Position numbers and translations under genes: made by a program. A stretch of DNA of 64,000 bases from Alcaligenaceae bacterium CGII-47 (GTDB lineage Bacteria; Pseudomonadota; Gammaproteobacteria; Burkholderiales; Burkholderiaceae_B): assembly GCA_019166125.1 (NCBI GenBank), contig JAHTBO010000002.1, positions 188,997 to 252,996 of the forward strand. The letters are read 5' to 3'. Position 1 is the stretch's first letter. Every line of letters starts with the position of its first letter. Below are positions 1 to 64,000 of this stretch, one piece after another. The notes beneath the pieces were generated by a model. It saw nothing but the letters and a program-made list of their open reading frames with translations, was not told the DNA's origin and searched no databases.

Positions 1-554
1 GTTACAAAGGGCTGATAATCAGGCCGCTCGATCGTTGGCATGTCACTGGTGGGTGTACCAATAGATAGATACCCCATAAATCGATAATCCAGTGCATCAA
101 AACCCAAGGTGTCACCCACCCCGTCCAGATAGGTGCCGATGCCCGTGCTCCAATAAGCACTGAACCCGAGCATATGTGCGGCATTGAGTATGTTCGTCAC
201 TGCTGCACCAACAGCCAATAATCGTTCATGCTCGGGGATCTTGCTGCTGTAATCGAGTTTGCAAGCAATGGCGATCATCAACGGCACATCCGCCAGCCAA
301 CGACGCGAGCCTTCGATCTTGTGCGCAGGAATGGGGGTGCCTGCCGCTTCACCTGCCTCAATGGCAATGTCCAGTAGCTTAGGAATTGCCGCGCCGCGCA
401 CTAAGCAAAAACGCCACGGCCGGGTAGCGCCATGATCAGGTGCGCACATGGCAGCGCGCAAGATCAGATCGAGTTGATCGGCCGATGGCCCAGGCGCCTG
501 CACAAATTTAACAGAGCGGCGTGTAAGTAAATAATCAAGGGGAGAATCAGACAC
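1..554 (-). CDS. Nitroreductase family protein (partial, C-terminus off the left edge)
   Basis: The reading frame stays open from a GTG at 554 to the window edge, giving about 184 residues. The start is chosen because AAGGAAG precedes it at good spacing and no better start is near. The N-terminus (LDYLLTRRSVKFV), the MCAPDHGATRPWRF segment that binds FMN and NAD(P)H in this superfamily, and the GFSAYWSTG segment fit the small YdjA/TdsD-type oxygen-insensitive nitroreductases of about 185-190 residues, so only a few residues should be missing. These are cytoplasmic flavoproteins with broad nitro or quinone substrates; the natural substrate cannot be told. It follows pdxJ on the same strand after 31 bases. 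Those bases contain a weak 6-bp hairpin (580-597) and then GTTTTATT, so the gene could be co-transcribed or partly insulated. Confidence 0.85.
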   Translation of the reverse strand, partial: MSDSPLDYLLTRRSVKFVQAPGPSADQLDLILRAAMCAPDHGATRPWRFCLVRGAAIPKLLDIAIEAGEAAGTPIPAHKIEGSRRWLADVPLMIAIACKLDYSSKIPEHERLLAVGAAVTNILNAAHMLGFSAYWSTGIGTYLDGVGDTLGFDALDYRFMGYLSIGTPTSDMPTIERPDYQPFV

Positions 555-585
555 GTTGCTTCCTTAATAAAACGACCTCACGCAC

Positions 586-1314
586 TTATCCGTGCGTTGC
601 CGTTACGATCAAGGCCTTCATTTGGCGGATGGCAGGTTCCCAGCCATCAAACACCGCACGTGCGACAATCGCATGGCCAATATTCAGCTCAGTGATACCG
701 GGTATGGCCGCCACCTGCTGGACGTTCTCGTAGTGCAAGCCGTGGCCTGCATTAACGCGCACACCTTGGCGCACGCCCTCGATGACCGCCAGACGCAAGC
801 GTTCAAGCTGCGCACCCGCATGACTATCATCGTTGGCATCCGCAAACGCCCCAGTGTGCAGCTCGATGATCGACGCACCGGCACGCTTTGCCGCATCAAT
901 CTGTGCCGCCTCGGGATCAATAAACAACGATACCCTGATCCCTGCATCATGCAGACGCGCAATGCTCGTGCGCAGTGCCTCAAAGTTCCCCAATACGTCC
1001 AGCCCACCTTCGGTTGTGAGCTCGCGGCGATTCTCTGGTACCAGACACACATCATCCGGGCGCACCTGACATGCGATCTCCAGCATCTCGGCCGTCATCG
1101 CGCACTCTAGGTTCATGCGCGTGCGTAGCAGTGGGCGAATGGCCCAGACATCGGCATCCTGGATATGGCGACGATCCTCGCGCAAATGCAGGGTGATCAA
1201 ATCAGCCCCCGCCTCCTCTGCACGCAGCGCTGCCTGGACGGGATCAGGGTAACGTGTCATGCGCTGCTGACGCAGTGTTGCGACATGGTCAATATTGACC
1301 CCAAGCTCAATCAT
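586..1314 (-). CDS. pdxJ: Pyridoxine 5'-phosphate synthase PdxJ
   Basis: PdxJ condenses 1-deoxy-D-xylulose 5-phosphate with 3-amino-2-oxopropyl phosphate to make pyridoxine 5'-phosphate, the last ring-forming step of the DXP-dependent vitamin B6 route in the cytoplasm. The protein is 242 residues, normal for the family, and begins with the signature [16 protein letters not shown]. Other family marks are the [10 protein letters not shown] segment, the [15 protein letters not shown] segment and the C-terminal [13 protein letters not shown]. The ATG at 1314 is preferred over an in-frame start 12 codons earlier because GGAGGT lies 6 bases before it and the ATGA overlaps the stop of the efflux outer-membrane gene, a sign of translational coupling. 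Placement of pdxJ at the end of an RND operon is unexpected and suggests co-transcription with the pump. Confidence 0.96.
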
Positions 1315-2753
1315 CCCTGGACCTCCGATGTGGACGGCACCGTTCCCCACCCTCCACCCAGTGCCTTATAGAGTTCAACGCGATTCGTCAGCGCTTGTGC
1401 GCCAAGCTGGATAAAGGTGTTCTGTACACCGTAGAGGTTGACCTCGGCCGTTTGCACCTGCAAGAAACTGTCTACACCTGTTTCATAGCGCACCTTGGAC
1501 AGCTCCAGGATCTTAAGGGCCGACGCCTCAGTCGCACGCATGGCATCAAGCTCACGCGAATAGGTGGCCTCACCCGCCAATGTATCCGCCACCTCGCGGA
1601 AGGCTGTCTGGATTGCCTTTTCATAGGTCGAGACTGCGATGTGCTGACGCGCCTTAGCCAAGTCCAAGTTGCCACTGACGCCGCCAGAGAATAGAGGCAT
1701 CTGAATTTGCGGGGAAAACTGCCAATATCGATGACTGGAACCAAACAAGGCACCCAACTCTGGACTGGCGAAGCCTAGCAAACCCGTAATACTGATACGT
1801 GGGAAAAATGCCGCTCGTGCCGCGCCAATCTGTGCATTGGCAGCCTTGAGCGCATGCTCGGCACCGATGATATCGGGGCGACGCTCTAGCAGATCAGAAG
1901 GCAGGCCGACCGGTATGGCTGCAAGCAATTGATTGCGCCCGAATTCTGCCCCCGGCGGTAAGTCTTCAGGAACGAGCATGCCAAGAATCAGTTGCAAGGC
2001 ATTACCTGCCTGAGCCTGCCGGCGCTCGACAGCTGCTAAATCGGCGCGTGCGGTGTCCAGCAGACTGCGCGCCTGCATCAGATCGAGCTCCGAGACCACC
2101 CCGACATCAAACTGCGCCTGCACGAGGTCTAGCGTACTGGTGCGCGCGCGCAACGTTTTAGTAATGAGTTCGTGCAAAGCCTGAGCAGTACGCAATTGGA
2201 AATAGGCTTCGGCTGTCTGAGCCACCAGATTGATGTGTACAGTGCGCTGCGCCTCATCTGTGGCTAGGTACTGCTCGTAGGCGGCCTCGCTGAGATTGCG
2301 CACGCGGCCAAAGAAATCCAGCTCAAACGAGGTCATGCCCAGGCCCGCCTGATAGACGCGGCTCACGGAGGATGAATTTGATTGGCGGATGTTCTCGGGA
2401 GAGCGCGTGATTTGGCCCGTTCCCCCAACACCCAGGGTTGGCCATTGATCACTCTGTGCAATGCCGTACTGAGCGCGCGCTTCCTGGACACGCTGCACTG
2501 CTATACGCATATCGCGATTATTCGCTAACGCCAGCTCAATCAAAGCCTTGAGGCGTGCATCCAGAAAGAAGCTCTGCCAATCAGGCAAGGCAGCCATGTC
2601 TGTCGAGGCGGGCTCTACCTGCGCACCTTGTCCTGGAAACGCAGCAGGTACGGGTGCGCTGGGCCGCTCATAGGTCGGCGCAAGCGAGCACGCGCTAAGT
2701 GCCAAAGCAAGTGAACTGAGCACCAACAAACGCGCAGGATTGGGCAGCCTCAT
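1311..2753 (-). CDS. RND efflux outer-membrane channel lipoprotein (NodT/OprM family)
   Basis: This is the outer-membrane factor of the tripartite pump encoded by the next two genes. The precursor of 480 residues starts with a lipoprotein signal (basic MRLPNPAR, hydrophobic stretch, lipobox LSAC with the cysteine at about residue 22), as in OprM and CusC. Two repeated TolC-type halves follow, each with long helices; the stretches around residues 60-260 and 270-470 contain the usual [16 protein letters not shown] and [26 protein letters not shown] segments. The trimer would form a beta-barrel in the outer membrane and an alpha-helical tunnel in the periplasm. Its ATG overlaps the pump stop (ATGA), and its own stop overlaps the pdxJ start, so all four reading frames are likely on one mRNA. 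Confidence 0.94.
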
Positions 2754-5700
2754 GATGCGCTCCCATTGTCCGAATCAGTCGTATCCGGATGAGACGGGAC
2801 ATGCGGCGGTTGATGGCCTAATAGTCTGGGCTTAGTCTTGAACACCTTGAGAATCACCACAAAGAAAGTCGGGACAAACAATACAGCCAGCGGCGTCGCA
2901 GCCAGCATGCCTCCCAGCACCCCCAAACCGACGGCGTTCTGACTGGCAGCGCCCGCACCACTGGCCAGCACCAAAGGCACCACACCCAGGATAAAGGCAA
3001 AGGAGGTCATCAGAATCGGCCGAAAGCGCAGGCGTGCCGCCTCAATGGCCGAATCCACCAAGCCCCCGCCGCTGGCGTAGAGATCCTTGGCAAACTCGAC
3101 AATCAGGATGGCGTTCTTGGCCGAAAGACCGATAACGGTCACCATCCCTACCATGAAATACACATCGTTAGCCTTGCCCATCAAGCTACTGAGCATAACA
3201 GCCCCCAACATGCCAAGCGGTACGGCCAGCATCACGGACAAGGGGATAGCCCAGCTCTCGTAAAGCGCAGCGAGCACCATAAAGACGACCAACACCGATA
3301 GACCCATAAGAATGGAGGTCTGATTGCCTGCCTGGATTTCTTGATAGGACAGGCCTGTCCACTCGTAGCTCAGGCCCGGAGGTAGCTGTGTCACCAGGCG
3401 CTGCATCTCGGCCATCGCCTCACCCGTTGAGTAACCCGCCCCTGCCGCACCGCCGATTCGCACGGATTCATAACCGTTATAGCGGACAATCTGCACCGGC
3501 CCCTGCGTCCATTTGAGCGTCACAAAGGAAGACAAGGGCACCATCCCGCCGCTGGTGTTACGGGCGTTGAGCTTAAGCACATCATCCGCATTCATGCGGG
3601 CGTCCGCATCGGCCTGAACCCAGATGTTTTGTACCCAGCCCATATTGGTAAACTTCCCCACATACGCGCCACCCATAGCGCTTGAGATCAATTGTGCGGC
3701 CTCAGAAAAGTTCACGCCTAGGGCAGCCGCCTTATCACGATCTATTTCCAGTCGCAATTGAGGGCCCGGCCCCAAGCCGGTAATGCGTGTTTGTGCCACC
3801 ACCGAGCTCTGGGAGGCCAACTGCAGCAGTTGCTGCGCGCCAGCAAGCAAGGCTTCATGGCCTACGCCCCCGCGATCCTCCAAACGCATATCAAAACCCG
3901 AGGCATTACCCAGGGATGAAATAGCGGGTGGCACAATCGAAATCACCATCGCATCAGGCAGACCAAAGAGCAGCTTGCCCATCGCCACACCAGAGATGGC
4001 TTGCGCCGAATCCCCGGGTGCCTTGCGCTCGGAAAAATCTTTAAGCGGCACAAAGGCAATCGCAGAATTCAGACCATTACCGTTAAAACTAAAGCCTTGA
4101 ACCGCAATGATATCAGCGACCTGAGGTAGCGACTGGAAATAATGCTCGACCTGCTCGATGATCTGTATGGTTCGATTCGATGTCGCGCCAGCAGGCAACT
4201 CGATATTAGCAATCACGTAGCCTTGATCCTCGTCCGGCAAAAACGACGTCGGTAGACGCACATACATCCAGCCGAGCACCACGACCATCATGAGGAACAC
4301 CAGCATCATGCGTCCACCGCGCTTGAGGCTGCCAGTCACCCAGTTTGTGTATCCGTGCGTTGTACGGTCAAAGGATCGGTTAAACCAGCCAAAAAAACCT
4401 TTTTTGGCCGCATGATGTCCCTTGGGGATGGGCTTGAGGATCGTCGCGCACAACGCCGGCGTAAAGCTTAAGGCAAGAATGGCTGAAAACAGAATCGAGA
4501 TCGCCATCGCGACTGAGAACTGCCGATAGATCACGCCCACTGACCCGGACATGAAGGCCAGAGGTAAGAATACCGTGGTCAATACCAATGTAATCCCTAC
4601 AATTGCACCACTGATCTGTGGCATCGCCTTTTTAGTCGCTTCCTTGGGAGATATGCCTTCTTCAGCCATAATCCGTTCGACATTCTCAACCACCACGATG
4701 GCATCATCGACCAAAATACCAATCGCCAGCACCATGGCAAACATGGTGAGAACATTAATCGAGAACCCTAGGGCTAGCATCACTGCGAACGCCCCCAGGA
4801 TGGCCACGGGCACCACCAAGGCAGGAATCAAGGTATAGCGTATGTTCTGCAAAAAAACGAACATTACTAAAAACACCAATAGCATGGCTTCGAGCAGGGT
4901 ATGGACGACTTGCTCGATAGATATCTCGACATAAGGCGAAGTATCGTAAGGGATGGCGTAGGTGATGTTATCGGGGAAAAATTTCGATAACTCAGCCATT
5001 TCAGCCTTGACCAACCTGGCGGTCTCTAGGGCATTAGCAGTGGGCGTAAGCGACAGGCCAAATGCCGCAGTGGGTTTACCATTCAGCCGGGCACCGAACT
5101 GGTAGTTGTCCGAGCCCATTTCAACGCGTGCCACATCACCAATTCGTACGGCGGAACCATCCTGGTTCGCACGCAAAATAATATTTGCAAACTCCTCGAC
5201 GGTAGCGAGCTGTCCATTGACCACAATCGGTGCGGTCACCCGCTGAGAGGCTGGATTGGGCGGCGAGCCTAGAATGCCACCCGACACGACCATATTCTGA
5301 TTACTAATGGCCGCGGTGACATCGTTCATGCTGAGCTGATAGCCCACGAGCTTTTCAGGATCGACCCAGACACGCATGGCATGTCCCGCAGCAAAAAGCT
5401 GGAATTGACCGATGCCCTTGACACGTGAGATAGGGTTTTGGATATTACGCGTAATGTAATCTGCCAGTTCAGTCTGATCTAGCGAGCCGTCCTTGGACGA
5501 CACGGTGACGAGCATCAGAAACCCTGAGCTGGCCTGGCTAACCTTTAAACCTTGCTGGACGACTGCGGCAGGTAATTTAGCCGTTACATTGGACAGACGA
5601 TTCTGTACGTCAACCTGGACCAGGTCCGCATCTGAACCCGGCTCGAAGGTCACCGTAATCTGTGCCGTACCATAGGAGTCGCTAACCGACTCGTAGTAGA

Positions 5701-5926
5701 GCAAGCCCTTAGCGCCATTCAGTTCGTTCTCAATCACGCTGGCAACTGAGGTCGACACCTCGTCTGCCGATGCGCCTGGATAATTCGCCTGAATTGTCAC
5801 GGTGGGCGGCGCGACCTCTGGATACTGCGACACGGCCATATTAGGGATTGCCATGAGGCCGGCCAGGGCAATGGCCAGCGCCACCACCCAGGCAAAAATC
5901 GGTCGTTCAATGAAAAACTGTGGCAT
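2750..5926 (-). CDS. RND multidrug efflux pump, HAE1 family (AcrB/MexB type)
   Basis: A 1058-residue inner-membrane proton-driven transporter, the length of AcrB and MexB. The start MPQFFIERPIFAWVVA is the canonical HAE1 N-terminus. Twelve transmembrane segments with two large periplasmic loops can be read. The proton-relay residues are present: the DD pair in GILVDDAIVVVENVERIM at about residue 405 in TM4, the lysine in GLSAKNAILIVEFAKD in TM10, and the threonine in RPILMTSFAF in TM11. The family exports antibiotics, dyes, detergents or solvents; which ones cannot be read from the sequence. The gene lies between its adaptor and channel. No TetR or MarR repressor is encoded beside the operon, which is unusual for this pump class. 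The Shine-Dalgarno sequence is weak. Confidence 0.96.
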   Translation of the reverse strand: MPQFFIERPIFAWVVALAIALAGLMAIPNMAVSQYPEVAPPTVTIQANYPGASADEVSTSVASVIENELNGAKGLLYYESVSDSYGTAQITVTFEPGSDADLVQVDVQNRLSNVTAKLPAAVVQQGLKVSQASSGFLMLVTVSSKDGSLDQTELADYITRNIQNPISRVKGIGQFQLFAAGHAMRVWVDPEKLVGYQLSMNDVTAAISNQNMVVSGGILGSPPNPASQRVTAPIVVNGQLATVEEFANIILRANQDGSAVRIGDVARVEMGSDNYQFGARLNGKPTAAFGLSLTPTANALETARLVKAEMAELSKFFPDNITYAIPYDTSPYVEISIEQVVHTLLEAMLLVFLVMFVFLQNIRYTLIPALVVPVAILGAFAVMLALGFSINVLTMFAMVLAIGILVDDAIVVVENVERIMAEEGISPKEATKKAMPQISGAIVGITLVLTTVFLPLAFMSGSVGVIYRQFSVAMAISILFSAILALSFTPALCATILKPIPKGHHAAKKGFFGWFNRSFDRTTHGYTNWVTGSLKRGGRMMLVFLMMVVVLGWMYVRLPTSFLPDEDQGYVIANIELPAGATSNRTIQIIEQVEHYFQSLPQVADIIAVQGFSFNGNGLNSAIAFVPLKDFSERKAPGDSAQAISGVAMGKLLFGLPDAMVISIVPPAISSLGNASGFDMRLEDRGGVGHEALLAGAQQLLQLASQSSVVAQTRITGLGPGPQLRLEIDRDKAAALGVNFSEAAQLISSAMGGAYVGKFTNMGWVQNIWVQADADARMNADDVLKLNARNTSGGMVPLSSFVTLKWTQGPVQIVRYNGYESVRIGGAAGAGYSTGEAMAEMQRLVTQLPPGLSYEWTGLSYQEIQAGNQTSILMGLSVLVVFMVLAALYESWAIPLSVMLAVPLGMLGAVMLSSLMGKANDVYFMVGMVTVIGLSAKNAILIVEFAKDLYASGGGLVDSAIEAARLRFRPILMTSFAFILGVVPLVLASGAGAASQNAVGLGVLGGMLAATPLAVLFVPTFFVVILKVFKTKPRLLGHQPPHVPSHPDTTDSDNGSAS

Positions 5927-5974
5927 GAATACTCGCTATGAAACCATCAGGATGCGCGCATAGAGGTGACGCGT

Positions 5975-7150
5975 TTAGTCGGCCTTGGGCGCACCCGCGG
6001 CACCTTGTTTCCACGGCATAGGCTGGACTGGGGCGCCCGGACGGATTTTCTGGAAGCCCTCGACCACCAAAGTATCGCCAGGCGCTACACCCTTATGAAC
6101 GATGAACCCTTGCCCTGAACGCGGGCCCAACATCACCGGAACGAACGTAGCATTGCCGTCTTTGACTAGAACAACAGCACTGCGACCATCCGCCGACCGT
6201 TGCACGGCCTGCTCGGGGACGATCAGTGCTTTTTGGTCGACACCCTGGACCAGGCGCACCCGCACATACATACCCGGCAATAAGATCTGATCCGGATTTG
6301 GGAATAGTGCACGCAAGCTTACCTGGCCTGTGCCTGGATCGACCGCCACACCAGAGAACAGAAGCTTGCCCTCCTGCTTATATACTTGCCCATCACCGAG
6401 CAGCACCTGGGCTGGCGTATCGCCTCCAGCGTCGCGGGTAAGCCCCCCTTCGGCCAATCGGCGGCGCATATCCGAGAGCTCGGTTGTGGATTGCGTGATA
6501 TCCACGTACACCTCATCCAGCCGCTGTACGGTGGCCATTTGTGTGGCGTCTGCAGCACTCACCAAGGCACCCACCGTCACCAGTGACTTGCCGGTCTGGC
6601 CTTTGATAGGCGAGGTAACCTGGGTATAGCTTAAATCGATGTCGGCTGACGCTAGGGCCGCCTGGGCGCCCGCGACCGCCGCTGCTGTCTGCGCCGCCTG
6701 CGCCGAGGCATTATCGTAGTCCTGTTGGCTAACCGCATGCATCTTGACGAGTTTGGCAAAACGTTGCGCCTGCAATTGTGCGCTGTGCGCCGTCGCCTGC
6801 GTGTTTTTTAGTTGCGCGGCTGCCTGATCACGCACAGCTTTATACGGCGCCGGATCAATCACAAAAAGCAGATCACCTTGCTCGACCGCACTACCCTGTT
6901 GAAACTTGATATCCGTAACAATCCCGGTCACTCGGGCGCGTATCTGTGCGTCTTCGATGGCTTCGACGCGACCTGGCAGCTCTGTGTAGACGGTTGCCAC
7001 CTGCGGCTGGAGCGTCACCACACTAACAGGCACCTTCATGCCCTGCATCCCCCCTTCTTGGGGCTTTTCGCCACATGCGCTCAATAGAAAAACAAGTGTG
7101 AGTAAAACTGTCCGGGTAGCCCGTCCTGAAGACGGATACGGATAGGCCAT
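5975..7150 (-). CDS. RND efflux periplasmic adaptor lipoprotein (membrane fusion protein)
   Basis: The 391-residue adaptor joins the RND pump to the outer-membrane channel. A signal peptide ends in the lipobox LLSAC, so the mature protein should be lipidated and held at the inner membrane like AcrA or MexA. The order is a beta-barrel strand near residue 45, a biotinyl-lipoyl half-motif (RVTGIVTDIKFQQGSAVEQGDLLFVID), an alpha-helical hairpin rich in Ala and Gln (about residues 105-170), the second lipoyl half (DIDLSYTQVTSPIKG), then barrel and membrane-proximal domains. GGAG stands 8 bases before the ATG. It is first in the order adaptor-pump-channel-pdxJ. The 119 bases upstream must hold the operon promoter; I see AT-rich TATAAAAATA but no convincing -35 element or operator. 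Confidence 0.95.
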   Translation of the reverse strand: MAYPYPSSGRATRTVLLTLVFLLSACGEKPQEGGMQGMKVPVSVVTLQPQVATVYTELPGRVEAIEDAQIRARVTGIVTDIKFQQGSAVEQGDLLFVIDPAPYKAVRDQAAAQLKNTQATAHSAQLQAQRFAKLVKMHAVSQQDYDNASAQAAQTAAAVAGAQAALASADIDLSYTQVTSPIKGQTGKSLVTVGALVSAADATQMATVQRLDEVYVDITQSTTELSDMRRRLAEGGLTRDAGGDTPAQVLLGDGQVYKQEGKLLFSGVAVDPGTGQVSLRALFPNPDQILLPGMYVRVRLVQGVDQKALIVPEQAVQRSADGRSAVVLVKDGNATFVPVMLGPRSGQGFIVHKGVAPGDTLVVEGFQKIRPGAPVQPMPWKQGAAGAPKAD

Positions 7151-7269
7151 GTAGAAACTCCAGAAAATATTTATTTTTATACTGCAACAACGTCATGCCG
7201 GATTTAGGCAAGGAATGAGTATACGGTGAAAACCTTGGTGCTGACATGCCCTTACCGCTCTCTGGACAA

Positions 7270-8064
7270 TCAGCCAAGCAATAAACTGTCATCCGAAATC
7301 TTCTCTCCACGCACCTGCTCAAACATAGCGAGCAGATCAGGAACATCCAGGCCCTTGCGCACCTCACCTGCCACATCAAGCACGACTTGTCCTTGATGCA
7401 ACATTACCGTCCGATCGCCCACGTCCAGTGCCTGACGCATACTGTGCGTCACCATCATCGTCGTTAAGCCATGCTCGGCGACAATACGCGTGGTCAGCCC
7501 CAACACGAACTCGGCCGTGCGTGGATCCAGGGCCGCAGTATGTTCATCGAGCAATAAAATGCGCGAGGGCTGCAAAGCAGCCATCAACAAGCTCACCGCC
7601 TGACGCTGCCCACCCGAGAGCAGGCCGATGCGATCACTTAAGCGATTCTCCAGACCTAGGCCCAGCATCGCCAGACGCTCGCAAAAGGCGCCTCGCATTT
7701 CACGACGCACCGCGTGCTTGAGGCCCCGGCGCTCGCCACGGCTCTGTGCCAGGGCCATATTCTCTTCGATGGTCAGATTCTCGCAGGTTCCAGCCATCGG
7801 ATCCTGAAAGACCCGCGCCACCTTACGCGCCCGTGTCCAGACCGGTTCACGCGTCACGTCCTGATCGTCGATCAGGATGATCCCCTCATCGACCGCCTGA
7901 TCCCCCGACACAGCATTCAGAAAAGTCGACTTACCGGCACCATTGGAACCAATCACGGTGACGAACTGACCCGCAGGAATATCCAGAGACAAGCCGCGTA
8001 AGGCACGCGTCTCGATGGGCGTGCCCGGGTTAAAAGTGATATGAAGGTTTTTTGCGCTAAGCAT
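7270..8064 (-). CDS. ABC transporter ATP-binding protein (TrpZ/COG1101 type)
   Basis: This 264-residue cytoplasmic ATPase powers the importer made with the two genes upstream. Walker A is GSNGAGKST near residue 40, the signature is LLSGGQRQAVSLLMA, Walker B is ILLLDEHTAALDP, and the switch histidine is in MVTHSM. The Walker B glutamate is followed by H rather than P (DEHTAALD), which is typical of this subfamily and not of most ABC ATPases. The ATG overlaps the last 8 bases of the permease gene, implying coupled translation. In this family the partner binding proteins have been linked to tryptophan or tyrosine uptake in streptococci; the substrate here is not known. The gene ends 119 bases before the RND adaptor gene. 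Confidence 0.93.
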   Translation of the reverse strand: MLSAKNLHITFNPGTPIETRALRGLSLDIPAGQFVTVIGSNGAGKSTFLNAVSGDQAVDEGIILIDDQDVTREPVWTRARKVARVFQDPMAGTCENLTIEENMALAQSRGERRGLKHAVRREMRGAFCERLAMLGLGLENRLSDRIGLLSGGQRQAVSLLMAALQPSRILLLDEHTAALDPRTAEFVLGLTTRIVAEHGLTTMMVTHSMRQALDVGDRTVMLHQGQVVLDVAGEVRKGLDVPDLLAMFEQVRGEKISDDSLLLG

Positions 8065-8956
8065 GCCGGCGCGCTCCCTTGGCCTTAAAGCGTTGTTTGA
8101 TCAACGGAATGACCAGCGCCACGGTCACCAATACCGCGGTAACCAAGTTTAGATCCTGCGCCTTCAAGCCGACAAAATCCGCATTTAAGGCCAGAGCAAT
8201 AAAGAAGCGATATAAAACAGCACCGACAATCACGGCTAGGGTCGTGACCAACAGACGACGCGAAGGCATCACACTCTCGCCTACGATTACGGCTGCCAGG
8301 CCAATTACGATCGTACCAATCCCCATCGAGATATCCGCCCCACCTTGGGACTGGGCAAACAAGGCCCCCGCCAAACCACATAAGGCATTGGAAATCGCCA
8401 TGCCCAGCAAAATCATCGAACCGGTCGCAATGCCCTGCGAACGCGCCATCCGCGGATTCGATCCAGTCGCGCGCATCGCCAAGCCGATTTGCGTCGTAAA
8501 AAACCAATCCAACAGCAGCTTAATCGCGATCACCAACACCAGCAGGATTAAGGGACGGGCAACATAATCCTCTAACCCATCAGGCTGCAATATGGAAAAT
8601 ATTGTCGGTTCCGCAATGAGAGGAATATTCGGCGCCCCCATCACGCGCAAATTAATTGAGTACAGAGCAATCATCATCAGGATACTGGCCAGCAGATCCA
8701 TGATTTTTAAGCTGACATTAAGCCAACCTGTGATCATCCCCGCCACTGCACCCGCCAGCGTTGCACATAGCGTCGCCGTAAACGGGTCCATACCGTGGTG
8801 GATCAGGATGGCCGCAACTGCCCCACCCAGTGGAAAGCTGCCATCCACCGTGAGATCGGGAAAATTTAAAATTCTGAATGAAATCAATACCCCTAAGGCC
8901 ACCAGGCCAAAGATCAGACCAATTTCAAACGCACCCCATAAGGAATATAGTGACAT
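8057..8956 (-). CDS. ABC transporter permease (TrpY/COG4120 type)
   Basis: The protein of 299 residues is almost entirely hydrophobic, with eight or nine probable transmembrane helices, and matches the branched-chain-type permease fold (BPD_transp_2). The segment RILNFPDLTVDGSFPLGGAVAA near the N-terminus is typical of COG4120 permeases. I start it at the ATG at 8956 (MSLYSLWGAFEIGL). The longer frame from 9004 begins inside the stem of the terminator that closes the upstream gene and adds a non-membrane basic leader. No strong Shine-Dalgarno sequence is visible. Its product should pair as a homodimer with the ATPase next door and receive substrate from the periplasmic binding protein encoded upstream. 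Confidence 0.92.
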   Translation of the reverse strand: MSLYSLWGAFEIGLIFGLVALGVLISFRILNFPDLTVDGSFPLGGAVAAILIHHGMDPFTATLCATLAGAVAGMITGWLNVSLKIMDLLASILMMIALYSINLRVMGAPNIPLIAEPTIFSILQPDGLEDYVARPLILLVLVIAIKLLLDWFFTTQIGLAMRATGSNPRMARSQGIATGSMILLGMAISNALCGLAGALFAQSQGGADISMGIGTIVIGLAAVIVGESVMPSRRLLVTTLAVIVGAVLYRFFIALALNADFVGLKAQDLNLVTAVLVTVALVIPLIKQRFKAKGARRHA

Positions 8957-8971
8957 AGCGGGACGTAGAAG

Positions 8972-9002
8972 ATAAAAACAGACGGGCCGCCCAAGGCGGC
9001 CC
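8972..9002 (-). terminator. Intrinsic terminator between binding-protein and permease genes
   Basis: A perfect 8-bp GC stem (8984-8991 with 8995-9002, 3-base loop) is followed on the minus strand by GTCTGTTTTTAT. It lies just after the binding-protein stop. A partial terminator here would let the binding protein be made in excess over the permease and ATPase, a common design for ABC importers. Confidence 0.8.
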
Positions 9003-9026
9003 ATGCTTTGCGATGGTTATCCGTCC

Positions 9027-9995
9027 TTACTCCACGACCTTGGTAGCGGATTTAACAAAGGCCTCAGATAGCGTCACGCCTTGTTTCTTGGCTGCGCTAG
9101 GATTGACGTATAACTCAAGCTTGTCACTGGTCTGCGATGCAATCTCACCAGGCTTTGCACCCTTGAGGATCTGAATGACGACCTTACCAGTCTGCACACC
9201 CAAATCGTAGTAATTGACGCCCAACGCAGCGATGGCTCCACGCTTAACACTATCCGTATCAGACGCAATTAGAGGGATCTTGGCCGAATCGCCGACCTTG
9301 ACCAAGGCCTCATAGGCCGAGACCACATTATTGTCAGTGTTTGTGTAGATCGCATCGACCTTGCCTACCAGACTACGCGCTGCCGCACCCACATCAACCG
9401 TACGCGCTGCAGTCGCCTCGATCAAGGTCATGCCAGACTTGGGTAAGAGCTCGCGCAGTGCCTTGACCACAACAACCGAATTTGCCTCACCCGGGTTATA
9501 CACGATACCGATTTTTTTGGCGTCGGGTACGACCTTGCGAATCAGGTCAATCTGCTTTTCCAATGACAACGCATCCGACACGCCAGTTACGTTCGTGCCT
9601 GACGCGTCCATGGAGGGGACAAGCTGGGCTGCAACCGGGTCAGTCACTGCTGAATAGACGACCGGAACGGTCTTGGTTGCGGCCACGACGGCTTGGGCCG
9701 ATGGCGTGGCAATCGCCACAATCACATCTGGCTTGTCACCAATGAACTTACGAGCGATTTGAGCCGCAATGGCAGTGTTGCCTTGTGCGGTTTGAAATTG
9801 CCACTTAAGCCCCTTTGCCTCGGTGTAGCCCGCCTTCGTAAGCGTGTCCTGCACGCCATCCTTAATCGAGTCCAGCGCCGGATGCTCGACAATCGAGGTC
9901 ACCGCAACGGACTGCGCCGATACGATAGAGGACGCCATCAGCCCAGCTACTGCTGCGACCCCAACGAGCCATCGAGCCGATTTGCTTAGTTTCAT
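9027..9995 (-). CDS. ABC transporter substrate-binding protein (TrpX/COG2984 type)
   Basis: A 322-residue secreted binding protein with a Sec signal peptide (KLSKSARWLVGV followed by a hydrophobic core, cleavage likely near VSAQS). The mature part has the periplasmic-binding-protein type I fold of the ABC_sub_bind family: SIVEHPALDSIKDGVQ, AIATPSAQAVVAAT, VYSAVTDPVAAQLV, GVSDALSLEKQIDLI, and NTDNNVV. The ATG at 9995 is chosen because AAGGAG stands at good spacing and the signal peptide begins there; an upstream in-frame start would add 45 residues of unrelated sequence. Relatives bind aromatic amino acids in streptococci, but the ligand in this organism is unknown. It follows the spermidine-synthase-like gene after 31 bases and is separated from its permease by a terminator. 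Confidence 0.94.
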   Translation of the reverse strand: MKLSKSARWLVGVAAVAGLMASSIVSAQSVAVTSIVEHPALDSIKDGVQDTLTKAGYTEAKGLKWQFQTAQGNTAIAAQIARKFIGDKPDVIVAIATPSAQAVVAATKTVPVVYSAVTDPVAAQLVPSMDASGTNVTGVSDALSLEKQIDLIRKVVPDAKKIGIVYNPGEANSVVVVKALRELLPKSGMTLIEATAARTVDVGAAARSLVGKVDAIYTNTDNNVVSAYEALVKVGDSAKIPLIASDTDSVKRGAIAALGVNYYDLGVQTGKVVIQILKGAKPGEIASQTSDKLELYVNPSAAKKQGVTLSEAFVKSATKVVE

Positions 9996-10026
9996 GCAAA
10001 ACTCCTTGCGTGGAAATATCGAATTT

Positions 10027-10806
10027 TCATATTTTAACGGCCTGACGCCCAGCATTGCCCTGCCCCGAGAGTATAGTACGCGCCCAACGCACGCCGGGTA
10101 GCCGACACATCTCTTCGACCGCCTGAGCACGATCTAGAAACTGTTGTCGGCTGACCTCCAACACGGGCCCCTTAAATGCGAGCACCACAGTATTACCCTC
10201 ATCCACCTCGGGCAGACACAGGATACGCCCATCAAATGCCTGAGCAATATGCTTGATATTACGCGCATAGCTCTCGTGGCGCCCAAACAAATTGACGCTC
10301 AGGATCCCTACCTCTGACAGGGCGTGGTAGCAATCTTGATAGAACGCCAGCGAATCGCACACCGGCCCCTGTGCATCAGCATCATACAGATCGACCATCA
10401 GCGCCATAAAGCGATCGATCTGTGCTGGTTGTGCAATCCACAGTGCGGCATCCTCATGATGGATTGACGAACGAGCAGAAGTGGGCAGACGAAAAAAAGC
10501 ACGGCACATCGCCGTGACCTGGGTGTTTCGTTCCACCGTCGCTACCTGCGCCGGTGTGTACTTCAGCACAAACCGCAGCAGAGACCCCGCCCCGAGGCCC
10601 AGAATTCCGATCTGATCCCGGGCGCGTGGCGCCAGAAACAACAGCCACGCCATCATCTGCTGGGTATAAGAAAGGACTAATTCAGACGGGTGCGCGACAC
10701 TCATCGCCCCCTGTATCCACTCGGAATCAAAATGCAGATAGCGCACCCCACCCTCTTCGGAGAGTGTGGGCACATCACCAATTATGGACGAACCTCGAGC
10801 ACTCAT
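10027..10806 (-). CDS. Spermidine synthase-like protein
   Basis: The 259-residue protein has the Rossmann methyltransferase-like fold of the polyamine synthases. The nucleotide-binding turn is GILGLGAGSLLRFVLKY at about residue 65, followed by TVERNTQVTAMCRAFF, where an acidic residue contacts the ligand ribose, and by LMVDLYDADAQGP, the region that holds the catalytic Asp in SpeE. It lacks the clear SpeE N-terminal beta-barrel consensus, so it may not transfer aminopropyl groups. Such stand-alone SpeE-like proteins are widespread in Burkholderiales without a proven reaction. The start lies 11 bases after the thiolase stop, so the two probably share a transcript. Confidence 0.8.
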   Translation of the reverse strand: MSARGSSIIGDVPTLSEEGGVRYLHFDSEWIQGAMSVAHPSELVLSYTQQMMAWLLFLAPRARDQIGILGLGAGSLLRFVLKYTPAQVATVERNTQVTAMCRAFFRLPTSARSSIHHEDAALWIAQPAQIDRFMALMVDLYDADAQGPVCDSLAFYQDCYHALSEVGILSVNLFGRHESYARNIKHIAQAFDGRILCLPEVDEGNTVVLAFKGPVLEVSRQQFLDRAQAVEEMCRLPGVRWARTILSGQGNAGRQAVKI

Positions 10807-10817
10807 CGACCCGCTGC

Positions 10818-11999
10818 CTATAAACGTTCAAAGATTGCGGCGATACCCTGTCCGCCACCGATACACATCGTGATCAAAGCATAGCGTCCTTGGATACGTT
10901 GCAACTCATGCAGCGCTTTGACTGTAATCAACGCGCCAGTCGCACCGATTGGATGGCCCAGGCTGATGCCGCTACCGTTTGGATTGACCTTGGCGGGGTC
11001 AAAACCCAGTTCTCGGGAGACCGCACACGCCTGCGCAGCAAAGGCCTCGTTCGCCTCGATGACATCCATCTGATCTATCGTCAGCCCAGCACGCGAGAGC
11101 GCGTTGCGTGTCGCGGGCACTGGCCCCATACCCATATATTTAGGATCCACCCCGGCGTGGCCGTAGGCCACCAGACGCGCCATAGGCTGGATGCCACGAG
11201 CCTTGGCTGCCTGCTCCGTCATTAGCATCACCGCTGCCGCACCATCATTCAAACCCGAGGCGTTGCCCGCCGTCACCGTTCCGTCTTCCTTGGCGAATAC
11301 GGGTTTGAGCCTGGAGAAATGTTCCGGCGTTGCGCCAAAGCGCACGTGCTCATCCTGATCGAATACTACCTCAGCCTTACGCGTTTGCTGCACGACAGGC
11401 ACGATCTGGTCCTTAAAGTAACCCCGAGTGATCGCCTGCTCGGCGCGCTGGTGAGAGCTTAGCGCCAGCGCATCCTGTTCTGCTCGGCTAACATCATATT
11501 TCTGGGCGATATTTTCTGCCGTCACGCCCATATGGAATTTGTCGAAAGGGTCCGAGAGGGCCCCCGTCATCATATCGATTAGACGGCTATCCCCCATACG
11601 CGCCCCCCAACGATGCCCGGTAGCAATATAGGGCGCCCGGCTCATGCTCTCTGCACCCGCCCCAATCGCGATTTCTCCGTCACCCAGCATCAGAGACTGC
11701 GCGGCCGACACAATCGCCTGTAGGCCAGACCCGCACAGACGGTTCACATTAAAAGCCGGCGTGGCCTCGCCTATCCCGGCACTCATGGTCGCGACGCGCG
11801 ACAGGTACATATCACGCGGCTCGGTATTAATGACATGACCAAAGACGACATGCCCAATTTCCGCCGCTGGCACCCCCACGCGTTCGATAACAGATCGGAG
11901 CACCGTCGCCCCCAGCTCGCAAGGCGCTACATCCTTCAGCCCACCCCCAAAATCACCTATAGCAGTGCGGCAAGCCCCGACGACGACGACTTCTTGCAT
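10818..11999 (-). CDS. Acetyl-CoA acetyltransferase (thiolase II)
   Basis: A 393-residue biosynthetic-type thiolase that condenses two acetyl-CoA to acetoacetyl-CoA or runs in reverse, in the cytoplasm. The acyl-accepting cysteine is in NRLCGSGLQAIVSAAQ near residue 90, the histidine in GSGISLGHPIGATGA near 350, and the second catalytic cysteine in LITMCIGGGQG near 380. The start is set at ATG 11999 (MQEVVVVGACRTAIG), with GGAG 9 bases upstream. An in-frame start 11 codons earlier would add MLSFFFCWSFA, made from the terminator sequence of the previous gene. No phaB or phaC partner is nearby, so a role in polyhydroxybutyrate synthesis is not supported by context. Confidence 0.95.
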   Translation of the reverse strand: MQEVVVVGACRTAIGDFGGGLKDVAPCELGATVLRSVIERVGVPAAEIGHVVFGHVINTEPRDMYLSRVATMSAGIGEATPAFNVNRLCGSGLQAIVSAAQSLMLGDGEIAIGAGAESMSRAPYIATGHRWGARMGDSRLIDMMTGALSDPFDKFHMGVTAENIAQKYDVSRAEQDALALSSHQRAEQAITRGYFKDQIVPVVQQTRKAEVVFDQDEHVRFGATPEHFSRLKPVFAKEDGTVTAGNASGLNDGAAAVMLMTEQAAKARGIQPMARLVAYGHAGVDPKYMGMGPVPATRNALSRAGLTIDQMDVIEANEAFAAQACAVSRELGFDPAKVNPNGSGISLGHPIGATGALITVKALHELQRIQGRYALITMCIGGGQGIAAIFERL

Positions 12000-12013
12000 A
12001 GCGAAACTCCAAC

Positions 12014-12049
12014 AAAAAAAGAAAGAGAGCATGCCAAGATGCTCTCTTT
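12014..12049 (-). terminator. Intrinsic terminator after the 49-residue orphan gene
   Basis: A perfect 11-bp stem (12022-12032 with 12039-12049) with a 6-base loop is followed on the minus strand by CTTTTTTTG. It sits between the orphan gene and the thiolase gene and should end the orphan transcript. Confidence 0.85.
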
Positions 12050-12102
12050 GAGAATAATACCGTACTGATTACGCACCCGCACACGATGGGCGGGCGCCAG
12101 CC

Positions 12103-12252
12103 TCACTCTTCCTTATCTGAGGAGGATGCATCATGAGAGGCGACCGTATCACGATCCTTGCTGCCCTGCTCTTCGCGCATTTTTGGGGAGACCCAGTTAA
12201 GCGGCTCGACAACAACAACACCCTTTTTGGGTTTGGGGGCTGGCTTCGACAT
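12103..12252 (-). CDS. Small basic/hydrophilic protein, 49 residues, unknown function
   Basis: I do not recognise this protein. It starts MSKPAPKPKKGVVVVEPLNW and ends in a charged, serine-rich and acidic tail (ASSSDKEE). The N-terminal third is Pro/Lys-rich, and there is no membrane segment or signal peptide. The case that it is real rests on a strong AGGAG at correct spacing before ATG 12252, a candidate sigma-70 promoter about 55 bases upstream, and an excellent terminator about 50 bases downstream, so it has a complete monocistronic unit. A longer in-frame start 17 codons upstream is less likely because the Shine-Dalgarno sequence would then be coding. Confidence 0.7.
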   Translation of the reverse strand: MSKPAPKPKKGVVVVEPLNWVSPKMREEQGSKDRDTVASHDASSSDKEE

Positions 12253-12654
12253 ACACTCTTCTCCTATTCGTCCGGTCGGTGGCACCGTGCCTCCGTATAC
12301 CACCTATAAGGATAGCCCTTTTAGATGAAAAAGGCCAATTTAGCAGGATACTTGAACGAATTTACGGCATATTAGTGAAAAATATGCATAAACCATGCTT
12401 ATCGTTCACCCTTATCATGCAACGTAAATAGACTTATTGATTACGCATCGTAAAGAGGTCCATTCCATAAATCGGCGTATGGAGCTTACGCTACCCCTTC
12501 AAAACCTCAGTGATGTGCTGATACCATGGTGCCCTTTGCGCAACACGGAAAAGCCCACCATCCTGAAGATGGGTAGCCAGCTAGGTAGTCAGCTCAATTC
12601 TGCAGGCCGTGATCGTGCGTTAATCTGTTGTATTAAAAAGAAAGTACTGATTTC
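12253..12654. other. 402-bp intergenic region between the orphan gene and xthA
   Basis: This divergent region carries the leader and promoter of the 49-residue gene at its left end. The rest is AT-richer than its surroundings. A plus-strand frame at 12437-12658 runs into the xthA start, but it has no Shine-Dalgarno sequence or recognisable protein. I see only short weak hairpins (for example CCATC/GATGG near 12560) and no firm promoter for xthA. An unannotated small RNA cannot be excluded. Confidence 0.5.
12309..12338 (-). promoter_or_regulatory. Candidate sigma-70 promoter of the 49-residue gene
   Basis: On the minus strand, TTGGCC (12333-12338) and TATCCT (12309-12314) are separated by 18 bases, each with 4 of 6 consensus matches. 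Transcription would start near 12302, leaving a leader of about 50 bases. Confidence 0.45.
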
Positions 12655-13443
12655 ATGAAACTCGCCACCTGGAATGTAAACTCCCTGAATGTCCGCCTCC
12701 CCCACGTCCTTAACTGGCTCGAAGCCAATCCAGTAGACGTGCTGTGCCTACAAGAGCTCAAGCAGCCAGATGACAAATTTCCGCTGGACGCCTTTATAGA
12801 GCGCGGCTATCAGGCCTGCTGGGCCGGCCAAAAAACTTATAACGGCGTCGCGATCATCAGCCGCCAGGCGGGCACGGATATTCAGCGAAACATCCCGGGC
12901 TACGAGGACCCACAGCAACGTATCATTGCGACGACTTTACCGGGGATCGGCTCGGTCGATGAGCTGCGCGTCATCAGCGCATACTGCCCTAATGGCCAGG
13001 CAGTCGGCAGCGATAAGTACGCCTATAAGCTTGACTGGTATGCCGCCTTGCGCGACTGGTTGGCAACCGAGCTGCGGCGCCACCCACATCTTGTGATTCT
13101 CGGGGACTACAACGTCGCCCCTGCCGACGAGGACGTCCACGACCCGCAGGCTTGGGAAGGCGATATTCTGGTGTCTGCACCTGAACGTGCAGCCTTGCAG
13201 TCCCTGTTCGATCTGGGCCTGGCCGATACCTTCAGGCTATTTGACCAAGCCCCGCAAAGCTTTTCCTGGTGGGACTATCGGCGCTTTGCCTTTCGGCGCA
13301 ACGCAGGTGTACGCATCGATCACGTATTGAGTTCACCGCAACTCACGGCGCGCTGCACGGCCTGTGTCATCGATAAAACACCGCGCGCCTGGGAAAAGCC
13401 GTCAGACCATGCGCCCGTCATCGCAAGCTTCGAATTAACGTAG
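12655..13443 (+). CDS. xthA: Exodeoxyribonuclease III (XthA-type AP endonuclease)
   Basis: The 262-residue enzyme cuts DNA at abasic sites and removes 3' blocking groups and nucleotides in base-excision repair. The ExoIII order of motifs is complete: the N-terminal metal-binding MKLATWNVNSLNVR, LCLQELKQPD with the metal-binding Glu, ISAYCPNGQ, LGDYNVAP with catalytic Asp and Asn, SFSWWDYR, and the C-terminal RIDHVLSS and PSDHAPV with the catalytic His. The length equals that of ExoIII. Only a weak Shine-Dalgarno sequence (AAAGAAAG) precedes the ATG. It is the first plus-strand gene after a long minus-strand block. Confidence 0.96.
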   Translation: MKLATWNVNSLNVRLPHVLNWLEANPVDVLCLQELKQPDDKFPLDAFIERGYQACWAGQKTYNGVAIISRQAGTDIQRNIPGYEDPQQRIIATTLPGIGSVDELRVISAYCPNGQAVGSDKYAYKLDWYAALRDWLATELRRHPHLVILGDYNVAPADEDVHDPQAWEGDILVSAPERAALQSLFDLGLADTFRLFDQAPQSFSWWDYRRFAFRRNAGVRIDHVLSSPQLTARCTACVIDKTPRAWEKPSDHAPVIASFELT

Positions 13444-13457
13444 TTCGACCATCGAGC

Positions 13458-13487
13458 GCGACATAATCGGTGAGCGGCGTTTATAAT
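13458..13487 (+). promoter_or_regulatory. Candidate sigma-70 promoter of the 104-residue gene
   Basis: A perfect TATAAT at 13482-13487 lies 18 bases after GCGACA at 13458-13463 (4 of 6 matches). Transcription near 13494 would give a leader of about 25 bases before the ATG at 13519. The promoter may also drive gmk-rpoZ-spoT. Confidence 0.55.
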
Positions 13488-13518
13488 TTGTACGCAACCG
13501 CATTCCGAGCCTATTTCC

Positions 13519-13833
13519 ATGCCTCTAGCCAGCCGCCTGGTTCGTTCACTCGACCAAGGTTATGAACTTGATATTACTCTCGAAGACCTGGATTTCCGCG
13601 TCTATATCGCGCTGCGCGAGGCGGATATAGATCAGGTCACCAGCCTGGTTCCACCCGAGCGCTTCCAGCAAGATGGCGACGTGCACGTCGTGGCCATCCA
13701 CGACACCGATGATGCCTCCGAGCAGATCCAGGATGTATTGTTTAATTTGAATCCGGGTGATGCGATTGTATTTTTATGCACGGGCGAACAGGCCTACAAA
13801 AATACGCTGGCTGAATTCAATCAGCAGTCCTAA
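13519..13833 (+). CDS. Conserved-looking hypothetical protein, 104 residues
   Basis: I do not recognise the family. The protein is acidic and soluble, with no signal peptide or membrane segment. The text alternates predicted strands and helices (DITLEDLDFRVYIALREADIDQV, then DVHVVAIHDTDDASEQIQDVLF, then GDAIVFLCTGEQAY), which suggests one compact alpha/beta domain. Evidence that it is real: a perfect -10 box upstream at the right distance, codon use like its neighbours, and a position 34 bases before gmk on the same strand, giving a likely operon with gmk, rpoZ and spoT. No Shine-Dalgarno sequence is obvious (TTTCC before ATG). A function cannot be assigned. Confidence 0.7.
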   Translation: MPLASRLVRSLDQGYELDITLEDLDFRVYIALREADIDQVTSLVPPERFQQDGDVHVVAIHDTDDASEQIQDVLFNLNPGDAIVFLCTGEQAYKNTLAEFNQQS

Positions 13834-13867
13834 CCCGATACCCTAACTCCCACAGGCTCTCGACATA

Positions 13868-14512
13868 ATGTCCTCTTCTGGCAATATTTTCATGGTTGTC
13901 GCGCCCAGCGGGGCAGGTAAATCCAGCTTGGTTAATGCACTACTCGAACAAGACCCGACAATCGTATTGTCGATCTCGTGCACCACACGCACGCCGCGCC
14001 CCGGTGAAGAAGACCAAAAGCATTATCGTTTCGTCAGTGCAGAGCACTTTCTCGCCATGCGTGAACGCCAGGACATGCTGGAATGGGCGGAGGTACATGG
14101 CAATTTCTACGGTACGCCACGTGATCGCGTCGAGCAGGCGCTCAGTGACGGATCGGACATTATTCTAGAAATTGATTGGCAAGGCGCACGCCAGGTGCGC
14201 CAACACTATCCCCAAGCCGTTGGGATATTTATTTTACCGCCGTCGATCGAAGCGCTAGAGGCCCGCCTCAAAAACCGCGGCCAGGATGCGCCACAAGTCA
14301 TCGCGCGCCGCTTACTCGCTGCAGGCGGCGAGATGGCACATGCTTCTGATTGTGAATATGTTATTATTAATCAAGAATTTAGCACTGCACTAACCCAGTT
14401 AGGACGCATTGTTTGCGCAACGCGTCTACGTTATGGCACCCAGGCGGTGCGCCATGCCGAATTGTTTGTCCAACTCGGCATCAGCAAAACCGCATCATTT
14501 ATTTCCTCATAG
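13868..14512 (+). CDS. gmk: Guanylate kinase
   Basis: Gmk phosphorylates GMP and dGMP with ATP to GDP and dGDP, feeding GTP and ppGpp synthesis. The protein has 214 residues, within the family range. The P-loop [11 protein letters not shown] is near residue 12, the GMP-binding segment [21 protein letters not shown] near 38-58, and the NFYGTPRD and [12 protein letters not shown] segments follow. The C-terminus lacks further domains. The gene is followed by rpoZ after 7 bases and then spoT, the same order as in E. coli, linking guanylate supply with alarmone metabolism. Confidence 0.97.
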
Positions 14513-14519
14513 AGCGCAC

Positions 14520-14723
14520 ATGGCCCGTATTACCGTAGAAGACTGCCTCGTCCAGGTTCCCAACCGCTTCGACCTCACCCTGGTCGCGACCTATCGCGCC
14601 CGCGAGTTGGCCCAAGGCCACGAGGCACGCATGGACAGTCACAACAAACCCACTGTCACCGCCCTGCGCGAGATTGCTGCCGGTTTGGTCGGCACGGAGA
14701 TGCTGCGCAAGGTTCCGACCTGA
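14520..14723 (+). CDS. rpoZ: RNA polymerase omega subunit
   Basis: Omega (67 residues here) clamps the C-terminus of beta' and helps RNA polymerase assembly and ppGpp sensing. The sequence [20 protein letters not shown] and the helix [11 protein letters not shown] followed by [13 protein letters not shown] are canonical. The true start is ATG 14520; the frame is open 37 codons further upstream, but that part lies in the gmk coding end. The next gene begins 13 bases after its stop. The protein is short compared with the 91-residue E. coli form, as in many betaproteobacteria. Confidence 0.96.
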
Positions 14724-14736
14724 ATACGGAAGTCGT

Positions 14737-17007
14737 ATGGCATTCCCAGGCCTACGCGGTGCGTCTTCGGGCCTACTAGCCGTCCTGAAAAAAGGGCCGC
14801 GGCTGCGGCGGCGCAAGCCCCGCAGCAGCACTCCGGTGCCGGACTCAGCCCTTACCCCTCCTAATCCTATCGCCTCACTGGCACCCCTCACGCAGATTAT
14901 CAGCACCTATCTAAGTGATAAGGATGTCGAACGCGTACGGGATGCCTATCGTTTTGCTGATAGTGCCCACCTCGGGCAGTTCCGCGCAAGCGGCGAGCCG
15001 TATATCTCACACCCTATCGCCGTCACAGAGATCTGTGCCGGATGGAAGCTGGACGCTGACTCATTGATGGCTGCGCTTCTGCACGATGTCATTGAGGATC
15101 AGGGTGTCGCCAAACAAGATCTGGCCGAGAAATTCGGCTCGGATGTTTCCGAAATTGTGGACGGCCTCTCTAAGCTCGAGCGCCTGGAGTTTGCCACCAA
15201 GGCTGAACAACAAGCCGAGAGCTTTCGCAAAATGCTGCTGGCGATGTCACGAGACGTACGTGTCATCCTGATCAAGCTCGCAGATCGCTTGCACAATATG
15301 CGTACATTGGATGCCGTTTCGATTGAAAAGCGGCGTCGTGTCGCACTCGAAACGCTGGACATCTATACGCCGATTGCGCACCGCCTGGGTCTTAACGCTC
15401 TATTCCGCGAGCTTCAGGATCGTTGCTTCAAGGCGATCTACCCCAATCGCTACGCTGTTCTCTATAAAGCCATGATGTCGGCACGCGGCAATCGGCGCGA
15501 GGTTATCTCTAAAATTGCCGACGCCGTGCGCATCGCTCTGCCTGCCGCAGGCCTGGAAGCCGAGGTATCAGGACGAGAAAAATCCCTCTATGGCATCTAC
15601 AAAAAAATGGTCGCACAAAAGAAATCATTCTCTGATGTGTTGGATATCTATGGGTTTAGGGTCGTCGTCCATACGCTACCCGAGTGCTACCTGGCCCTAG
15701 GCACACTCCATCAGCTCTATCGGCCGGTACCTGGAAAATTCAAGGACTATATAGCCATCCCCAAGGTAAATGGTTATCAGTCACTACACACGACACTGAT
15801 CGGGCCCTATGGCACTCCCGTAGAGTTTCAGTTTCGTACCCGCGATATGGATCATGTCGCTGAGGAAGGGGTCGCCTCGCACTGGCTTTATAAAGAAGCG
15901 GGCACATCCCTTAACGATCTACAAAAGCGCACTCATCAGTGGCTCCAATCCCTTCTGGATATCCAAAGCCAGACTGGTGATTCAGGTGAGTTCCTAGAGC
16001 ACGTCAAGGTCGATCTATTTCCCGATGCGGTCTATGTGTTCACTCCTCAGGGCAAAATCCTGTCTCTGCCGCGCGGCGCCACGCCTGTCGATTTCGCCTA
16101 CGCAATCCACACGGACGTTGGCAACCAGGCTGTCGCCTGCAAAATCAATGGTGAATTCTCGCCACTGCGTACGGAACTGCGCAGCGGCGATGCGGTAGAG
16201 GTCATCACGTCGCCCGCCTCACGTCCAAGTGCCCAATGGTTGAATTATGTACGCACGGGACGTGCCCGCTCGGAGATCCGGCACTATCTGCGCACCGAAC
16301 GCTACGAAGAATCTGTAGCCTTTGGTCGCAGATTGCTCGATCAGGCTTTTGATCAGATAAGACTGCCCCACCCCAAGGATGATGCGATCGAGTGGGAGCG
16401 CCTGGCCAAGAGTTCGGGCGCCACCACACGCGACGAAATTCTCGCCGATATCGGCTTGGGTAAACGTCTGGCGGCTGTGGTTGCGCGTCGCTTTGCACCC
16501 GAGAACTCATTACTCGAAACAACCGCTGCGGCGGTCGACGAGATGACTTCGGCAACCAACGCACCCATTGTCATTCACGGTAACGAAGGTCAGGCGGTGC
16601 AGTTGGCAGCGTGTTGTGGCCCGCTGCCTGGTGACGCCATCATAGGCGGGATACGTCTGGGGCACGGCCTGGTGGTCCACATGGGAGATTGTCCTGTCGC
16701 CCTACGACAGCAGGTCAAAGAGCCCGAACGCTGGATCCCGGTCGTCTGGGATACCACGACTGCTCGCCACCTCTCGACTCGGTTGGATATAACAGTCCTC
16801 AACGAACGCGGCGTATTAGGTCGGATTGCCGCAGAGGTCACCGAGGCGGACTCTAATATCATGCAACTGAGCATGCCTGAGGACGCCGCCGCGACGGCGT
16901 TAATCCATCTGACCGTTCAGGTTGATCATCGCAAACACCTGGCTCAGGTCATTCGCGCTATCCGACACGTCCCCCAGGTGCAGAAAATCGTTCGCGCCAA
17001 GGGCTGA
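14737..17007 (+). CDS. spoT: Bifunctional (p)ppGpp synthetase/hydrolase SpoT
   Basis: A 756-residue RelA/SpoT-homologue that makes and destroys the alarmone (p)ppGpp. The HD hydrolase domain is intact (ISHPIAVTEI near residue 90, then LLHDVIEDQG), so hydrolysis should work. The synthetase domain has GREKSLYGIYKKM and GFRVVV, and carries KFKDYIAIPKVNGYQSLHT. The basic KFKD motif there is of the SpoT/Rel type rather than the acidic motif of RelA. TGS (VYVFTPQGKILSLPRGATPVDFAYA cut by residues near 445-505) and a C-terminal ACT domain (LDITVLNERGVLGRIAAEV) follow. The ATG at 14737 has GGAAG upstream; a TTG 21 codons earlier would overlap rpoZ. It ends 2 bases from the convergent ppiD. Confidence 0.96.
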   Translation: MAFPGLRGASSGLLAVLKKGPRLRRRKPRSSTPVPDSALTPPNPIASLAPLTQIISTYLSDKDVERVRDAYRFADSAHLGQFRASGEPYISHPIAVTEICAGWKLDADSLMAALLHDVIEDQGVAKQDLAEKFGSDVSEIVDGLSKLERLEFATKAEQQAESFRKMLLAMSRDVRVILIKLADRLHNMRTLDAVSIEKRRRVALETLDIYTPIAHRLGLNALFRELQDRCFKAIYPNRYAVLYKAMMSARGNRREVISKIADAVRIALPAAGLEAEVSGREKSLYGIYKKMVAQKKSFSDVLDIYGFRVVVHTLPECYLALGTLHQLYRPVPGKFKDYIAIPKVNGYQSLHTTLIGPYGTPVEFQFRTRDMDHVAEEGVASHWLYKEAGTSLNDLQKRTHQWLQSLLDIQSQTGDSGEFLEHVKVDLFPDAVYVFTPQGKILSLPRGATPVDFAYAIHTDVGNQAVACKINGEFSPLRTELRSGDAVEVITSPASRPSAQWLNYVRTGRARSEIRHYLRTERYEESVAFGRRLLDQAFDQIRLPHPKDDAIEWERLAKSSGATTRDEILADIGLGKRLAAVVARRFAPENSLLETTAAAVDEMTSATNAPIVIHGNEGQAVQLAACCGPLPGDAIIGGIRLGHGLVVHMGDCPVALRQQVKEPERWIPVVWDTTTARHLSTRLDITVLNERGVLGRIAAEVTEADSNIMQLSMPEDAAATALIHLTVQVDHRKHLAQVIRAIRHVPQVQKIVRAKG

Positions 17008-17009
17008 AC

Positions 17010-18974
17010 TCAATCCTGACCCGGCTCCTGAGTGATAAGCTGCTCTCCTTCGGGTGTGATTTTGACACCGAGCGAGCTGCGCATAACTTGCATCACTGAG
17101 CGCTCTTCGGCGCTTCCCCACACCTGGGCAAGCTGTGCAGACAAGCCTTCGAGTGCCGGGTTATCTACCGTGCCGGCCTTGACCGCCTCTACCGACACAA
17201 TTGCATAGCCTTGGGCCAAGGTCACCCCTTGATAGGCAGGCACCTTATTGGCGGGCACCTGAAAGGCAGCATCCAGCACAGGTTTGCTCAGGCCCAACGG
17301 ATTGAGGCGGCTGATCTTTACTGCCTCACCAAAAGACTCGGGAACATCTGGCGTGTCAGTGCGCAGTGTCTTTAACACCCCCTCACCTGCCTGGACGGCA
17401 GCTTGCAAGCTGCGCTCGGTAAGCAACTGGGTACGGATGTGCTCGCTGACCAAGGCCAGCGCTGGGACATGTGCTGGGGTGACGGTATCGACCCGCACCG
17501 CAACCATGGTGTCCGGCGAAATCTCGATCACCCCAGAGTTTTGCTTGTCGGTCAACAATTGGGGGGTATACAACACACTGCGTACCCGCACGTCTCCGAG
17601 CGTCGCAGCATCTGCGGAAGCTGCTGCTGATCCAGCGCCCACCTCATCAGCACTGAGCAGGCGATCCCGAGCGATCCCTGTCGCGTGGCGAACCTCAACA
17701 CCCAGGGCCCGGGCAGCAGGCTCGAGCGACGTGGCATTGTCGTACACCAGACTAGTGAGCTGGGTAGCCATATCGGCGAAACGATCTGCTGCAAGTTGGT
17801 GACGGACTTCGGCCTCGACCTTGGCGCGCGCCTCATCGAAGGTCTCGCCTTTTTCGGCCTGAATATCGTTAGCTATAAATATATGGTAGCCATCCTCACC
17901 CTTGACTGGGTCAGAAATTTCATCCTTTTTGAGGCCGAACACAACTTGCTCCAGGCTTAAGGGCCAGACGCCACGTTGCACCCAACCCAACTCACCGCCC
18001 GAGCGGGCCGTACCGGCGTCCTGAGACTCATTGCGCGCCAATGCAGCAAACCCTGATGCTCCAGCCTCCCGGGCGCGCTTGGCGAGCGCCTGAGCTCTTT
18101 CCAGGGCTTGCTTGCTTGTCTCTTCGGTGGCCCCGGAAGGAACCTTGATCAGTATATGGCTGACATTGACCCGGGCCGGCACCACGTACTTGGATTTGTT
18201 CTGCTCGTAATATCCCTTGAGCTGTGTATCGTCAATCGTTGGGACACTGGCAAGTGCCGCCGCCTCATCAAGCAGAATATATTGAATCGCAACCTGCTCG
18301 GGCAGACGTAGTGCATCCTGGTGGGCTTCGTACCAGGCCTTGATATCCTCGTCGCTGACCTTGATATCCGCCTGATAGTCGCTAGGATCGAAAACACGCA
18401 TACGTACCGTACGCTCTTCGGTCAAAGCCTGTTCGAGTAGATTCAAGACCGATTTAGGCAGACCAGCCGTATCGCCAATAGGCCCCAATACCCGACTGAG
18501 CGCCAGCTCTGCGCGCTGCCCGGCCTCAAAGTCACGCGGCGTCATACCGCTAGAGGCCAAAATTTGGTTATAGCGCTCGGGTGAGAACTGACCATCAACC
18601 TGCAACTGAGGCATCGCGGCAATCGCGCGACGCAAGGCACCGTCCGACACACTGAAACGATCGTTGCTTGCCACCACGATCTGCGTACGCCGATCAATCA
18701 ATTGCTCGAGCAAGGCTCGACGTGCGTCAGGGTTGTCGAGCATGGACGGATCAAAGCGCCCCTGGCTGCTCTCTTGCATCTGCTGCAACTGGTTGCGGCG
18801 GGCCTGGTCAAACTCCTCTTGGGTGACCGAGGACTCGCCCACGCGTGCGATTTCGTGATCGCCTGATACGTAGGTGCTATACCCACTCATGCCGATCAAA
18901 GCAAAGGAAGGAACAATCAACACCAAGAGAATCAATTGCATCAAGCGTTGATGCGTACGAATGAAATCAAACAT
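17010..18974 (-). CDS. ppiD: Periplasmic folding chaperone PpiD (SurA-like/parvulin domain)
   Basis: This 654-residue protein is anchored in the inner membrane by one N-terminal helix (residues about 12-32, LMQLILLVLIVPSFALIGM) and projects into the periplasm. There it helps newly exported proteins leave the Sec translocon. A SurA-type N-terminal chaperone region comes first (EFDQARRNQLQQMQ, RRTQIVVASND). One parvulin domain follows near residues 270-370 (VNVSHILIKVPSGA to KGEDGYHIFIA). The rest forms a long helical C-terminal part. The first residues MFDFIRTHQRLMQ are typical of betaproteobacterial PpiD. The gene converges with spoT with only 2 bases between stops. A short GC hairpin with an A/T run (19028-19049) lies in its leader. 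Confidence 0.93.
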   Translation of the reverse strand: MFDFIRTHQRLMQLILLVLIVPSFALIGMSGYSTYVSGDHEIARVGESSVTQEEFDQARRNQLQQMQESSQGRFDPSMLDNPDARRALLEQLIDRRTQIVVASNDRFSVSDGALRRAIAAMPQLQVDGQFSPERYNQILASSGMTPRDFEAGQRAELALSRVLGPIGDTAGLPKSVLNLLEQALTEERTVRMRVFDPSDYQADIKVSDEDIKAWYEAHQDALRLPEQVAIQYILLDEAAALASVPTIDDTQLKGYYEQNKSKYVVPARVNVSHILIKVPSGATEETSKQALERAQALAKRAREAGASGFAALARNESQDAGTARSGGELGWVQRGVWPLSLEQVVFGLKKDEISDPVKGEDGYHIFIANDIQAEKGETFDEARAKVEAEVRHQLAADRFADMATQLTSLVYDNATSLEPAARALGVEVRHATGIARDRLLSADEVGAGSAAASADAATLGDVRVRSVLYTPQLLTDKQNSGVIEISPDTMVAVRVDTVTPAHVPALALVSEHIRTQLLTERSLQAAVQAGEGVLKTLRTDTPDVPESFGEAVKISRLNPLGLSKPVLDAAFQVPANKVPAYQGVTLAQGYAIVSVEAVKAGTVDNPALEGLSAQLAQVWGSAEERSVMQVMRSSLGVKITPEGEQLITQEPGQD

Positions 18975-19027
18975 GAGTTACCTGCGGGGAGGGCGCAACC
19001 AACAGGGCGCGCACCAGAATTCGAAAT

Positions 19028-19049
19028 AAAAAAGGCGCACACTGTCGCC
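19028..19049 (-). terminator. Possible terminator or attenuator in the ppiD leader
   Basis: GGCG (19046-19049 on the minus strand) and CGCC (19034-19037) bracket an 8-base loop followed by six T residues. The stem is short. No minus-strand gene lies upstream to need a terminator, so it may be an attenuator or the trace of a lost gene. Confidence 0.35.
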
Positions 19050-19183
19050 CTACAAGCCGGGATTACCTAGCAGCAAATTTTTTGAAGTTTACCACTGCTC
19101 ACCTTTAGCGTCGCACGCATCAAACCAGACTAGCGATAAAATCGAAGCTATTGCCACGACTCGCCCCTCTTCAAAGCCCCCCC

Positions 19184-19951
19184 ATGACCCACAATCATCC
19201 AGCCTGGCCCTACCCCGCCATCATCGCGCATCGTGGTGCGGGCCTTCACGCACCCGAGAACACACTCGCCTCGATGCGCCTGGGCGTGCAGCACGGATTC
19301 ACTATGGTCGAGTACGACGTCAAGCTAAGCGCAGATGAAGTACCCATCCTGCTGCACGACGACACGATGGATCGTACATCCAATAGTACGGGGCGAGCCA
19401 GCTCTCTGAGCTTCAGGGAATTATCGAATGTCGACTTTGGGGCCTGGCATGGTGCTGCTTATGCTGGCGAGCCCATCGCGACGCTCTACGCCATTGCCTG
19501 CTTCACCCAGGCCAACGGCGTACACAGCAATATCGAAATCAAACCCAGTACCGGCCAAGAAGCACGCACCGGAGAGCTGGTCGCTGCGCGTGCTGCTGCG
19601 CTGTGGCAACACGCCAACCTGCCACCGCTGCTGTCCTCATTTTCCGAAATCGCCCTAGACGCCGCGCGTGCCGCAAGCCCCCAGCTTCCCCGTGCATTAT
19701 TGATCGAAGGCCCCATCCCCAGAGACTGGCATAATCGAATGCGCGCACTAGGCTGCCAGGGCATCAATATCGACGATCGAGAAACCAGCCGGGAACTCGT
19801 CGAGGAGATTCTGGCTCGGGGATGCACACTGGCTGTCTGGACAGTCAATACCCCACAACGTGCCCGCGAACTGCTGCAGTGGGGCTGTCACGCGATTTTT
19901 ACCGATGACATCACCCGCACCAACCCGAGCGTCATAGGCTCGACCTCTTAG
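19184..19951 (+). CDS. ugpQ: Glycerophosphodiester phosphodiesterase (UgpQ-like)
   Basis: The 255-residue enzyme should hydrolyse glycerophosphodiesters to glycerol 3-phosphate and an alcohol. GDPD-family marks are IIAHRGAGLHAPENT (catalytic His and Glu) near the N-terminus, the metal-binding VEYDVKLSADEVPILLHDDTMDRT with the second catalytic His, and NIEIKPS. The C-terminus has AVWTVNTPQRARELLQWG and ITDD-like FTDDI, all typical of the cytoplasmic UgpQ form. No signal peptide is seen. The start is uncertain: ATG 19184 fits the family but lacks a Shine-Dalgarno sequence, and an in-frame ATG at 19151 lies close to a TAAAAT (19137-19142) that could be a -10 box. rlmJ follows after 8 bases. Confidence 0.9.
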   Translation: MTHNHPAWPYPAIIAHRGAGLHAPENTLASMRLGVQHGFTMVEYDVKLSADEVPILLHDDTMDRTSNSTGRASSLSFRELSNVDFGAWHGAAYAGEPIATLYAIACFTQANGVHSNIEIKPSTGQEARTGELVAARAAALWQHANLPPLLSSFSEIALDAARAASPQLPRALLIEGPIPRDWHNRMRALGCQGINIDDRETSRELVEEILARGCTLAVWTVNTPQRARELLQWGCHAIFTDDITRTNPSVIGSTS

Positions 19952-19959
19952 GAACTGCC

Positions 19960-20835
19960 TTGTTCAGCTACCGTCATGCTTTTCACGCCGCCAACCATGC
20001 CGATGTGCTCAAGCACGCGGTCTTTGCGCAGATCCTCGACTATTACACGCTCAAGGACAATCCGTTCTGGGTGATCGATACGCATGCTGGCGCCGGTCTG
20101 TACGCTTTGGATGGCGAATGGGCCAGCCAAAGCGGCGAGGTCACCGAAGGGCTGGATCGCCTGCTCGATCAGGTCAACCCGCCTGCCTTGATCGAGCGCT
20201 ATCTGAAGACGGTCAAGGCATTCAATCCCGATGGGATTGCTAATATCTACCCTGGCTCACCCTGCCTGGCCTTGCATCTGATGCGCGATCAGGATCGCTT
20301 GCGGCTCTTTGAGCTGCACCCAACCGAGATCGAGGTCCTGAACGAGACCTTGCAGCGCCAGGGTCGCACCACGCTACGGCAGGTCACCACACTACAAGAA
20401 GATGGATTTGAGGGGATCAAACGACTACTGCCACCGCCCTCACGCCGAGGCATTATTTTGATTGACCCGTCCTACGAGGACAAACACGACTACCGAAAGG
20501 TTCTGCGCACCGTCAAGGACGGACTCGCACGTTTTGCCCAAGGATGCTTCGCCATCTGGTATCCACTGGTGCAGCGCACTCAGGCTCATGAACTGGCCCG
20601 CTCACTCGAAAATCTGGATGTGCAGTGGGTGCACGCCTCGCTTACTGTGCATAAGCCAAGCGCTGACGGTGTGGGCCTGCACGGCAGCGGGATGTTTGTT
20701 ATCAACCCGCCCTGGACATTACAAGCCGAGTTAACTCAAGCACTGCCCTGGCTTACAAAAAAACTCGCCCAGGATAATCAGGCAAAGTTTTCGCTTACGC
20801 ATCATCAGATGAACTGCTCGCCTTCACGCAAATAG
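19960..20835 (+). CDS. rlmJ: 23S rRNA (adenine(2030)-N6)-methyltransferase RlmJ
   Basis: RlmJ methylates A2030 of 23S rRNA. The 291-residue protein starts [20 protein letters not shown] after a TTG initiator, which is the family N-terminus. AdoMet binding is seen in [14 protein letters not shown]. The catalytic motif is [11 protein letters not shown], where the usual DPPY reads DPSY, a conservative change that probably preserves activity. The C-terminus [13 protein letters not shown] is also conserved. The gene was once called comJ/yhiR for a role in using DNA as a nutrient. It starts 8 bases after the phosphodiesterase gene and overlaps the convergent pseudouridine synthase gene by 31 bases at the 3' end, so neither can have an ordinary terminator there. 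Confidence 0.93.
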
Positions 20836-21539
20836 CGCCATTGTCCTACGGGCAGGTCACCCAGTCCGACCCGACCCATCCGCACACGTTTGAGTCCGAC
20901 CACACGTAAACCGACCTGTTCGCACATCCGCCTGATCTGGCGTTTTTTTCCCTCGTGCAGAACGAAATGCAACTGGTCCTCATTTTGCCAGGCGACCTGG
21001 GCGGGACGCAGCTGGGCACCATCGAGCATCAGACCGTGATTTAGCAAACTCAGGCCATTGCTAGTGATACGCCCCTCGACGCGCACCAAATATTCCTTTT
21101 CAATGTCTGAATCGTCACTAATGAGCTGACGCGCAATCCGCCCATCCTGAGTGAGCACCAGCAAGCCTTGCGAGTCGATATCCAGTCGACCGGCGGGTGC
21201 CAAGCCACGCAGGTGCCTGGGATCAAATGGCTGCGTGCCACGCGCACCGCGATACTGGGTCTGCGACTGAATCAGTGAAGCGGCCGTCTTATAGCCTTTA
21301 TCGGACAAATGCGAGACATAGCCCACTGGCTTATTCAGGATGATCGTGACCTTATTGGTCTGATTACGCGATGCCTGACGCTCGAGCGTAATCGCGGCAT
21401 TAGGCGCTGCCTTAGTGCCCAATTCACTGACCACTGCGCCATCCACCCTCACCCAACCGCGTTCAATATAGGCATCCGCCTCACGCCTGGAACACAGGCC
21501 GCGTTGCGCCATTAACTTAGAAATTCGTACGAGTTCCAT
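20805..21539 (-). CDS. RsuA-family rRNA pseudouridine synthase (RluF/RluB-like)
   Basis: A 244-residue enzyme that isomerises a uridine in ribosomal RNA. An S4 RNA-binding domain opens the protein ([31 protein letters not shown]), and the catalytic domain carries the conserved Asp in [30 protein letters not shown] and [25 protein letters not shown] complete the RsuA/RluB/E/F pattern. The S4 domain argues against RluE. RluF is the closest by general look, but the exact target base cannot be fixed from the sequence. It lies 9 bases after glnB on the same strand, so the two may be co-transcribed. Confidence 0.88.
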
Positions 21540-21548
21540 GATTCTGCT

Positions 21549-21985
<437 letters not shown>

Positions 21986-21994
21986 CTGCCCACT

Positions 21995-23419
21995 ATGCCT
22001 AACACCCCACTCTCTTCGCACAATCAGTTCGACAATAAATCCCAAGCCTGGTCGGCACGTTTTTCCGAGCCAGTGTCCGAGCTCGTCAAGCGCTACACCG
22101 CGTCGGTCAATTTCGACCAACGCATGGCACATTTTGATATTCAGGGCTCGCTCGCGCATGCAGATATGCTGGCCTCGATTGGCATCATCAGCGCGCAGGA
22201 TCTCACCGAGATCCAGCGAGGTATGGGTCAGATCACCCAAGAAATCGAGGCCGGTCAGTTTAATTGGTCCCTGGATCTCGAGGACGTACACCTAAACATC
22301 GAAAAACGATTGGTCGAATTGATTGGCGACGCGGGTAAGCGCCTGCACACGGGCCGCTCGCGCAACGATCAGGTCGCCACCGACATACGTCTGTGGTTGC
22401 GCCATGAGGTGGATACCTCCAGCAATTTACTGCGCATCTTACGCCATAAACTCGCACAATTGGCCTTGCAGCACGCGGATACAATCATGCCTGGGTTCAC
22501 CCACCTTCAGGTCGCCCAGCCCATCACGTTTGGCCATCATCTGCTTGCCTATGCTGAAATGTTCGGACGCGACGCCGAGCGCCTGGCCGACTGCCGTCGG
22601 CGCATCAATCGTCTACCGTTGGGCGCCGCTGCCCTGGCGGGCACCAGTTACCCGATCGACCGCGAGCGCGTCGCCCGCACGCTGGCATTCGATTCAGTAT
22701 GTCGCAATTCCCTGGATGCCGTATCGGATCGCGACTTTGCCATCGAATTCTGCGCAGCCGCCGCGCTCATCATGATGCACATCTCGCGCTTGTCCGAGGA
22801 ATTGGTGCTCTGGATGAATCCACGTATCGGGTTTATTGATTTGGCGGATCGCTTTTGTACTGGCAGCTCGATCATGCCCCAGAAAAAAAACCCAGACGTC
22901 CCTGAGCTGGCGCGCGGCAAGACCGGACGCGTCTATGGCCACCTGACTGCACTACTGACGCTTATGAAGGGCCAGCCCCTGGCCTACAACAAGGACAACC
23001 AAGAGGACAAAGAGGGGCTGTTCGATGCCGCCGATACCATCCGCGATACCTTGACCATTTTTGCCGACATGATCGGTGGCATTCAGGTTAACGCTGACGC
23101 CATGCGGGCTGCCGCCTTACAGGGCTATGCCACGGCGACCGATCTGGCCGACTATCTCGTCAAAAAAGGCGTGCCATTTCGGGATGCCCATGAGACCGTT
23201 GCCCTGGCTGTGCGGCACTGCGAGACACAGCAATGTGACCTCGCTGATCTCACGCTGGCCACCCTACAGAGTTTTCACGCCCTCATTGACACAGATGTCT
23301 TTGAGGTGCTGACACTGGAAGGATCGGTTGCAGCACGCCGCCATATCGGCGGCACAGCGCCAGAGCGTGTACGCATTGAGGCTCAGTGCATCCTCGACGA
23401 AAAGCAATCGAACGACTAG
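21995..23419 (+). CDS. argH: Argininosuccinate lyase
   Basis: ArgH cleaves argininosuccinate to arginine and fumarate, the last step of arginine synthesis. The protein has 474 residues and the full family text: [13 protein letters not shown] at the N-terminus, [29 protein letters not shown], and the superfamily signature [12 protein letters not shown] with the catalytic Ser. A start at ATG 21995 is chosen because the 14-codon extension upstream (TTG 21953) contains the promoter -10 box and does not look like family sequence. No Shine-Dalgarno sequence is present. Its stop codon and that of convergent rlmD share the palindrome CTAG. Confidence 0.97.
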
Positions 23420-24744
23420 CGGTCTGAATCAAAAACCGCGATTGATTCGACGTGGCCCGTGTGCGGAAACATATTTACCACTCCCACCGCACTTAGCCGC
23501 CATCCGCCTGTATTGCACAAAATACCCGCATCACGAGCGAGTGTCGCGGGGTTGCAAGAGACCATCACAATACGCCGGGGGCGCTCATCGGACGACAGTG
23601 CTGCCAGCGCTTGGGACAGCGCCATAGCGCCCTCACGCGGCGGATCGATCAGCATCCGATCGAAATGACCGAGGCTCTTTAACCAGGCCTCATCGATCTC
23701 AAATAAATTCAGACAGGCAAACGAGGTGCGCTTACTCAGATTTTGACGCGCTGCATCCTCGCAGGCACGCTGCACGAGCGTGGCGCTGCCCTCTATGCCC
23801 ACGACCTCACGGGCAACCGTTGCCAGCGGAAGACTGAAGTTGCCCAGACCGCAAAACATATCCGCTACCCGATCATCAGGCTGAACATCAAGCAAGGACA
23901 AAGCACGCGAAATCAACACGCGATTGACGAACGGATTGACTTGGGTGAAATCCATGGGCCGATAATGCATGCGCAAGCCGTACTCCGGCAAGCTATAGGC
24001 CAAGGCATCCAGATCCGCTGGATTGAGCGGATAAGCCGTATCCGGCCCCTTGGGCTGCAACCACCAACACACATCGTACTGGGCGCCAAAGGCACGCAGG
24101 CACGCCAGATCAGCATCAGTCAAGGGATCCAGATGACGCAAGGATAAAACGGTCACCTGGTCACCCACCGCGACCTCGATTTGCGGAATTTTCTCGGGGC
24201 AAGATAAGCTGCCGATCAGATCCCGCAGTGGCAGGAGCAAGGCTGAAACATGGGGCGGCAACACCAGGCAGGAACGGATATCAGCAACATAGCTACTGTG
24301 CCGCTCACGAAATCCAACCAATGCCCCCCCTTTTTTGTACACATAGCGCGCTGATAAGCGGGCCCGATAACGATATCCCGATGAGGGTCCGTGCAGCGGG
24401 GGCAAAATCATGCCTGGCCGGACTTTACCGATATGCGCTAGCGCATCCTCTAGGCCACGTTGCTTGATCGCCACTTGCGCGGCGGGTTCCAGGTGCTGCA
24501 TGGCGCAGCCCCCACAGACACCGAAATGAGGACAGGGAGGCACGACACGCTGCGAGGAGGCTCGAAGCACCTGCTCACAGCGGGCTCGATCATAAGAGCG
24601 TTTGCTGCGCCCTACGCGTGCGAGCACACGTTCGCCAGGTAAGGCGCCTTCGACAAAAATGACCTTGCCATCATGATGCGCAACCCCCTGGCCTTCTAGG
24701 TCCAGCGACTCAATTTCCAGCTCTAGCAACGGCGAATCAGACAT
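23416..24744 (-). CDS. rlmD: 23S rRNA (uracil(1939)-C5)-methyltransferase RlmD
   Basis: The 442-residue enzyme methylates U1939 of 23S rRNA using AdoMet. An N-terminal TRAM domain (residues about 5-60) is followed by the iron-sulfur cysteine cluster [11 protein letters not shown] near residue 75. The AdoMet fold follows ([23 protein letters not shown]). The catalytic cysteine is in [12 protein letters not shown] near 400. These features separate RlmD from TrmA, which lacks the cluster. The ATG lies within the last 8 bases of the upstream exonuclease gene, showing coupling in the surE-pcm-nlpD-exonuclease-rlmD run. Confidence 0.95.
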
Positions 24745-25516
24745 GATCCCACGCCGTCATATATTCCTTCCAATGCACAGCATCACTGGCCGACAACGTA
24801 TCGCGCACCAACTGTACCTCGGCCTCATAGGCCGGCGCATCCAGTTCACCCTTGATCAGACGGTAGCGACAATACACCAACCAGGTGTTGACCACATCCG
24901 TCTCGCAATAGGCGCGGATCTCGTCGCGCTGACCCGCCTGCCAGGCCTTCCATACCTGGCTACCATCCATGCCGAGCTTGCCAGGAAAACCACAGAGTTT
25001 GGCCAGATCATCGAGCGGGGCATTCGCACGCCCGTTGAACTTGGCGAGGACATCCATCAGATCAACATGACGGTTATGGTAGCGGTTCAGATAATTATTG
25101 AATTTGAAATCCCGATCATCCTCGCCGGCGTCCCAATAGCGCGCAGCCACCACGCTATGGATCAGGGAACGGTAATGCAGGACAGGCAGATCGAATCCTG
25201 AACCATTCCAGCTCACCAGGATTGGGGTGTAATGTCCGATCGTCTTGAAAAAACTGTTAATCAACACCGCCTCGGCATCATCTGCCTGACCTAGCGTGCG
25301 CACCCGGAATCCTTGGTCATCACGAAACACGCAGCCAATTACAGCAATTTTTTGTAGATGCAGAGGCAGGAAGTCATTGCCATGGCTCTCGCGGCGTGCC
25401 GCGAGAGCCTCTTCGATCAGATCTGTGTCGCTATAGGCAGCCCACTGGGGGTTGAGGCGACGCAGGCCTTCGGCATCAGGAATGGTTTCGAGGTCGAAGA
25501 CCAGCGTTGGAATCAT
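24737..25516 (-). CDS. Predicted PolB-like 3'-5' exonuclease
   Basis: The 259-residue protein matches the stand-alone 3'-5' exonuclease family related to the proofreading domain of DNA polymerase B. Motif I is [10 protein letters not shown] at the N-terminus with the metal-binding Asp and Glu. Motif II is [19 protein letters not shown] with an Asp. Motif III is [17 protein letters not shown], with a final Asp. The tract [26 protein letters not shown] is typical of the family. No polymerase domain is present. Its cellular job is unproven; repair or RNA turnover are both possible. It overlaps nlpD by ATGA at its start and rlmD by 8 bases at its end. Confidence 0.85.
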
Positions 25517-26322
25517 CGCGCGGGCAGGTAGGATAAGGGGTTGACAGGTGTCCCCCGGCGACGAACTTCAAAATGCAGACGTGGTGAAGTCGTATCAGAC
25601 TGTCCGATCGTCGCGATCTTGGCGCCTTTTTTGACGGTATCACCGGTCTTGACGAGTAGCGATTGATTATGTGCATAGGCGGTGATAAAGCCGTTGGTGT
25701 GGCCCAATAAAATCAGATTACCCAAGCCGCGCACCCCGTTCCCTGCATACATGACCTTGCCATCCGCAGCAGCCTGCACCGGCGCGCCGATTGCGCCTTC
25801 GATGTCGATGCCCTTTGTATTGTCGTTGAACCCCTGGATGATCTTGCCACTGGCTGGCCACCCCCAACTGATCAGACCCGCATCGCTCGCACGTTGTCCG
25901 GCTTGGCTGCTCGTGTCGACCTTAGGTTGCTCGATCGTTGTGATGGGTATCGGTGTCGCGGCCGATGTCGCCGCCGCAGTAGAGCCCGAGCTTACCGCTG
26001 TGCCACCATCGATGCGCAGAACCTGGCCAACCGCCAATTGGCTTGGGTTGGTGATGTTGTTGAGCTGACTTAAGCGCGCCACATCCATACTGTGCGCCTG
26101 TGCGATCTGATACAGCGTATCGCCGGGCTTCACCACATAAGTGCCAGAGGCCTGAGCGGTGGCACCCCGATTAGATTGATCTGCGACCGGCGCGGGTGCG
26201 GTGCGTGATGCGCAACCCGCCAACAAGGACGTGGCGACAATGGCAACAAGAATCAGCGGACGCAGGCCTGGCCGATGGGGGGTAAAAAGAGGCGTATCGA
26301 TGATAGACGTCTCTGCATGCAT
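25513..26322 (-). CDS. nlpD: Murein hydrolase activator NlpD (LysM + degenerate LytM)
   Basis: A 269-residue outer-membrane lipoprotein with signal and lipobox LLAGC near residue 37. One LysM peptidoglycan-binding domain follows (GTYVVKPGDTLYQIAQAH to VGQVLRI), then a Ser/Thr/Ala/Pro-rich linker and a C-terminal LytM/M23 domain. In the latter the first zinc-binding histidine of active M23 enzymes is missing (NDNTKGIDIEG), as in E. coli NlpD. It is thus expected to activate the amidase AmiC at the division site rather than cut peptidoglycan itself. It lies in surE-pcm-nlpD order. rpoS, which commonly follows nlpD in proteobacteria, is absent here. Confidence 0.92.
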   Translation of the reverse strand: MHAETSIIDTPLFTPHRPGLRPLILVAIVATSLLAGCASRTAPAPVADQSNRGATAQASGTYVVKPGDTLYQIAQAHSMDVARLSQLNNITNPSQLAVGQVLRIDGGTAVSSGSTAAATSAATPIPITTIEQPKVDTSSQAGQRASDAGLISWGWPASGKIIQGFNDNTKGIDIEGAIGAPVQAAADGKVMYAGNGVRGLGNLILLGHTNGFITAYAHNQSLLVKTGDTVKKGAKIATIGQSDTTSPRLHFEVRRRGTPVNPLSYLPAR

Positions 26323-26336
26323 AGAATTCTCCTACT

Positions 26337-27131
26337 TCAGATCTGCGTGCCCGGACGCAGCGGTACAAATCGAACACTCTCCAACTCGGCACGCTGCCAG
26401 GTCGATACACTCGTGCGCTCTATCAGAATCAATTTCTGTCTGGTCGTGCCTTCAGGAGCAATAAGGCGCGCCCCAACAGCGAGTTGTTCGAGCAGAGCTT
26501 CAGGGATTTTAACCCCTGCGGCCGCCACGACAATTCCATCAAATGGTACAGCATGCGCCAAGCCCACCATGCCATCACCAAAAGATAAACGTATCCGCCC
26601 TGGCGCGTGACAACGGGCGAGGTTTTCACGCGCCTGATCATACAGACCACGCACACGTTCAATAGCGTAGACCTCTGGTACGAACTGAGCAAGGATTGCC
26701 GCCTGATAGCCGCAACCAGCCCCCACCTCGAGCACGCGCGCGGGCCGACGGCCTTGGCTCATCATCGACAACATATACGCGACGACCCAGGGCTGAGAAA
26801 TCGTTTGGCCAAAGCCAATCGGCAAAGCCGCATCCTCATAGGCCCGGCTCGCCAGACCCTGATCAACAAAAACATGGCGCGGCACGGCCTGCATGGCACC
26901 CAGCACCCGATCGTCAACGATTCCCTGTTCACGCAAACGGGCGACCATCACGCCGCGCTGACGCTCTGAATTCAATCCCATGTTTGAGGAGGCTTCGGGC
27001 GTCGGTGCCGCCATCTGCGGGACGGGTAGTTCAAAGGGGCGCGGCACATTCATCCGGGTGTTGCTATTGGCGGGTGAATAGCCTGCCGGCAACGTCGCGC
27101 TACGAATAAAAGGGTGCTTTATCTTGGACAT
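26337..27131 (-). CDS. pcm: Protein-L-isoaspartate O-methyltransferase
   Basis: Pcm methylates isoaspartyl residues that form as proteins age, starting their repair. The catalytic part begins near residue 55 ([22 protein letters not shown]). It carries [19 protein letters not shown], the AdoMet motif [15 protein letters not shown], and the [14 protein letters not shown] segment. At 264 residues it has an N-terminal extension of about 50 residues rich in Pro, Asn and Ser over the E. coli form; the extension has no signal peptide and is probably flexible. A shorter product from an internal ATG ([10 protein letters not shown], about residue 51) is possible. It overlaps the end of surE by 13 bases and precedes nlpD. 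Confidence 0.94.
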
Positions 27132-27886
27132 AAAGACCCTGCCCAGTCCTGAACAGCAGCAATCCCTTCATGATGCGTCAAATCAAGCCGCAAAGGCGTC
27201 AAGGAGACGGCATTGTGTTCTATAGCGCCAAAATCCGTACCTTCCAGTCCATCGAATGCACGCCCCACGGGACCAATCCAATACACGGGCTCGCCATAGG
27301 GCGTGGTGCTCTTGATGACCGGCTCGGCCGGATGACGCCGGCCCAGCCGTGTTGTCTGAAACCCGGATAGCGCCCGATATGGCACAGCCGGAATATTCAC
27401 ATTCAATAGTAAAGCGCCTTCCAGGGGGTGCTGCGCATAGTGCGCAACTAATTCCTGGGCAACTTGTACCGCTGTCTCTAGGTGCGTCCAATTGCGCTCT
27501 ACCAAAGAGAGTGCCAGCGACGGAACACCAAACAGGAATCCTTCTGAGGCGGCAGCGACCGTGCCGGAGTACAAGGTATCCTCACCCATATTTGCACCGT
27601 TATTGATTCCAGACACCAGCAGATCCGGACGAAAATCCAATAATCCTGTCAGCGCAATGTGGACGCAATCTGAAGGCGTACCGTTGACAAAGTAAAAGCC
27701 ATTAGGCGCCTGGCGCACGGATAAAGGGCGACGCAAGGACAAGGAGTTGGAGGCACCACTGCAATTTGTCTCGGGCGCCACGACGGTGATCTCGCCCAGG
27801 CTGCTCAAGCCATGCACCAGCGCCTCGATCCCGGGCGCGTTATAACCATCATCGTTTGATACCAGAATACGCACAACCCTTCCCAT
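27119..27886 (-). CDS. surE: 5'/3'-nucleotidase SurE
   Basis: SurE is a metal-dependent survival nucleotidase that dephosphorylates nucleoside monophosphates and short polyphosphate. The 255-residue protein has the [19 protein letters not shown]-terminus with the metal-binding DD pair, then [15 protein letters not shown] and the [19 protein letters not shown] motif. The ATG at 27886 gives four extra residues (MGRV). An alternative is the GTG at 27874, where GGAAGG lies just 3 bases upstream; that matches the normal family start but with tight spacing. It begins the surE-pcm-nlpD-exonuclease-rlmD run and is divergent from plsY. Confidence 0.95.
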
Positions 27887-27989
27887 GTATAAATCAAACC
27901 GGACGTAGCGAATTGTACCTGTGGATTTTGATGATTTGGATCCATGCCGTTAGAATGGCCTCCATATCCATCATACCGGCCGCCTTGTC

Positions 27990-28628
27990 ATGCCCAGTCT
28001 GCTCTCTTTAAGCCTCACCGTGATCGCCCTGATTGCCGCCTACCTCATCGGCTCTGTGTCCTTTGCGGTACTGGTCAGCCGAGGCATGGGGATACAGGAC
28101 CCACGCACCTTTGGCTCGGGGAACCCAGGTGCCACCAATGTGCTGCGCAGCGGTAACAAACTTGCCGCTATCTTGACCCTGCTGGGCGACGCCGCCAAGG
28201 GTTGGGTTGCCGTGACGCTGGCCGCCTGGGCCTGGCAACAAGACATACTACCTGAATCAGCGATTGCCTTCACTGGATTGGCGGCCTTTCTTGGCCACGT
28301 TTATCCGCTGTTCCTGAATTTCAAGGGCGGCAAGGGTGTCGCCACCGCGCTGGGCGTCTTGCTCGCCTTTCAACCCTGGCTTGCACTCGCGACGGTTGCC
28401 ACCTGGCTGATTGTGGCCTACGTCACCCGATACTCATCACTTGCAGCAATCATCGCCGCAATCTTTGCACCTCTTTATTATATATTGGGTGGAAATATTG
28501 CCTGGCGCATGGATCAGAGCACAGCCCTCGTTATTGTCTTGATCAGCGTTGTGCTGCTTTCTCGTCATAAAGCCAATATCAGCCGTCTGTTGGCGGGCAA
28601 AGAAGGCCGAATCGGCCACAAGAAATAA
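27990..28628 (+). CDS. plsY: Glycerol-3-phosphate acyltransferase PlsY
   Basis: PlsY transfers an acyl group from acyl-phosphate to glycerol 3-phosphate, making lysophosphatidate in the inner membrane. The 212-residue protein has about five transmembrane helices and the three conserved PlsY loops: [15 protein letters not shown], the [23 protein letters not shown] segment (split by the His and Lys active residues) and the C-terminal [17 protein letters not shown]. It converges with tsaD with 3 bases between the stops. Confidence 0.96.
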
Positions 28629-28631
28629 CCA

Positions 28632-29678
28632 TTAGGCGCCGTCCAAACACACATCCCTCAGATCCCAGCGGGGCCGGATGGAAAACGCGGCATCGCGTTT
28701 AGCCAAATCCACCAGTCCAGCCTGTATGCGCTGGGCTGCAGCCCAGGCAATCATGGCGCCATTATCGGTACAGAACTCCAGAGGCGGAAAAAACACCTGC
28801 CCCCCCAGGGTGTGCATTGCGGTCTGCAAGCGCGCGCGCAGAGGCTGGTTCGCGCCAACCCCACCTGCGACCACCAACGACAAAAGCCCAGTCTGCTTTA
28901 TTGCCCCGATCGCCTTGGTCGCCAATACATCGACGATCGCCGACTCGGTCGCAGCAGCGAGATCAGCCTGATTCTGGGGACTCAACTTTGCCCCCCCCTG
29001 ACAGATCGCCTTAACACGCGTGAGCACAGCGGTTTTAAGCCCACTGAAGCTGAAATCCAGATCACCGCTATGCAACATCGGCCGAGGCAGCGCAAACGCC
29101 TGAGCATGGCCTTGGCGAGCCAGGCGAGATAGCTCAGGCCCACCGGGGTAGCCCAGCCCCAGAAGCTTGGCCGTCTTGTCAAAGGCCTCGCCTGCCGCAT
29201 CATCCAGGGTCTCGCCCAACAATTCATACTGCCCGACCCCATCAACACGCATCAATTGCGTATGACCGCCCGAGACCAGCAAGGCGACAAAAGGGAAACT
29301 AGGTGCCGGTTGAGCAAGCATCGGCGAGAGCAAATGTCCCTCTAGATGATGGATGGGTATGGTGGGCAGCTGTCGCGCCCAAGCAAATGCACTCGCGAAA
29401 CTTGCACCAACCAGCAAGGCCCCGGCCAAGCCTGGCCCAGCGGTATAGGCCACGGCGTCGATATCGCCATGCTTTAAGCCCGCTTCGGCCATGACTTGGC
29501 GGGTCAGTGGCACGATACGACGGATATGATCGCGCGACGCCAATTCAGGGACCACACCACCATACTCGCGGTGCATGGCGATCTGGCTGTACAAAGCATG
29601 CGCCAACAGCCCATGCTCTGTAGAAACCAGGGCAACACCCGTCTCGTCGCAGGAGCTCTCGAATCCAATAACAATCAT
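28632..29678 (-). CDS. tsaD: tRNA N6-threonylcarbamoyladenosine synthase subunit TsaD
   Basis: TsaD, with TsaB and TsaE, transfers the threonylcarbamoyl group to A37 of ANN-decoding tRNAs. The 348-residue protein shows the ASKHA nucleotide-binding fold: [16 protein letters not shown] at the start, the metal-binding histidines in [22 protein letters not shown], and [13 protein letters not shown] near 275, followed by [13 protein letters not shown]. The gene is single, with no tsaB or tsaE nearby. No clear Shine-Dalgarno sequence precedes the ATG. The 80 bases to the divergent permease gene must contain promoters for both. Confidence 0.96.
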
Positions 29679-29758
29679 ATGCGCCAGTGTACAACTGTTA
29701 ATGAAATAGACTTAGAATCCAACAAGCATTTAAATACACTTTTTATCAAAGGATAACC

Positions 29759-31051
29759 ATGCTGGAGACGTTATTCAAGCTGCGTGAGCACGGCACGACC
29801 TCGCGCACAGAGATCATTGCTGGATTGACGACTTTTCTCACGATGTCGTACATAATTTTTGTAAATCCTGACATCCTGTCCAGCACAGGGATGGATAAGG
29901 GGGCGGTATTTGTCGCGACTTGTCTGGCAGCAGCGCTGGGCACCCTGATCATGGCGTTCGTCGCAAATTGGCCAATCGCCATGGCGCCAGGCATGGGGCT
30001 GAATGCTTTTTTTGCGTTCACCGTCGTCGCCCAGATGGGCTATAGCTGGCAACAAGCGCTCGGGGCCGTATTGGTCTCGGGAATCGTATTCGTCATCCTC
30101 ACCGTCACGGGCGCTCGAACCTGGCTCGTGGCTGGCATACCGGCATCACTGCGCTCTGCGATTGCTGCAGGCATTGGGCTATTCCTGGGCATTATCGCGC
30201 TCGGTACGGCAGGCATTGTGGTGGCGAATCCAGCGACCAAGATCGGCCTGGGGGACCTGACCCACCTCCCAACACTCTACGCAATCCTGGGCTTTTTCAT
30301 TATCGCCGCCCTAGACGCGCTTAAGGTGCGTGGTGCGATCCTGATTGGAATCCTGATCATCACGCTTCTATCGATCTTGACTGGCCAAGTTGAATTTCAG
30401 GGTATCTTTTCGGCACCACCGAGCCTGGCGCCAACATTCATGCAGTTTGACATCATTGGCGTCCTGAACACTGGCTTTTTCCATATTATTCTGGTGTTTG
30501 TTCTTGTGGAGGTGTTCGATGCGACGGGCACCATGATCGGGGTCGCAACACGCGCTGGGCTGATTCAACCGAACAAGCCCAATCGACTGGGCCGCGCCTT
30601 GTTCTCGGACAGTGCAGCGATTGTCGCGGGCTCATTTCTGGGCACCAGCAGCACGACCGCCTACATCGAAAGCGCTTCAGGCGTTCAGGCGGGGGGTCGC
30701 ACAGGCATGACCGCTTTGGTGGTTGCAATTCTGTTCTTGCTGGCCTTGTTTCTCTCGCCCTTGGCGAGCGTGGTACCGGGTTATGCCACCGCACCAGCCC
30801 TACTCTATGTCGCCTGCCTGATGCTGCGCGAACTGGTTGATATCAAATGGGACGATACGACTGAAGCCGTTCCGGCGGCCATCACCGCTATGGCCATGCC
30901 GCTGACCTACTCGATTGCCAACGGCCTGGCGTTTGGCTTCATCAGCTACGTAGCGATTAAGGTACTGACAGGCAGATTCCGCGATATCCACCCTGCTACG
31001 CTGCTGGTTGCCTTCCTGTTTGTAATCAAATACGCACTATTCCCAGGCTGA
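29759..31051 (+). CDS. NCS2 purine permease, AzgA/GhxP-AdeP type
   Basis: The 430-residue inner-membrane protein is a proton symporter of the NCS2 AzgA group, whose members take up adenine, guanine or hypoxanthine. Group marks are FLTMSYIIFVNPDILS at the start, APGMGLNAFFAFTVV, VEVFDATGTMIGVA near residue 250 and GTSSTTAYIESASGVQAGGRTG. Roughly 12-14 membrane segments can be read. AAAGGA lies 6 bases before the ATG, and a TAGAAT (29713-29718) upstream is a plausible -10 box. I see no purine riboswitch in the leader. A strong hairpin follows the gene. Confidence 0.92.
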   Translation: MLETLFKLREHGTTSRTEIIAGLTTFLTMSYIIFVNPDILSSTGMDKGAVFVATCLAAALGTLIMAFVANWPIAMAPGMGLNAFFAFTVVAQMGYSWQQALGAVLVSGIVFVILTVTGARTWLVAGIPASLRSAIAAGIGLFLGIIALGTAGIVVANPATKIGLGDLTHLPTLYAILGFFIIAALDALKVRGAILIGILIITLLSILTGQVEFQGIFSAPPSLAPTFMQFDIIGVLNTGFFHIILVFVLVEVFDATGTMIGVATRAGLIQPNKPNRLGRALFSDSAAIVAGSFLGTSSTTAYIESASGVQAGGRTGMTALVVAILFLLALFLSPLASVVPGYATAPALLYVACLMLRELVDIKWDDTTEAVPAAITAMAMPLTYSIANGLAFGFISYVAIKVLTGRFRDIHPATLLVAFLFVIKYALFPG

Positions 31052-31098
31052 TTAACCAACACATTGATCACATAAAGTACACTGTGTTCAACCCAACA

Positions 31099-31132
31099 AA
31101 AACGGCATGTCTAACATGCCGTTTTCTATTTT
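31099..31132 (+). terminator. Intrinsic terminator after the purine permease gene
   Basis: A perfect 12-bp stem (31099-31110 with 31114-31125) with a 3-base loop ends in a T-rich tract (TTTTCTATTTT). The next gene starts only about 15 bases later, so the hairpin lies in the region where that gene's promoter would be expected. Confidence 0.85.
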
Positions 31133-31146
31133 GAGGAAGCAACGCC

Positions 31147-31539
31147 ATGAGCATAGTCGAACTAAACCAGGAAAACTTCCAGGGTGCCGTCGAGCAAATG
31201 GATCAACCGCTGATCATCGATTTTTGGGCGCCTTGGTGTGGCCCATGTCGCAACTTCGCCCCCGTATTTGAGGCACTCGCAAGCCAGCACCCGGATGTAA
31301 CCTTCGCCAAGGTCAATACCGAAGAGCAACAAGAGCTCGCCACAGCCTTGCGCATCCGCTCCATTCCTACCCTGATGGTCTTTCGGGAAAATGTCCTGCT
31401 TTTCTCGCAGGCTGGCGCCCTATCGGCCAGCCAGCTCGAAGAACTATTGACTCAGGTCAAGGCCGTTGATATGGAACAGGTACATGCCGAGATCGCCTCC
31501 CAGGATAGCGAGGCCCCACAGGGCAATTCACAAGGCTAA
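31147..31539 (+). CDS. Thioredoxin family protein
   Basis: A 130-residue cytoplasmic thioredoxin with the redox motif WAPWCGPCRNF near residue 33 and the cis-proline in IRSIPTLMVF. It reduces protein disulfides using NADPH via thioredoxin reductase. The domain is about 105 residues; a tail of about 25 residues rich in Gln, Ser and Glu follows. It lacks the N-terminal zinc domain of TrxC. GAGG stands 9 bases upstream. Because a strong terminator ends 15 bases before the start, expression must come from read-through or from a promoter upstream of the hairpin. Its stop overlaps that of the convergent YigZ gene by 4 bases. Confidence 0.92.
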   Translation: MSIVELNQENFQGAVEQMDQPLIIDFWAPWCGPCRNFAPVFEALASQHPDVTFAKVNTEEQQELATALRIRSIPTLMVFRENVLLFSQAGALSASQLEELLTQVKAVDMEQVHAEIASQDSEAPQGNSQG

Positions 31540-32144
31540 CGCGCCTGTGCTTGATCGTGATCCTGGACGATCCAGCCGCCCTGACCACGCGTCAGGTCGG
31601 CAAATAGCGCTGCGACCGCGGCAACGCGTCCGGACTCGATCGCCAGGCACCACGCCACCCCGTCTGCCGTATACGTCTCGGTCTCGATACGCACACCCGC
31701 CTCGGTAAGTCTTGCCTGCACCCGCGCCAGATCGGCAAATGCACATTGGCAATGCACTTTGCGCTCCTCGACGATCGCAACCTTGTCGGCCAGACGCAGG
31801 CATTGCGCTGCTGTGCCACCATAAGCACGCGCCAGCCCGCCCGTCCCAAGTTTGATTCCCCCAAACCAACGCACGACCGCTACGGCAACCTGATCACAAT
31901 CCTGGCTCTCGATAGCCTGGAGGATCGGGCGCCCTGCCGTCCCACCTGGCTCACCATCATCATGGAAACGATAGGCTTGGCCGATACGCCAGGCCCAACA
32001 GTTATGCGTTGCCTGAGCCTGATGTTGTGCAGTAATGAACTGCACGGCTTCCTCGACAGATCGAACAGGGGCTGCCAGCGCCAGGAAGCGGCTTTTTTTG
32101 ATGTCTTCCTGATAATGCGCGTGTCCGATTAATGTCTGAACCAA
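31536..32144 (-). CDS. yigZ: YigZ/IMPACT family protein
   Basis: A 202-residue member of the UPF0029/IMPACT family. The N-terminal domain has KKSRFLALAAPV, CWAWRIG, the DDGEPGGTAGRPIL motif and VVRWFGGIKLGTGGLARAYG, all diagnostic. The C-terminal half has the alpha/beta fold seen in this family and in elongation-factor domains. The eukaryotic relative regulates GCN2; the bacterial role is not established, although a link with translation is suggested by structure. The initiator is TTG, and the gene begins 8 bases after the ABC-F stop, so the two form an operon. Confidence 0.9.
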   Translation of the reverse strand: MVQTLIGHAHYQEDIKKSRFLALAAPVRSVEEAVQFITAQHQAQATHNCWAWRIGQAYRFHDDGEPGGTAGRPILQAIESQDCDQVAVAVVRWFGGIKLGTGGLARAYGGTAAQCLRLADKVAIVEERKVHCQCAFADLARVQARLTEAGVRIETETYTADGVAWCLAIESGRVAAVAALFADLTRGQGGWIVQDHDQAQAR

Positions 32145-32152
32145 GCCTGCTC

Positions 32153-33754
32153 TCAGGCGCCAATGCCTTGGGAATCCAGGTAATCCTCGTAATTCCCAGG
32201 GTAGTCGTTAATCCGACCATCAGGCAAAATTTCAATAATGCGCGTCGCCACGCCCGAGACGAATTGACGGTCATGAGAGACAACGACCAGCGTGCCTTGG
32301 TACTGCTCTAGGGCATACTGCAAGGACTCGATGGATTCCATGTCCAAGTGATTGGTCGGCTCATCGAGCAGCATGACGTTGTGGCGCCCCAACATCAGGC
32401 GGCCGAAACTCATGCGGTTTTTCTCGCCCCCCGAAATGACACGCACCGCTTTGGTGATCTCATCCCCAGAGAACAGCAGTCGACCAAGTACCGAGCGAAT
32501 AGACTGATCGTCGTCTCCGGGCTGACGATAATCGGTCAACCAGTCGAATAAGTCGCGATCCGAGTCGAACTGATCCGAGACGTCCTGAGCCATGTAACCG
32601 ATATCGGCATTCTCTGACCATTTGACGTGGCCAGTGTCAGGCGCAAGTTTGCTTGCCAGCATACGCAGCAAGGTGGTCTTACCGACGCCATTGGCACCAA
32701 TAATTGCAACCTTTTGGCCCGCCTCGATCATCGTCGTGAAGTTAGTGATCACCGGCCGATCATACGATTTCCCCAGGCCTTCAATATGCGCCGCCTGACG
32801 ATGCAGCACCTTGTTGACCTCAAAACGGATGTACGGATTTTGGCGTGAAGACGGCTTGACCACCACTGTCTCGGACTTGATTCGGTCAATCTGCTTGAGT
32901 CGTGAGGTCGCCTGGCGCGACTTGGATTTATTTGCCGCAAAACGGCGCACAAAATCCTGCAACTCGCCTACCCGTTCCTTGGCACGTGAATTAGCCGCCA
33001 CCTGGCGTTCGCGCGCCTGAGTCGAGGCCAACATGTACTCGTCGTAATTGCCCGGATAGATACGCAACTCGCCATAATCCAGATCAGCCATATGCGTACA
33101 AACCTGATTCAGAAAGTGCCGATCATGGCTAATGATGATCATCGTGCTCTGGTAGCCGTTGAGAACATTTCCCAGCCAACGGATTGTATTAATGTCCAGA
33201 TTATTGGTCGGCTCATCGAGCAGCAACACATCGGGGTTAGAGAACAAGGCCTGTGCAAGCAGCACGCGCAACTTCCAGCCTGGTGCGACTTCGCGCATCG
33301 GCAACTGGTGCTGGTCGACCTGAATTTCCAGACCCAGCAGCAACTCCCCGGCACGCGCTTCAGCGGTATAGCCATCGTACTCGGCAAAGCGTGACTCGAG
33401 CTCTGCTGCACGCATGTAATCATCCTCAGTCGACTCGGGGTCAGCGTAGATGGCGTCACGCTCGGTCATGACCTGCCACATCTCGACGTGTCCCATCATA
33501 ACGACGTCGAGCACCCGTACATCCTCGAAGGCGAACTGATCCTGGCGCAGCTTACCCAGGCGCACACCAGGATCCAGCGAGACATTGCCTGCGCTCGAGT
33601 CCATATCACCACCTATGATTTTCATGAAGGTGGATTTGCCCGAACCATTCGCGCCAATGAGCCCGTATCGGTTGCCCTCGCCAAATTTGACGCTGACGTT
33701 CTCGAACAAGGGCTTGGCGCCAAACTGTATCGTAAGATTTGCGGTAGAGATCAC
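32153..33754 (-). CDS. ABC-F ATPase, YbiT-like
   Basis: A 533-residue cytoplasmic protein with two ABC domains and no membrane part, as in ribosome-associated ABC-F factors. Domain 1 has GANGSGKST and [11 protein letters not shown]; domain 2 has [22 protein letters not shown] and [11 protein letters not shown]. The linker between domains contains [16 protein letters not shown], the P-site-tRNA-interaction motif region. Sequence and length fit YbiT best among ABC-F types; EttA is longer in its arm region. ABC-F proteins modulate ribosome activity at the E site, sometimes giving antibiotic protection; the specific role of YbiT is less clear. The initiator is GTG with a weak Shine-Dalgarno sequence. 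Confidence 0.9.
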
Positions 33755-33855
33755 GGTTGCTTATCGCTAAATGAGAGTCAAAACAACCTAGTAGTTTAAC
33801 AGTGTTGACCTGTGCTTAGCATGAACTGACGCTGAACGAAAATAGCGGTGTGTAT

Positions 33856-34776
33856 TCAATGATGATGTTCTTGTAAAACCAGATGGGCCAACCCCGCCTC
33901 AGTTGCAATGCCGATCGATGCCCCCACAGGCAGGGTCGCCTTGACCTTGACGTGCCCATAGGGCAACCCGGTCACGACCGGCACCTTGACGGTCTGACGC
34001 AGCCAGCGCACCACGGCATCAAGGTCATGGCCATTATCATGGGCGGTCGCGCGATACTCGGTGAACTTGCCCAGCACTATTGCATTCTGCTCGGCCAGCA
34101 CCCCTGCATGCCAGAGTTGTGTCAGCATGCGTTCAATGCGATAGGGATGCTCACCGACATCTTCAAGGAATAATATTCCGCCAGGCACACGCGGTAGGTA
34201 GGGTGTTCCCACCAGCGAGGCAACCATTGCCAAATTCCCGCCCCAAAGTACGCCACGCGCATCTACCGGGTCTGCATCTTCGGTCTCAAAACTGAGAATC
34301 TCTAGATCGTGGCTGAGCATTTCCTGAAACAAGGCCTGCGTCAGATCATCGACATTCTTTCCGCCAAAATCAAAGACGGCTGTCGGTCCGGCCAGGCTGA
34401 CTGCCCCCGTTTGGGCCAGAAGCGCCAGATTGAATACGGTAAAGTCGCTCTGGCCGATGAAGGTCTTACCGCTATCCGCGACGGCGCGCCAATCGATACG
34501 CGAGAGAAGTCGGCTCAGGCCATAACCGCCACGCGTGGCCATCACGACAGGATGCTTTTGCTTAAGTGCCCGTGATATCGCGGCCAGACGCTGTGCATCA
34601 GTCCCGGCAAAGCGCTCGTGGACAGCCAGCGCGGTACGGTCTACCGCAACCTTGAAACCCATGGCCTTGAGGCGCTGAGCAGCAAGCTCAATGGTCTGGG
34701 GATCGCGTACCGCACCAGAGGGCGAGATCAGATAAATACCTGACGGTTGCTCATGATGGGGGTTCTCATCGGGCAT
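33856..34776 (-). CDS. ldcA: Muramoyltetrapeptide carboxypeptidase LdcA (peptidase S66)
   Basis: LdcA removes the terminal D-Ala from muropeptide tetrapeptides in the cytoplasm during murein recycling. The 306-residue protein (family about 300) has YLISPSGAV at the N-terminus, ATRGGYGLSRLL, the nucleophilic Ser in FIGQSDFTVF, the Glu region in VLWGGNLAMV, and the His region in VTGLPYGHVK. The frame is open 43 codons upstream, but that part overlaps tadA; the ATG at 34776 gives the family length although its Shine-Dalgarno sequence is weak. It follows tadA after 55 bases. The protein ends in a short His-rich tail (QEHHH). Confidence 0.9.
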   Translation of the reverse strand: MPDENPHHEQPSGIYLISPSGAVRDPQTIELAAQRLKAMGFKVAVDRTALAVHERFAGTDAQRLAAISRALKQKHPVVMATRGGYGLSRLLSRIDWRAVADSGKTFIGQSDFTVFNLALLAQTGAVSLAGPTAVFDFGGKNVDDLTQALFQEMLSHDLEILSFETEDADPVDARGVLWGGNLAMVASLVGTPYLPRVPGGILFLEDVGEHPYRIERMLTQLWHAGVLAEQNAIVLGKFTEYRATAHDNGHDLDAVVRWLRQTVKVPVVTGLPYGHVKVKATLPVGASIGIATEAGLAHLVLQEHHH

Positions 34777-34831
34777 GGCGAAGTGATCCAAAAATGAAAA
34801 ATAGTAACCCAGAGAGGCTGTTAGCGGGTTC

Positions 34832-35338
<507 letters not shown>

Positions 35339-36187
35339 TCAGCCACGATAGGTCCGCGAATTCAGTACGATCTTGCCCGCCAGACTCTCGACAGCCTCCT
35401 CTAGCCACTGATATAGCTCGGCATCCTCACCAAAGCGCGCCTGATTCAAGTTCGATACCCGGCCTTCCTGGATAAACCCCCAGGCACGGCTGCGTTTCTC
35501 GCGATGCCGCGGGTCCCATACACCAAAAGCCACGCCGCCTGAGCGCCGGATCAAGGAAAAACATGGAATATCTGTATATCCATCGCCCACAAAAATCATC
35601 TGTTCAAACGGGATACGCAGCTTTTCCGGTTCGACCTTGCGATTCACCTCGAAGGGCTTGTTACGAGAATCCGGGCCAAAGATTCCCTTTTGAATATGAA
35701 ACAAGTACCGGGTTTTGTCGGTAAAACTGACAATGCGCCGTGGAAAGTCGATGGCACCACTGGCATCATAAGTGAATTCTGACGCCCATATATCAGTGAA
35801 AACTGATGCGATCGGCGTTTGCCGCAATACATCACCTATGCCGCTGGAGATCACATAGAATTCCAATTGCACTTGGGGATGAGCCCGATGCAGACTGGCG
35901 CGCAAGCGCTCAAACAAGGACGGTACGCCTTCATGCAATGGAAGCTGCCGCCCCCAATCTTCCAAGCGTTCACGCGTGATCATTCCATGGCTTCCCGAGC
36001 GCGATAACTCAATCATTTTGTACAAATAGGCGGGCACGGGATCCCAATCCTGCTCGCTCAGTAAAGGTCCCACCTCATGCGACCAGAAATGCTGGATATC
36101 CACCCCCATCTTCGACAAAAATCCTGAGGTGCTGTCGGGTGCCAGCGTATCGTCAAAATCGAACACAAGTGCGATAACATCAGCCAT
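35339..36187 (-). CDS. HAD-superfamily phosphatase, substrate unknown
   Basis: The 282-residue protein shows the haloacid-dehalogenase core: motif I LVFDFDDTLAPDST with the nucleophilic Asp, motif II in YVISSGIGDVLR, and motif III/IV in FVGDGYTDIPCF. A large helical insert between motifs I and II (about residues 20-110) acts as cap. The ATG at 36187 is chosen because AAGGAGG lies 10 bases upstream and the family motif begins a few residues later; the ORF is open further but has no related sequence. I do not know its substrate; the next gene upstream repairs damaged NAD(P)H, so a metabolite-repair role is one possibility. Confidence 0.85.
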   Translation of the reverse strand: MADVIALVFDFDDTLAPDSTSGFLSKMGVDIQHFWSHEVGPLLSEQDWDPVPAYLYKMIELSRSGSHGMITRERLEDWGRQLPLHEGVPSLFERLRASLHRAHPQVQLEFYVISSGIGDVLRQTPIASVFTDIWASEFTYDASGAIDFPRRIVSFTDKTRYLFHIQKGIFGPDSRNKPFEVNRKVEPEKLRIPFEQMIFVGDGYTDIPCFSLIRRSGGVAFGVWDPRHREKRSRAWGFIQEGRVSNLNQARFGEDAELYQWLEEAVESLAGKIVLNSRTYRG

Positions 36188-36192
36188 AAGGC

Positions 36193-37686
36193 TCAAGCCT
36201 CCTTGAATAACGCGACACGTAGTGTACGCAAGGCGGCAGGGATCATCGTTGGCAGATCCTCGGCAATCAACCCTGGACCGACCTGCTGTGCGGCCAGGCC
36301 ATGCAGATAGACGGCAGCACACGCCGCCTCAAACGTCGCCATGCCCTGTGCGAGCAGCCCCAGGATCAGACCCGCCAGCACATCGCCAGCCCCGCCTGTG
36401 GCGAGCACAGGCGGGGCATTGGCATTGATGACGGCGCGGCCATCTGGATGAGCAATCACCGTATCCGCGCCCTTGAGGACCAATACCGCGCCGCTTAGAC
36501 GCGCCGCCTCGCGCGCACGCTGGAGCTTATTGCCCACACAGGGAAACACCCGTGCAAACTCTCCCTCATGTGGGGTCAACACACAGCCCGGATGCAGCGC
36601 ACCGAGTAGTCGTTTCGGTGCAGATTCAAAGGTGCTTAGCGCATCCGCATCCAGCACGGTGGCTCGCCTGCCAGCCAGCAACGCCAGCACCTGGGCCTGC
36701 GTACGCGCCGACACGCCCATCCCTGGACCGATGAGTACCGCATTGCGTCGCGTATCGGCCAATACCTCATCGAGCTCACCGCTCTGGGGCAAGGCTTGCA
36801 CCATGACGCTTGTGAGCGCTGCCGCCTGAATTGGCCATACATCAGACGGGCTTGCCAGCGTAACCAGTCCAGCGCCCACGCGCGCGGCCGCCAGACTCGC
36901 CAGACGTGGCGCGCCCAGCATGGTATCGCCGCCGACAACCAGAGCATGACCACGGCTATATTTATGGCTACTCAACTGTGGCCAAGGATAGACGTCACAC
37001 CATAGGTCAGGATGGTTTTCAAAGCAGGTTGGAGCAATATCCGCGAGCACCTCGTCGGGAATGCCGATCGGCACGCAGTGCAGCTCACCGCACAACGCCC
37101 TGCCCGGCAACAGTAAATGGCCAGGCTTTTTACGAAAGAAACTTACGGTGAGATCAGCCTGCACAACCTCGCCCAAAGGCTGCCCGCTCGCGCCATCCAG
37201 GCCACTGGGTACGTCCACTGCACAGACGGGTAAACCAGATTGATTCAAACACCGTACCGTATCAAGTGCCACACCCGCCAGGGGTCGCGACAAACCGGCA
37301 CCGAACAAGGCGTCAATCACCAGTGCAGCGCCCTCGAGCACAGCGGGGCCCAGCGCCACCACCTCACCCGTCCAGGCACGCGCCTGCAACGCCGCATCGC
37401 CGCGCAATGCACTGAGGCGACCAAGCAAGGCCACGCGTACTGGCCAGCCCGCCTGCTCGAGCAAGCGGGCCGCGACAAATCCATCGCCGCCATTATTGCC
37501 CGGGCCACACAGCACCGTCACCGGTCCCAGTGCCCAGCGCGTCAGCACGGCTTGTGCCACAGCCGCCCCGGCAGCCTCCATCAACTGCGTGCCCGCGACG
37601 CCGCGCCGAATTGCTGCCTGATCAGCGTCACCCATCTGTGCAGGTGTCAGCAGGCAGTGCTTGAAGGGTCTTGTGAAATCCTTCAT
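36193..37686 (-). CDS. nnrD: Bifunctional NAD(P)HX epimerase / ADP-dependent dehydratase (NnrE-NnrD)
   Basis: The 497-residue fusion repairs hydrated NADH and NADPH. The N-terminal YjeF_N epimerase (about residues 12-215) has GVAGTQLMEAAGAAVA, VLCGPGNNGGDGFVAAR and VDVPSGLDG. The C-terminal ribokinase-like dehydratase (about 235-490) has HALVVGGD, TPHEGEFARVF, KGADTVIAHPDG and the ATGGAGDVLAGLI motif with the catalytic Asp. The ATG at 37686 overlaps the stop of the ligase gene as TGATG. A possible longer frame is inside the ligase. It ends 5 bases before the HAD gene. Confidence 0.95.
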   Translation of the reverse strand: MKDFTRPFKHCLLTPAQMGDADQAAIRRGVAGTQLMEAAGAAVAQAVLTRWALGPVTVLCGPGNNGGDGFVAARLLEQAGWPVRVALLGRLSALRGDAALQARAWTGEVVALGPAVLEGAALVIDALFGAGLSRPLAGVALDTVRCLNQSGLPVCAVDVPSGLDGASGQPLGEVVQADLTVSFFRKKPGHLLLPGRALCGELHCVPIGIPDEVLADIAPTCFENHPDLWCDVYPWPQLSSHKYSRGHALVVGGDTMLGAPRLASLAAARVGAGLVTLASPSDVWPIQAAALTSVMVQALPQSGELDEVLADTRRNAVLIGPGMGVSARTQAQVLALLAGRRATVLDADALSTFESAPKRLLGALHPGCVLTPHEGEFARVFPCVGNKLQRAREAARLSGAVLVLKGADTVIAHPDGRAVINANAPPVLATGGAGDVLAGLILGLLAQGMATFEAACAAVYLHGLAAQQVGPGLIAEDLPTMIPAALRTLRVALFKEA

Positions 37687-39332
37687 CAGCCAACCAATGC
37701 AGCCTGCTTGCGAAGCTCGAACTTTTGAATTTTGCCCGTCGAGGTCTTGGCCAGCGTCCCAAAGACGATATGACGCGGCACCTTGTATCCAGCCAGATGC
37801 GCCTTGCAATGCGCCACAAGTTCCTCGGCTGTCACGCACGCATCAGGTTTGAGCTCAATAAAAGCACACGGCGTCTCACCCCAGCGCTTGTCCGGGCGCG
37901 CAACGACGGCAACGGCCAGGACAGCCGGATGGCGGTACAGCACATCCTCGACTTCCAACGAGGAGATGTTTTCACCGCCAGAAATAATGATGTCTTTGCT
38001 GCGATCCTTGATCTTCATATACCCATCCGGGTACATGACGGCGAGATCTCCGCTATGGAACCAGCCGCCTGCCAACGCTTCTTGGGTGGCGGCTGGGTTC
38101 TTGAGATATCCCTTCATGCAGATATTTCCCTGAAACATTATTTCGCCCATGCTCTGGCCGTCTGCGGGTACAGGCTGCATGGTCTGCGGGTCGAGCACCG
38201 CGGCGCAGCGCTGCAAATGGTAACGCACCCCTTGCCGCGAATTCAACTCGGCACGTTGCGCAATATCCAGCCCATCCCATTGCTCATGTTTGGCGCATAC
38301 CGTTGCGGGCCCATAGACCTCGGTCAGACCATATACATGCGTCAGATCAATACCAAGTTGCTCCATGCTCTCGATCATCACAGCAGGCGGCGCAGCGCCC
38401 GCAACCATGGCCTTGAGCCCTGGCGGGATTCGCTGTTTGAGCGCCTCGGGGGCATTTACGAGCATACTGTGGACAATCGGCGCCCCACAATAATGCGTCA
38501 CGCCATGCTCGCTCATCGCATCGATCATCGCCTGCACCTCGACGCGCCGCAGGCATACGTTGACACCCGCACGCGCAGCAATCGTCCAGGGAAAACACCA
38601 GCCATTACAGTGAAACATGGGCAAGGTCCACAGATAAACGGCATGTTTGGCCATATCCCATTCCAGAATATTAGAAATGGCATTGATGGCTGCCCCGCGA
38701 TGATGATACACGACCCCCTTGGGATTACCCGTTGTACCGCTGGTGTAATTCAGCGAGATCGCATCCCACTCATCATCGGGTACGTTCCATGCATAAGCCG
38801 CATCGCCAGACGCCAGCAGCGCCTCATAATCAAGCATGCCAAACAGCTCGGCAGGGCCGCTAAATAGTGGGTCGCAGACATCGACAACAAGCAAAGGATG
38901 CGTACTCTGGCGCACCGCCAGCGCTTGCTTCATGGTGGACGAAAACTCGCTATCGACGATCACTACACGTGCCTCGCCGTGGTCCAGCATAAAGGCAATC
39001 GTCGCCGGATCCAGACGCGTATTGAGCGCATTAAGTACCGCGCCACACATGGGTATCCCAAAGTGTGCTTCCACCATGGCTGGCGTATTGGGTAGCATGA
39101 CCGCCACCGTATCGCCCTTGCCTATGCCTCGCGCAGCCAGTGCGCTGGACAATTGACGAGAACGCGCATAGAGCTCGGACCAGCTATACCGAATTGCCTG
39201 GGCCCCCAAGCCATGCACAATCGCCACGCGTGCCGGATAAACCTGCGCTGCGCGCTCTAGATAAAGCAAAGGCGTCAAGGGGGCAAAATTAGCAGATGTC
39301 TGGGGCAAATTCTGATCAAAAATACTGGACAT
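37686..39332 (-). CDS. Acyl-CoA synthetase, AMP-forming
   Basis: A 548-residue adenylate-forming enzyme that activates a carboxylic acid with ATP and CoA. The phosphate loop is LNYTSGTTGNPKGVVYHH near 190; the A5 segment VYGLTEVYGPATV and the hinge region WFHSGDLAVMYPDGYMKIKDR near 420 follow. The C-terminal lysine is in TSTGKIQKFELR. The ligand is unknown; the domain order and sequence resemble the short- to medium-chain and methylmercaptopropionate ligase branch rather than FadD. Start is ATG 39332; a GTG 4 codons before it is possible. It is first of a run with the NAD(P)HX repair enzyme, HAD protein, tadA and ldcA. Confidence 0.9.
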   Translation of the reverse strand: MSSIFDQNLPQTSANFAPLTPLLYLERAAQVYPARVAIVHGLGAQAIRYSWSELYARSRQLSSALAARGIGKGDTVAVMLPNTPAMVEAHFGIPMCGAVLNALNTRLDPATIAFMLDHGEARVVIVDSEFSSTMKQALAVRQSTHPLLVVDVCDPLFSGPAELFGMLDYEALLASGDAAYAWNVPDDEWDAISLNYTSGTTGNPKGVVYHHRGAAINAISNILEWDMAKHAVYLWTLPMFHCNGWCFPWTIAARAGVNVCLRRVEVQAMIDAMSEHGVTHYCGAPIVHSMLVNAPEALKQRIPPGLKAMVAGAAPPAVMIESMEQLGIDLTHVYGLTEVYGPATVCAKHEQWDGLDIAQRAELNSRQGVRYHLQRCAAVLDPQTMQPVPADGQSMGEIMFQGNICMKGYLKNPAATQEALAGGWFHSGDLAVMYPDGYMKIKDRSKDIIISGGENISSLEVEDVLYRHPAVLAVAVVARPDKRWGETPCAFIELKPDACVTAEELVAHCKAHLAGYKVPRHIVFGTLAKTSTGKIQKFELRKQAALVG

Positions 39333-39379
39333 GTCTGATCTCACAATAAGGCGTTAATCTATCGTATCCCCAAATCCAC

Positions 39380-41398
39380 CTATCCGGCCAAAAGCCCACT
39401 GGCACGTCTGACCTGCGCGCGTACCGCCTCATCAAATACTGAACGCATACCGGCAGTCACCACAATCAGGCTGGCACGCGCGCGCGTCATCCCTGTATAG
39501 AGCAGCTCACGGGTGAGGATCGGGCTATTATGCTCTGGCAATACGAGTACAACACGCTCGAACTCCGAACCTTGCGATTTATGCACGGTCAGCGCATACA
39601 CGGTCTCTACTTCAGGCAGGCGACTGGGCAGCACCCAGCGTACACCCTTGGACCCGTCCACCTTTGGAAAGGCGACTCGAATCAAAGCACGCGCTGGCGC
39701 CCTCGGGTCAGGCACCTCTAATGCCACACCGATATCGCCATTAGATAAACCCAGGTCATAATGATTACGCACCACAATCACTGGTCGTCCCGGATACCAG
39801 GGCAACCTTGCCTGGATCAAGCCAGCAACTTGCAGATGATGCTCGATACGCTGATTCAACCCACTCGCGCCCCAAGGTCCTTCGCGCAATGCACACAGTA
39901 CCTGAAAGCGGCCATGTGCAAGGAGCACCGCTTGCGCCCACGCATCCAGCGCCCCCTGCTCATGCTCGCCCTCAGGTCGGCTATCGTGCATGATGCGCAA
40001 ATAGTCTTGATACCCTAAGCCCTGGCTTACTGCACTTCCCATAGGGAAGCGTCCCGCGATCAACAAGTCATCGAAATGTTGATCTGCCACACCGCTTAGG
40101 GCGAGAAAACCCAAATCTGTATGAACGGCATCGCGCACCGCATGCAAGGCATTCAGATCCCCCTGATTCACCGCCTGGGCCAACTGACCGATGCCGCTAT
40201 GCGCATCAAAACGATAGCTGTGGCGCAACATGATCACTGCCTGATCCAGAGGTGTCCCCGCCACATCCTGCCAGCGTGAGTCAATGCGTTGTGCACTCAA
40301 GGCCTCCAGTCGAGCACAACGCTGCGGCGTATAGTGGCCAGCTGCTGCTCGTCGACACAACTCGCCCAACACAGCACCGGCCTCCACAGAGGCCAACTGA
40401 TCCTTGTCTCCGAGCAAAATCAAGCGCGCCTGGTCGGGCAAGGCCACGAGCACTGCATCGAGCATCTCGATATCGAGCATCGAGGCCTCATCGATGACCA
40501 ACACGTCTATAGGTAAGCGATTGCCCGCATGGTAGCGCAAGCGGCGCGTCCCCGGACGACTCCCCAACAATCGGTGCACCGTGACGACCGCCACCGGAAC
40601 CATCGTCAAGGCAGCCTGCATAAACGCCTCAGACCGCTGCTGCAAAGGGTGCAGGGCGGCACTAATCGATGTGCTCAGCCGCGCAGCCGCCTTGCCCGTG
40701 GGAGCGGCCAATCGAATACGCAAACCCGATGCTGACGATCCCGCGCGCGCTAGCGCCATACCCTGCAATAAGGCCAGCAACTTGACCACCGTTGTGGTCT
40801 TGCCCGTGCCCGGCCCCCCCGCAATCACACAAAACGCATGATCCAGCGCATTGGCGCACGCAAGTTTCTGCCAATCAAGCCCGATGGCGTGCTGGCTGGG
40901 AAACAAGGCATCGAGCCAGGCTCGCGCACGCTCAGGCGCGTAATCACACCCCACGTCGAGCCCTAAGCGCTGAAAGATCGCCGCACGCACGCGACGCTCG
41001 GCTTGCCAGTATCGATACAGATACAAGCGCGGGCCTTGACGTACCAATGGCCCGCTTGTACCGCCATCCGAGACAAAGTCAGCCTGATCCAAAGCGCGAT
41101 AAAAACTAGCCACGTCCTGGCCCGCCAAGCTTTCAACCAGCGCACGGATATCCACATTGCGTAGCTCTGCACTGCCCAGAGCCAGAGTTACCACCGGGTC
41201 TGCCGCGAGTTCTGGCAGCGTCAGGCAGACATGGCCATGTCCCGACTGCCCACTACACAAGGCAGCAAGCACCACTGCCAAAGGCGATGCCTCAGGTGTT
41301 TGGTCCATGAGGAAACACGCAAACGCTGCATCGAGCTCGCGTAGCAGTCCAGCTTCAACCCATTGTCCAAACCGCATACGCAATGATGCCCTATTCAT
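39380..41398 (-). CDS. recD: Exodeoxyribonuclease V subunit alpha (RecD)
   Basis: RecD is the fast 5'-3' helicase of the RecBCD complex, which unwinds and resects double-strand breaks. The 672-residue protein has the Walker A motif IAGGPGTGKTTTVVKL near residue 180, DVLVIDEASMLDIEM as Walker B, LLGDKDQLASVEAGAVLGEL, and C-terminal LTVHKSQGSEFERVV and TRELLYTGMTRAR. The ATG at 41398 overlaps the recB stop by 8 bases. An in-frame start 16 codons further up lies in recB. The order recC-recB-recD resembles that of E. coli without ptrA. Confidence 0.95.
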   Translation of the reverse strand: MNRASLRMRFGQWVEAGLLRELDAAFACFLMDQTPEASPLAVVLAALCSGQSGHGHVCLTLPELAADPVVTLALGSAELRNVDIRALVESLAGQDVASFYRALDQADFVSDGGTSGPLVRQGPRLYLYRYWQAERRVRAAIFQRLGLDVGCDYAPERARAWLDALFPSQHAIGLDWQKLACANALDHAFCVIAGGPGTGKTTTVVKLLALLQGMALARAGSSASGLRIRLAAPTGKAAARLSTSISAALHPLQQRSEAFMQAALTMVPVAVVTVHRLLGSRPGTRRLRYHAGNRLPIDVLVIDEASMLDIEMLDAVLVALPDQARLILLGDKDQLASVEAGAVLGELCRRAAAGHYTPQRCARLEALSAQRIDSRWQDVAGTPLDQAVIMLRHSYRFDAHSGIGQLAQAVNQGDLNALHAVRDAVHTDLGFLALSGVADQHFDDLLIAGRFPMGSAVSQGLGYQDYLRIMHDSRPEGEHEQGALDAWAQAVLLAHGRFQVLCALREGPWGASGLNQRIEHHLQVAGLIQARLPWYPGRPVIVVRNHYDLGLSNGDIGVALEVPDPRAPARALIRVAFPKVDGSKGVRWVLPSRLPEVETVYALTVHKSQGSEFERVVLVLPEHNSPILTRELLYTGMTRARASLIVVTAGMRSVFDEAVRAQVRRASGLLAG

Positions 41399-44300
41399 GC
41401 ACCACCCCATCACCAGTCCCAGCGTACAGACTGTCCAAAGCTTCAATCAGACCACGCGCGGGGCGGTCAGCAAAAATACCCTGCCCCGGCGCATCCAGAC
41501 CTCGCAAAAACAGATATAGCGCGCCACCCATATGCTGGTCATAATCGTAATCGGCCAATCGCGCGCGCAACTGCCGGTGCAGTGCCAACACATACAGCAC
41601 AAGTTGCATGTCATAGCGCGCACCAAGCATCGTCTGACGCATCGCCTCTTGGGTATAGGCCGCATCATTAGGCCCGAGCCAGTTTGATTTGTAATCGACA
41701 ACGTAATAGCGGCCCTCATGCAATAGCACCAGATCTAGAAAGCCCTTGAACATGCCATCCAGACGCATAGGCGCCAAGTGAGGTCGCGGTGCGCCACCAA
41801 ACGTCTCACGGCATACCCGCGCATCAAGCTGCTGCACATCGACCTGAGAGACTGACAACCAGAACTCCATCTCGGGCGAGCTAGCCTGCAACGCGTCCAG
41901 ACGCAAGCCCGAGCACACTGCCGCATCCGGCACAAGTACTGTCTGCACGCAGCGTAATAGCCAGTCACACAGAAAATCGATCCAAGGCTCCCATCCCCGC
42001 AAGGCGCAGCGCCGCGCCACCATATCGCGCAGTGATGCAGGCTCGGTCTTGAGCCGGGCAAAGCCCTGTCGGGCGGCCCACTCCAGCAGAGCATGTAAAA
42101 AAGTACCCGCCTCACTGCCTCTAGGGAAGTAGTGCAGGGATAAGTCTTCTGGATGCGCCAAGCCTGCATCAACACCCTGGCTCGTTGAAGTATCCTCCAG
42201 GCGAGTCTCCCGAAATACGTCCTCTGCAGCGGTATCCGCTACATGCCAGGCCCGGCCATCCGCCTCAGTCACACGTAACGCGGAGTAGCTCGAAATCCAC
42301 CAGGGCTCGCGAACCGCCCGCACGGGAACCCGCGCAACGCCCAAGGCCTGCGGCGCGGCCGATGACTCGAAACCCTGTGCGCCAGGTTCCGCTGCGTCGA
42401 GGACGGTAATCTCGGGATGCTTAAGTGCCAGTTTTCGCATCGAAGCCGCAATGCTGCCATCAACGCCAAGTACATAGGTGGCCGCGCTATTGTCCGATAC
42501 CTGCCTGAGTTCACCTGCTGTCATCCATACCGCGTAGCGAGCACGCGTAAGCGCCACGTAGAGCTTACGGACATCCTCGGCCAAGCGTTCACGTTCGGCC
42601 TGCTCGATGTGCGCTGACGATGGTGTAAAAATCAAGGTACGTCGGCCCTGCTCATCCGGAAGGACAAGGGGCTTATCCGAGCGACGATACATCCTGGCCT
42701 TGCATGCAAACGGCAGAAAAACCAGTGGGTACTCTAGACCCTTAGATTTATGAACCGTGACGACGCGCACTAAGTTGGCATCGCTCTCCAGGCGAATTTG
42801 CTGTGCATCGCCCCCCCCCAAAGCGCGTGCCTGGCTATCAGATCGTTGTTCTGCCAGATAGCGTATCAGGGCCTGCTCGCCATCGAGTTGACCTGAGGCA
42901 CGTTGCAAGAGCTCCGCCAGATGCAGAATATTGGTCAAGACGCGCTCACCCTGTGCGCCATCTAGCGCCCCCAGCAATCGGGCCGGGACACCAAAATCAT
43001 TAAGCAGGCGCCTGAGCATGGGCAACACGCCTCGCTGCTGCCAGCATTCCCGATAGGACTGGAAGCGCAGGACCATGTCCTCCCAGGCTCGCTCATCCGT
43101 ATTGATCCGCTCGATATCCACCCATGTCAAGCCCAGTGTTGCGCTCGCCAGTGCAGTACGCACGGCCCGACCATCGGTGGGCTGTACACATGCCGCCAAC
43201 CAGTACTGAAGCTCTGCGGCCTCTGCGCTGTCATAAACGGACTCACGTTCGGATAGATACACGCTACGCACCTGACGCGCGCTCAGTGCCGAACGCAGTG
43301 TGGCTGCCTCGTTATGGCTATTGACCAGGATGGCAATATCAGCCGGCCGCACAGCTCGGAACCCATCCGCGCCATCAAAGCCCGCCCGACCCTGCTGGCC
43401 CAGGTTCAATACCTGAGTCACTTGATCTGCGCACTGTTGCGCACTTTGCTCTTGATACGACGATACCGTCAGTGCACTACCGTCCTCCGATTGAATCTCG
43501 CAAAACGCCAGGGCTGCCTGCACCGCACCATCAATCACCCATACATCATCCCGACCGTGGGCCTGAACAGGAAAAAACGGGATATCACGTGATCCCTGAC
43601 CGGGTGCCAAAAAGGCTCCTTCCTCTCGTTTGGCCTCTGCCTGTTCAAAGCAGGCATTCACCGCCCCAACCATCATCTGCGAAGAACGATAATTTCGATT
43701 CAAGGTATGCAATCTGCTTGCACATGCTCTGCGTGCCTGTAGATATGCATGAATATCCGCGCCACGAAAACCATAAATTGCTTGCTTGGGATCCCCAATC
43801 AGCACCAGACACAGATCCTTCCGGTTATCGGCGATCTCGTAGATACGGTCGAAAATCCGGTATTGCACTGGATCCGTGTCCTGGAACTCATCGATCAGGA
43901 CGACCGGATATTGCGCACGCAACACCCGAGCCAGACGTTCCCCACTAGGGCCGCCCAGTGCGGCGTCCAAGTTAGTCAGCAGACCATCGAAGCCCATCTG
44001 CGCACGTTGTGCCAGGGACTCACGCAGGCGTTCAACACACCAGGCTAACGCATGTGACCAGACCTGTGCATAGCCATCTGGCAGATGAGCCAAAGCCTCG
44101 CGCAACCTCGTCAGCGCGATGAAAGCCGGGTGCTCGGGCGCCAGACCTTCGCCCTTCCAAGCAGCGTCAATACCGGCCTGTGACAGACGCTCCCAGCCCG
44201 TTTTGATATCCAGAGACAGCGCATCAGGATCATTTGCCCAATCACGCACGGCACCCAGCCAGCGCTTTTGGTCGCTGGGGCGAATGGCAATATCCTTTCC

Positions 44301-45068
44301 ATGCAGCGCCAATATATCGCTCAGTTCCTCGACGTAGACCCGCCAGGATGACTTCAATTCCGTGAGTACTGCCTGAGCCTGCAGGCGGGCCTGGTCCAGC
44401 AACTGGGCCGGCCCGTCCACACCCGGCACCAGACCCGTGTCCTTATGCAGTTGGTCTCTGATTGCACCATACAGCGCGCCTGGCCCCTTCCACCACGACT
44501 GAACTTGGGCAGTATCGCTAATCGTGAGGTTCACGCAAAATGAGCGCCAATAGTCCCACACGGCTTCGCGCTCGAGCTGCTGTAAATCAGCTTCCAGGCT
44601 TTGCGTGAACAAGCTGCCACTATCAAAGGCATGCTCCTGGAGCATACGCGCACACCAGGCATGGATCGTCGAGATCGCTGCCTCATCCATGGATTGCGCT
44701 GCCAAATCCAGCACGCGCGCGCAGGCAGGCCATGCGGACTCTGGGTAGCTTGCACGCAGATCCACCAAGAAAGGATCGCCAGACTGCGAGCTGTCCTGGC
44801 TGAAAAATCGCGCGCCCTCAGCCAAGCGGCTGCGAATCCGATCCCGCAGCTCCTGGGAGGCCGCTTCGGTAAACGTCAATACCAGAATCTCGGCAGGCAA
44901 GCGCGCTGGCGTGCTCAAGGGGCCATGCCCCAGAACCAGACGCAGGTATAGTGCTGCGATCGTCCAGGTCTTGCCCGTCCCTGCGCTCGCCTCAATGAGT
45001 TGACTCCCACGCAGAGGAAAATCGAGCGGATCAAGGCCCCGAGGTGCCCGCTGCCCGGCAGGCTGCAT
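41391..45068 (-). CDS. recB: Exodeoxyribonuclease V subunit beta (RecB)
   Basis: RecB (1225 residues here) is the 3'-5' helicase and the nuclease of RecBCD. The helicase starts with LIEASAGTGKTWTIAALYLRL (Walker A); the UvrD-like core continues with VLTFTEAASQELRDRI, VLIDEFQDTDPVQYRIF, LIGDPKQAIYGFRGADIHAYL and RVVTVHKSKGLEYPLVF. The nuclease domain at the C-terminus has DLVLLHEGRYYVVDYKSNW, with the catalytic D-Y-K triad element. GGGGAG stands 5 bases before ATG 45068; a GTG one codon earlier would form a GTGA overlap with the recC stop. Either start implies coupling to recC. Confidence 0.96.
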   Translation of the reverse strand: MQPAGQRAPRGLDPLDFPLRGSQLIEASAGTGKTWTIAALYLRLVLGHGPLSTPARLPAEILVLTFTEAASQELRDRIRSRLAEGARFFSQDSSQSGDPFLVDLRASYPESAWPACARVLDLAAQSMDEAAISTIHAWCARMLQEHAFDSGSLFTQSLEADLQQLEREAVWDYWRSFCVNLTISDTAQVQSWWKGPGALYGAIRDQLHKDTGLVPGVDGPAQLLDQARLQAQAVLTELKSSWRVYVEELSDILALHGKDIAIRPSDQKRWLGAVRDWANDPDALSLDIKTGWERLSQAGIDAAWKGEGLAPEHPAFIALTRLREALAHLPDGYAQVWSHALAWCVERLRESLAQRAQMGFDGLLTNLDAALGGPSGERLARVLRAQYPVVLIDEFQDTDPVQYRIFDRIYEIADNRKDLCLVLIGDPKQAIYGFRGADIHAYLQARRACASRLHTLNRNYRSSQMMVGAVNACFEQAEAKREEGAFLAPGQGSRDIPFFPVQAHGRDDVWVIDGAVQAALAFCEIQSEDGSALTVSSYQEQSAQQCADQVTQVLNLGQQGRAGFDGADGFRAVRPADIAILVNSHNEAATLRSALSARQVRSVYLSERESVYDSAEAAELQYWLAACVQPTDGRAVRTALASATLGLTWVDIERINTDERAWEDMVLRFQSYRECWQQRGVLPMLRRLLNDFGVPARLLGALDGAQGERVLTNILHLAELLQRASGQLDGEQALIRYLAEQRSDSQARALGGGDAQQIRLESDANLVRVVTVHKSKGLEYPLVFLPFACKARMYRRSDKPLVLPDEQGRRTLIFTPSSAHIEQAERERLAEDVRKLYVALTRARYAVWMTAGELRQVSDNSAATYVLGVDGSIAASMRKLALKHPEITVLDAAEPGAQGFESSAAPQALGVARVPVRAVREPWWISSYSALRVTEADGRAWHVADTAAEDVFRETRLEDTSTSQGVDAGLAHPEDLSLHYFPRGSEAGTFLHALLEWAARQGFARLKTEPASLRDMVARRCALRGWEPWIDFLCDWLLRCVQTVLVPDAAVCSGLRLDALQASSPEMEFWLSVSQVDVQQLDARVCRETFGGAPRPHLAPMRLDGMFKGFLDLVLLHEGRYYVVDYKSNWLGPNDAAYTQEAMRQTMLGARYDMQLVLYVLALHRQLRARLADYDYDQHMGGALYLFLRGLDAPGQGIFADRPARGLIEALDSLYAGTGDGVVHE

Positions 45069-48000
45069 CACGACTCCCCCCGTTCAATTGCCGCTAAGAA
45101 TCCCTCGGCAGGCTTGATCGCATCGGCGAGCCCCCGGTACAAGCGCAAAGCCCAATGCGCAAACGCGCCCGAGGCAATCAGTGCGTCAAAATCTGGATAG
45201 GCCCGACTCTGGTAGGGGCACCACGCCTTTTCCAGATCATACGCTTCACGGGCGCTAGACCAAGCCAGATGATCCGGCGCAATCACTGCCTCGTTGTCCA
45301 CAGACGAACCCAGGCTACGCAACCAGGCAAGAGCCGAACGGCAGGCGATAGGCAGCGGTTCGCGCATGCCCAGATCCCAGGCAATCATGACATCCGCAAT
45401 CATGCCTTGCGCCCGAGCAGCCTCTAACGGCTCAAACAAAACCATACCCTGCGGGCTAAGCACGAGGGTCATCAAGCCGCCCTCCATCAGATTGGCTGCC
45501 AGATGCGCCAACCAGGCGTCTACTAAAGCATAGGTACGATAAGTTTTATTTTTGACCAGATGACGCGCCTGGACGACAACTCGAACGCGTTCACCCAGAT
45601 CATTACAGCGTATGCCGGATAGTTGATCGAGTAGCTCTAATGTATATCCCTCAGAGCATCTTGTCTGGGTATGAACAGGCAGGACCGATACCTCGCTATC
45701 GGGCCAACGTCGAAGCACCTCACGATAATGATCCAGCAAGTTGTCCATACCCTCGTAGAGACCCAATCCCGCCAGCGTCCCGAGATTACCCGCAACCAGA
45801 TCGCCACGATTTTGCATACGCAATAGATCGGTTTGGATGCGCGCGGCGGCGTCCTCGCCCTCGTTCTGTGCTTGCACCAGGACTTGCACCAGTTCCTCAC
45901 GCAAGCGCCACGTCTGCAAGGCATCCAGTTCATAAGGCTCAAGATCATCGCTCTGATAATCCTCTTGATCAAATATCACCCCCAAACGCGAGGTGAAAAA
46001 AGCCCTTACTGGATTACGTAAAAAGCGTTGTAAATCAATTAAGCTTAAGGGTTCTTCGCGCCGGAGAACGCCCAGCGGCGCCTTGGCCAAGCCATGCTTT
46101 ACCGCATCCGGATTTCTGGCACGCCACTCGCGCGCATAGGTAAATAGTGATCGTTCCTCAGCATCAGGCACAGCAGGAAAATAGCGGGCGCTAAAAGGTT
46201 GTAAGGGATGGTGTGCGGTAAGCGCCTCGACCAGGCTGGTGTTGCCCCCATCGGTCTGATCAGTTAACTGCCAACCCGCCTCAAGATGGTCACGCAACTG
46301 TGCCACCAGCACTGAAGGCGGTTGCACCGCATTATCCTGGATACTACGTCCAACCCAGGAGACATAGAACTGGTCTCGTGCCGACAGCATGGCCTCTAGA
46401 AACAGATACCGATCATCGTCGCGACGCGATCGATCGCCAGGACGATAGCGACCGACCATCAGATCAAAATCCATCGATACCTGGGCGCGCGGATAGGCAC
46501 CGTCATGCATGCCTAGGAGGCAAACATACCTAAAGGGAATGGCCCGCATCGGCATGAGTGTGGCAAACGTCAAGGCGCCTGCAAAGAAACGCTGAGACAA
46601 GCCCCCCTGATCGAACTGCGCCAGACAGTGCTCGGCCACGACACTTATGGGCAACACCTCGACGAGCGCGGCCTCATCGCATGCCTCATGCCAATCCTGG
46701 ACAATCTGCTCAAAACGCATCAAGGTCAAGGCATCTTGCTCGTTGCTTGCAAGAAAAAAATCTGCCTGTAGTGCGACCAGGCGTTGATGCCATTGACCAG
46801 GCGTTGCACCCTCTGAAAAGACCTGCCAATGATGACCCAGGCAGTCCAATAATCGACTCAAAGGCCCGAGCAAGGCCGCATCCAGTCCACCTGGCTCGCC
46901 ATAAGGCTCAATTCCCTGCCAAGCAGGCGCATCCAGACCCAGCGCATAGCCCAGCAGCATGCGCTGCAAGCCAAAAAGCCAGGTATGCTGCAATCCGGCA
47001 GCCTGAGTCGGTGCCAAGCCCAGGCTGGCACGATGCCCGGCGTGTAGCCCCCAACGGATATTGGCTTCACGTATCCAGCCATGCAAACGCGGCACATCAT
47101 CGTCATGCACCCCAAAACGCGATCGCACTGCAGAGACCTCCAGCAGGTCCATCACCTCGCCCATCGTCAAACGCAAGTGCGGCAAGGCCAGCAGCTTTTC
47201 CAAGGCGAGCATCAAAGGATCCGCCTGGCGTTGGGCCCGATCCGCCAATGTATAGGGAATAAAGCGTTGATCACTGGTATCGTGCAGCCCAAAAACTGCC
47301 TGAACATGGGGGGCATACGCCTCTATGTCCGGAACCATCACAATCACGTCTCGTGGACGCAGCGTTGGATCGGTGTTGAAGGCGTCGAGCAATTGGTCAT
47401 GCAGAATTTCAACCTCACGCTGCGCACTGTGGGCAATATGAAAGCGGATGGATGCATCTTTGACCGGGTCGACTGCAGGCCATTTCTTCCGCGACTCGGA
47501 GAGCGGTCGCAAGTCGCATATATCATCCTGAAGTTGCTCGAGCAGCGAGGCACCCGGCAGTGACTCAAAGAGATCGATGCGCTGGCGTAAGGCCTCAAAG
47601 GCGGGACTGTAATGCCCACGGCTATCCGGGTCATCAATATCGTCCAGCAAGCCGATAAAATCCCGCCCTTGCTTACCCCAGGAAGCAAGTAAAGGATGAG
47701 CGTACTGGTGCATCTGCTCATCATTCAGCCCCTCGGGCATACCAGGACGACGCAACTGTCGCTGGTGCTGCGCACGCAGCAGATCCCTATCGGGAATGAT
47801 GTCTGCCCAATAATGAGCGCAGGGGTTGTGCACGCAGACCAGAATTTGTGACCACTGAGCAAGCGCCTCCAAGGCTTCCAGCGCCTGGCGCGGCATAGCT
47901 GACACACCAAAAACCAACACACGGCGCGGTATCCCAGCGGGGCGTGAGTCAGGCGCACGCGCCGACAGTTGCGCCATAAATGCTTCATGCACAAAGGCGC

Positions 48001-48616
48001 GCCCAGGCGGCAGACCCGTCTGTTCACCCCCTACATCCCTAATCAGTGCACGCCACAAGGCCGCTTGCCATAACTGCTCATCGGGCAAGGCCTGGGCTCG
48101 CCCACGCCCATCGATCCACACATCCTCATGACGCATCCAGGCGGCCAGCCAGTCTGCACGGTAAACCTGATACTGATCAAATAAATCCGCAAGCCGCCCC
48201 GCCAACTGAAAGCGCTTGCGCAAACCATCATCACGAGCCAGAAATTGCCGCAAAACTGCATAAGTGGGTTGATCCAGCAAGTCTGGCAGGAGCCGCACCA
48301 AGCGCCAGATCAAGCGAGGCTTATCTAGCGGCGACTGCTCGGGTACCGCACCGTGCCCGAGCACCGTACGATACATGTTCCAGAGAAAGCGCGAAGGCAT
48401 GGAAAAGTCCAGCGCAGCGGCAATACCCGCCCCCTCGGCTTCCTCGGCCAGAGCCAGACGCAACCACTGGGCAATGCCATTGCTGTGCACCAGAATGACT
48501 TCGTTCTCGAGCGGGGCCAATGGATACCGCCGCAACCAAGCACACAACACATCACGCAGTTGCTCGGCCCGATTGCCGTGGACAAGCATCAGACCCGGGG
48601 TCACCGCCGTACTCAC
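45068..48616 (-). CDS. recC: Exodeoxyribonuclease V subunit gamma (RecC)
   Basis: RecC (about 1182 residues) scans DNA for the Chi sequence and splits the strands in RecBCD. The N-terminal part (LMLVHGNRAEQLRDVLCAWL and EVILVHSNGIAQWLRLAL) is typical; inactivated helicase motifs follow. DVIVMVPDIEAYAPHVQAVFG near 400 and FRYVCLLGMHDGAYPR near 690 are also conserved. GTG 48616 is preferred because GGCGGGA lies 6 bases before it; a TTG at 48643 gives 9 more residues and lies 2 bases after the upstream stop. It is first of the recCBD block and directly follows a solute-binding-domain gene. Confidence 0.94.
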   Translation of the reverse strand: MSTAVTPGLMLVHGNRAEQLRDVLCAWLRRYPLAPLENEVILVHSNGIAQWLRLALAEEAEGAGIAAALDFSMPSRFLWNMYRTVLGHGAVPEQSPLDKPRLIWRLVRLLPDLLDQPTYAVLRQFLARDDGLRKRFQLAGRLADLFDQYQVYRADWLAAWMRHEDVWIDGRGRAQALPDEQLWQAALWRALIRDVGGEQTGLPPGRAFVHEAFMAQLSARAPDSRPAGIPRRVLVFGVSAMPRQALEALEALAQWSQILVCVHNPCAHYWADIIPDRDLLRAQHQRQLRRPGMPEGLNDEQMHQYAHPLLASWGKQGRDFIGLLDDIDDPDSRGHYSPAFEALRQRIDLFESLPGASLLEQLQDDICDLRPLSESRKKWPAVDPVKDASIRFHIAHSAQREVEILHDQLLDAFNTDPTLRPRDVIVMVPDIEAYAPHVQAVFGLHDTSDQRFIPYTLADRAQRQADPLMLALEKLLALPHLRLTMGEVMDLLEVSAVRSRFGVHDDDVPRLHGWIREANIRWGLHAGHRASLGLAPTQAAGLQHTWLFGLQRMLLGYALGLDAPAWQGIEPYGEPGGLDAALLGPLSRLLDCLGHHWQVFSEGATPGQWHQRLVALQADFFLASNEQDALTLMRFEQIVQDWHEACDEAALVEVLPISVVAEHCLAQFDQGGLSQRFFAGALTFATLMPMRAIPFRYVCLLGMHDGAYPRAQVSMDFDLMVGRYRPGDRSRRDDDRYLFLEAMLSARDQFYVSWVGRSIQDNAVQPPSVLVAQLRDHLEAGWQLTDQTDGGNTSLVEALTAHHPLQPFSARYFPAVPDAEERSLFTYAREWRARNPDAVKHGLAKAPLGVLRREEPLSLIDLQRFLRNPVRAFFTSRLGVIFDQEDYQSDDLEPYELDALQTWRLREELVQVLVQAQNEGEDAAARIQTDLLRMQNRGDLVAGNLGTLAGLGLYEGMDNLLDHYREVLRRWPDSEVSVLPVHTQTRCSEGYTLELLDQLSGIRCNDLGERVRVVVQARHLVKNKTYRTYALVDAWLAHLAANLMEGGLMTLVLSPQGMVLFEPLEAARAQGMIADVMIAWDLGMREPLPIACRSALAWLRSLGSSVDNEAVIAPDHLAWSSAREAYDLEKAWCPYQSRAYPDFDALIASGAFAHWALRLYRGLADAIKPAEGFLAAIERGES

Positions 48617-48645
48617 TGATCGTCCCGCCTGCTCACGGCGCAACC

Positions 48646-49374
48646 CTAAATTAGCGCCAGCAAATCACTGTGATCGCTGCGGGCGAGCGACTGCGCAACA
48701 AAATTACAGGCCTTCATCCGCTGGATGTATGAGGCTAAATAGGTCCAACCCAAAGTTCGGCCCTTCGGTGTGGCCATTGCCTGTTCGATCGTAGTGAAGC
48801 TGCGATCAAGTATCCGATAACCCGGATGCGTAAGCATCCAGGTGCTTAGATAAGCCCGCACGCTGGCTACCGCATCCAATTGCTCATTGACAAACAACTC
48901 GACTGCGTCAGGCGTGGTCTGAGCACGAACCAGACGCGCGTGCTTGAGATGGTCAGACAAGTAAAGATCGTAGGCGGCCCCAAGTGCCGAGGCAATCCGT
49001 ACGCCAGGCTGATCGACGTCCTCTGGCGCATGTATAGGGGAGGCATCACGGACCATATACGATCCAGCCATCGCAGCATACGGCTGCGTGAACTGAAGCC
49101 GTTCGAGCCGGGCGGGGCTGATTGCGAGGAACGCAACATCCCATTTATCCTGAGCAACTGCGCCAACCACCTCGCGCGCAGCGTCAAAACAAATGAACTC
49201 TAAATTTATTTCAAGCTCACGCGCCAACTCGCGGGATAAGTCCACCGACACGCCAGATAATTCTTGTGTGTGCGGGTCCATCCGAACAAGCCCGGCGTTG
49301 CCAAAATTCAATGCAACGCGCAGCACGCCGTGCGGTGCGAGATTCTGCGCAATTTCAGAGGTCGAACGAAGCAT
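48646..49374 (-). CDS. SBP_bac_3-type solute-binding domain protein without signal peptide
   Basis: A 242-residue protein with the family 3 amino-acid-binding fold (GVLRVALNFGNAG, GVSVDLSRELARELEINLEF, WDVAFLAISPARLERLQFTQPY, DVDQPGVRIASALGAAYDLYL). It begins MLRSTSEIAQNLAPHG, without hydrophobic core or Sec/Tat pattern. The frame upstream of the ATG closes at a TGA 15 codons earlier, so no signal peptide can be hidden there. Secreted binding proteins need one; this protein is therefore likely cytoplasmic. No permease or ATPase gene is beside it; it sits 2 bases from the possible recC TTG. GGAA lies 5 bases before the start. Function unknown: a cytoplasmic amino-acid sensor is a guess. Confidence 0.82.
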   Translation of the reverse strand: MLRSTSEIAQNLAPHGVLRVALNFGNAGLVRMDPHTQELSGVSVDLSRELARELEINLEFICFDAAREVVGAVAQDKWDVAFLAISPARLERLQFTQPYAAMAGSYMVRDASPIHAPEDVDQPGVRIASALGAAYDLYLSDHLKHARLVRAQTTPDAVELFVNEQLDAVASVRAYLSTWMLTHPGYRILDRSFTTIEQAMATPKGRTLGWTYLASYIQRMKACNFVAQSLARSDHSDLLALI

Positions 49375-49571
49375 TATATTTCCAGACGTTACGTATCGTG
49401 GCCGAATCTTTAATATTCATATAATGACGTATAAATTACAAGCAATTCGTGCCGGAACAATGACTTAAGGCTTATGCTATAGGGCGAGAGGTCAGGTTCG
49501 TCGAACATGCATCACGCACCATACCACGCCCGCGAACGCTATCCCAGTACTATATATTGTAAGGTCCAGTC

Positions 49572-50363
49572 TTGAACACACCCCTCCCCCCCCGCACTCA
49601 GGCAGGGTATCCAACCGCCTCAAGCCTCGGTGAGCTACAGGCCAACCTGAGCGATATACACGCACGGATTCACGCCGCCTGCCAGCGCGCAGGTCGCGAC
49701 ACACAAGACGTACGCCTGCTGCCTGTTAGTAAAACGGTAGACGAGTCCAGGATACGGCTCGCCTATCAGGCGGGTTGCCGGGTCCTCGGAGAAAACAAAG
49801 TTCAGGAAGCCTTTAGAAAATGGGAAGCATTTACCGACGAGCTACCGGATCTGAACTGGGCCGTGATTGGGCATCTGCAAACCAATAAGGCCAAGCTTGT
49901 CGCGCGTTTTGCCAGTGAATTTCAGGCTCTCGATAGCCTGCGTATCGCCGAGACGCTCGATCGCCACTTGCAAGAGCAGGGCCGGGCGCTCGATGTCTAC
50001 GTACAGGTCAATACCTCTGGTGAAGCCAGCAAATTCGGTCTCTCACCAGAAGATGTTCTGGCCTTTGTACGCCAACTACCCGCCTATTCTGCACTTCGCG
50101 TTCGCGGCCTGATGACTTTGGCGAGATTCTCCTCCGACGAAGAGCACGTGCGACCGTGCTTTACACGTCTGCGCACGCTACGAGATCAACTGCGCCAGGA
50201 CAGCCCTTATGCAGAGCAGATCCAGGAACTGTCCATGGGTATGTCAGGCGACTTCGAGCTGGCGATCCAGGAAGGGGCGACCACTGTGCGCGTGGGCCAA
50301 GCGATCTTCGGTGCGCGCACGCGACCAGACAGTTACTATTGGCCCGAGGCGAATAAAACCTGA
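49572..50363 (+). CDS. yggS: PLP homeostasis protein (YggS/PLPBP family)
   Basis: A 263-residue alanine-racemase-fold protein that binds pyridoxal phosphate without known enzymatic activity and buffers the cellular PLP level. The PLP-binding lysine is in LLPVSKTVDESRIRLAYQAG near residue 53. LGENKVQEAFRKWEAF, WAVIGHLQTNKAK, VYVQVNTSGEASKFG, LMTLARF and LSMGMSGDFELAIQEGATTVRVGQAIFGAR are all canonical. The initiator is TTG with AAGG 8 bases before; no ATG is near. Together with pdxJ this window has two B6 genes, but they lie 48 kb apart. It precedes the NlpC/P60 gene after 22 bases, so co-transcription is likely. Confidence 0.94.
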   Translation: MNTPLPPRTQAGYPTASSLGELQANLSDIHARIHAACQRAGRDTQDVRLLPVSKTVDESRIRLAYQAGCRVLGENKVQEAFRKWEAFTDELPDLNWAVIGHLQTNKAKLVARFASEFQALDSLRIAETLDRHLQEQGRALDVYVQVNTSGEASKFGLSPEDVLAFVRQLPAYSALRVRGLMTLARFSSDEEHVRPCFTRLRTLRDQLRQDSPYAEQIQELSMGMSGDFELAIQEGATTVRVGQAIFGARTRPDSYYWPEANKT

Positions 50364-50385
50364 ACTGCATAGGGAGGGGACGAGG

Positions 50386-50898
50386 ATGATCCACACGAGG
50401 CCGTTTGATCAGTCACGACGCACCGGGATCACCCTCGCGTTGTTACTTACATTGGGTGCCTGTGCGAGTCCTTCGCGCCAGACACGTCTGACCAGCAGTC
50501 GTCTCCAGGTCGACGCCGCCAAACGAACTGAAGTCGTTATGACGGCCCTCAGCCTGCTAGAGACTCATTACCAATACGGCAGCGCACGTCCATCACGTGG
50601 ATTTGACTGTAGTGGCTTGGTGAAATACGTATTTGATACCGCCGCGCAGGCGCCTCTACCGCACAACACCTTGCAGATTGCCCAACTAAGCCGCCCGATA
50701 CCACGCAGCAGCCTACAGCCCGGTGACTTTGTATTTTTCAATACGCTGGGACGATCTAATTCGCATATGGGAATTTATCTCGGTGATGCCGCCTTTATCA
50801 ACGCACCATCGACAGGCGGCCGTGTGCGTATTGACTCTCTGGACAATCCTTATTACACACGGCATTTTGAATCTGCACGCACCGTATTTGTGCCTTGA
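50386..50898 (+). CDS. NlpC/P60 family lipoprotein, peptidoglycan endopeptidase
   Basis: The 170-residue precursor has a lipoprotein signal (SRRTGITLALLLTLGAC) with lipobox LGAC near residue 26, so it should be anchored in the envelope. The NlpC/P60 domain contains the catalytic cysteine in GFDCSGLVKYVF, the His in SNSHMGIYLGD, and the third polar residue in AFINAPSTGG. Such enzymes cut the D-Glu/mDAP bond or similar bonds in peptidoglycan; size and order resemble the Spr/MepS group. The start ATG 50386 is preferred, preceded by GAGG; an upstream start would run through yggS. Confidence 0.9.
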   Translation: MIHTRPFDQSRRTGITLALLLTLGACASPSRQTRLTSSRLQVDAAKRTEVVMTALSLLETHYQYGSARPSRGFDCSGLVKYVFDTAAQAPLPHNTLQIAQLSRPIPRSSLQPGDFVFFNTLGRSNSHMGIYLGDAAFINAPSTGGRVRIDSLDNPYYTRHFESARTVFVP

Positions 50899-50950
50899 AT
50901 ATACTTAGTGGCGTTGAACTTATCGCCTGCCCTATTTGCCCGGAGCAACC

Positions 50951-51376
50951 ATGCCTCTTACCCCGTTTCATCTCGCCATCCCCGTTTACGACCTTGCAGC
51001 TGCCCGTCATTTTTATAATGAAACGTTTGGCCTCACAGAAGGCCGGTCCAGCGATCAATGGGTTGATTTTAATTTTTTCGGACACCAACTCGTCATCCAC
51101 GAACATCCCAAAACCCCCAGCCAGGAATCAGCGCATACCAATCCGGTTGACGGCCATGATGTCCCGGTCCCACATTTTGGTGTGGTATTGGAATGGTCGC
51201 GCTGGGAGGCCTTGGCCGAACGCCTTAAATCCCGAAACACTGCGTTTGTCATCGAGCCGGGCATCCGTTTCAAAGGACTGGTCGGCGAGCAAGCTACCAT
51301 GTTCCTTCTGGATCCGTGCGGCAATGCCCTGGAATTCAAGGCATTCAAGGACATGGGACAGCTCTTTGCCAAATAA
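50951..51376 (+). CDS. VOC (glyoxalase/bleomycin resistance) superfamily protein
   Basis: A 141-residue one-module vicinal-oxygen-chelate protein. The N-terminal strand-helix unit ([24 protein letters not shown]) and the second unit (FHF-like [22 protein letters not shown]) with [15 protein letters not shown] at the end carry the His/Glu metal ligands expected of the fold. The length equals the usual one. Such proteins are dioxygenases, glyoxalases or binding proteins; which one cannot be said. GGAG precedes the ATG at 51 by about 8 bases. It starts 52 bases after the NlpC gene and is followed by a long stem. Confidence 0.82.
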
Positions 51377-51393
51377 AGCCATGCACCAATCGA

Positions 51394-51425
51394 CACCGCC
51401 TACAAACGTATCGTTGTAGGCGGTG
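51394..51425. terminator. 12-bp inverted repeat between convergent genes
   Basis: A perfect 12-bp stem (51394-51405 with 51414-51425) lies between the VOC gene and the convergent spy. The T tract is poor on both strands (GTATTTACA on the plus strand). It probably ends transcription in both directions, perhaps with low efficiency. Confidence 0.6.
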
Positions 51426-51452
51426 GTATTTACAGCTTAAGGAAAATGCTGA

Positions 51453-51947
51453 TCAGGATTTTGTAGACGGGTCAGCCCTGGTGTGCTTGCCATTGCGACG
51501 CTGCTCAAAAGAGGTCTTGAGCTGTTCACGCTGCTCTGGGGTCAGTACGGCCTGGATCTGCGCGTGTTGCTTGGCGCGCAGCAACGCTAACTGCCCCTGT
51601 GCCTGCCCCAGCTCTGTAGCGAGCGCCTGCGCATTGGCCTCATCAAATGTCGCGGCACGACTTAACTCACGCAGCTTGGTCGCTGCTGCACGCTGGCTGT
51701 TTTTCAGCTTGAACATCTCGGGTGCCTGGTCATGATGGATCTTGAAAATCTGATCGCGCTGCGCCTCGCTGAGGTCTAAACGCTGGAACATCCGGCCTTG
51801 CATACCATCATGGCTGCGATGCATGGACATACGATCAGGCGAGCCGTGCGACGCACACTGGCCACCACCTTGTGCGAACGAAGCCATGGGTGCAGCACCC
51901 AGTGCCATCGTTGCGGCCAGTACGGAAATTGCGAGGGACTTTTTCAT
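51453..51947 (-). CDS. spy: Spy/CpxP family periplasmic chaperone
   Basis: The 164-residue precursor has a Sec signal peptide (MKKSLAISVLAATMALGAAPMASFA), then a helical protein with two LTxxQ-type motifs (LSEAQRDQIFKIHHDQ near residue 78 and LTPEQREQLKTSF near 140), which define the Spy/CpxP family. Spy is a periplasmic, ATP-independent chaperone induced by envelope stress. The ATG at 51947 is preceded by AAGGAG, and the ORF further up has no signal sequence. A BaeR-box-like sequence and a promoter lie between it and baeR, matching its control by BaeSR in E. coli. It is downstream of baeS-baeR on the same strand. Confidence 0.9.
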   Translation of the reverse strand: MKKSLAISVLAATMALGAAPMASFAQGGGQCASHGSPDRMSMHRSHDGMQGRMFQRLDLSEAQRDQIFKIHHDQAPEMFKLKNSQRAAATKLRELSRAATFDEANAQALATELGQAQGQLALLRAKQHAQIQAVLTPEQREQLKTSFEQRRNGKHTRADPSTKS

Positions 51948-51987
51948 GGATAACTCCTTATTTGAAACGCTGATCCAAAACCGATTC

Positions 51988-52016
51988 AATATCGATTTGC
52001 GACATAGACAGGTTAA
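51988..52016 (-). promoter_or_regulatory. Candidate promoter of spy
   Basis: On the minus strand, TTAACC (52011-52016) and GATATT (51988-51993) are separated by 17 bases, each with 4 of 6 consensus matches. The BaeR-like box ends 24 bases upstream of the -35 element. The leader would be about 34 bases. Confidence 0.5.
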
Positions 52017-52040
52017 ACAAACAATGAGGTGGAAAAATGA

Positions 52041-52058
52041 ATGAAATATGGAGAAATC
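52041..52058 (-). promoter_or_regulatory. BaeR-box-like operator upstream of spy
   Basis: The minus strand reads GATTTCTCCATATTTCAT, and its core TTTCTCCAT plus the following bases match 12 of 18 positions of the E. coli BaeR consensus. It overlaps the last bases of baeR. Position upstream of the spy promoter supports activation by BaeR. Confidence 0.6.
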
Positions 52059-52752
52059 ATGAATCCGGATCGCCAAGCTCTAGCCGATACCCGACACCAT
52101 AGACGGACTTGATCAGGTCCTGGCCTGGACGTAGCGCTTCGAGCTTACGACGCAGGTTCTTGACGTGGCTATCAACCGTACGATCCGTCACGACACGATG
52201 GTCGTCGTACAGACGCGCCAAGACACGATCGCGTGAAAATATCCTGCCAGGCGCGGAAGCCAACAAGGCAAGCAGGCGAAACTCTACAGGCGTCAGATCC
52301 AACCCCACACCGTCCAGATGTGCGGTATACGCCTCTTGATCGATCTGCAAGCTGTCATCGGTAGCCTGCACCAGCGCGCTTGACTCAGGCTGACTGCGGC
52401 GCAATACCGCCTTGACTCGCGCAACGACTTCACGCGGACTGTAGGGCTTGCAGATGTAGTCATCCGCCCCGAACTCTAGCCCCAGCAGGCGATCGATTTC
52501 CTCAACCCGCGCAGTGACCATAATGATTGGTACTGCGCTAGAGACACGCAATTCCCGACATACATCCAGGCCATCCTTACCCGGGAGCATCAGATCGAGC
52601 AGAATCAAATCTGGTGACCAGCGTCCCACTGTATCGGCCACCTCATTGCCATTATCCAGGCACACGACCTCATAGCCGCCCGCCTCTAGATACACCCGTA
52701 ACACCTCGGCGAGTTTGGGCTCGTCCTCGACCACCAATACACGTGTCGTCAT
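52057..52752 (-). CDS. baeR: Response regulator BaeR
   Basis: A 231-residue OmpR-type regulator. The receiver has VVEDEPKLAEVL, the phosphorylated Asp in LILLDLMLPGKDG, and the switch Thr and Lys in MVTARVEE and ICKPYSPREV. The segment EEIDRLLGLEFGADDYICKP is almost the E. coli BaeR sequence. A winged-helix DNA-binding domain follows (LDLTPVEFRLL to VYGVGYRLE). BaeR regulates spy and, in E. coli, several RND efflux operons. Its ATG overlaps the end of baeS by ATGA; spy follows. Confidence 0.94.
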   Translation of the reverse strand: MTTRVLVVEDEPKLAEVLRVYLEAGGYEVVCLDNGNEVADTVGRWSPDLILLDLMLPGKDGLDVCRELRVSSAVPIIMVTARVEEIDRLLGLEFGADDYICKPYSPREVVARVKAVLRRSQPESSALVQATDDSLQIDQEAYTAHLDGVGLDLTPVEFRLLALLASAPGRIFSRDRVLARLYDDHRVVTDRTVDSHVKNLRRKLEALRPGQDLIKSVYGVGYRLELGDPDS

Positions 52753-54155
52753 TCATGATCTCCGTCATGCGTTGGGAACACCATCACCATCCGTACGCCG
52801 CCGAGTTCAGAGCCTTCGGCAACGATGCTGCCACCGTGCGCCTGAACAATACGCTGGCAAATCGCCAGCCCCAGCCCCGCCCCACCGTGTTCACGGCTGC
52901 GTGAAGCCTCGACACGGAACAAGCGTTCAAATATGCGTGATCGCATCGCTTCGGGCACCCCCGGTGAGCTATCCTCAACGATCAGACGCACCCCGTCTTG
53001 CACCGCCTCAACCATCAGGCGTGCGCGTCCTGGAGCGTCGGTATAGCGCAGACTGTTTTCTAGAATATTACCTAGCAATTGCGTGAGCCGCTGGGCATCG
53101 CCCAACATAAACAAGCCAGGCCGAGAAACAAGTTCCAGCGCGATCTCACGCTGCGCAAAACGTTCGCGATAGACAGCGACCACGTCCTGCACGAGTGCCG
53201 CCAGATCGATGGGCTCCATCCGATAATTCAATGCCCCCGCATCTGCCAAAGAGAGCTCATATAAATCGTCGATCAGCTTACTCAACAACAACACCTCATG
53301 CTGCAAGGACGCTAGGGTCTGAGCCGTGGGCTCACGCAAACCGTCCTGTAAGGCCTCGATCTCACCGCGCAAGACTGCCAGCGGGGTACGCAGTTCATGT
53401 GAAACATCAGCCATCATGTCACGGCGTAACTGCTCGTTGCGCTCCAGACTATAGGCCAGACGATTAAAGTCATCCGCCAGCCGCCCTAACTCATCGCTGG
53501 ATCTTGACACGACACGCACTGTGTAATCCCCCCTCGCCAACTGATGGGTCGCCCGAGTAATACGTCGCACTGGCGCGAGCAACATACGTGCGAACAACAG
53601 ACTCACCAAGGTCGCGAGCAGAACCGAAAGACCGACAATTACCCAGGTGGTCATCAACTGCCGTTCCTGAAAGCGCTGATCGACTGCATTGCTCACGATC
53701 ATCTCGGGGGGTGGGCGCGTCATCAACCATCCTACTGTCCGATCCTCAACGCGCAAGGCATAACGTTGGGCGTCGCGATTCTGCGGCAAGCCGCGCCCAA
53801 CCACCAAGGCCCCCTGTTCATCGAGCAGTGCTGTGCGTGGGGGCAGCGAGCGATCATGATCGGCGTGAGCGCCCGGTGCGCGAGGGCCATCATTCAACGC
53901 CTCACGCTGTAAGGTGCGCAGCAGTCGGCGCCAACGCCTTTCATCCTCACGCCAGCGCGTCCAGCCACCTTCGCGCACATAATCAGCCTCTAGCACTTCA
54001 GCGAGCAGCGCCAAACGCTGTTGCTCACGCTCCTGAATATAGCTGACGAAGCCACGCTCGAAACTAAAGCGCACGGCCCCCCCCATCGCCAAGGCAATGA
54101 TGATGCACGAGCACACAATGGCTAAGAACAACTTGAATGAAATGCCGAATCGCAT
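52749..54155 (-). CDS. baeS: Sensor histidine kinase BaeS
   Basis: A 468-residue inner-membrane kinase that senses envelope damage. TM1 is at about residues 8-30 (SFKLFLAIVCSCIIIALAM cut), and the motif RFSFERGFVSYIQEREQQRLALL then follows; a periplasmic domain leads to TM2 near 170-190. HAMP (LLAPVRRITRATHQLARGDYTVRV), HisKA with the phosphorylated His in DVSHELRTPLAVLRGE, and HATPase (NILENSLRY, GAGLGLAICQRIV) follow. The segments SFERGF and TPLAVLRGE are close to E. coli BaeS. It shares a 128-base gap with the divergent ABC exporter. Confidence 0.93.
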   Translation of the reverse strand: MRFGISFKLFLAIVCSCIIIALAMGGAVRFSFERGFVSYIQEREQQRLALLAEVLEADYVREGGWTRWREDERRWRRLLRTLQREALNDGPRAPGAHADHDRSLPPRTALLDEQGALVVGRGLPQNRDAQRYALRVEDRTVGWLMTRPPPEMIVSNAVDQRFQERQLMTTWVIVGLSVLLATLVSLLFARMLLAPVRRITRATHQLARGDYTVRVVSRSSDELGRLADDFNRLAYSLERNEQLRRDMMADVSHELRTPLAVLRGEIEALQDGLREPTAQTLASLQHEVLLLSKLIDDLYELSLADAGALNYRMEPIDLAALVQDVVAVYRERFAQREIALELVSRPGLFMLGDAQRLTQLLGNILENSLRYTDAPGRARLMVEAVQDGVRLIVEDSSPGVPEAMRSRIFERLFRVEASRSREHGGAGLGLAICQRIVQAHGGSIVAEGSELGGVRMVMVFPTHDGDHE

Positions 54156-54283
54156 AAGCTACTTATACCCGAACTCAATCGCAACCCGTTGCCAGCGCCC
54201 GAAAATTCACAGAATCTACACAGTTTTTACGGATTGACTTTCGCTGTATCCTGTTTGATTCCACCAAGGTCACGCCCACTATC

Positions 54284-55210
54284 ATGTCATCGATCATTTC
54301 CGTCTCAAAACTTAATAAGGTCTACGCCTCTGGTCTGCACGCCTTAAAACAAATAGATCTGGACATTCATCGAGGCGAGATCTTCGCCTTGCTGGGGCCC
54401 AACGGCGCAGGCAAGACCACGCTAATCAGCATTATCTGCGGGTTGGTGAATCCAAGCAGCGGAACCGTACTCGCCGACGGCCACAATATCGTCAGCGACT
54501 ATCGAGCCGCACGCGCCAAGATTGGCCTTGTGCCTCAGGAGCTCACCACCGATGCGTTTGAGACCGTCTGGGACACAGTGAGCTTCAGTCGCGGCTTATT
54601 CGGCAAGCCGCCTAACCCAGCGCATATTGAAAAGGTCCTTCGAGGCCTATCCTTGTGGGACAAGAGAAGCAATAAGCTCATCACGCTATCGGGCGGTATG
54701 AAGCGTCGCGTACTGATTGCCAAAGCGCTATCGCACGAACCATTGATCCTCTTTCTGGACGAACCCACTGCTGGCGTGGATGTATCACTGCGCAAGGATA
54801 TGTGGGCGATGGTCCGATCACTACGTGCCACCGGCGTAACCATTATTCTGACCACTCATTATATTGAGGAGGCAGAAGAGATGGCTGATCGGATCGGCAT
54901 CATCAACAAAGGCGAAATCATGCTGGTCGAGGACAAGACCACCCTGATGCGTTCACTCGGTCAAAAGCAATTGATTCTGCATCTGCACACGGCACTCGAC
55001 GCCCTACCCCAGGCACTGTCCGCATGGCCGCTGACGTTGGCTGCCGATGGCTACGACTTGGTCTACACCTATGACGTACAGCGCCAGGATACCGGCATCA
55101 CGCCTCTGATTGCGGCCATGGCAGCGCACGGTATTGTCCTCAAGGATCTAGAAACCACCCAGCGATCATTAGAGGATATTTTTGTTGATCTGATCAGGGA
55201 GCATGCATGA
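54284..55210 (+). CDS. ABC exporter ATP-binding protein (YadG-like)
   Basis: The 308-residue ATPase has Walker [13 protein letters not shown] near 40, the signature [16 protein letters not shown], Walker [14 protein letters not shown] and the switch [14 protein letters not shown]. About 80 further residues form a C-terminal regulatory part typical of DrrA/YadG ATPases. The partner permease starts in its last codons (ATGA overlap). The exported compound is unknown. A TTGACT at 54234-54239 in the baeS-ABC gap may be a -35 element, but no good -10 element lies at the right distance. Confidence 0.92.
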
Positions 55211-55968
55211 ACATCCGCGCAATTAAGGCGATTTATCGCTTTGAGATGGCTCGCACCTGGCGCACCTTGATGCAAAGCATCATCGCCCCCGTTATCTCGA
55301 CGTCCCTGTATTTCGTCGTTTTTGGTGCAGCGATAGGCGGGCGGATCGAGCAGATCGGCGGCGTAAGCTACGGTGCATTCATCGTGCCTGGTCTCATTAT
55401 GCTTTCGCTGCTCACGCAGAGTATCTCCAACGCTTCATTCGGAATCTATTTTCCAAAATTCACCGGAACAATCTATGAATTGCTCTCTGCCCCGATCTCC
55501 TATTTTGAAGTGCTACTGGGCTATGTCGGGGCAGCAGCCACCAAGTCGATCGTCCTGGGCCTGATCATTCTCGCAACAGCAGGCCTGTTTGTCCCTATGC
55601 GCATCGATCACCCTTGGGTGATGTTGCTGTTTTTAGTCCTGACTGCCGTGACCTTTAGCCTGTTTGGCTTCATCATCGGCATCTGGGCAGACAACTTTGA
55701 AAAATTACAGCTTGTGCCCATGCTGATTGTGACCCCACTGACCTTTTTGGGTGGCAGCTTTTATTCGATCGATATGCTCCCGCCCTTCTGGCAGACGGTG
55801 ACCCTACTCAATCCCGTTGTCTATCTGGTGAGCGGATTTCGCTGGAGCTTCTACGGCTTGGCCGATGTCAGCATCCTACTCAGCCTGAGCATGACGCTCG
55901 CTTTCCTCGCTATTTGCCTATGTACCGTGGCCTGGATATTCAAAACCGGCTATAGGCTGCGATCATAA
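55207..55968 (+). CDS. ABC-2 type exporter permease (YadH-like)
   Basis: A 253-residue inner-membrane protein with six probable transmembrane helices and the ABC-2 fold. [24 protein letters not shown] and the C-terminal [34 protein letters not shown] (its central part) are typical of the YadH/NodJ group. ATG overlaps the ATPase stop, and the two should form the full exporter as dimers. Together they resemble E. coli YadGH, whose substrate is also unproven. It ends only 12 bases before the cspA promoter. Confidence 0.92.
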
Positions 55969-55980
55969 CGAAATAAGCAC

Positions 55981-56009
55981 TTGACTTAAGTCTCATTTCC
56001 GCCTATGCT
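55981..56009 (+). promoter_or_regulatory. Promoter of the cold-shock gene
   Basis: TTGACT (55981-55986, 5 of 6) and TATGCT (56004-56009, 4 of 6) are separated by exactly 17 bases. Transcription should start near 56016, giving a leader of about 126 bases, long as in cspA-type genes. The leader has repeats of AGTAC (near 56040-56070). Confidence 0.75.
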
Positions 56010-56141
56010 TCGTCCCTAGATTTTCAAGTTCGTTGAAGTTAGTACAACTCAGTACCAGACCAGTACTTTTTTGCTCCAATCTCTACACCTTGACAGTCTT
56101 CCACTGGGCATATCGCTCGTAATTTTCAAGGATTGCAAAAA

Positions 56142-56351
56142 ATGCAAACAGAAACTGGTATTGTAAAATGGTTCAACAACGAAAAGGGCTTCGGCTTCAT
56201 CACGCCTGAGGCGGGCGGCAAGGACTTGTTCGCTCACCACACCGACATCATCGGCACTGGCTTCAAGTCGCTCGAGGAAAACCAACGCGTTTCCTACGTT
56301 GCTGCTGAAGGCCAAAAGGGTCCCCAAGCCAAGTCAATCCAAGTTATCTAA
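56142..56351 (+). CDS. cspA: Cold-shock protein, CspA family
   Basis: A 69-residue single-OB-fold RNA chaperone that melts RNA structure. The RNP1 motif KGFGFITPE and RNP2 motif DLFAHHTDI are intact, with the usual [15 protein letters not shown] at the start. The ATG at 56142 has AAGGA 9 bases upstream; a TTG three codons earlier is possible but nearer to the ribosome-binding site. The long leader and the terminator suggest a separate, strongly expressed unit. Whether it is cold-induced or constitutive cannot be judged from sequence alone. Confidence 0.95.
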
Positions 56352-56370
56352 TAACTGCCGGATTGTAGAA

Positions 56371-56396
56371 AAACCCGCCGCAAGGTGGGTTTTTTG
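56371..56396. terminator. Bidirectional terminator between cspA and EamA gene
   Basis: An 8-bp stem (56372-56379 with 56384-56391, one G-U pair) with loop GCAA is followed by TTTTTT on the plus strand. On the minus strand the same stem is followed by TTTTTC. It should end both the cspA and the convergent EamA transcripts. Confidence 0.85.
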
Positions 56397-56446
56397 CGTC
56401 TACACGTCCAAGACGGCGAAGTGCTTGTTACATGCCCACCTCAAGG

Positions 56447-57388
56447 CTATCTACCCATTCGCTCAGGCCTGGACACCAGCCATTGCCTAAGCCACTGGTA
56501 GCCCGTCACCAATACAATCCCTGCCATCACGAGAACCGAACCGGCAACAAAACCCACATCCAGCGGCTCGCCCAGCAGCCATACACCGAAAAACACACCA
56601 AACAAGGGCGTCATAAAGGACAAGACCCCCAGGCGAGAGGCCAGATACCGGCGTAGTAGCCAAAACCAAACCAACAAACTAGCAAAAGCGATCAATAGTG
56701 TCTGATATACCAAGCTCGCCCACACCAAGGGGGTCAGCACGATGTGTGTCTGATCGGATGCCACTGCCGCCAGCATGAGCACTACAACCGCGCCAATCAA
56801 TTGAAATAACAACGTATGCGTGGTGGGCGCCCAAGCCAGACTCGAACAGCGCAATACAATCGTCGTGAGCCCCCAGGTGGCCCCAGCCATCAAGCCTAAA
56901 AAATCCCCAAACAACATCGCAGCTGAAAGGTTCGCATCCGATGCTGCGCCTCGGTCATAGAATGCGATCACAATACCTGTGAATGCTAGACCAATACCGC
57001 CCCACTGCACCGCAGCCAGTCGTTCAACGGGCAACCTCCACTGCAGGCCCAACGCTGCAAAAATCGGCGCGGTATAGAGGAAGACCGCCATGTGCGAGGC
57101 GGTGGTGTAACGTAGCCCCTCACCCACCAGCAGGAACTCTACCCCAAATAAAAAACCAACCAGAATACCCGGGCGCCAGTAGCCGTCCACCCAGCTTATT
57201 TTTTCTCGGCGTATCCAGATTAAAAGACCCACCAACACCACGGCAACGCATGAGCGCAGCGCAATCTGCATGGTGGGTGCAATATCGTCGGCAATCACCT
57301 TAATGGCGACCTGCTGGAGCCCCCAGATGAGGCATAAGGTAACCATCAGTGCCGTCGCACGGCGGTCAACTGGCTGGGGTTCAATCAT
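56447..57388 (-). CDS. EamA/DMT family transporter
   Basis: A 313-residue inner-membrane protein with ten probable helices in two EamA halves. The first begins with ALMVTLCLIWGLQQVAIKV, the typical DMT opening; the second starts around residue 160 (MLFGDFLGLMAGATWGLTTIVLR). LGVLSFMTPLFGVFFGVWLLGEPLD near 265 is the conserved end-loop of the family. Such proteins export or import amino acids, amines or nucleobases; the substrate cannot be inferred. It is a single gene with a shared terminator at its 3' end. Confidence 0.9.
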   Translation of the reverse strand: MIEPQPVDRRATALMVTLCLIWGLQQVAIKVIADDIAPTMQIALRSCVAVVLVGLLIWIRREKISWVDGYWRPGILVGFLFGVEFLLVGEGLRYTTASHMAVFLYTAPIFAALGLQWRLPVERLAAVQWGGIGLAFTGIVIAFYDRGAASDANLSAAMLFGDFLGLMAGATWGLTTIVLRCSSLAWAPTTHTLLFQLIGAVVVLMLAAVASDQTHIVLTPLVWASLVYQTLLIAFASLLVWFWLLRRYLASRLGVLSFMTPLFGVFFGVWLLGEPLDVGFVAGSVLVMAGIVLVTGYQWLRQWLVSRPERMGR

Positions 57389-57567
57389 GAACGAGTTTCA
57401 TGCAAAAGCTCCGGTATCTCAAAATGCATAATATCCTATTCTCAGCGCGTCCTTGACGCAGCAAGATCGCGCATGAACAAAACAATCGACCTTGGCTCCA
57501 ATGCTACAATTATCACTGTCCCTCGAGCAGCCCTTGCTGCCTCATCAAAAATAAAGACCACCCCCCA

Positions 57568-59223
57568 ATGATTATCCTCAAGAACGTGACCTTGCGTCGC
57601 AGCAGCAAAGTATTGCTGGACCAAGCATCAGTCACGATCAATCCTGGCGAAAACGTCGGTCTGGTTGGGCGCAACGGCGCCGGCAAATCATCTCTGTTTG
57701 CGGTGCTGAACGGCACGCTCAACGAAGACGGCGGCGAATTTTCCATCCCGACGCAATGGCGCATGTCGCAGGTCGCTCAAGACATGCCCGAGACCGACCA
57801 GAGCGCCACGGATTTTGTTATCGCGGGCGATACGACCTTGCTTGCCGCACAGGCCGAAGTCACCGCATCTGAAGCCAGCGATGATGGGATGCGAATGGCT
57901 CACGCCTATATGGGGCTACAGGATGCGGGGGCACACGATGCTCCCGCACGGGCACAAGCACTCATTCTTGGTTTAGGTTTCAGCGTCGCTGAGCTTGACC
58001 GACCGGTCAATAGCTTCTCGGGTGGCTGGCGTATGCGTCTGCAACTGGCGCGCGCATTAATGTGCCCATCCGACCTTCTGTTGCTCGACGAGCCTACCAA
58101 TCACCTAGACCTGGATGCTCTGGTTTGGTTAGAGGCCTGGCTAAAACAATACGCTGGCACGATCATCGTCATCAGCCACGACCGTGAGTTTCTGGACGCG
58201 ATCACCAACGTCACAATACATATTGATCAAGGCAAGCTCATCCGTTACGGTGGCAACTACAGCAAGTTTGAGGACATGCGCGCCGAGCAGCTCGTGCTGC
58301 GCCAGGCGGCACAAGCCAAGCAACAAGAAAAAGCAGCCCATCTGCAAAAATTCATCGATCGCTTCAAGGCCAAGGCAAGTAAAGCCAAGCAGGCGCAAAG
58401 TCGTGTCAAGGCACTCGAGCGGATGGAAAAAATCGCACCGATCCTAGCGGATGCTGAATTCCAATTCGAATTCAAGGCGCCCTCTAACTTGCCCAACCCA
58501 ATGCTGTCGATGTCCGACGCGAGCTTTGGCTACCCACCGCCTGAGGACGCACCGGCTGGCACGCTGCCGACCGTCATCGTGCAACACGTCAATCGCTCGG
58601 TGTTGGCCGGTCAACGCATCGGCATCCTGGGTGCCAATGGTCAGGGCAAATCCACGCTGGTCAAAACCATTGCAGGTTCATTGCAAGCAATCGCGGGCGA
58701 GATCATTACCGGCAAGGGTCTGAATATCGGCTATTTCTCACAGCAGGAACTGGACGTATTGCGCCCTACCGACACGCCCCTAGAGCACATGATCCGCCTG
58801 GTCCGCGATACGCCAGCCAATGGTCGACCCAGCGCGAACGACTGTCGCGAGCAGGGTCTACGCAATTTTTTGGGTACGTTTAACTTCAGTGGTGATATGG
58901 TCAAACAGACCGTTGGCAGTATGAGTGGCGGCGAGAAAGCACGTCTCGTCCTATGCATGATCGTCTGGCAGCGCCCCAACCTGTTACTGCTTGATGAGCC
59001 GACGAATCACCTGGATCTGGCTACGCGCGAGGCCTTGAGCATCGCCCTCAATGAGTTTGAAGGATCCGTCATGCTGGTGAGCCACGACCGTGCCCTACTG
59101 CGTTCAGTATGCGACGAGTTCTGGTTAGTCGCGCGCGGCGGCATGACGGACTTTGAGGGCGATCTGGACGACTACCAGGTCTACCTGCTTGACGAAGCCC
59201 GTCGTCAACGGGCGGCTGCGTAG
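57568..59223 (+). CDS. ABC-F ATPase, YheS-like, short C-terminus
   Basis: A 551-residue protein with two ABC domains. Domain 1 has GRNGAGKSSL, FSGGWRMRLQLARAL and [19 protein letters not shown]. The linker has KAKASKAKQAQSRVKALERME, and domain 2 has GANGQGKSTLV, MSGGEKARLVL and [11 protein letters not shown]. The text follows E. coli YheS almost throughout, but that protein is about 637 residues with a coiled-coil tail of about 90. Here the chain stops just after DLDDYQVYLLDEARR. The last 19 bases overlap the convergent monooxygenase gene, so the tail seems to have been lost, perhaps by the arrival of that gene. No Shine-Dalgarno sequence is visible before the ATG. Confidence 0.9.
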   Translation: MIILKNVTLRRSSKVLLDQASVTINPGENVGLVGRNGAGKSSLFAVLNGTLNEDGGEFSIPTQWRMSQVAQDMPETDQSATDFVIAGDTTLLAAQAEVTASEASDDGMRMAHAYMGLQDAGAHDAPARAQALILGLGFSVAELDRPVNSFSGGWRMRLQLARALMCPSDLLLLDEPTNHLDLDALVWLEAWLKQYAGTIIVISHDREFLDAITNVTIHIDQGKLIRYGGNYSKFEDMRAEQLVLRQAAQAKQQEKAAHLQKFIDRFKAKASKAKQAQSRVKALERMEKIAPILADAEFQFEFKAPSNLPNPMLSMSDASFGYPPPEDAPAGTLPTVIVQHVNRSVLAGQRIGILGANGQGKSTLVKTIAGSLQAIAGEIITGKGLNIGYFSQQELDVLRPTDTPLEHMIRLVRDTPANGRPSANDCREQGLRNFLGTFNFSGDMVKQTVGSMSGGEKARLVLCMIVWQRPNLLLLDEPTNHLDLATREALSIALNEFEGSVMLVSHDRALLRSVCDEFWLVARGGMTDFEGDLDDYQVYLLDEARRQRAAA

Positions 59224-60515
59224 CTACCGAAGCGCGCTGGTCGCTGCAGTCCCAAATGTCCCCGTAAGGTGCTTGCGTCATATTCCCGCCGAAACAGGCC
59301 ACGCGCCTGCAGCACAGGAATGACATGCTCGACAAAATCCTCGATACTACTGGGCAGGGACGGCGGCATCAGATTAAAGCCATCTGCTCCCTCGTTACGA
59401 TGCCAACGCGCCATCTCGTCGGCAATCCCTTCAGGTGTCCCAACCATCGTGCAATGCCCGCCTCCTGCTGCAAGCCTACCGAGCAATTGCCGTAAAGTGG
59501 GCCGCTCGGCCTCGATGATCCGCAAAATCGTGGCATAGCGCCCCTTAGGCCCCGTAAATACCTCTAGGGAAGGCAATGCTGGCACAGGCGCGTCCAGCTC
59601 CCACTGCGTGCAATCCTGTCCAATATACAGACTCAGTTGACGCAATGCATCGTCCGACGGCAGCAACTCGTCGAGTTCGCGTTGCTTGGCCCGGGCCTCC
59701 GCCTCAGTCGATCCCACGTAGGTGACCAGGCCGGGCATAATAGGAACTGGGTCGTGGCGCCCCGCCGCGCGTACCCGCTGCTTGATATCACGATAGTAGG
59801 CCTGCGCCGAGGATAAGTCGTAGGCGACCGCGTAAATGGCCTCTGCCCGGCGCGCGGCCAGGTCTCTGCCTTCCTCTGAGGCGCCCGCCTGAAACAACAC
59901 GGGATGGCCCTGGACTGGGCGCGGTACGGTCAGCGGACCCTCGACACGGAAATGCGCCCCTTTGTGGTCAATGGTCCGTACCTTCGAAACATCAACGTAA
60001 GCGCCCTGTCGGTCGATTTGCAGCGCATCGTCTGCCCAGGAATCCCAAAGGCGCAGAACCACATCGATAAATTCCTCTGCACGGGCATAGCGCCATGCGT
60101 GATCAGGCATCGCGTCAAACCCATGATTGCGAGCCTCAGCGTCGAACATGGACGTCACGACATTCCAGCCGATCCGCCCGCGCGAGATATGGTCTAGCGA
60201 TGCGATCAGCCGCGCCGCATGAAAAGGCGTGTAAAACGTACTGGAGATCGTGCTGATCAAGCCAATATGTTCGGTTGCACGACTCACCGCACTCAGGGTG
60301 GTGAGCGGCTCTAAGTACCAGCGCGGCCCATCGGCCACATGATCTGCCGACTGCCCATCAGCGAAAAATATCGCGTCAAGCCTGCCGCGCTCTGCCGTCC
60401 TCGCCAGGCCCTCATAGTAGGAAATATCACCCAGGCGCTCGGCTGAGGAATCAGGATGGCGCCACGCCGCCTTATGGTGGCCACAGCCAAAAATGAACAG
60501 ATTCAGATGCAGCAT
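59205..60515 (-). CDS. LLM-class flavin-dependent monooxygenase (NtaA/SnaA/DszA type), TPP-riboswitch operon
   Basis: A 436-residue FMNH2-dependent monooxygenase of the luciferase-like TIM-barrel superfamily. The opening LHLNLFIFGCGHHKAAWRHP, LARTAERGRLDAIFFADGQSA, EPLTTLSAVSRATEHIGLISTISST, FNAAR-like FHAARLIASLDHISRGRIGWNVVTS, and QAGASEEGRDLAARRAEAIY are the NtaA/SnaA/DszA/MoxC signature. It needs a separate flavin reductase, not encoded here (the nitroreductase at the left end is 60 kb off). The ATG overlaps the SDR stop (TGATG). Being in a TPP-controlled mRNA, it is proposed to oxidise thiamine, its pyrimidine or thiazole part, or a breakdown product; the substrate is unproven. Confidence 0.9.
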   Translation of the reverse strand: MLHLNLFIFGCGHHKAAWRHPDSSAERLGDISYYEGLARTAERGRLDAIFFADGQSADHVADGPRWYLEPLTTLSAVSRATEHIGLISTISSTFYTPFHAARLIASLDHISRGRIGWNVVTSMFDAEARNHGFDAMPDHAWRYARAEEFIDVVLRLWDSWADDALQIDRQGAYVDVSKVRTIDHKGAHFRVEGPLTVPRPVQGHPVLFQAGASEEGRDLAARRAEAIYAVAYDLSSAQAYYRDIKQRVRAAGRHDPVPIMPGLVTYVGSTEAEARAKQRELDELLPSDDALRQLSLYIGQDCTQWELDAPVPALPSLEVFTGPKGRYATILRIIEAERPTLRQLLGRLAAGGGHCTMVGTPEGIADEMARWHRNEGADGFNLMPPSLPSSIEDFVEHVIPVLQARGLFRREYDASTLRGHLGLQRPARFGSYAAAR

Positions 60516-61297
60516 CAGTTTTTCACCAAGCCACCGTCCACCACCAAATTCTGCCCCGTTACCGCACGCGACCAGGGCGAGGCAAAAAACAGGATGGCAT
60601 CGGCAAACTCTGCTGGGGTCGTTACGCGACGCAAGGGCGTGCCTGCAGCGATCATATCGAACACCTCGATGGGCGTAGCCGCTGACGCATCCGTGGTTCG
60701 CAACAAGCCACCGGAGACCATATTGACCGTAATGCCCTGCGGACCAAGGTCGTGCGACAAGGTGCGCGTGAGCGACAGCAATGCTGCCTTGGCGGCCGTG
60801 TAATCATGGTAAGGCACCACCGGGTTTTGAAATAGATTTGTACCTACATTGATGATACGTCCGAAGCCTAGCTCGGCCATGCCAGGTGCCGTTGCCTGGG
60901 TGGTATTCAAGGCCCCACGTACGATCCCCTCCATTTGTTGCTGAATCGCCGCCCAGGTCAAGTTATCAGCGTGCGCTCGCAAGTCTCCGTTAAAAGAAAA
61001 TGCAGGCAGTGCGTTATTGACCACTGTGGTGATGGGCATGCCAAAGTGCGCATGTGCCTGTTCGACCAGCGCCTGGACCGCGTGCGCATCCGTCACATCG
61101 GCCTGCACGGCAATCGCGCGCTTCGGTGCGGATGCCGCAAGCATCTGCGCGGAATGTTCGCTATGCAGATAATTGACGACGACGCGCGCGCCCTCGCGCA
61201 AAAAGGCACGTGCCAGATGCTCGCCCAGGCCGCGACCAGCACCGCTCACCAAGACGAGCTGTTGATCGATAGGAAGAGCAGAATCAGGTTGTGTCAT
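60515..61297 (-). CDS. SDR family oxidoreductase, TPP-riboswitch operon
   Basis: A 260-residue classical short-chain dehydrogenase. The cofactor motif is LVSGAGRGLGEHLARAF; a basic/neutral segment VVVNYLHSEHS suggests NADP or NAD choice is open. NNALPAFSF is in the place of NNAG, and the active-site Tyr and Lys are in HDYTAAKAALLSL. The residue 13 before the Tyr, normally Ser, is Thr (INVGTNLFQN). Start ATG 61297 has CGAAGG 6 bases upstream; that ribosome-binding site pairs with an anti-SD 7 bases away, under control of a TPP aptamer. It is first in a two-gene operon. Reaction unknown; conversion of an aldehyde or alcohol in thiamine salvage is a guess. Confidence 0.9.
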   Translation of the reverse strand: MTQPDSALPIDQQLVLVSGAGRGLGEHLARAFLREGARVVVNYLHSEHSAQMLAASAPKRAIAVQADVTDAHAVQALVEQAHAHFGMPITTVVNNALPAFSFNGDLRAHADNLTWAAIQQQMEGIVRGALNTTQATAPGMAELGFGRIINVGTNLFQNPVVPYHDYTAAKAALLSLTRTLSHDLGPQGITVNMVSGGLLRTTDASAATPIEVFDMIAAGTPLRRVTTPAEFADAILFFASPWSRAVTGQNLVVDGGLVKN

Positions 61298-61303
61298 AGC
61301 AAG

Positions 61304-61323
61304 CCTTCGAAAGAAACGAAGGG
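61304..61323 (-). promoter_or_regulatory. Expression platform: anti-SD/SD hairpin of the SDR mRNA
   Basis: On the minus strand CCTTCG (61317-61322) pairs perfectly with the ribosome-binding site CGAAGG (61304-61309) around a 7-base loop. The same anti-SD, as CCCTTCG, can instead pair with CGAAGGG (61362-61368) inside the aptamer, freeing the ribosome-binding site. A 6-bp hairpin (61335-61340 with 61344-61349) sits between. Confidence 0.65.
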
Positions 61324-61356
61324 TTGCTCGCATGCGGCGTCTTACGCCGGATCGCT

Positions 61357-61443
61357 GACATCCCTTCGCCAGTATGAGCTGGATCAGGTTCGACGGGTGT
61401 TATCTCAGTCCCGGGCTATTTGTCGCCCAGGGCACCCCGTGTC
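61357..61443 (-). ncRNA. TPP (thiamine pyrophosphate) riboswitch aptamer of SDR-monooxygenase operon
   Basis: The minus strand carries the TPP-aptamer conserved blocks in order: GGGGTGCCC (61430-61438), CTGAGA (61403-61408), an ACCC segment, GAACCTGATC (61382-61391) and GCGAAGGGA (61361-61369). P1 is formed by GACA (61440-61443) and TGTC (61357-61360). TPP binding is expected to lower expression of the genes below. A loop of moderate length separates CTGAGA from GGGGTGCCC, the optional P3a-type arm. Confidence 0.93.
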
Positions 61444-61453
61444 GCTAACTCAA

Positions 61454-61462
61454 ACCATAGCA
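61454..61462 (-). promoter_or_regulatory. Extended -10 promoter of the SDR-monooxygenase operon
   Basis: TGCTATGGT on the minus strand is an extended -10 element (TG, one base, TATGGT); no good -35 element is seen. The expected start point near 61447 is just before the aptamer, which supports the assignment. Confidence 0.5.
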
Positions 61463-61507
61463 CATCGGCGCAGCACCGCCACGAAATAAGTGATGAATTA
61501 AACATTA

Positions 61508-61537
61508 TTGACAAGATTCAACGGCGTGACCTAAGCT
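61508..61537 (+). promoter_or_regulatory. Promoter of the symporter gene
   Basis: A perfect TTGACA (61508-61513) and TAAGCT (61532-61537, weak) are 18 bases apart. The predicted start near 61544 lies immediately before the second aptamer. Confidence 0.55.
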
Positions 61538-61546
61538 TACGAGCTG

Positions 61547-61634
61547 TTCCTGGGGGTGCCCGATTCGGGCTGAGATTTCGCAAATGGTTGCGCTAACCCT
61601 TTGAACCTGATCCGGATAATGCCGGCGAAGGGAA
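61547..61634 (+). ncRNA. TPP riboswitch aptamer of the SSS symporter gene
   Basis: The plus strand has GGGGTGCCC (61553-61561), CTGAGA (61570-61575), AACCC, GAACCTGATC (61603-61612) and GGCGAAGGGA in order. P1 can form between TTCC (61547-61550) and GGAA (61631-61634). That GGAA is part of GGAAGG (61631-61636), the ribosome-binding site 7 bases before the ATG, so closing P1 would hide the site directly. Confidence 0.93.
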
Positions 61635-61643
61635 GGTCAATTC

Positions 61644-63086
61644 ATGCTCACAAGTTCGACGACGATTTTTTGGCTGCTATTTTTCTCTGGCGGCTTTGCT
61701 CTTGCGGGCGTGCTCTATGCTCGGCGTGATCGAGGCGGCCTCGAGGACTATATCGTGGCCCGCGGAAGCCAGAGCACAAGCGCAACCATCCTGACTTTAC
61801 TGGCCAGTGGCTTAGGTGCGTGGATCCTATTCGCACCGGCGCAGGCTGCCACATGGGGTGGCCTGGCTGCCGTCATCGGCTACGCACTGGGAGCCATGTC
61901 ACCGCGACTACTGATGATTCCGCTGGGTCGTCGCATGCGCGAACTCATTCCCCAGGGCCATACCTTGACCGAGTTCGTGATTGTCCGCTATGGGCGATCC
62001 ATGTACGGCCTGACCCTGCTCATCATGCTGTTCTACATGTTTATCGCACTCACTGCCGAGATCACTGCCATCGCAAAGCTCGTCGCACTGCTCGCACCCG
62101 TACCACTATGGGTGACAGCTGGCATCGTCATGGGCGCGACCTTGCTCTACACCTCGTACGGCGGAATACGCGCATCGATCTTTACCGATAAGGTCCAGAT
62201 GCTGGTTATTATGCCGCTGCTGGCCTGGCTGGTGTGGCTAGGCTGGCAGGCGGTTGGAGGGATTCAGCCTGCCCTGGTTGGGCTACAGGTAAGCGCACCA
62301 CAACTGCTCAGTCTGTCTGACCCCACAGGCATCAAGGCTGGCTTGACGTTTTTCGTCGCGATTCTCCTGACTGGACTATTCCATCAAGGCAACTGGCAGC
62401 GGGTCTACGCGGCGCATGACACACGCGCCATGCATCGGGGATTCCTGCTCGGTGGAATACTCGTTGCACCGGTCATTTTTATCATGGGTCTGTTTGGCCT
62501 CGCCTTTGTCGGTCTAGGACATCGTGGCGACAGCTCGGTGGCGCTGTTTGCCGTCATCATGCCCCATATCCCAATTTGGTTTGCAGTCAGCCTGATCCCG
62601 CTCGGACTGGCTCTGGTGATGAGTACTGCCGATACCGTCATCAGTGCGGTCTCCAGCCTGATTGCCGTCGACGCTCGCCGCCTGCTACCCCAAGCCAGTA
62701 CAAGGAGCTTAATGGCCTTATCTCGGTGGCTAATTTTTATGCTGGCCATTCCCGTGCTGATTGCTGCCGCCCAAGGCTATAGCGTGCTATATCTGTTTCT
62801 GCTGGCAGACCTGCTGTGTTGTGCTGCTGCATTCCCGGTGTTTTTCGGCTTGTTCAATGCCCGCCATGATGGGCTAAGCGCCGTGGTCAGTACCGTTTGC
62901 GGGCTGATTGCCGGCCTGACATTATTCCCTGCGCCAGGCGCTCGACTGGAATACTTGCTGGAATCTTTTTTGCTCGCCGCGTTGGTTCCGCTCGTTATAT
63001 CACTGATGGGAATATGGCTCAGGCGTGCGGGTTCGCACTTCGATTTCGCACGTCTGGGTGTGGCAATCCAGAGCCTGGATGATTGA
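61644..63086 (+). CDS. Sodium:solute symporter (SSS family), TPP-regulated, putative thiamine/precursor transporter
   Basis: A 480-residue inner-membrane protein with about 13 transmembrane helices and the SSS (PanF/PutP) pattern: DYIVARGSQSTSATILTLLASGLGAWILFAPAQAA (cut), HTLTEFVIVRYGRSMYGL, LLYTSYGGIRASIFTDKVQMLV, HQGNWQRVYAAHDTRAMHRG and the STADTVISAVSSL segment near residue 330. The TPP riboswitch directly upstream predicts a thiamine-related substrate; an SSS transporter (ThiV) has been proposed from riboswitch genomics elsewhere as a thiamine-precursor transporter. The divergent monooxygenase-SDR operon is the probable metabolic partner. It converges with the LysR gene, 15 bases between stops. 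Confidence 0.9.
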   Translation: MLTSSTTIFWLLFFSGGFALAGVLYARRDRGGLEDYIVARGSQSTSATILTLLASGLGAWILFAPAQAATWGGLAAVIGYALGAMSPRLLMIPLGRRMRELIPQGHTLTEFVIVRYGRSMYGLTLLIMLFYMFIALTAEITAIAKLVALLAPVPLWVTAGIVMGATLLYTSYGGIRASIFTDKVQMLVIMPLLAWLVWLGWQAVGGIQPALVGLQVSAPQLLSLSDPTGIKAGLTFFVAILLTGLFHQGNWQRVYAAHDTRAMHRGFLLGGILVAPVIFIMGLFGLAFVGLGHRGDSSVALFAVIMPHIPIWFAVSLIPLGLALVMSTADTVISAVSSLIAVDARRLLPQASTRSLMALSRWLIFMLAIPVLIAAAQGYSVLYLFLLADLLCCAAAFPVFFGLFNARHDGLSAVVSTVCGLIAGLTLFPAPGARLEYLLESFLLAALVPLVISLMGIWLRRAGSHFDFARLGVAIQSLDD

Positions 63087-63101
63087 GCACATCGACAAAC
63101 C

Positions 63102-63983
63102 TCAGAGTTCGCGTGTTGGGAATGCTTCACTCAGGTAGGCCATGAATGCAGCTACTTTGGGGCTGACCAGCCGCCTGGAGCGATGCAGTGCCCAGAGCTC
63201 GACCTTGTGCGCGGGAGACGTCCCCCAAAGCGCAAGCTGCCCAGTCTCGACTGCCTGCCGCACTAGGGAACGCGGCAACTGTGCTGCGCCCGCGCAAGCG
63301 AGCACAGCATCCCTGAGCATCAATAGCGACGATACACGCAAGCGATAATCCGGGGTGAGCGTTAGGCGCCGCCCCGCAACGTTGATTTCCCAGGGCCCTG
63401 TATCCCGCAGACCAATCATCATCGCCGCCGGAACCCGACAATCCCCCCCATGCGCATCAGGCTTAGGTAGCGCTAGCGAATGGGGCGCAACCAACCACAT
63501 TTCATCGCGTGCAAAACACCGCCCCACGAGCTCGGTATCGGGACGCGGATTAACCCGAATCGCGATATCGTAACCATCCTCAACCAGATCTACCCGGCGA
63601 TCCTCACCGATCAACTCTATCTGCACCTCTGGATAACGTACTGAAAATTCAGTGGCAATCGTCCCGCCCCGTGTACTGGCAAATAACACCGGCACACTCA
63701 CCCGCAATAGGCCATGGGGACGCATGCCACCAGAGGATAATTCCTGCCCGATCTCTTGAATCTCGCGCAGCAGGCCACGCGTACGCTCGTAGAGCACTTG
63801 TCCTTCATCCGTCATGCGCAGGGAGCGATGCCCTCGCTCGATTAAGCGCAAGCCAAGCGACTCTTCCAGGTCACGGACACGGCGCGATAACGTCGCCTTG
63901 GGGCGGCCACTCGCACGACTTGCACGACCAAAACCACCTGCCCCCGCTACCAAATGAAAATCCGCCAGAGATGAAAGATCCAT
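63102..63983 (-). CDS. LysR-type transcriptional regulator
   Basis: A 293-residue LysR regulator. The N-terminal helix-turn-helix (LADFHLVAGAGGFGRASRASGRPKATLSRRVRDLEESLGLRLIERG, its core) is typical, with TDEGQVLYERTRGLL next. The effector domain is of the CrgA/AaeR-like kind (LLRVSVPVLFASTRGGTIATEF, VDLVEDGYDIAIRVNPRPDTELVGR). The start ATG is 17 bases from the window edge, so its promoter and any divergent target gene are outside. Since it converges with the symporter gene there is no direct promoter link between them. Confidence 0.92.
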   Translation of the reverse strand: MDLSSLADFHLVAGAGGFGRASRASGRPKATLSRRVRDLEESLGLRLIERGHRSLRMTDEGQVLYERTRGLLREIQEIGQELSSGGMRPHGLLRVSVPVLFASTRGGTIATEFSVRYPEVQIELIGEDRRVDLVEDGYDIAIRVNPRPDTELVGRCFARDEMWLVAPHSLALPKPDAHGGDCRVPAAMMIGLRDTGPWEINVAGRRLTLTPDYRLRVSSLLMLRDAVLACAGAAQLPRSLVRQAVETGQLALWGTSPAHKVELWALHRSRRLVSPKVAAFMAYLSEAFPTREL

Positions 63984-64000
63984 GCCTATTGATCCATATA

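Follow-up and report, generated by a model that had tools for sequence, protein, structure and literature searches.

ThiV, a TPP-controlled symporter of the SSS family, reportedly received its name in a comparison of thiamine regulons from 2002. Uptake of HMP (4-amino-5-hydroxymethyl-2-methylpyrimidine), for which ThiV is the candidate transporter, is reported to cover the thiamine need of SAR11 strain HTCC7211 (PMC11452348, available excerpt). Among the described relatives of NtaA-type flavin monooxygenases, NTA monooxygenase converts NTA to iminodiacetate and glyoxylate (PMC3169409), the CmoJ reaction gives an aldehyde (PMC10863075) and the riboflavin lyase RcaE removes the ribityl chain from riboflavin (PMC12746152), as stated in the excerpts of these papers.

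The locus described here lies in a window of 64,000 nt from Alcaligenaceae bacterium CGII-47, and its symporter is ThiV-like by regulation: it belongs to the SSS family and has a TPP aptamer upstream. The genome also resembles that of SAR11, as excerpted, in having thiE and thiG and no thiC match. The likeness drawn here is one of family and regulation, and unlike ThiV, in the excerpted descriptions of which no such pair appears, the symporter is linked to genes for an SDR reductase and an NtaA-type monooxygenase. With ThiV, a TPP-controlled SSS symporter has already been described, so only the oxidase half of the locus (SDR-NtaA under TPP control) looks new. No paper among the matches listed in a literature search of titles and abstract openings connects a TPP riboswitch to either this monooxygenase or this SDR; the 2002 thiamine-regulon study, outside that scope, may list the SDR. 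The name oarX, which we take to be that of a TPP-linked reductase, was absent from the few matches listed in one search. One candidate prior description, PMC9870897, was set aside, as in its excerpt the TPP riboswitch is algal and the monooxygenases are those of dimethylamine.

Organisation of the Locus and Its TPP Aptamers

The initial annotation described two complete TPP aptamers standing back to back, one leading an SSS symporter and the other an SDR and a flavin monooxygenase with overlapping genes, and all of this was borne out (Table 1). Both aptamers match RF00059 over positions 1–105 of 105 by cmscan, with 74.4 bits (E 8.4e-13) on the + strand and 61.9 bits (E 9.9e-10) on the - strand, above the Rfam gathering cut-off of 54.3 bits, and 92 bases separate them. 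They are the only two matches in the window at gathering scores, and a whole-genome search (E up to 0.001) found no further TPP aptamer elsewhere in the 3.45 Mb genome. The gene order and the three protein families agree with the annotation, and the stop codon of the SDR gene overlaps the NtaA start codon by a single base (TGATG on the - strand). The SDR start is likely to be at 61297, which was preferred because a Shine-Dalgarno-like GAAGG directly precedes it; the upstream ATG at 61333, which opens the longest frame, was set aside.

Table 1. Features of the divergent locus, in window coordinates.
Feature	Position	Strand	Evidence
SSS symporter gene	61644–63086	+	PF00474, 65.5 bits (cut-off 22.8)
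TPP aptamer of symporter gene	61542–61650	+	cmscan RF00059
TPP aptamer of SDR-monooxygenase operon	61344–61449	-	cmscan RF00059
Predicted expression platform of SDR-NtaA leader	61297–61368	-	Two exclusive folds
SDR reductase	60515–61297	-	NF006393/PRK08642, 425 bits (cut-off 292)
NtaA/DmoA-family FMN-dependent monooxygenase	59205–60515	-	TIGR03860, 532 bits (cut-off 279.7)

In the SDR leader, the 3′ arm of the aptamer (CGAAGGG, 61368–61362) is complementary to CCCTTCG (61323–61317), and in the alternative fold CCTTCG of the same strand pairs with the Shine-Dalgarno arm CGAAGG (61309–61304), directly 5′ of the SDR start. The two mutually exclusive folds have computed energies of -60.5 and -58.1 kcal/mol. 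Across the 26 leaders measured, 17 have an exact complement of at least 6 nt between the aptamer arm and the anti-Shine-Dalgarno strand, and in nine the pairing length is not above that of shuffles. The symporter leader carries a Shine-Dalgarno-like AAGGGAAGG (61628–61636) inside the 3′ arm of its aptamer, 7 bases 5′ of the ATG at 61644. A free fold of this leader does not show the aptamer, so that the occlusion model proposed for it rests on the covariance match and the position. Scans of 61300–61660 found neither a sigma-70-like promoter nor a terminator. Regulation of the module by TPP, as predicted from these leaders, is well supported.

Proteins of the Module

The symporter scores 53.6 bits against the PanF profile TIGR02119, below its cut-off of 328. 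The SDR exceeds the equivalog cut-off of a group named 3-oxoacyl-ACP reductase, and its residues T153, Y166 and K170 are identical in 40 of 40 aligned SDRs. If the catalytic positions are those we assume for a classical SDR (Ser-Tyr-Lys), Thr takes the place of Ser in all 40, with Tyr and Lys kept.

The monooxygenase lies well above the curated TIGR03860 cut-off, and its AlphaFold2 model (pLDDT 91.6) has the luciferase-like fold of solved members, matching 3sdo (Z 49.5, rmsd 1.9 over 389 residues), 6ask CmoJ (Z 47.8), 5w4y riboflavin lyase (Z 46.5) and 5dqp (Z 45.0). Family and model relate it to NTA monooxygenase component A (NtaA) and EDTA monooxygenase EmoA, but identity is only 40% to 3sdo and 34% to 5dqp, and the window enzyme is under predicted TPP control. 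The related RcaE (33% identity) oxidatively strips a vitamin side chain at a C-N bond, according to the excerpt, but its role is catabolic and its vitamin a different one. The highest-scoring solved sequence (312 bits) is CmoJ/YtnJ of S-alkylcysteine salvage, a salvage enzyme that releases the alkyl group as an aldehyde (excerpt); unlike the activity proposed here, its target is a C-S sulfoxide bond and its partner is CmoO. No flavin reductase was found among the genes scanned beside NtaA in the window; in a Rhizobium locus (L142) the downstream genes include one whose product combines SIP and FAD_binding_9 domains. Candidate active-site positions came from the alignment: 37 are conserved in 24 or more of the 25 clade members but in no more than two of 18 paralogues.

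Distribution and Linkage

The symporter and the NtaA orthologue occur together in 25 of 121 genomes, the window's own included. An NtaA orthologue (at least 71%) is found in 25 of the 26 symporter genomes, and the symporter in all 25 genomes with a near-complete NtaA of at least 71%. The SDR is present in 21 of 22 relatives read; it is absent in three Achromobacter loci and in genome G012, and so is not indispensable.

The initial annotation proposed searching other genomes for these genes alongside TPP aptamers, and they are indeed kept together. A genome-wide scan retained 39 loci with NtaA of at least 69%, spanning Alcaligenaceae, Halomonas and Marinobacter to Actinomycetes, and a TPP aptamer faces the SDR-NtaA pair in 32 of them; seven have none on the enzyme side. 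Five Achromobacter loci gave no second aptamer even when E values up to 0.05 were allowed, and two loci (L114, L137) were searched at gathering scores only. Two plasmids carry the pair. In Alcaligenaceae and Marinobacter the genes stand back to back, in nine Halomonas loci they converge, and the actinomycete loci read have the pair with no symporter orthologue in the stretch.

The absence of the usual thi genes, as first annotated, holds for the window stretch but not for some relatives. In two Marinobacter loci thiG is directly downstream of the pair, and in Cryobacterium the pair adjoins thiE, thiO, thiS, thiG and thiF together with an aptamer-led PF09819 transporter gene; that genome has no thiC match.

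In a quick tree the aptamer-linked sequences fall within one clade of 43 (SH-aLRT 100). Distant paralogues (at most 52%) stand in other contexts, and for nine of the ten tested the locus is free of TPP aptamers. One Peribacillus genome carries a TPP-linked NtaA, on a long branch. No deeper spread was found there: among 43 genomes of that genome's family, NtaA at E <=1e-120 was found only in the genome itself, making this a single case.

Thiamine Genes and Loss of thiC

Profile searches of the window's genome gave matches to ThiE (160 bits), ThiD (299 and 86 bits) and ThiG (352 bits), and none to thiC or TenA, so HMP must come from elsewhere. In a genome of the same genus (G002), thiC sits between blocks that are collinear in the window's genome, where thiC is missing; a tblastn search of the 36 kb syntenic region with E. 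coli ThiC gave only chance-level matches elsewhere (best E 0.05).

Within the family, a thiC match is absent from nine of 25 module genomes versus four of 48 module-less ones (Fisher p 0.008, relatedness not corrected); leaving out three genomes under 1 Mb, one of 45 module-less genomes is without thiC (p 0.0002, likewise uncorrected). A thiC match over the cut-off is kept in 14 of the 25, so in many cases the module adds to thiC and does not replace it. In the wider set, 24 of 32 NtaA-orthologue genomes have a thiC match; as two of seven genomes with distant paralogues only are also without thiC, the enrichment is not readable from that set alone. Mutual exclusion of the module and TenA was expected and was ruled out by TENA_THI-4 matches in module genomes, strong in G011, G027, G037, G045, G052, G054 and G096, and weak (36–46 bits, cut-off 22) in G010, G012 and G026.

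Proposed Function and Alternatives

The initial annotation listed thiamine, its pyrimidine or thiazole part, or a degraded form as possible substrates. Of these the evidence points to the pyrimidine part, since thiG, thiE and thiD are matched in the genome and thiC and TenA are not. A pyrimidine role of the module is well supported, and TPP-controlled acquisition of the thiamine pyrimidine is very likely. When TPP is scarce, both riboswitches are predicted to leave the ribosome sites open, so that the three proteins are made, and the module would supply HMP to a cell that, from its genome context, has no visible route to make it. The ThiV-like symporter would import a pyrimidine vitamer or thiamine itself. 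By analogy with NTA monooxygenase, which frees glyoxylate from an amine, we infer that the FMNH2-dependent monooxygenase oxidises the CH2 joining the pyrimidine to N (or S), which would give 4-amino-5-formyl-2-methylpyrimidine; the SDR, with NAD(P)H, would then reduce this aldehyde to HMP. ThiD and ThiE could go on to build TMP, using thiazole from the ThiG branch. As with TenA (thiaminase II or aminopyrimidine aminohydrolase), pyrimidine vitamers, AmMP for example, would be turned into HMP by this route; TenA is hydrolytic and of an unrelated family, whereas the pair would form an O2- and flavin-dependent counterpart. Given TPP-controlled pyrimidine acquisition, oxidation followed by reduction to HMP has about an even chance of being right, and the whole explanation, TPP-repressed acquisition with the proposed chemistry, could equally well hold or fail.

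The monooxygenase may instead act as an oxidative thiaminase, with intact thiamine imported, the pyrimidine-CH2-thiazolium bond cut and HMP made by the SDR, in cells that seem to have no thiamine pyrophosphokinase and perhaps no direct way of charging thiamine. A riboflavin lyase of the same family cuts its vitamin at a C-N bond, and none of 34 genomes searched, the window's included, has a TPK match (PF04263), but that profile matched only seven of 14 control genomes and not E. coli. ThiK plus ThiL, if present, would make TPP from thiamine, and a cell starved of TPP gains from cleaving thiamine only when it can join the fragments again; we consider this reading unlikely.

It is also improbable that the symporter alone takes up the pyrimidine, as HMP, and that the pair works for the thiazole branch or for some other task of TPP starvation, for example by replacing ThiO/ThiH. 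HMP uptake in HTCC7211, with ThiV as candidate (PMC11452348, excerpt), and the thiG genes adjoining the pair in two Marinobacter loci speak for this division of labour, but the Cryobacterium pair lies beside thiO, thiS, thiG and thiF in a genome with no thiC match, and the actinomycete loci read have the pair but no symporter orthologue in the stretch.

Detoxification was offered in the initial annotation alongside salvage, and salvage is now favoured. A monooxygenase with a reductase is a common detoxification pairing and could oxidise pyrimidine antivitamins (of the bacimethrin or oxythiamine type) that enter by the thiamine route, but expression is predicted to be off at high TPP and the presence of the module is associated with missing thiC in the family, both of which fit supply rather than defence and leave this role quite improbable. 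Least probable, and very unlikely indeed, is that the pair degrades a nutrient (a sulfonate or amine) under borrowed TPP control, beside a thiamine symporter by chance: the contexts of the distant paralogues, mostly with no TPP aptamer, would suit this, but the TPP linkage recurs across Pseudomonadota, Actinomycetes and one Peribacillus, with varied neighbours and on two plasmids.

A bolder and unlikely extension is that SDR-NtaA is an O2-dependent, ThiC-independent pyrimidine source able to replace thiC, making HMP either from a common metabolite or from some breakdown product of thiamine that is widespread. It would have spread horizontally, plasmids included, which would have allowed repeated loss of thiC (in Alcaligenaceae, Marinobacter, Halomonas, Cryobacterium and Kocuria).

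Many bacteria lack thiC alone, and their substitute is often unknown. The module offers a defined importer and two enzymes, its regulation can serve as a readout, and the hosts listed allow such a substitute to be tested. If the proposed function is true, flavin monooxygenase chemistry joins vitamin B1 salvage, which becomes oxygen-dependent, and predictions of auxotrophy that are now based on thiC, thiV, tenA and the like would change.

Structure and regulation of the locus

The two TPP aptamers are the sole Rfam matches at gathering scores within the window and lie back to back, 92 bases apart, in agreement with the spacing of about 100 bases in the initial annotation. The plus-strand aptamer is upstream of the SSS symporter gene and carries a Shine-Dalgarno-like AAGGGAAGG within its 3′ arm, with the symporter ATG 7 bases further on. 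The minus-strand aptamer is upstream of the SDR gene, and the SDR stop codon has one base in common with the start codon of the NtaA homologue (an NtaA/DmoA-family FMN-dependent monooxygenase), bearing out the claimed overlap of the two enzyme genes. Across the 3.45 Mb assembly (41 contigs, completeness 99.99%), the matches listed include no further TPP aptamer, which places both of the organism's aptamers at this locus. The 3′ end of the NtaA gene overlaps that of a convergent ABC-F gene by 19 bases.

Coordinates of features in the window, in related genomes (G, genome; C, contig) and in loci of other genomes (L)
Feature	Sequence	Position	Strand
Symporter-side TPP aptamer	window	61542–61650	+
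SDR-side TPP aptamer	window	61344–61449	−
SDR gene	window	60515–61297	−
NtaA-homologue gene	window	59205–60515	−
ABC-F gene	window	57568–59223	
NtaA/ABC-F overlap	window	59205–59223	
Second ThiE-like match	G000:C37 (window's genome)	131143–131691	
Partial ThiC match	G013:C1	261433–262077	
TenA match between two TPP aptamers	G036:C205	25464–29047	
SDR, Kocuria rosea	L163	5078–5974	
Module start after tRNA array, Halomonas	L127, L134, L136, L139	~4000–5000	
FMN riboswitch, Alcaligenes sp. SORT26	L116	8244–8387	

Two pairings are predicted in the SDR leader: the conserved aptamer 3′ arm CGAAGGG with CCCTTCG or, instead, CCTTCG with a CGAAGG containing the Shine-Dalgarno site (forced folds of −58.1 and −60.5 kcal/mol, a difference of 2.4 kcal/mol). 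Of the 26 loci entered, all but L163, which gave no start, yielded a leader, making 26 with that of the window; this set left out L183 and a further batch of scanned loci. Seventeen of the 26 contain a stretch of 6 nt or longer that is perfectly complementary to the aptamer arm, most commonly CCTTCGCC, and the mean complement was 6.6 nt, against 4.5 nt in single-base shuffles; in nine leaders the pairing length was not above that of shuffles. As the alternative pairing falls at the Shine-Dalgarno site and no intrinsic terminator was seen in 61300–61660, control is likely to be at translation. By analogy with the known riboswitch class, expression would be off at high TPP.

Thiamine pathway of the host genome

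Neither thiC (TIGR00190) nor TenA (PF03070) was matched in the genome, which does have matches to ThiE (160 bits), ThiG (352 bits) and kinases of the ThiD type (299 and 86 bits). G002, a genome of the same genus, carries thiC between two blocks collinear with the window's genome, where the interval is 1.4 kb instead of 4.2 kb; by tblastn over 36 kb of this region in the window's genome, E. coli ThiC found only two matches (24–39 residues, E at least 0.05), both away from the thiC site. The organism therefore reads as an auxotroph for 4-amino-5-hydroxymethyl-2-methylpyrimidine (HMP) that has the thiazole branch. Thiamine pyrophosphokinase (PF04263) was matched in none of 34 genomes, with controls positive in only 7 of 14. 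The second TPP-controlled gene of G002 encodes a CytX-like permease (TIGR02358, 229 bits, below the cut-off of 310). The window's genome also has a weaker ThiE-like match (81 bits, under the cut-off, in a 414-aa frame), of a kind seen in many relatives.

Conservation among relatives and occurrence of thiC

Full or near-full NtaA orthologues occur in 25 of 121 genomes (the organism and 120 relatives), with 71–84% identity in the other 24; a further genome, G007, has a fragment (165 residues, 81%). All 25 carry the symporter close by on the same contig (66–81% in the other 24), and G080 has a symporter (62%) without an NtaA orthologue. Among the matches listed, aptamers flank both sides in 21 of the 25, and only the symporter side in G012, G013, G018 and G057. 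In 21 of 22 relatives (14–16 kb read each) the SDR gene separates the symporter gene from that of NtaA; it is missing from L072 (G012).

Within family f1 (73 genomes), thiC was unmatched in 9 of 25 module genomes, G007 included, versus 4 of 48 others (Fisher p 0.008, kinship ignored). Omitting three genomes below 1 Mb gave p 0.0002, and scoring the four with partial thiC only (G013 and G034 with the module, G008 and G059 among the others) as lost gave p 0.004, kinship again ignored. The partial match in the two-contig, module-bearing genome G013 (positions 214–423, 286-aa frame) looks like a thiC in decay. In G036, a relative with neither thiC match nor module, a TenA match has a TPP aptamer on each side of it on the same contig; this may be another kind of pyrimidine salvage locus.

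Distribution and gene arrangement

When one genome was scanned for each species, NtaA identity was 69–81% in 39 of the best 80 loci and at most 52% in the other 41. Represented among the 39 are Achromobacter, Candidimonas, Alcaligenes, Paenalcaligenes, Marinobacter, Halomonas, an Azoarcus MAG, Rhizobium, Nocardiopsis, Kocuria, Cryobacterium and Micrococcaceae, and 32 of them have an aptamer oriented towards the enzyme pair. L108 and L110–L114 show the symporter-side aptamer alone, the enzyme-side one not being found at a lax threshold either in L108 and L110–L113, and L137 shows none on either side. Ten of the 41 distant loci were tested, and one, Peribacillus L143, has an aptamer, preceding an SDR-NtaA pair of 46% and 50% identity. 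The combination of aptamer, SDR and NtaA also occurs on one plasmid each from Pseudochrobactrum (73%) and Rhodococcus (63%). In a quick tree, the window, the 39 loci, the two plasmid rows and L143 formed a single clade of 43 (SH-aLRT 100), in which the branches of L143 and L153 are long and their placement is unsure. All five Achromobacter loci L108 and L110–L113 keep NtaA and the symporter-side aptamer and three lack the SDR; the five may be a decaying or re-regulated form of the module. In Kocuria rosea, the match of the SDR to the reference is split over two reading frames, perhaps through a frameshift or sequencing error.

The symporter gene is beyond the divergent aptamers, on the far side, in Alcaligenaceae and Marinobacter, and is convergent and 3′ of NtaA in nine Halomonas loci, eight of which have its own aptamer at gathering score (L140 shows none). 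No symporter orthologue was found within the stretch read of the loci from actinomycetes and Rhizobium. In Cryobacterium L138, thiE, thiO (TIGR02352, 283 bits), thiS, thiG and thiF come after the pair, and then an aptamer-led gene of PF09819, a family to which YkoE belongs, together with an ABC ATPase gene; thiC is unmatched in this genome. In the Marinobacter loci L118 and L119, thiG is directly 3′ of NtaA, thiC being unmatched in the former genome and matched in the latter. Overall, 8 of 32 orthologue genomes searched lack a thiC match (L117, L118, L129, L130, L138, L139, L144 and L163), some thiC-less ones being MAGs or uncultured, as do 2 of 7 paralogue-only genomes and the Peribacillus genome. 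A tRNA array directly precedes the module in four Halomonas loci and may mark an insertion hotspot. Alcaligenes sp. SORT26 has an FMN riboswitch (117 bits) some 1 kb 3′ of the module.

Proposed enzyme chemistry and function

Over the aligned part, the NtaA homologue is about 40% identical to both NTA monooxygenase (3sdo) and CmoJ (6ask); its identity to riboflavin lyase (5w4y) is 33%. Its AlphaFold2 model (pLDDT 91.6, 43 aligned sequences) matched these with Z of 49.5, 47.8 and 46.5, respectively. In 40 of 40 aligned SDRs, Thr occupies the position of the catalytic Ser of classical SDRs, and Tyr and Lys are kept. Known reactions of the monooxygenase family release a carbonyl or cut a C–N bond by oxidation; examples are the conversion of NTA into iminodiacetate and glyoxylate (PMC3169409), of alkylcysteine sulfoxide into an aldehyde (PMC10863075) and of riboflavin into lumichrome (PMC12746152). 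A reductase encoded on the same message fits aldehyde removal.

The symporter half resembles ThiV as described in PMC11452348 and PMC2211319. Targeted searches of open-access papers, judged by title and abstract and, for PMC9870897, by parts of its text, found no description of the SDR-NtaA half; most subscription papers fall outside this scope. AmMP and FAMP, salvageable pyrimidine vitamers according to PMC10881298, are the first candidates for the substrate. In the best account of the module, the symporter would import a pyrimidine vitamer, the monooxygenase would oxidise its exocyclic CH2 to an aldehyde, and the SDR would reduce this to HMP, which would then enter ThiD and ThiE. We infer the substrate, the products and the SDR direction; several lines of evidence support regulation by TPP and a role in supplying the pyrimidine.
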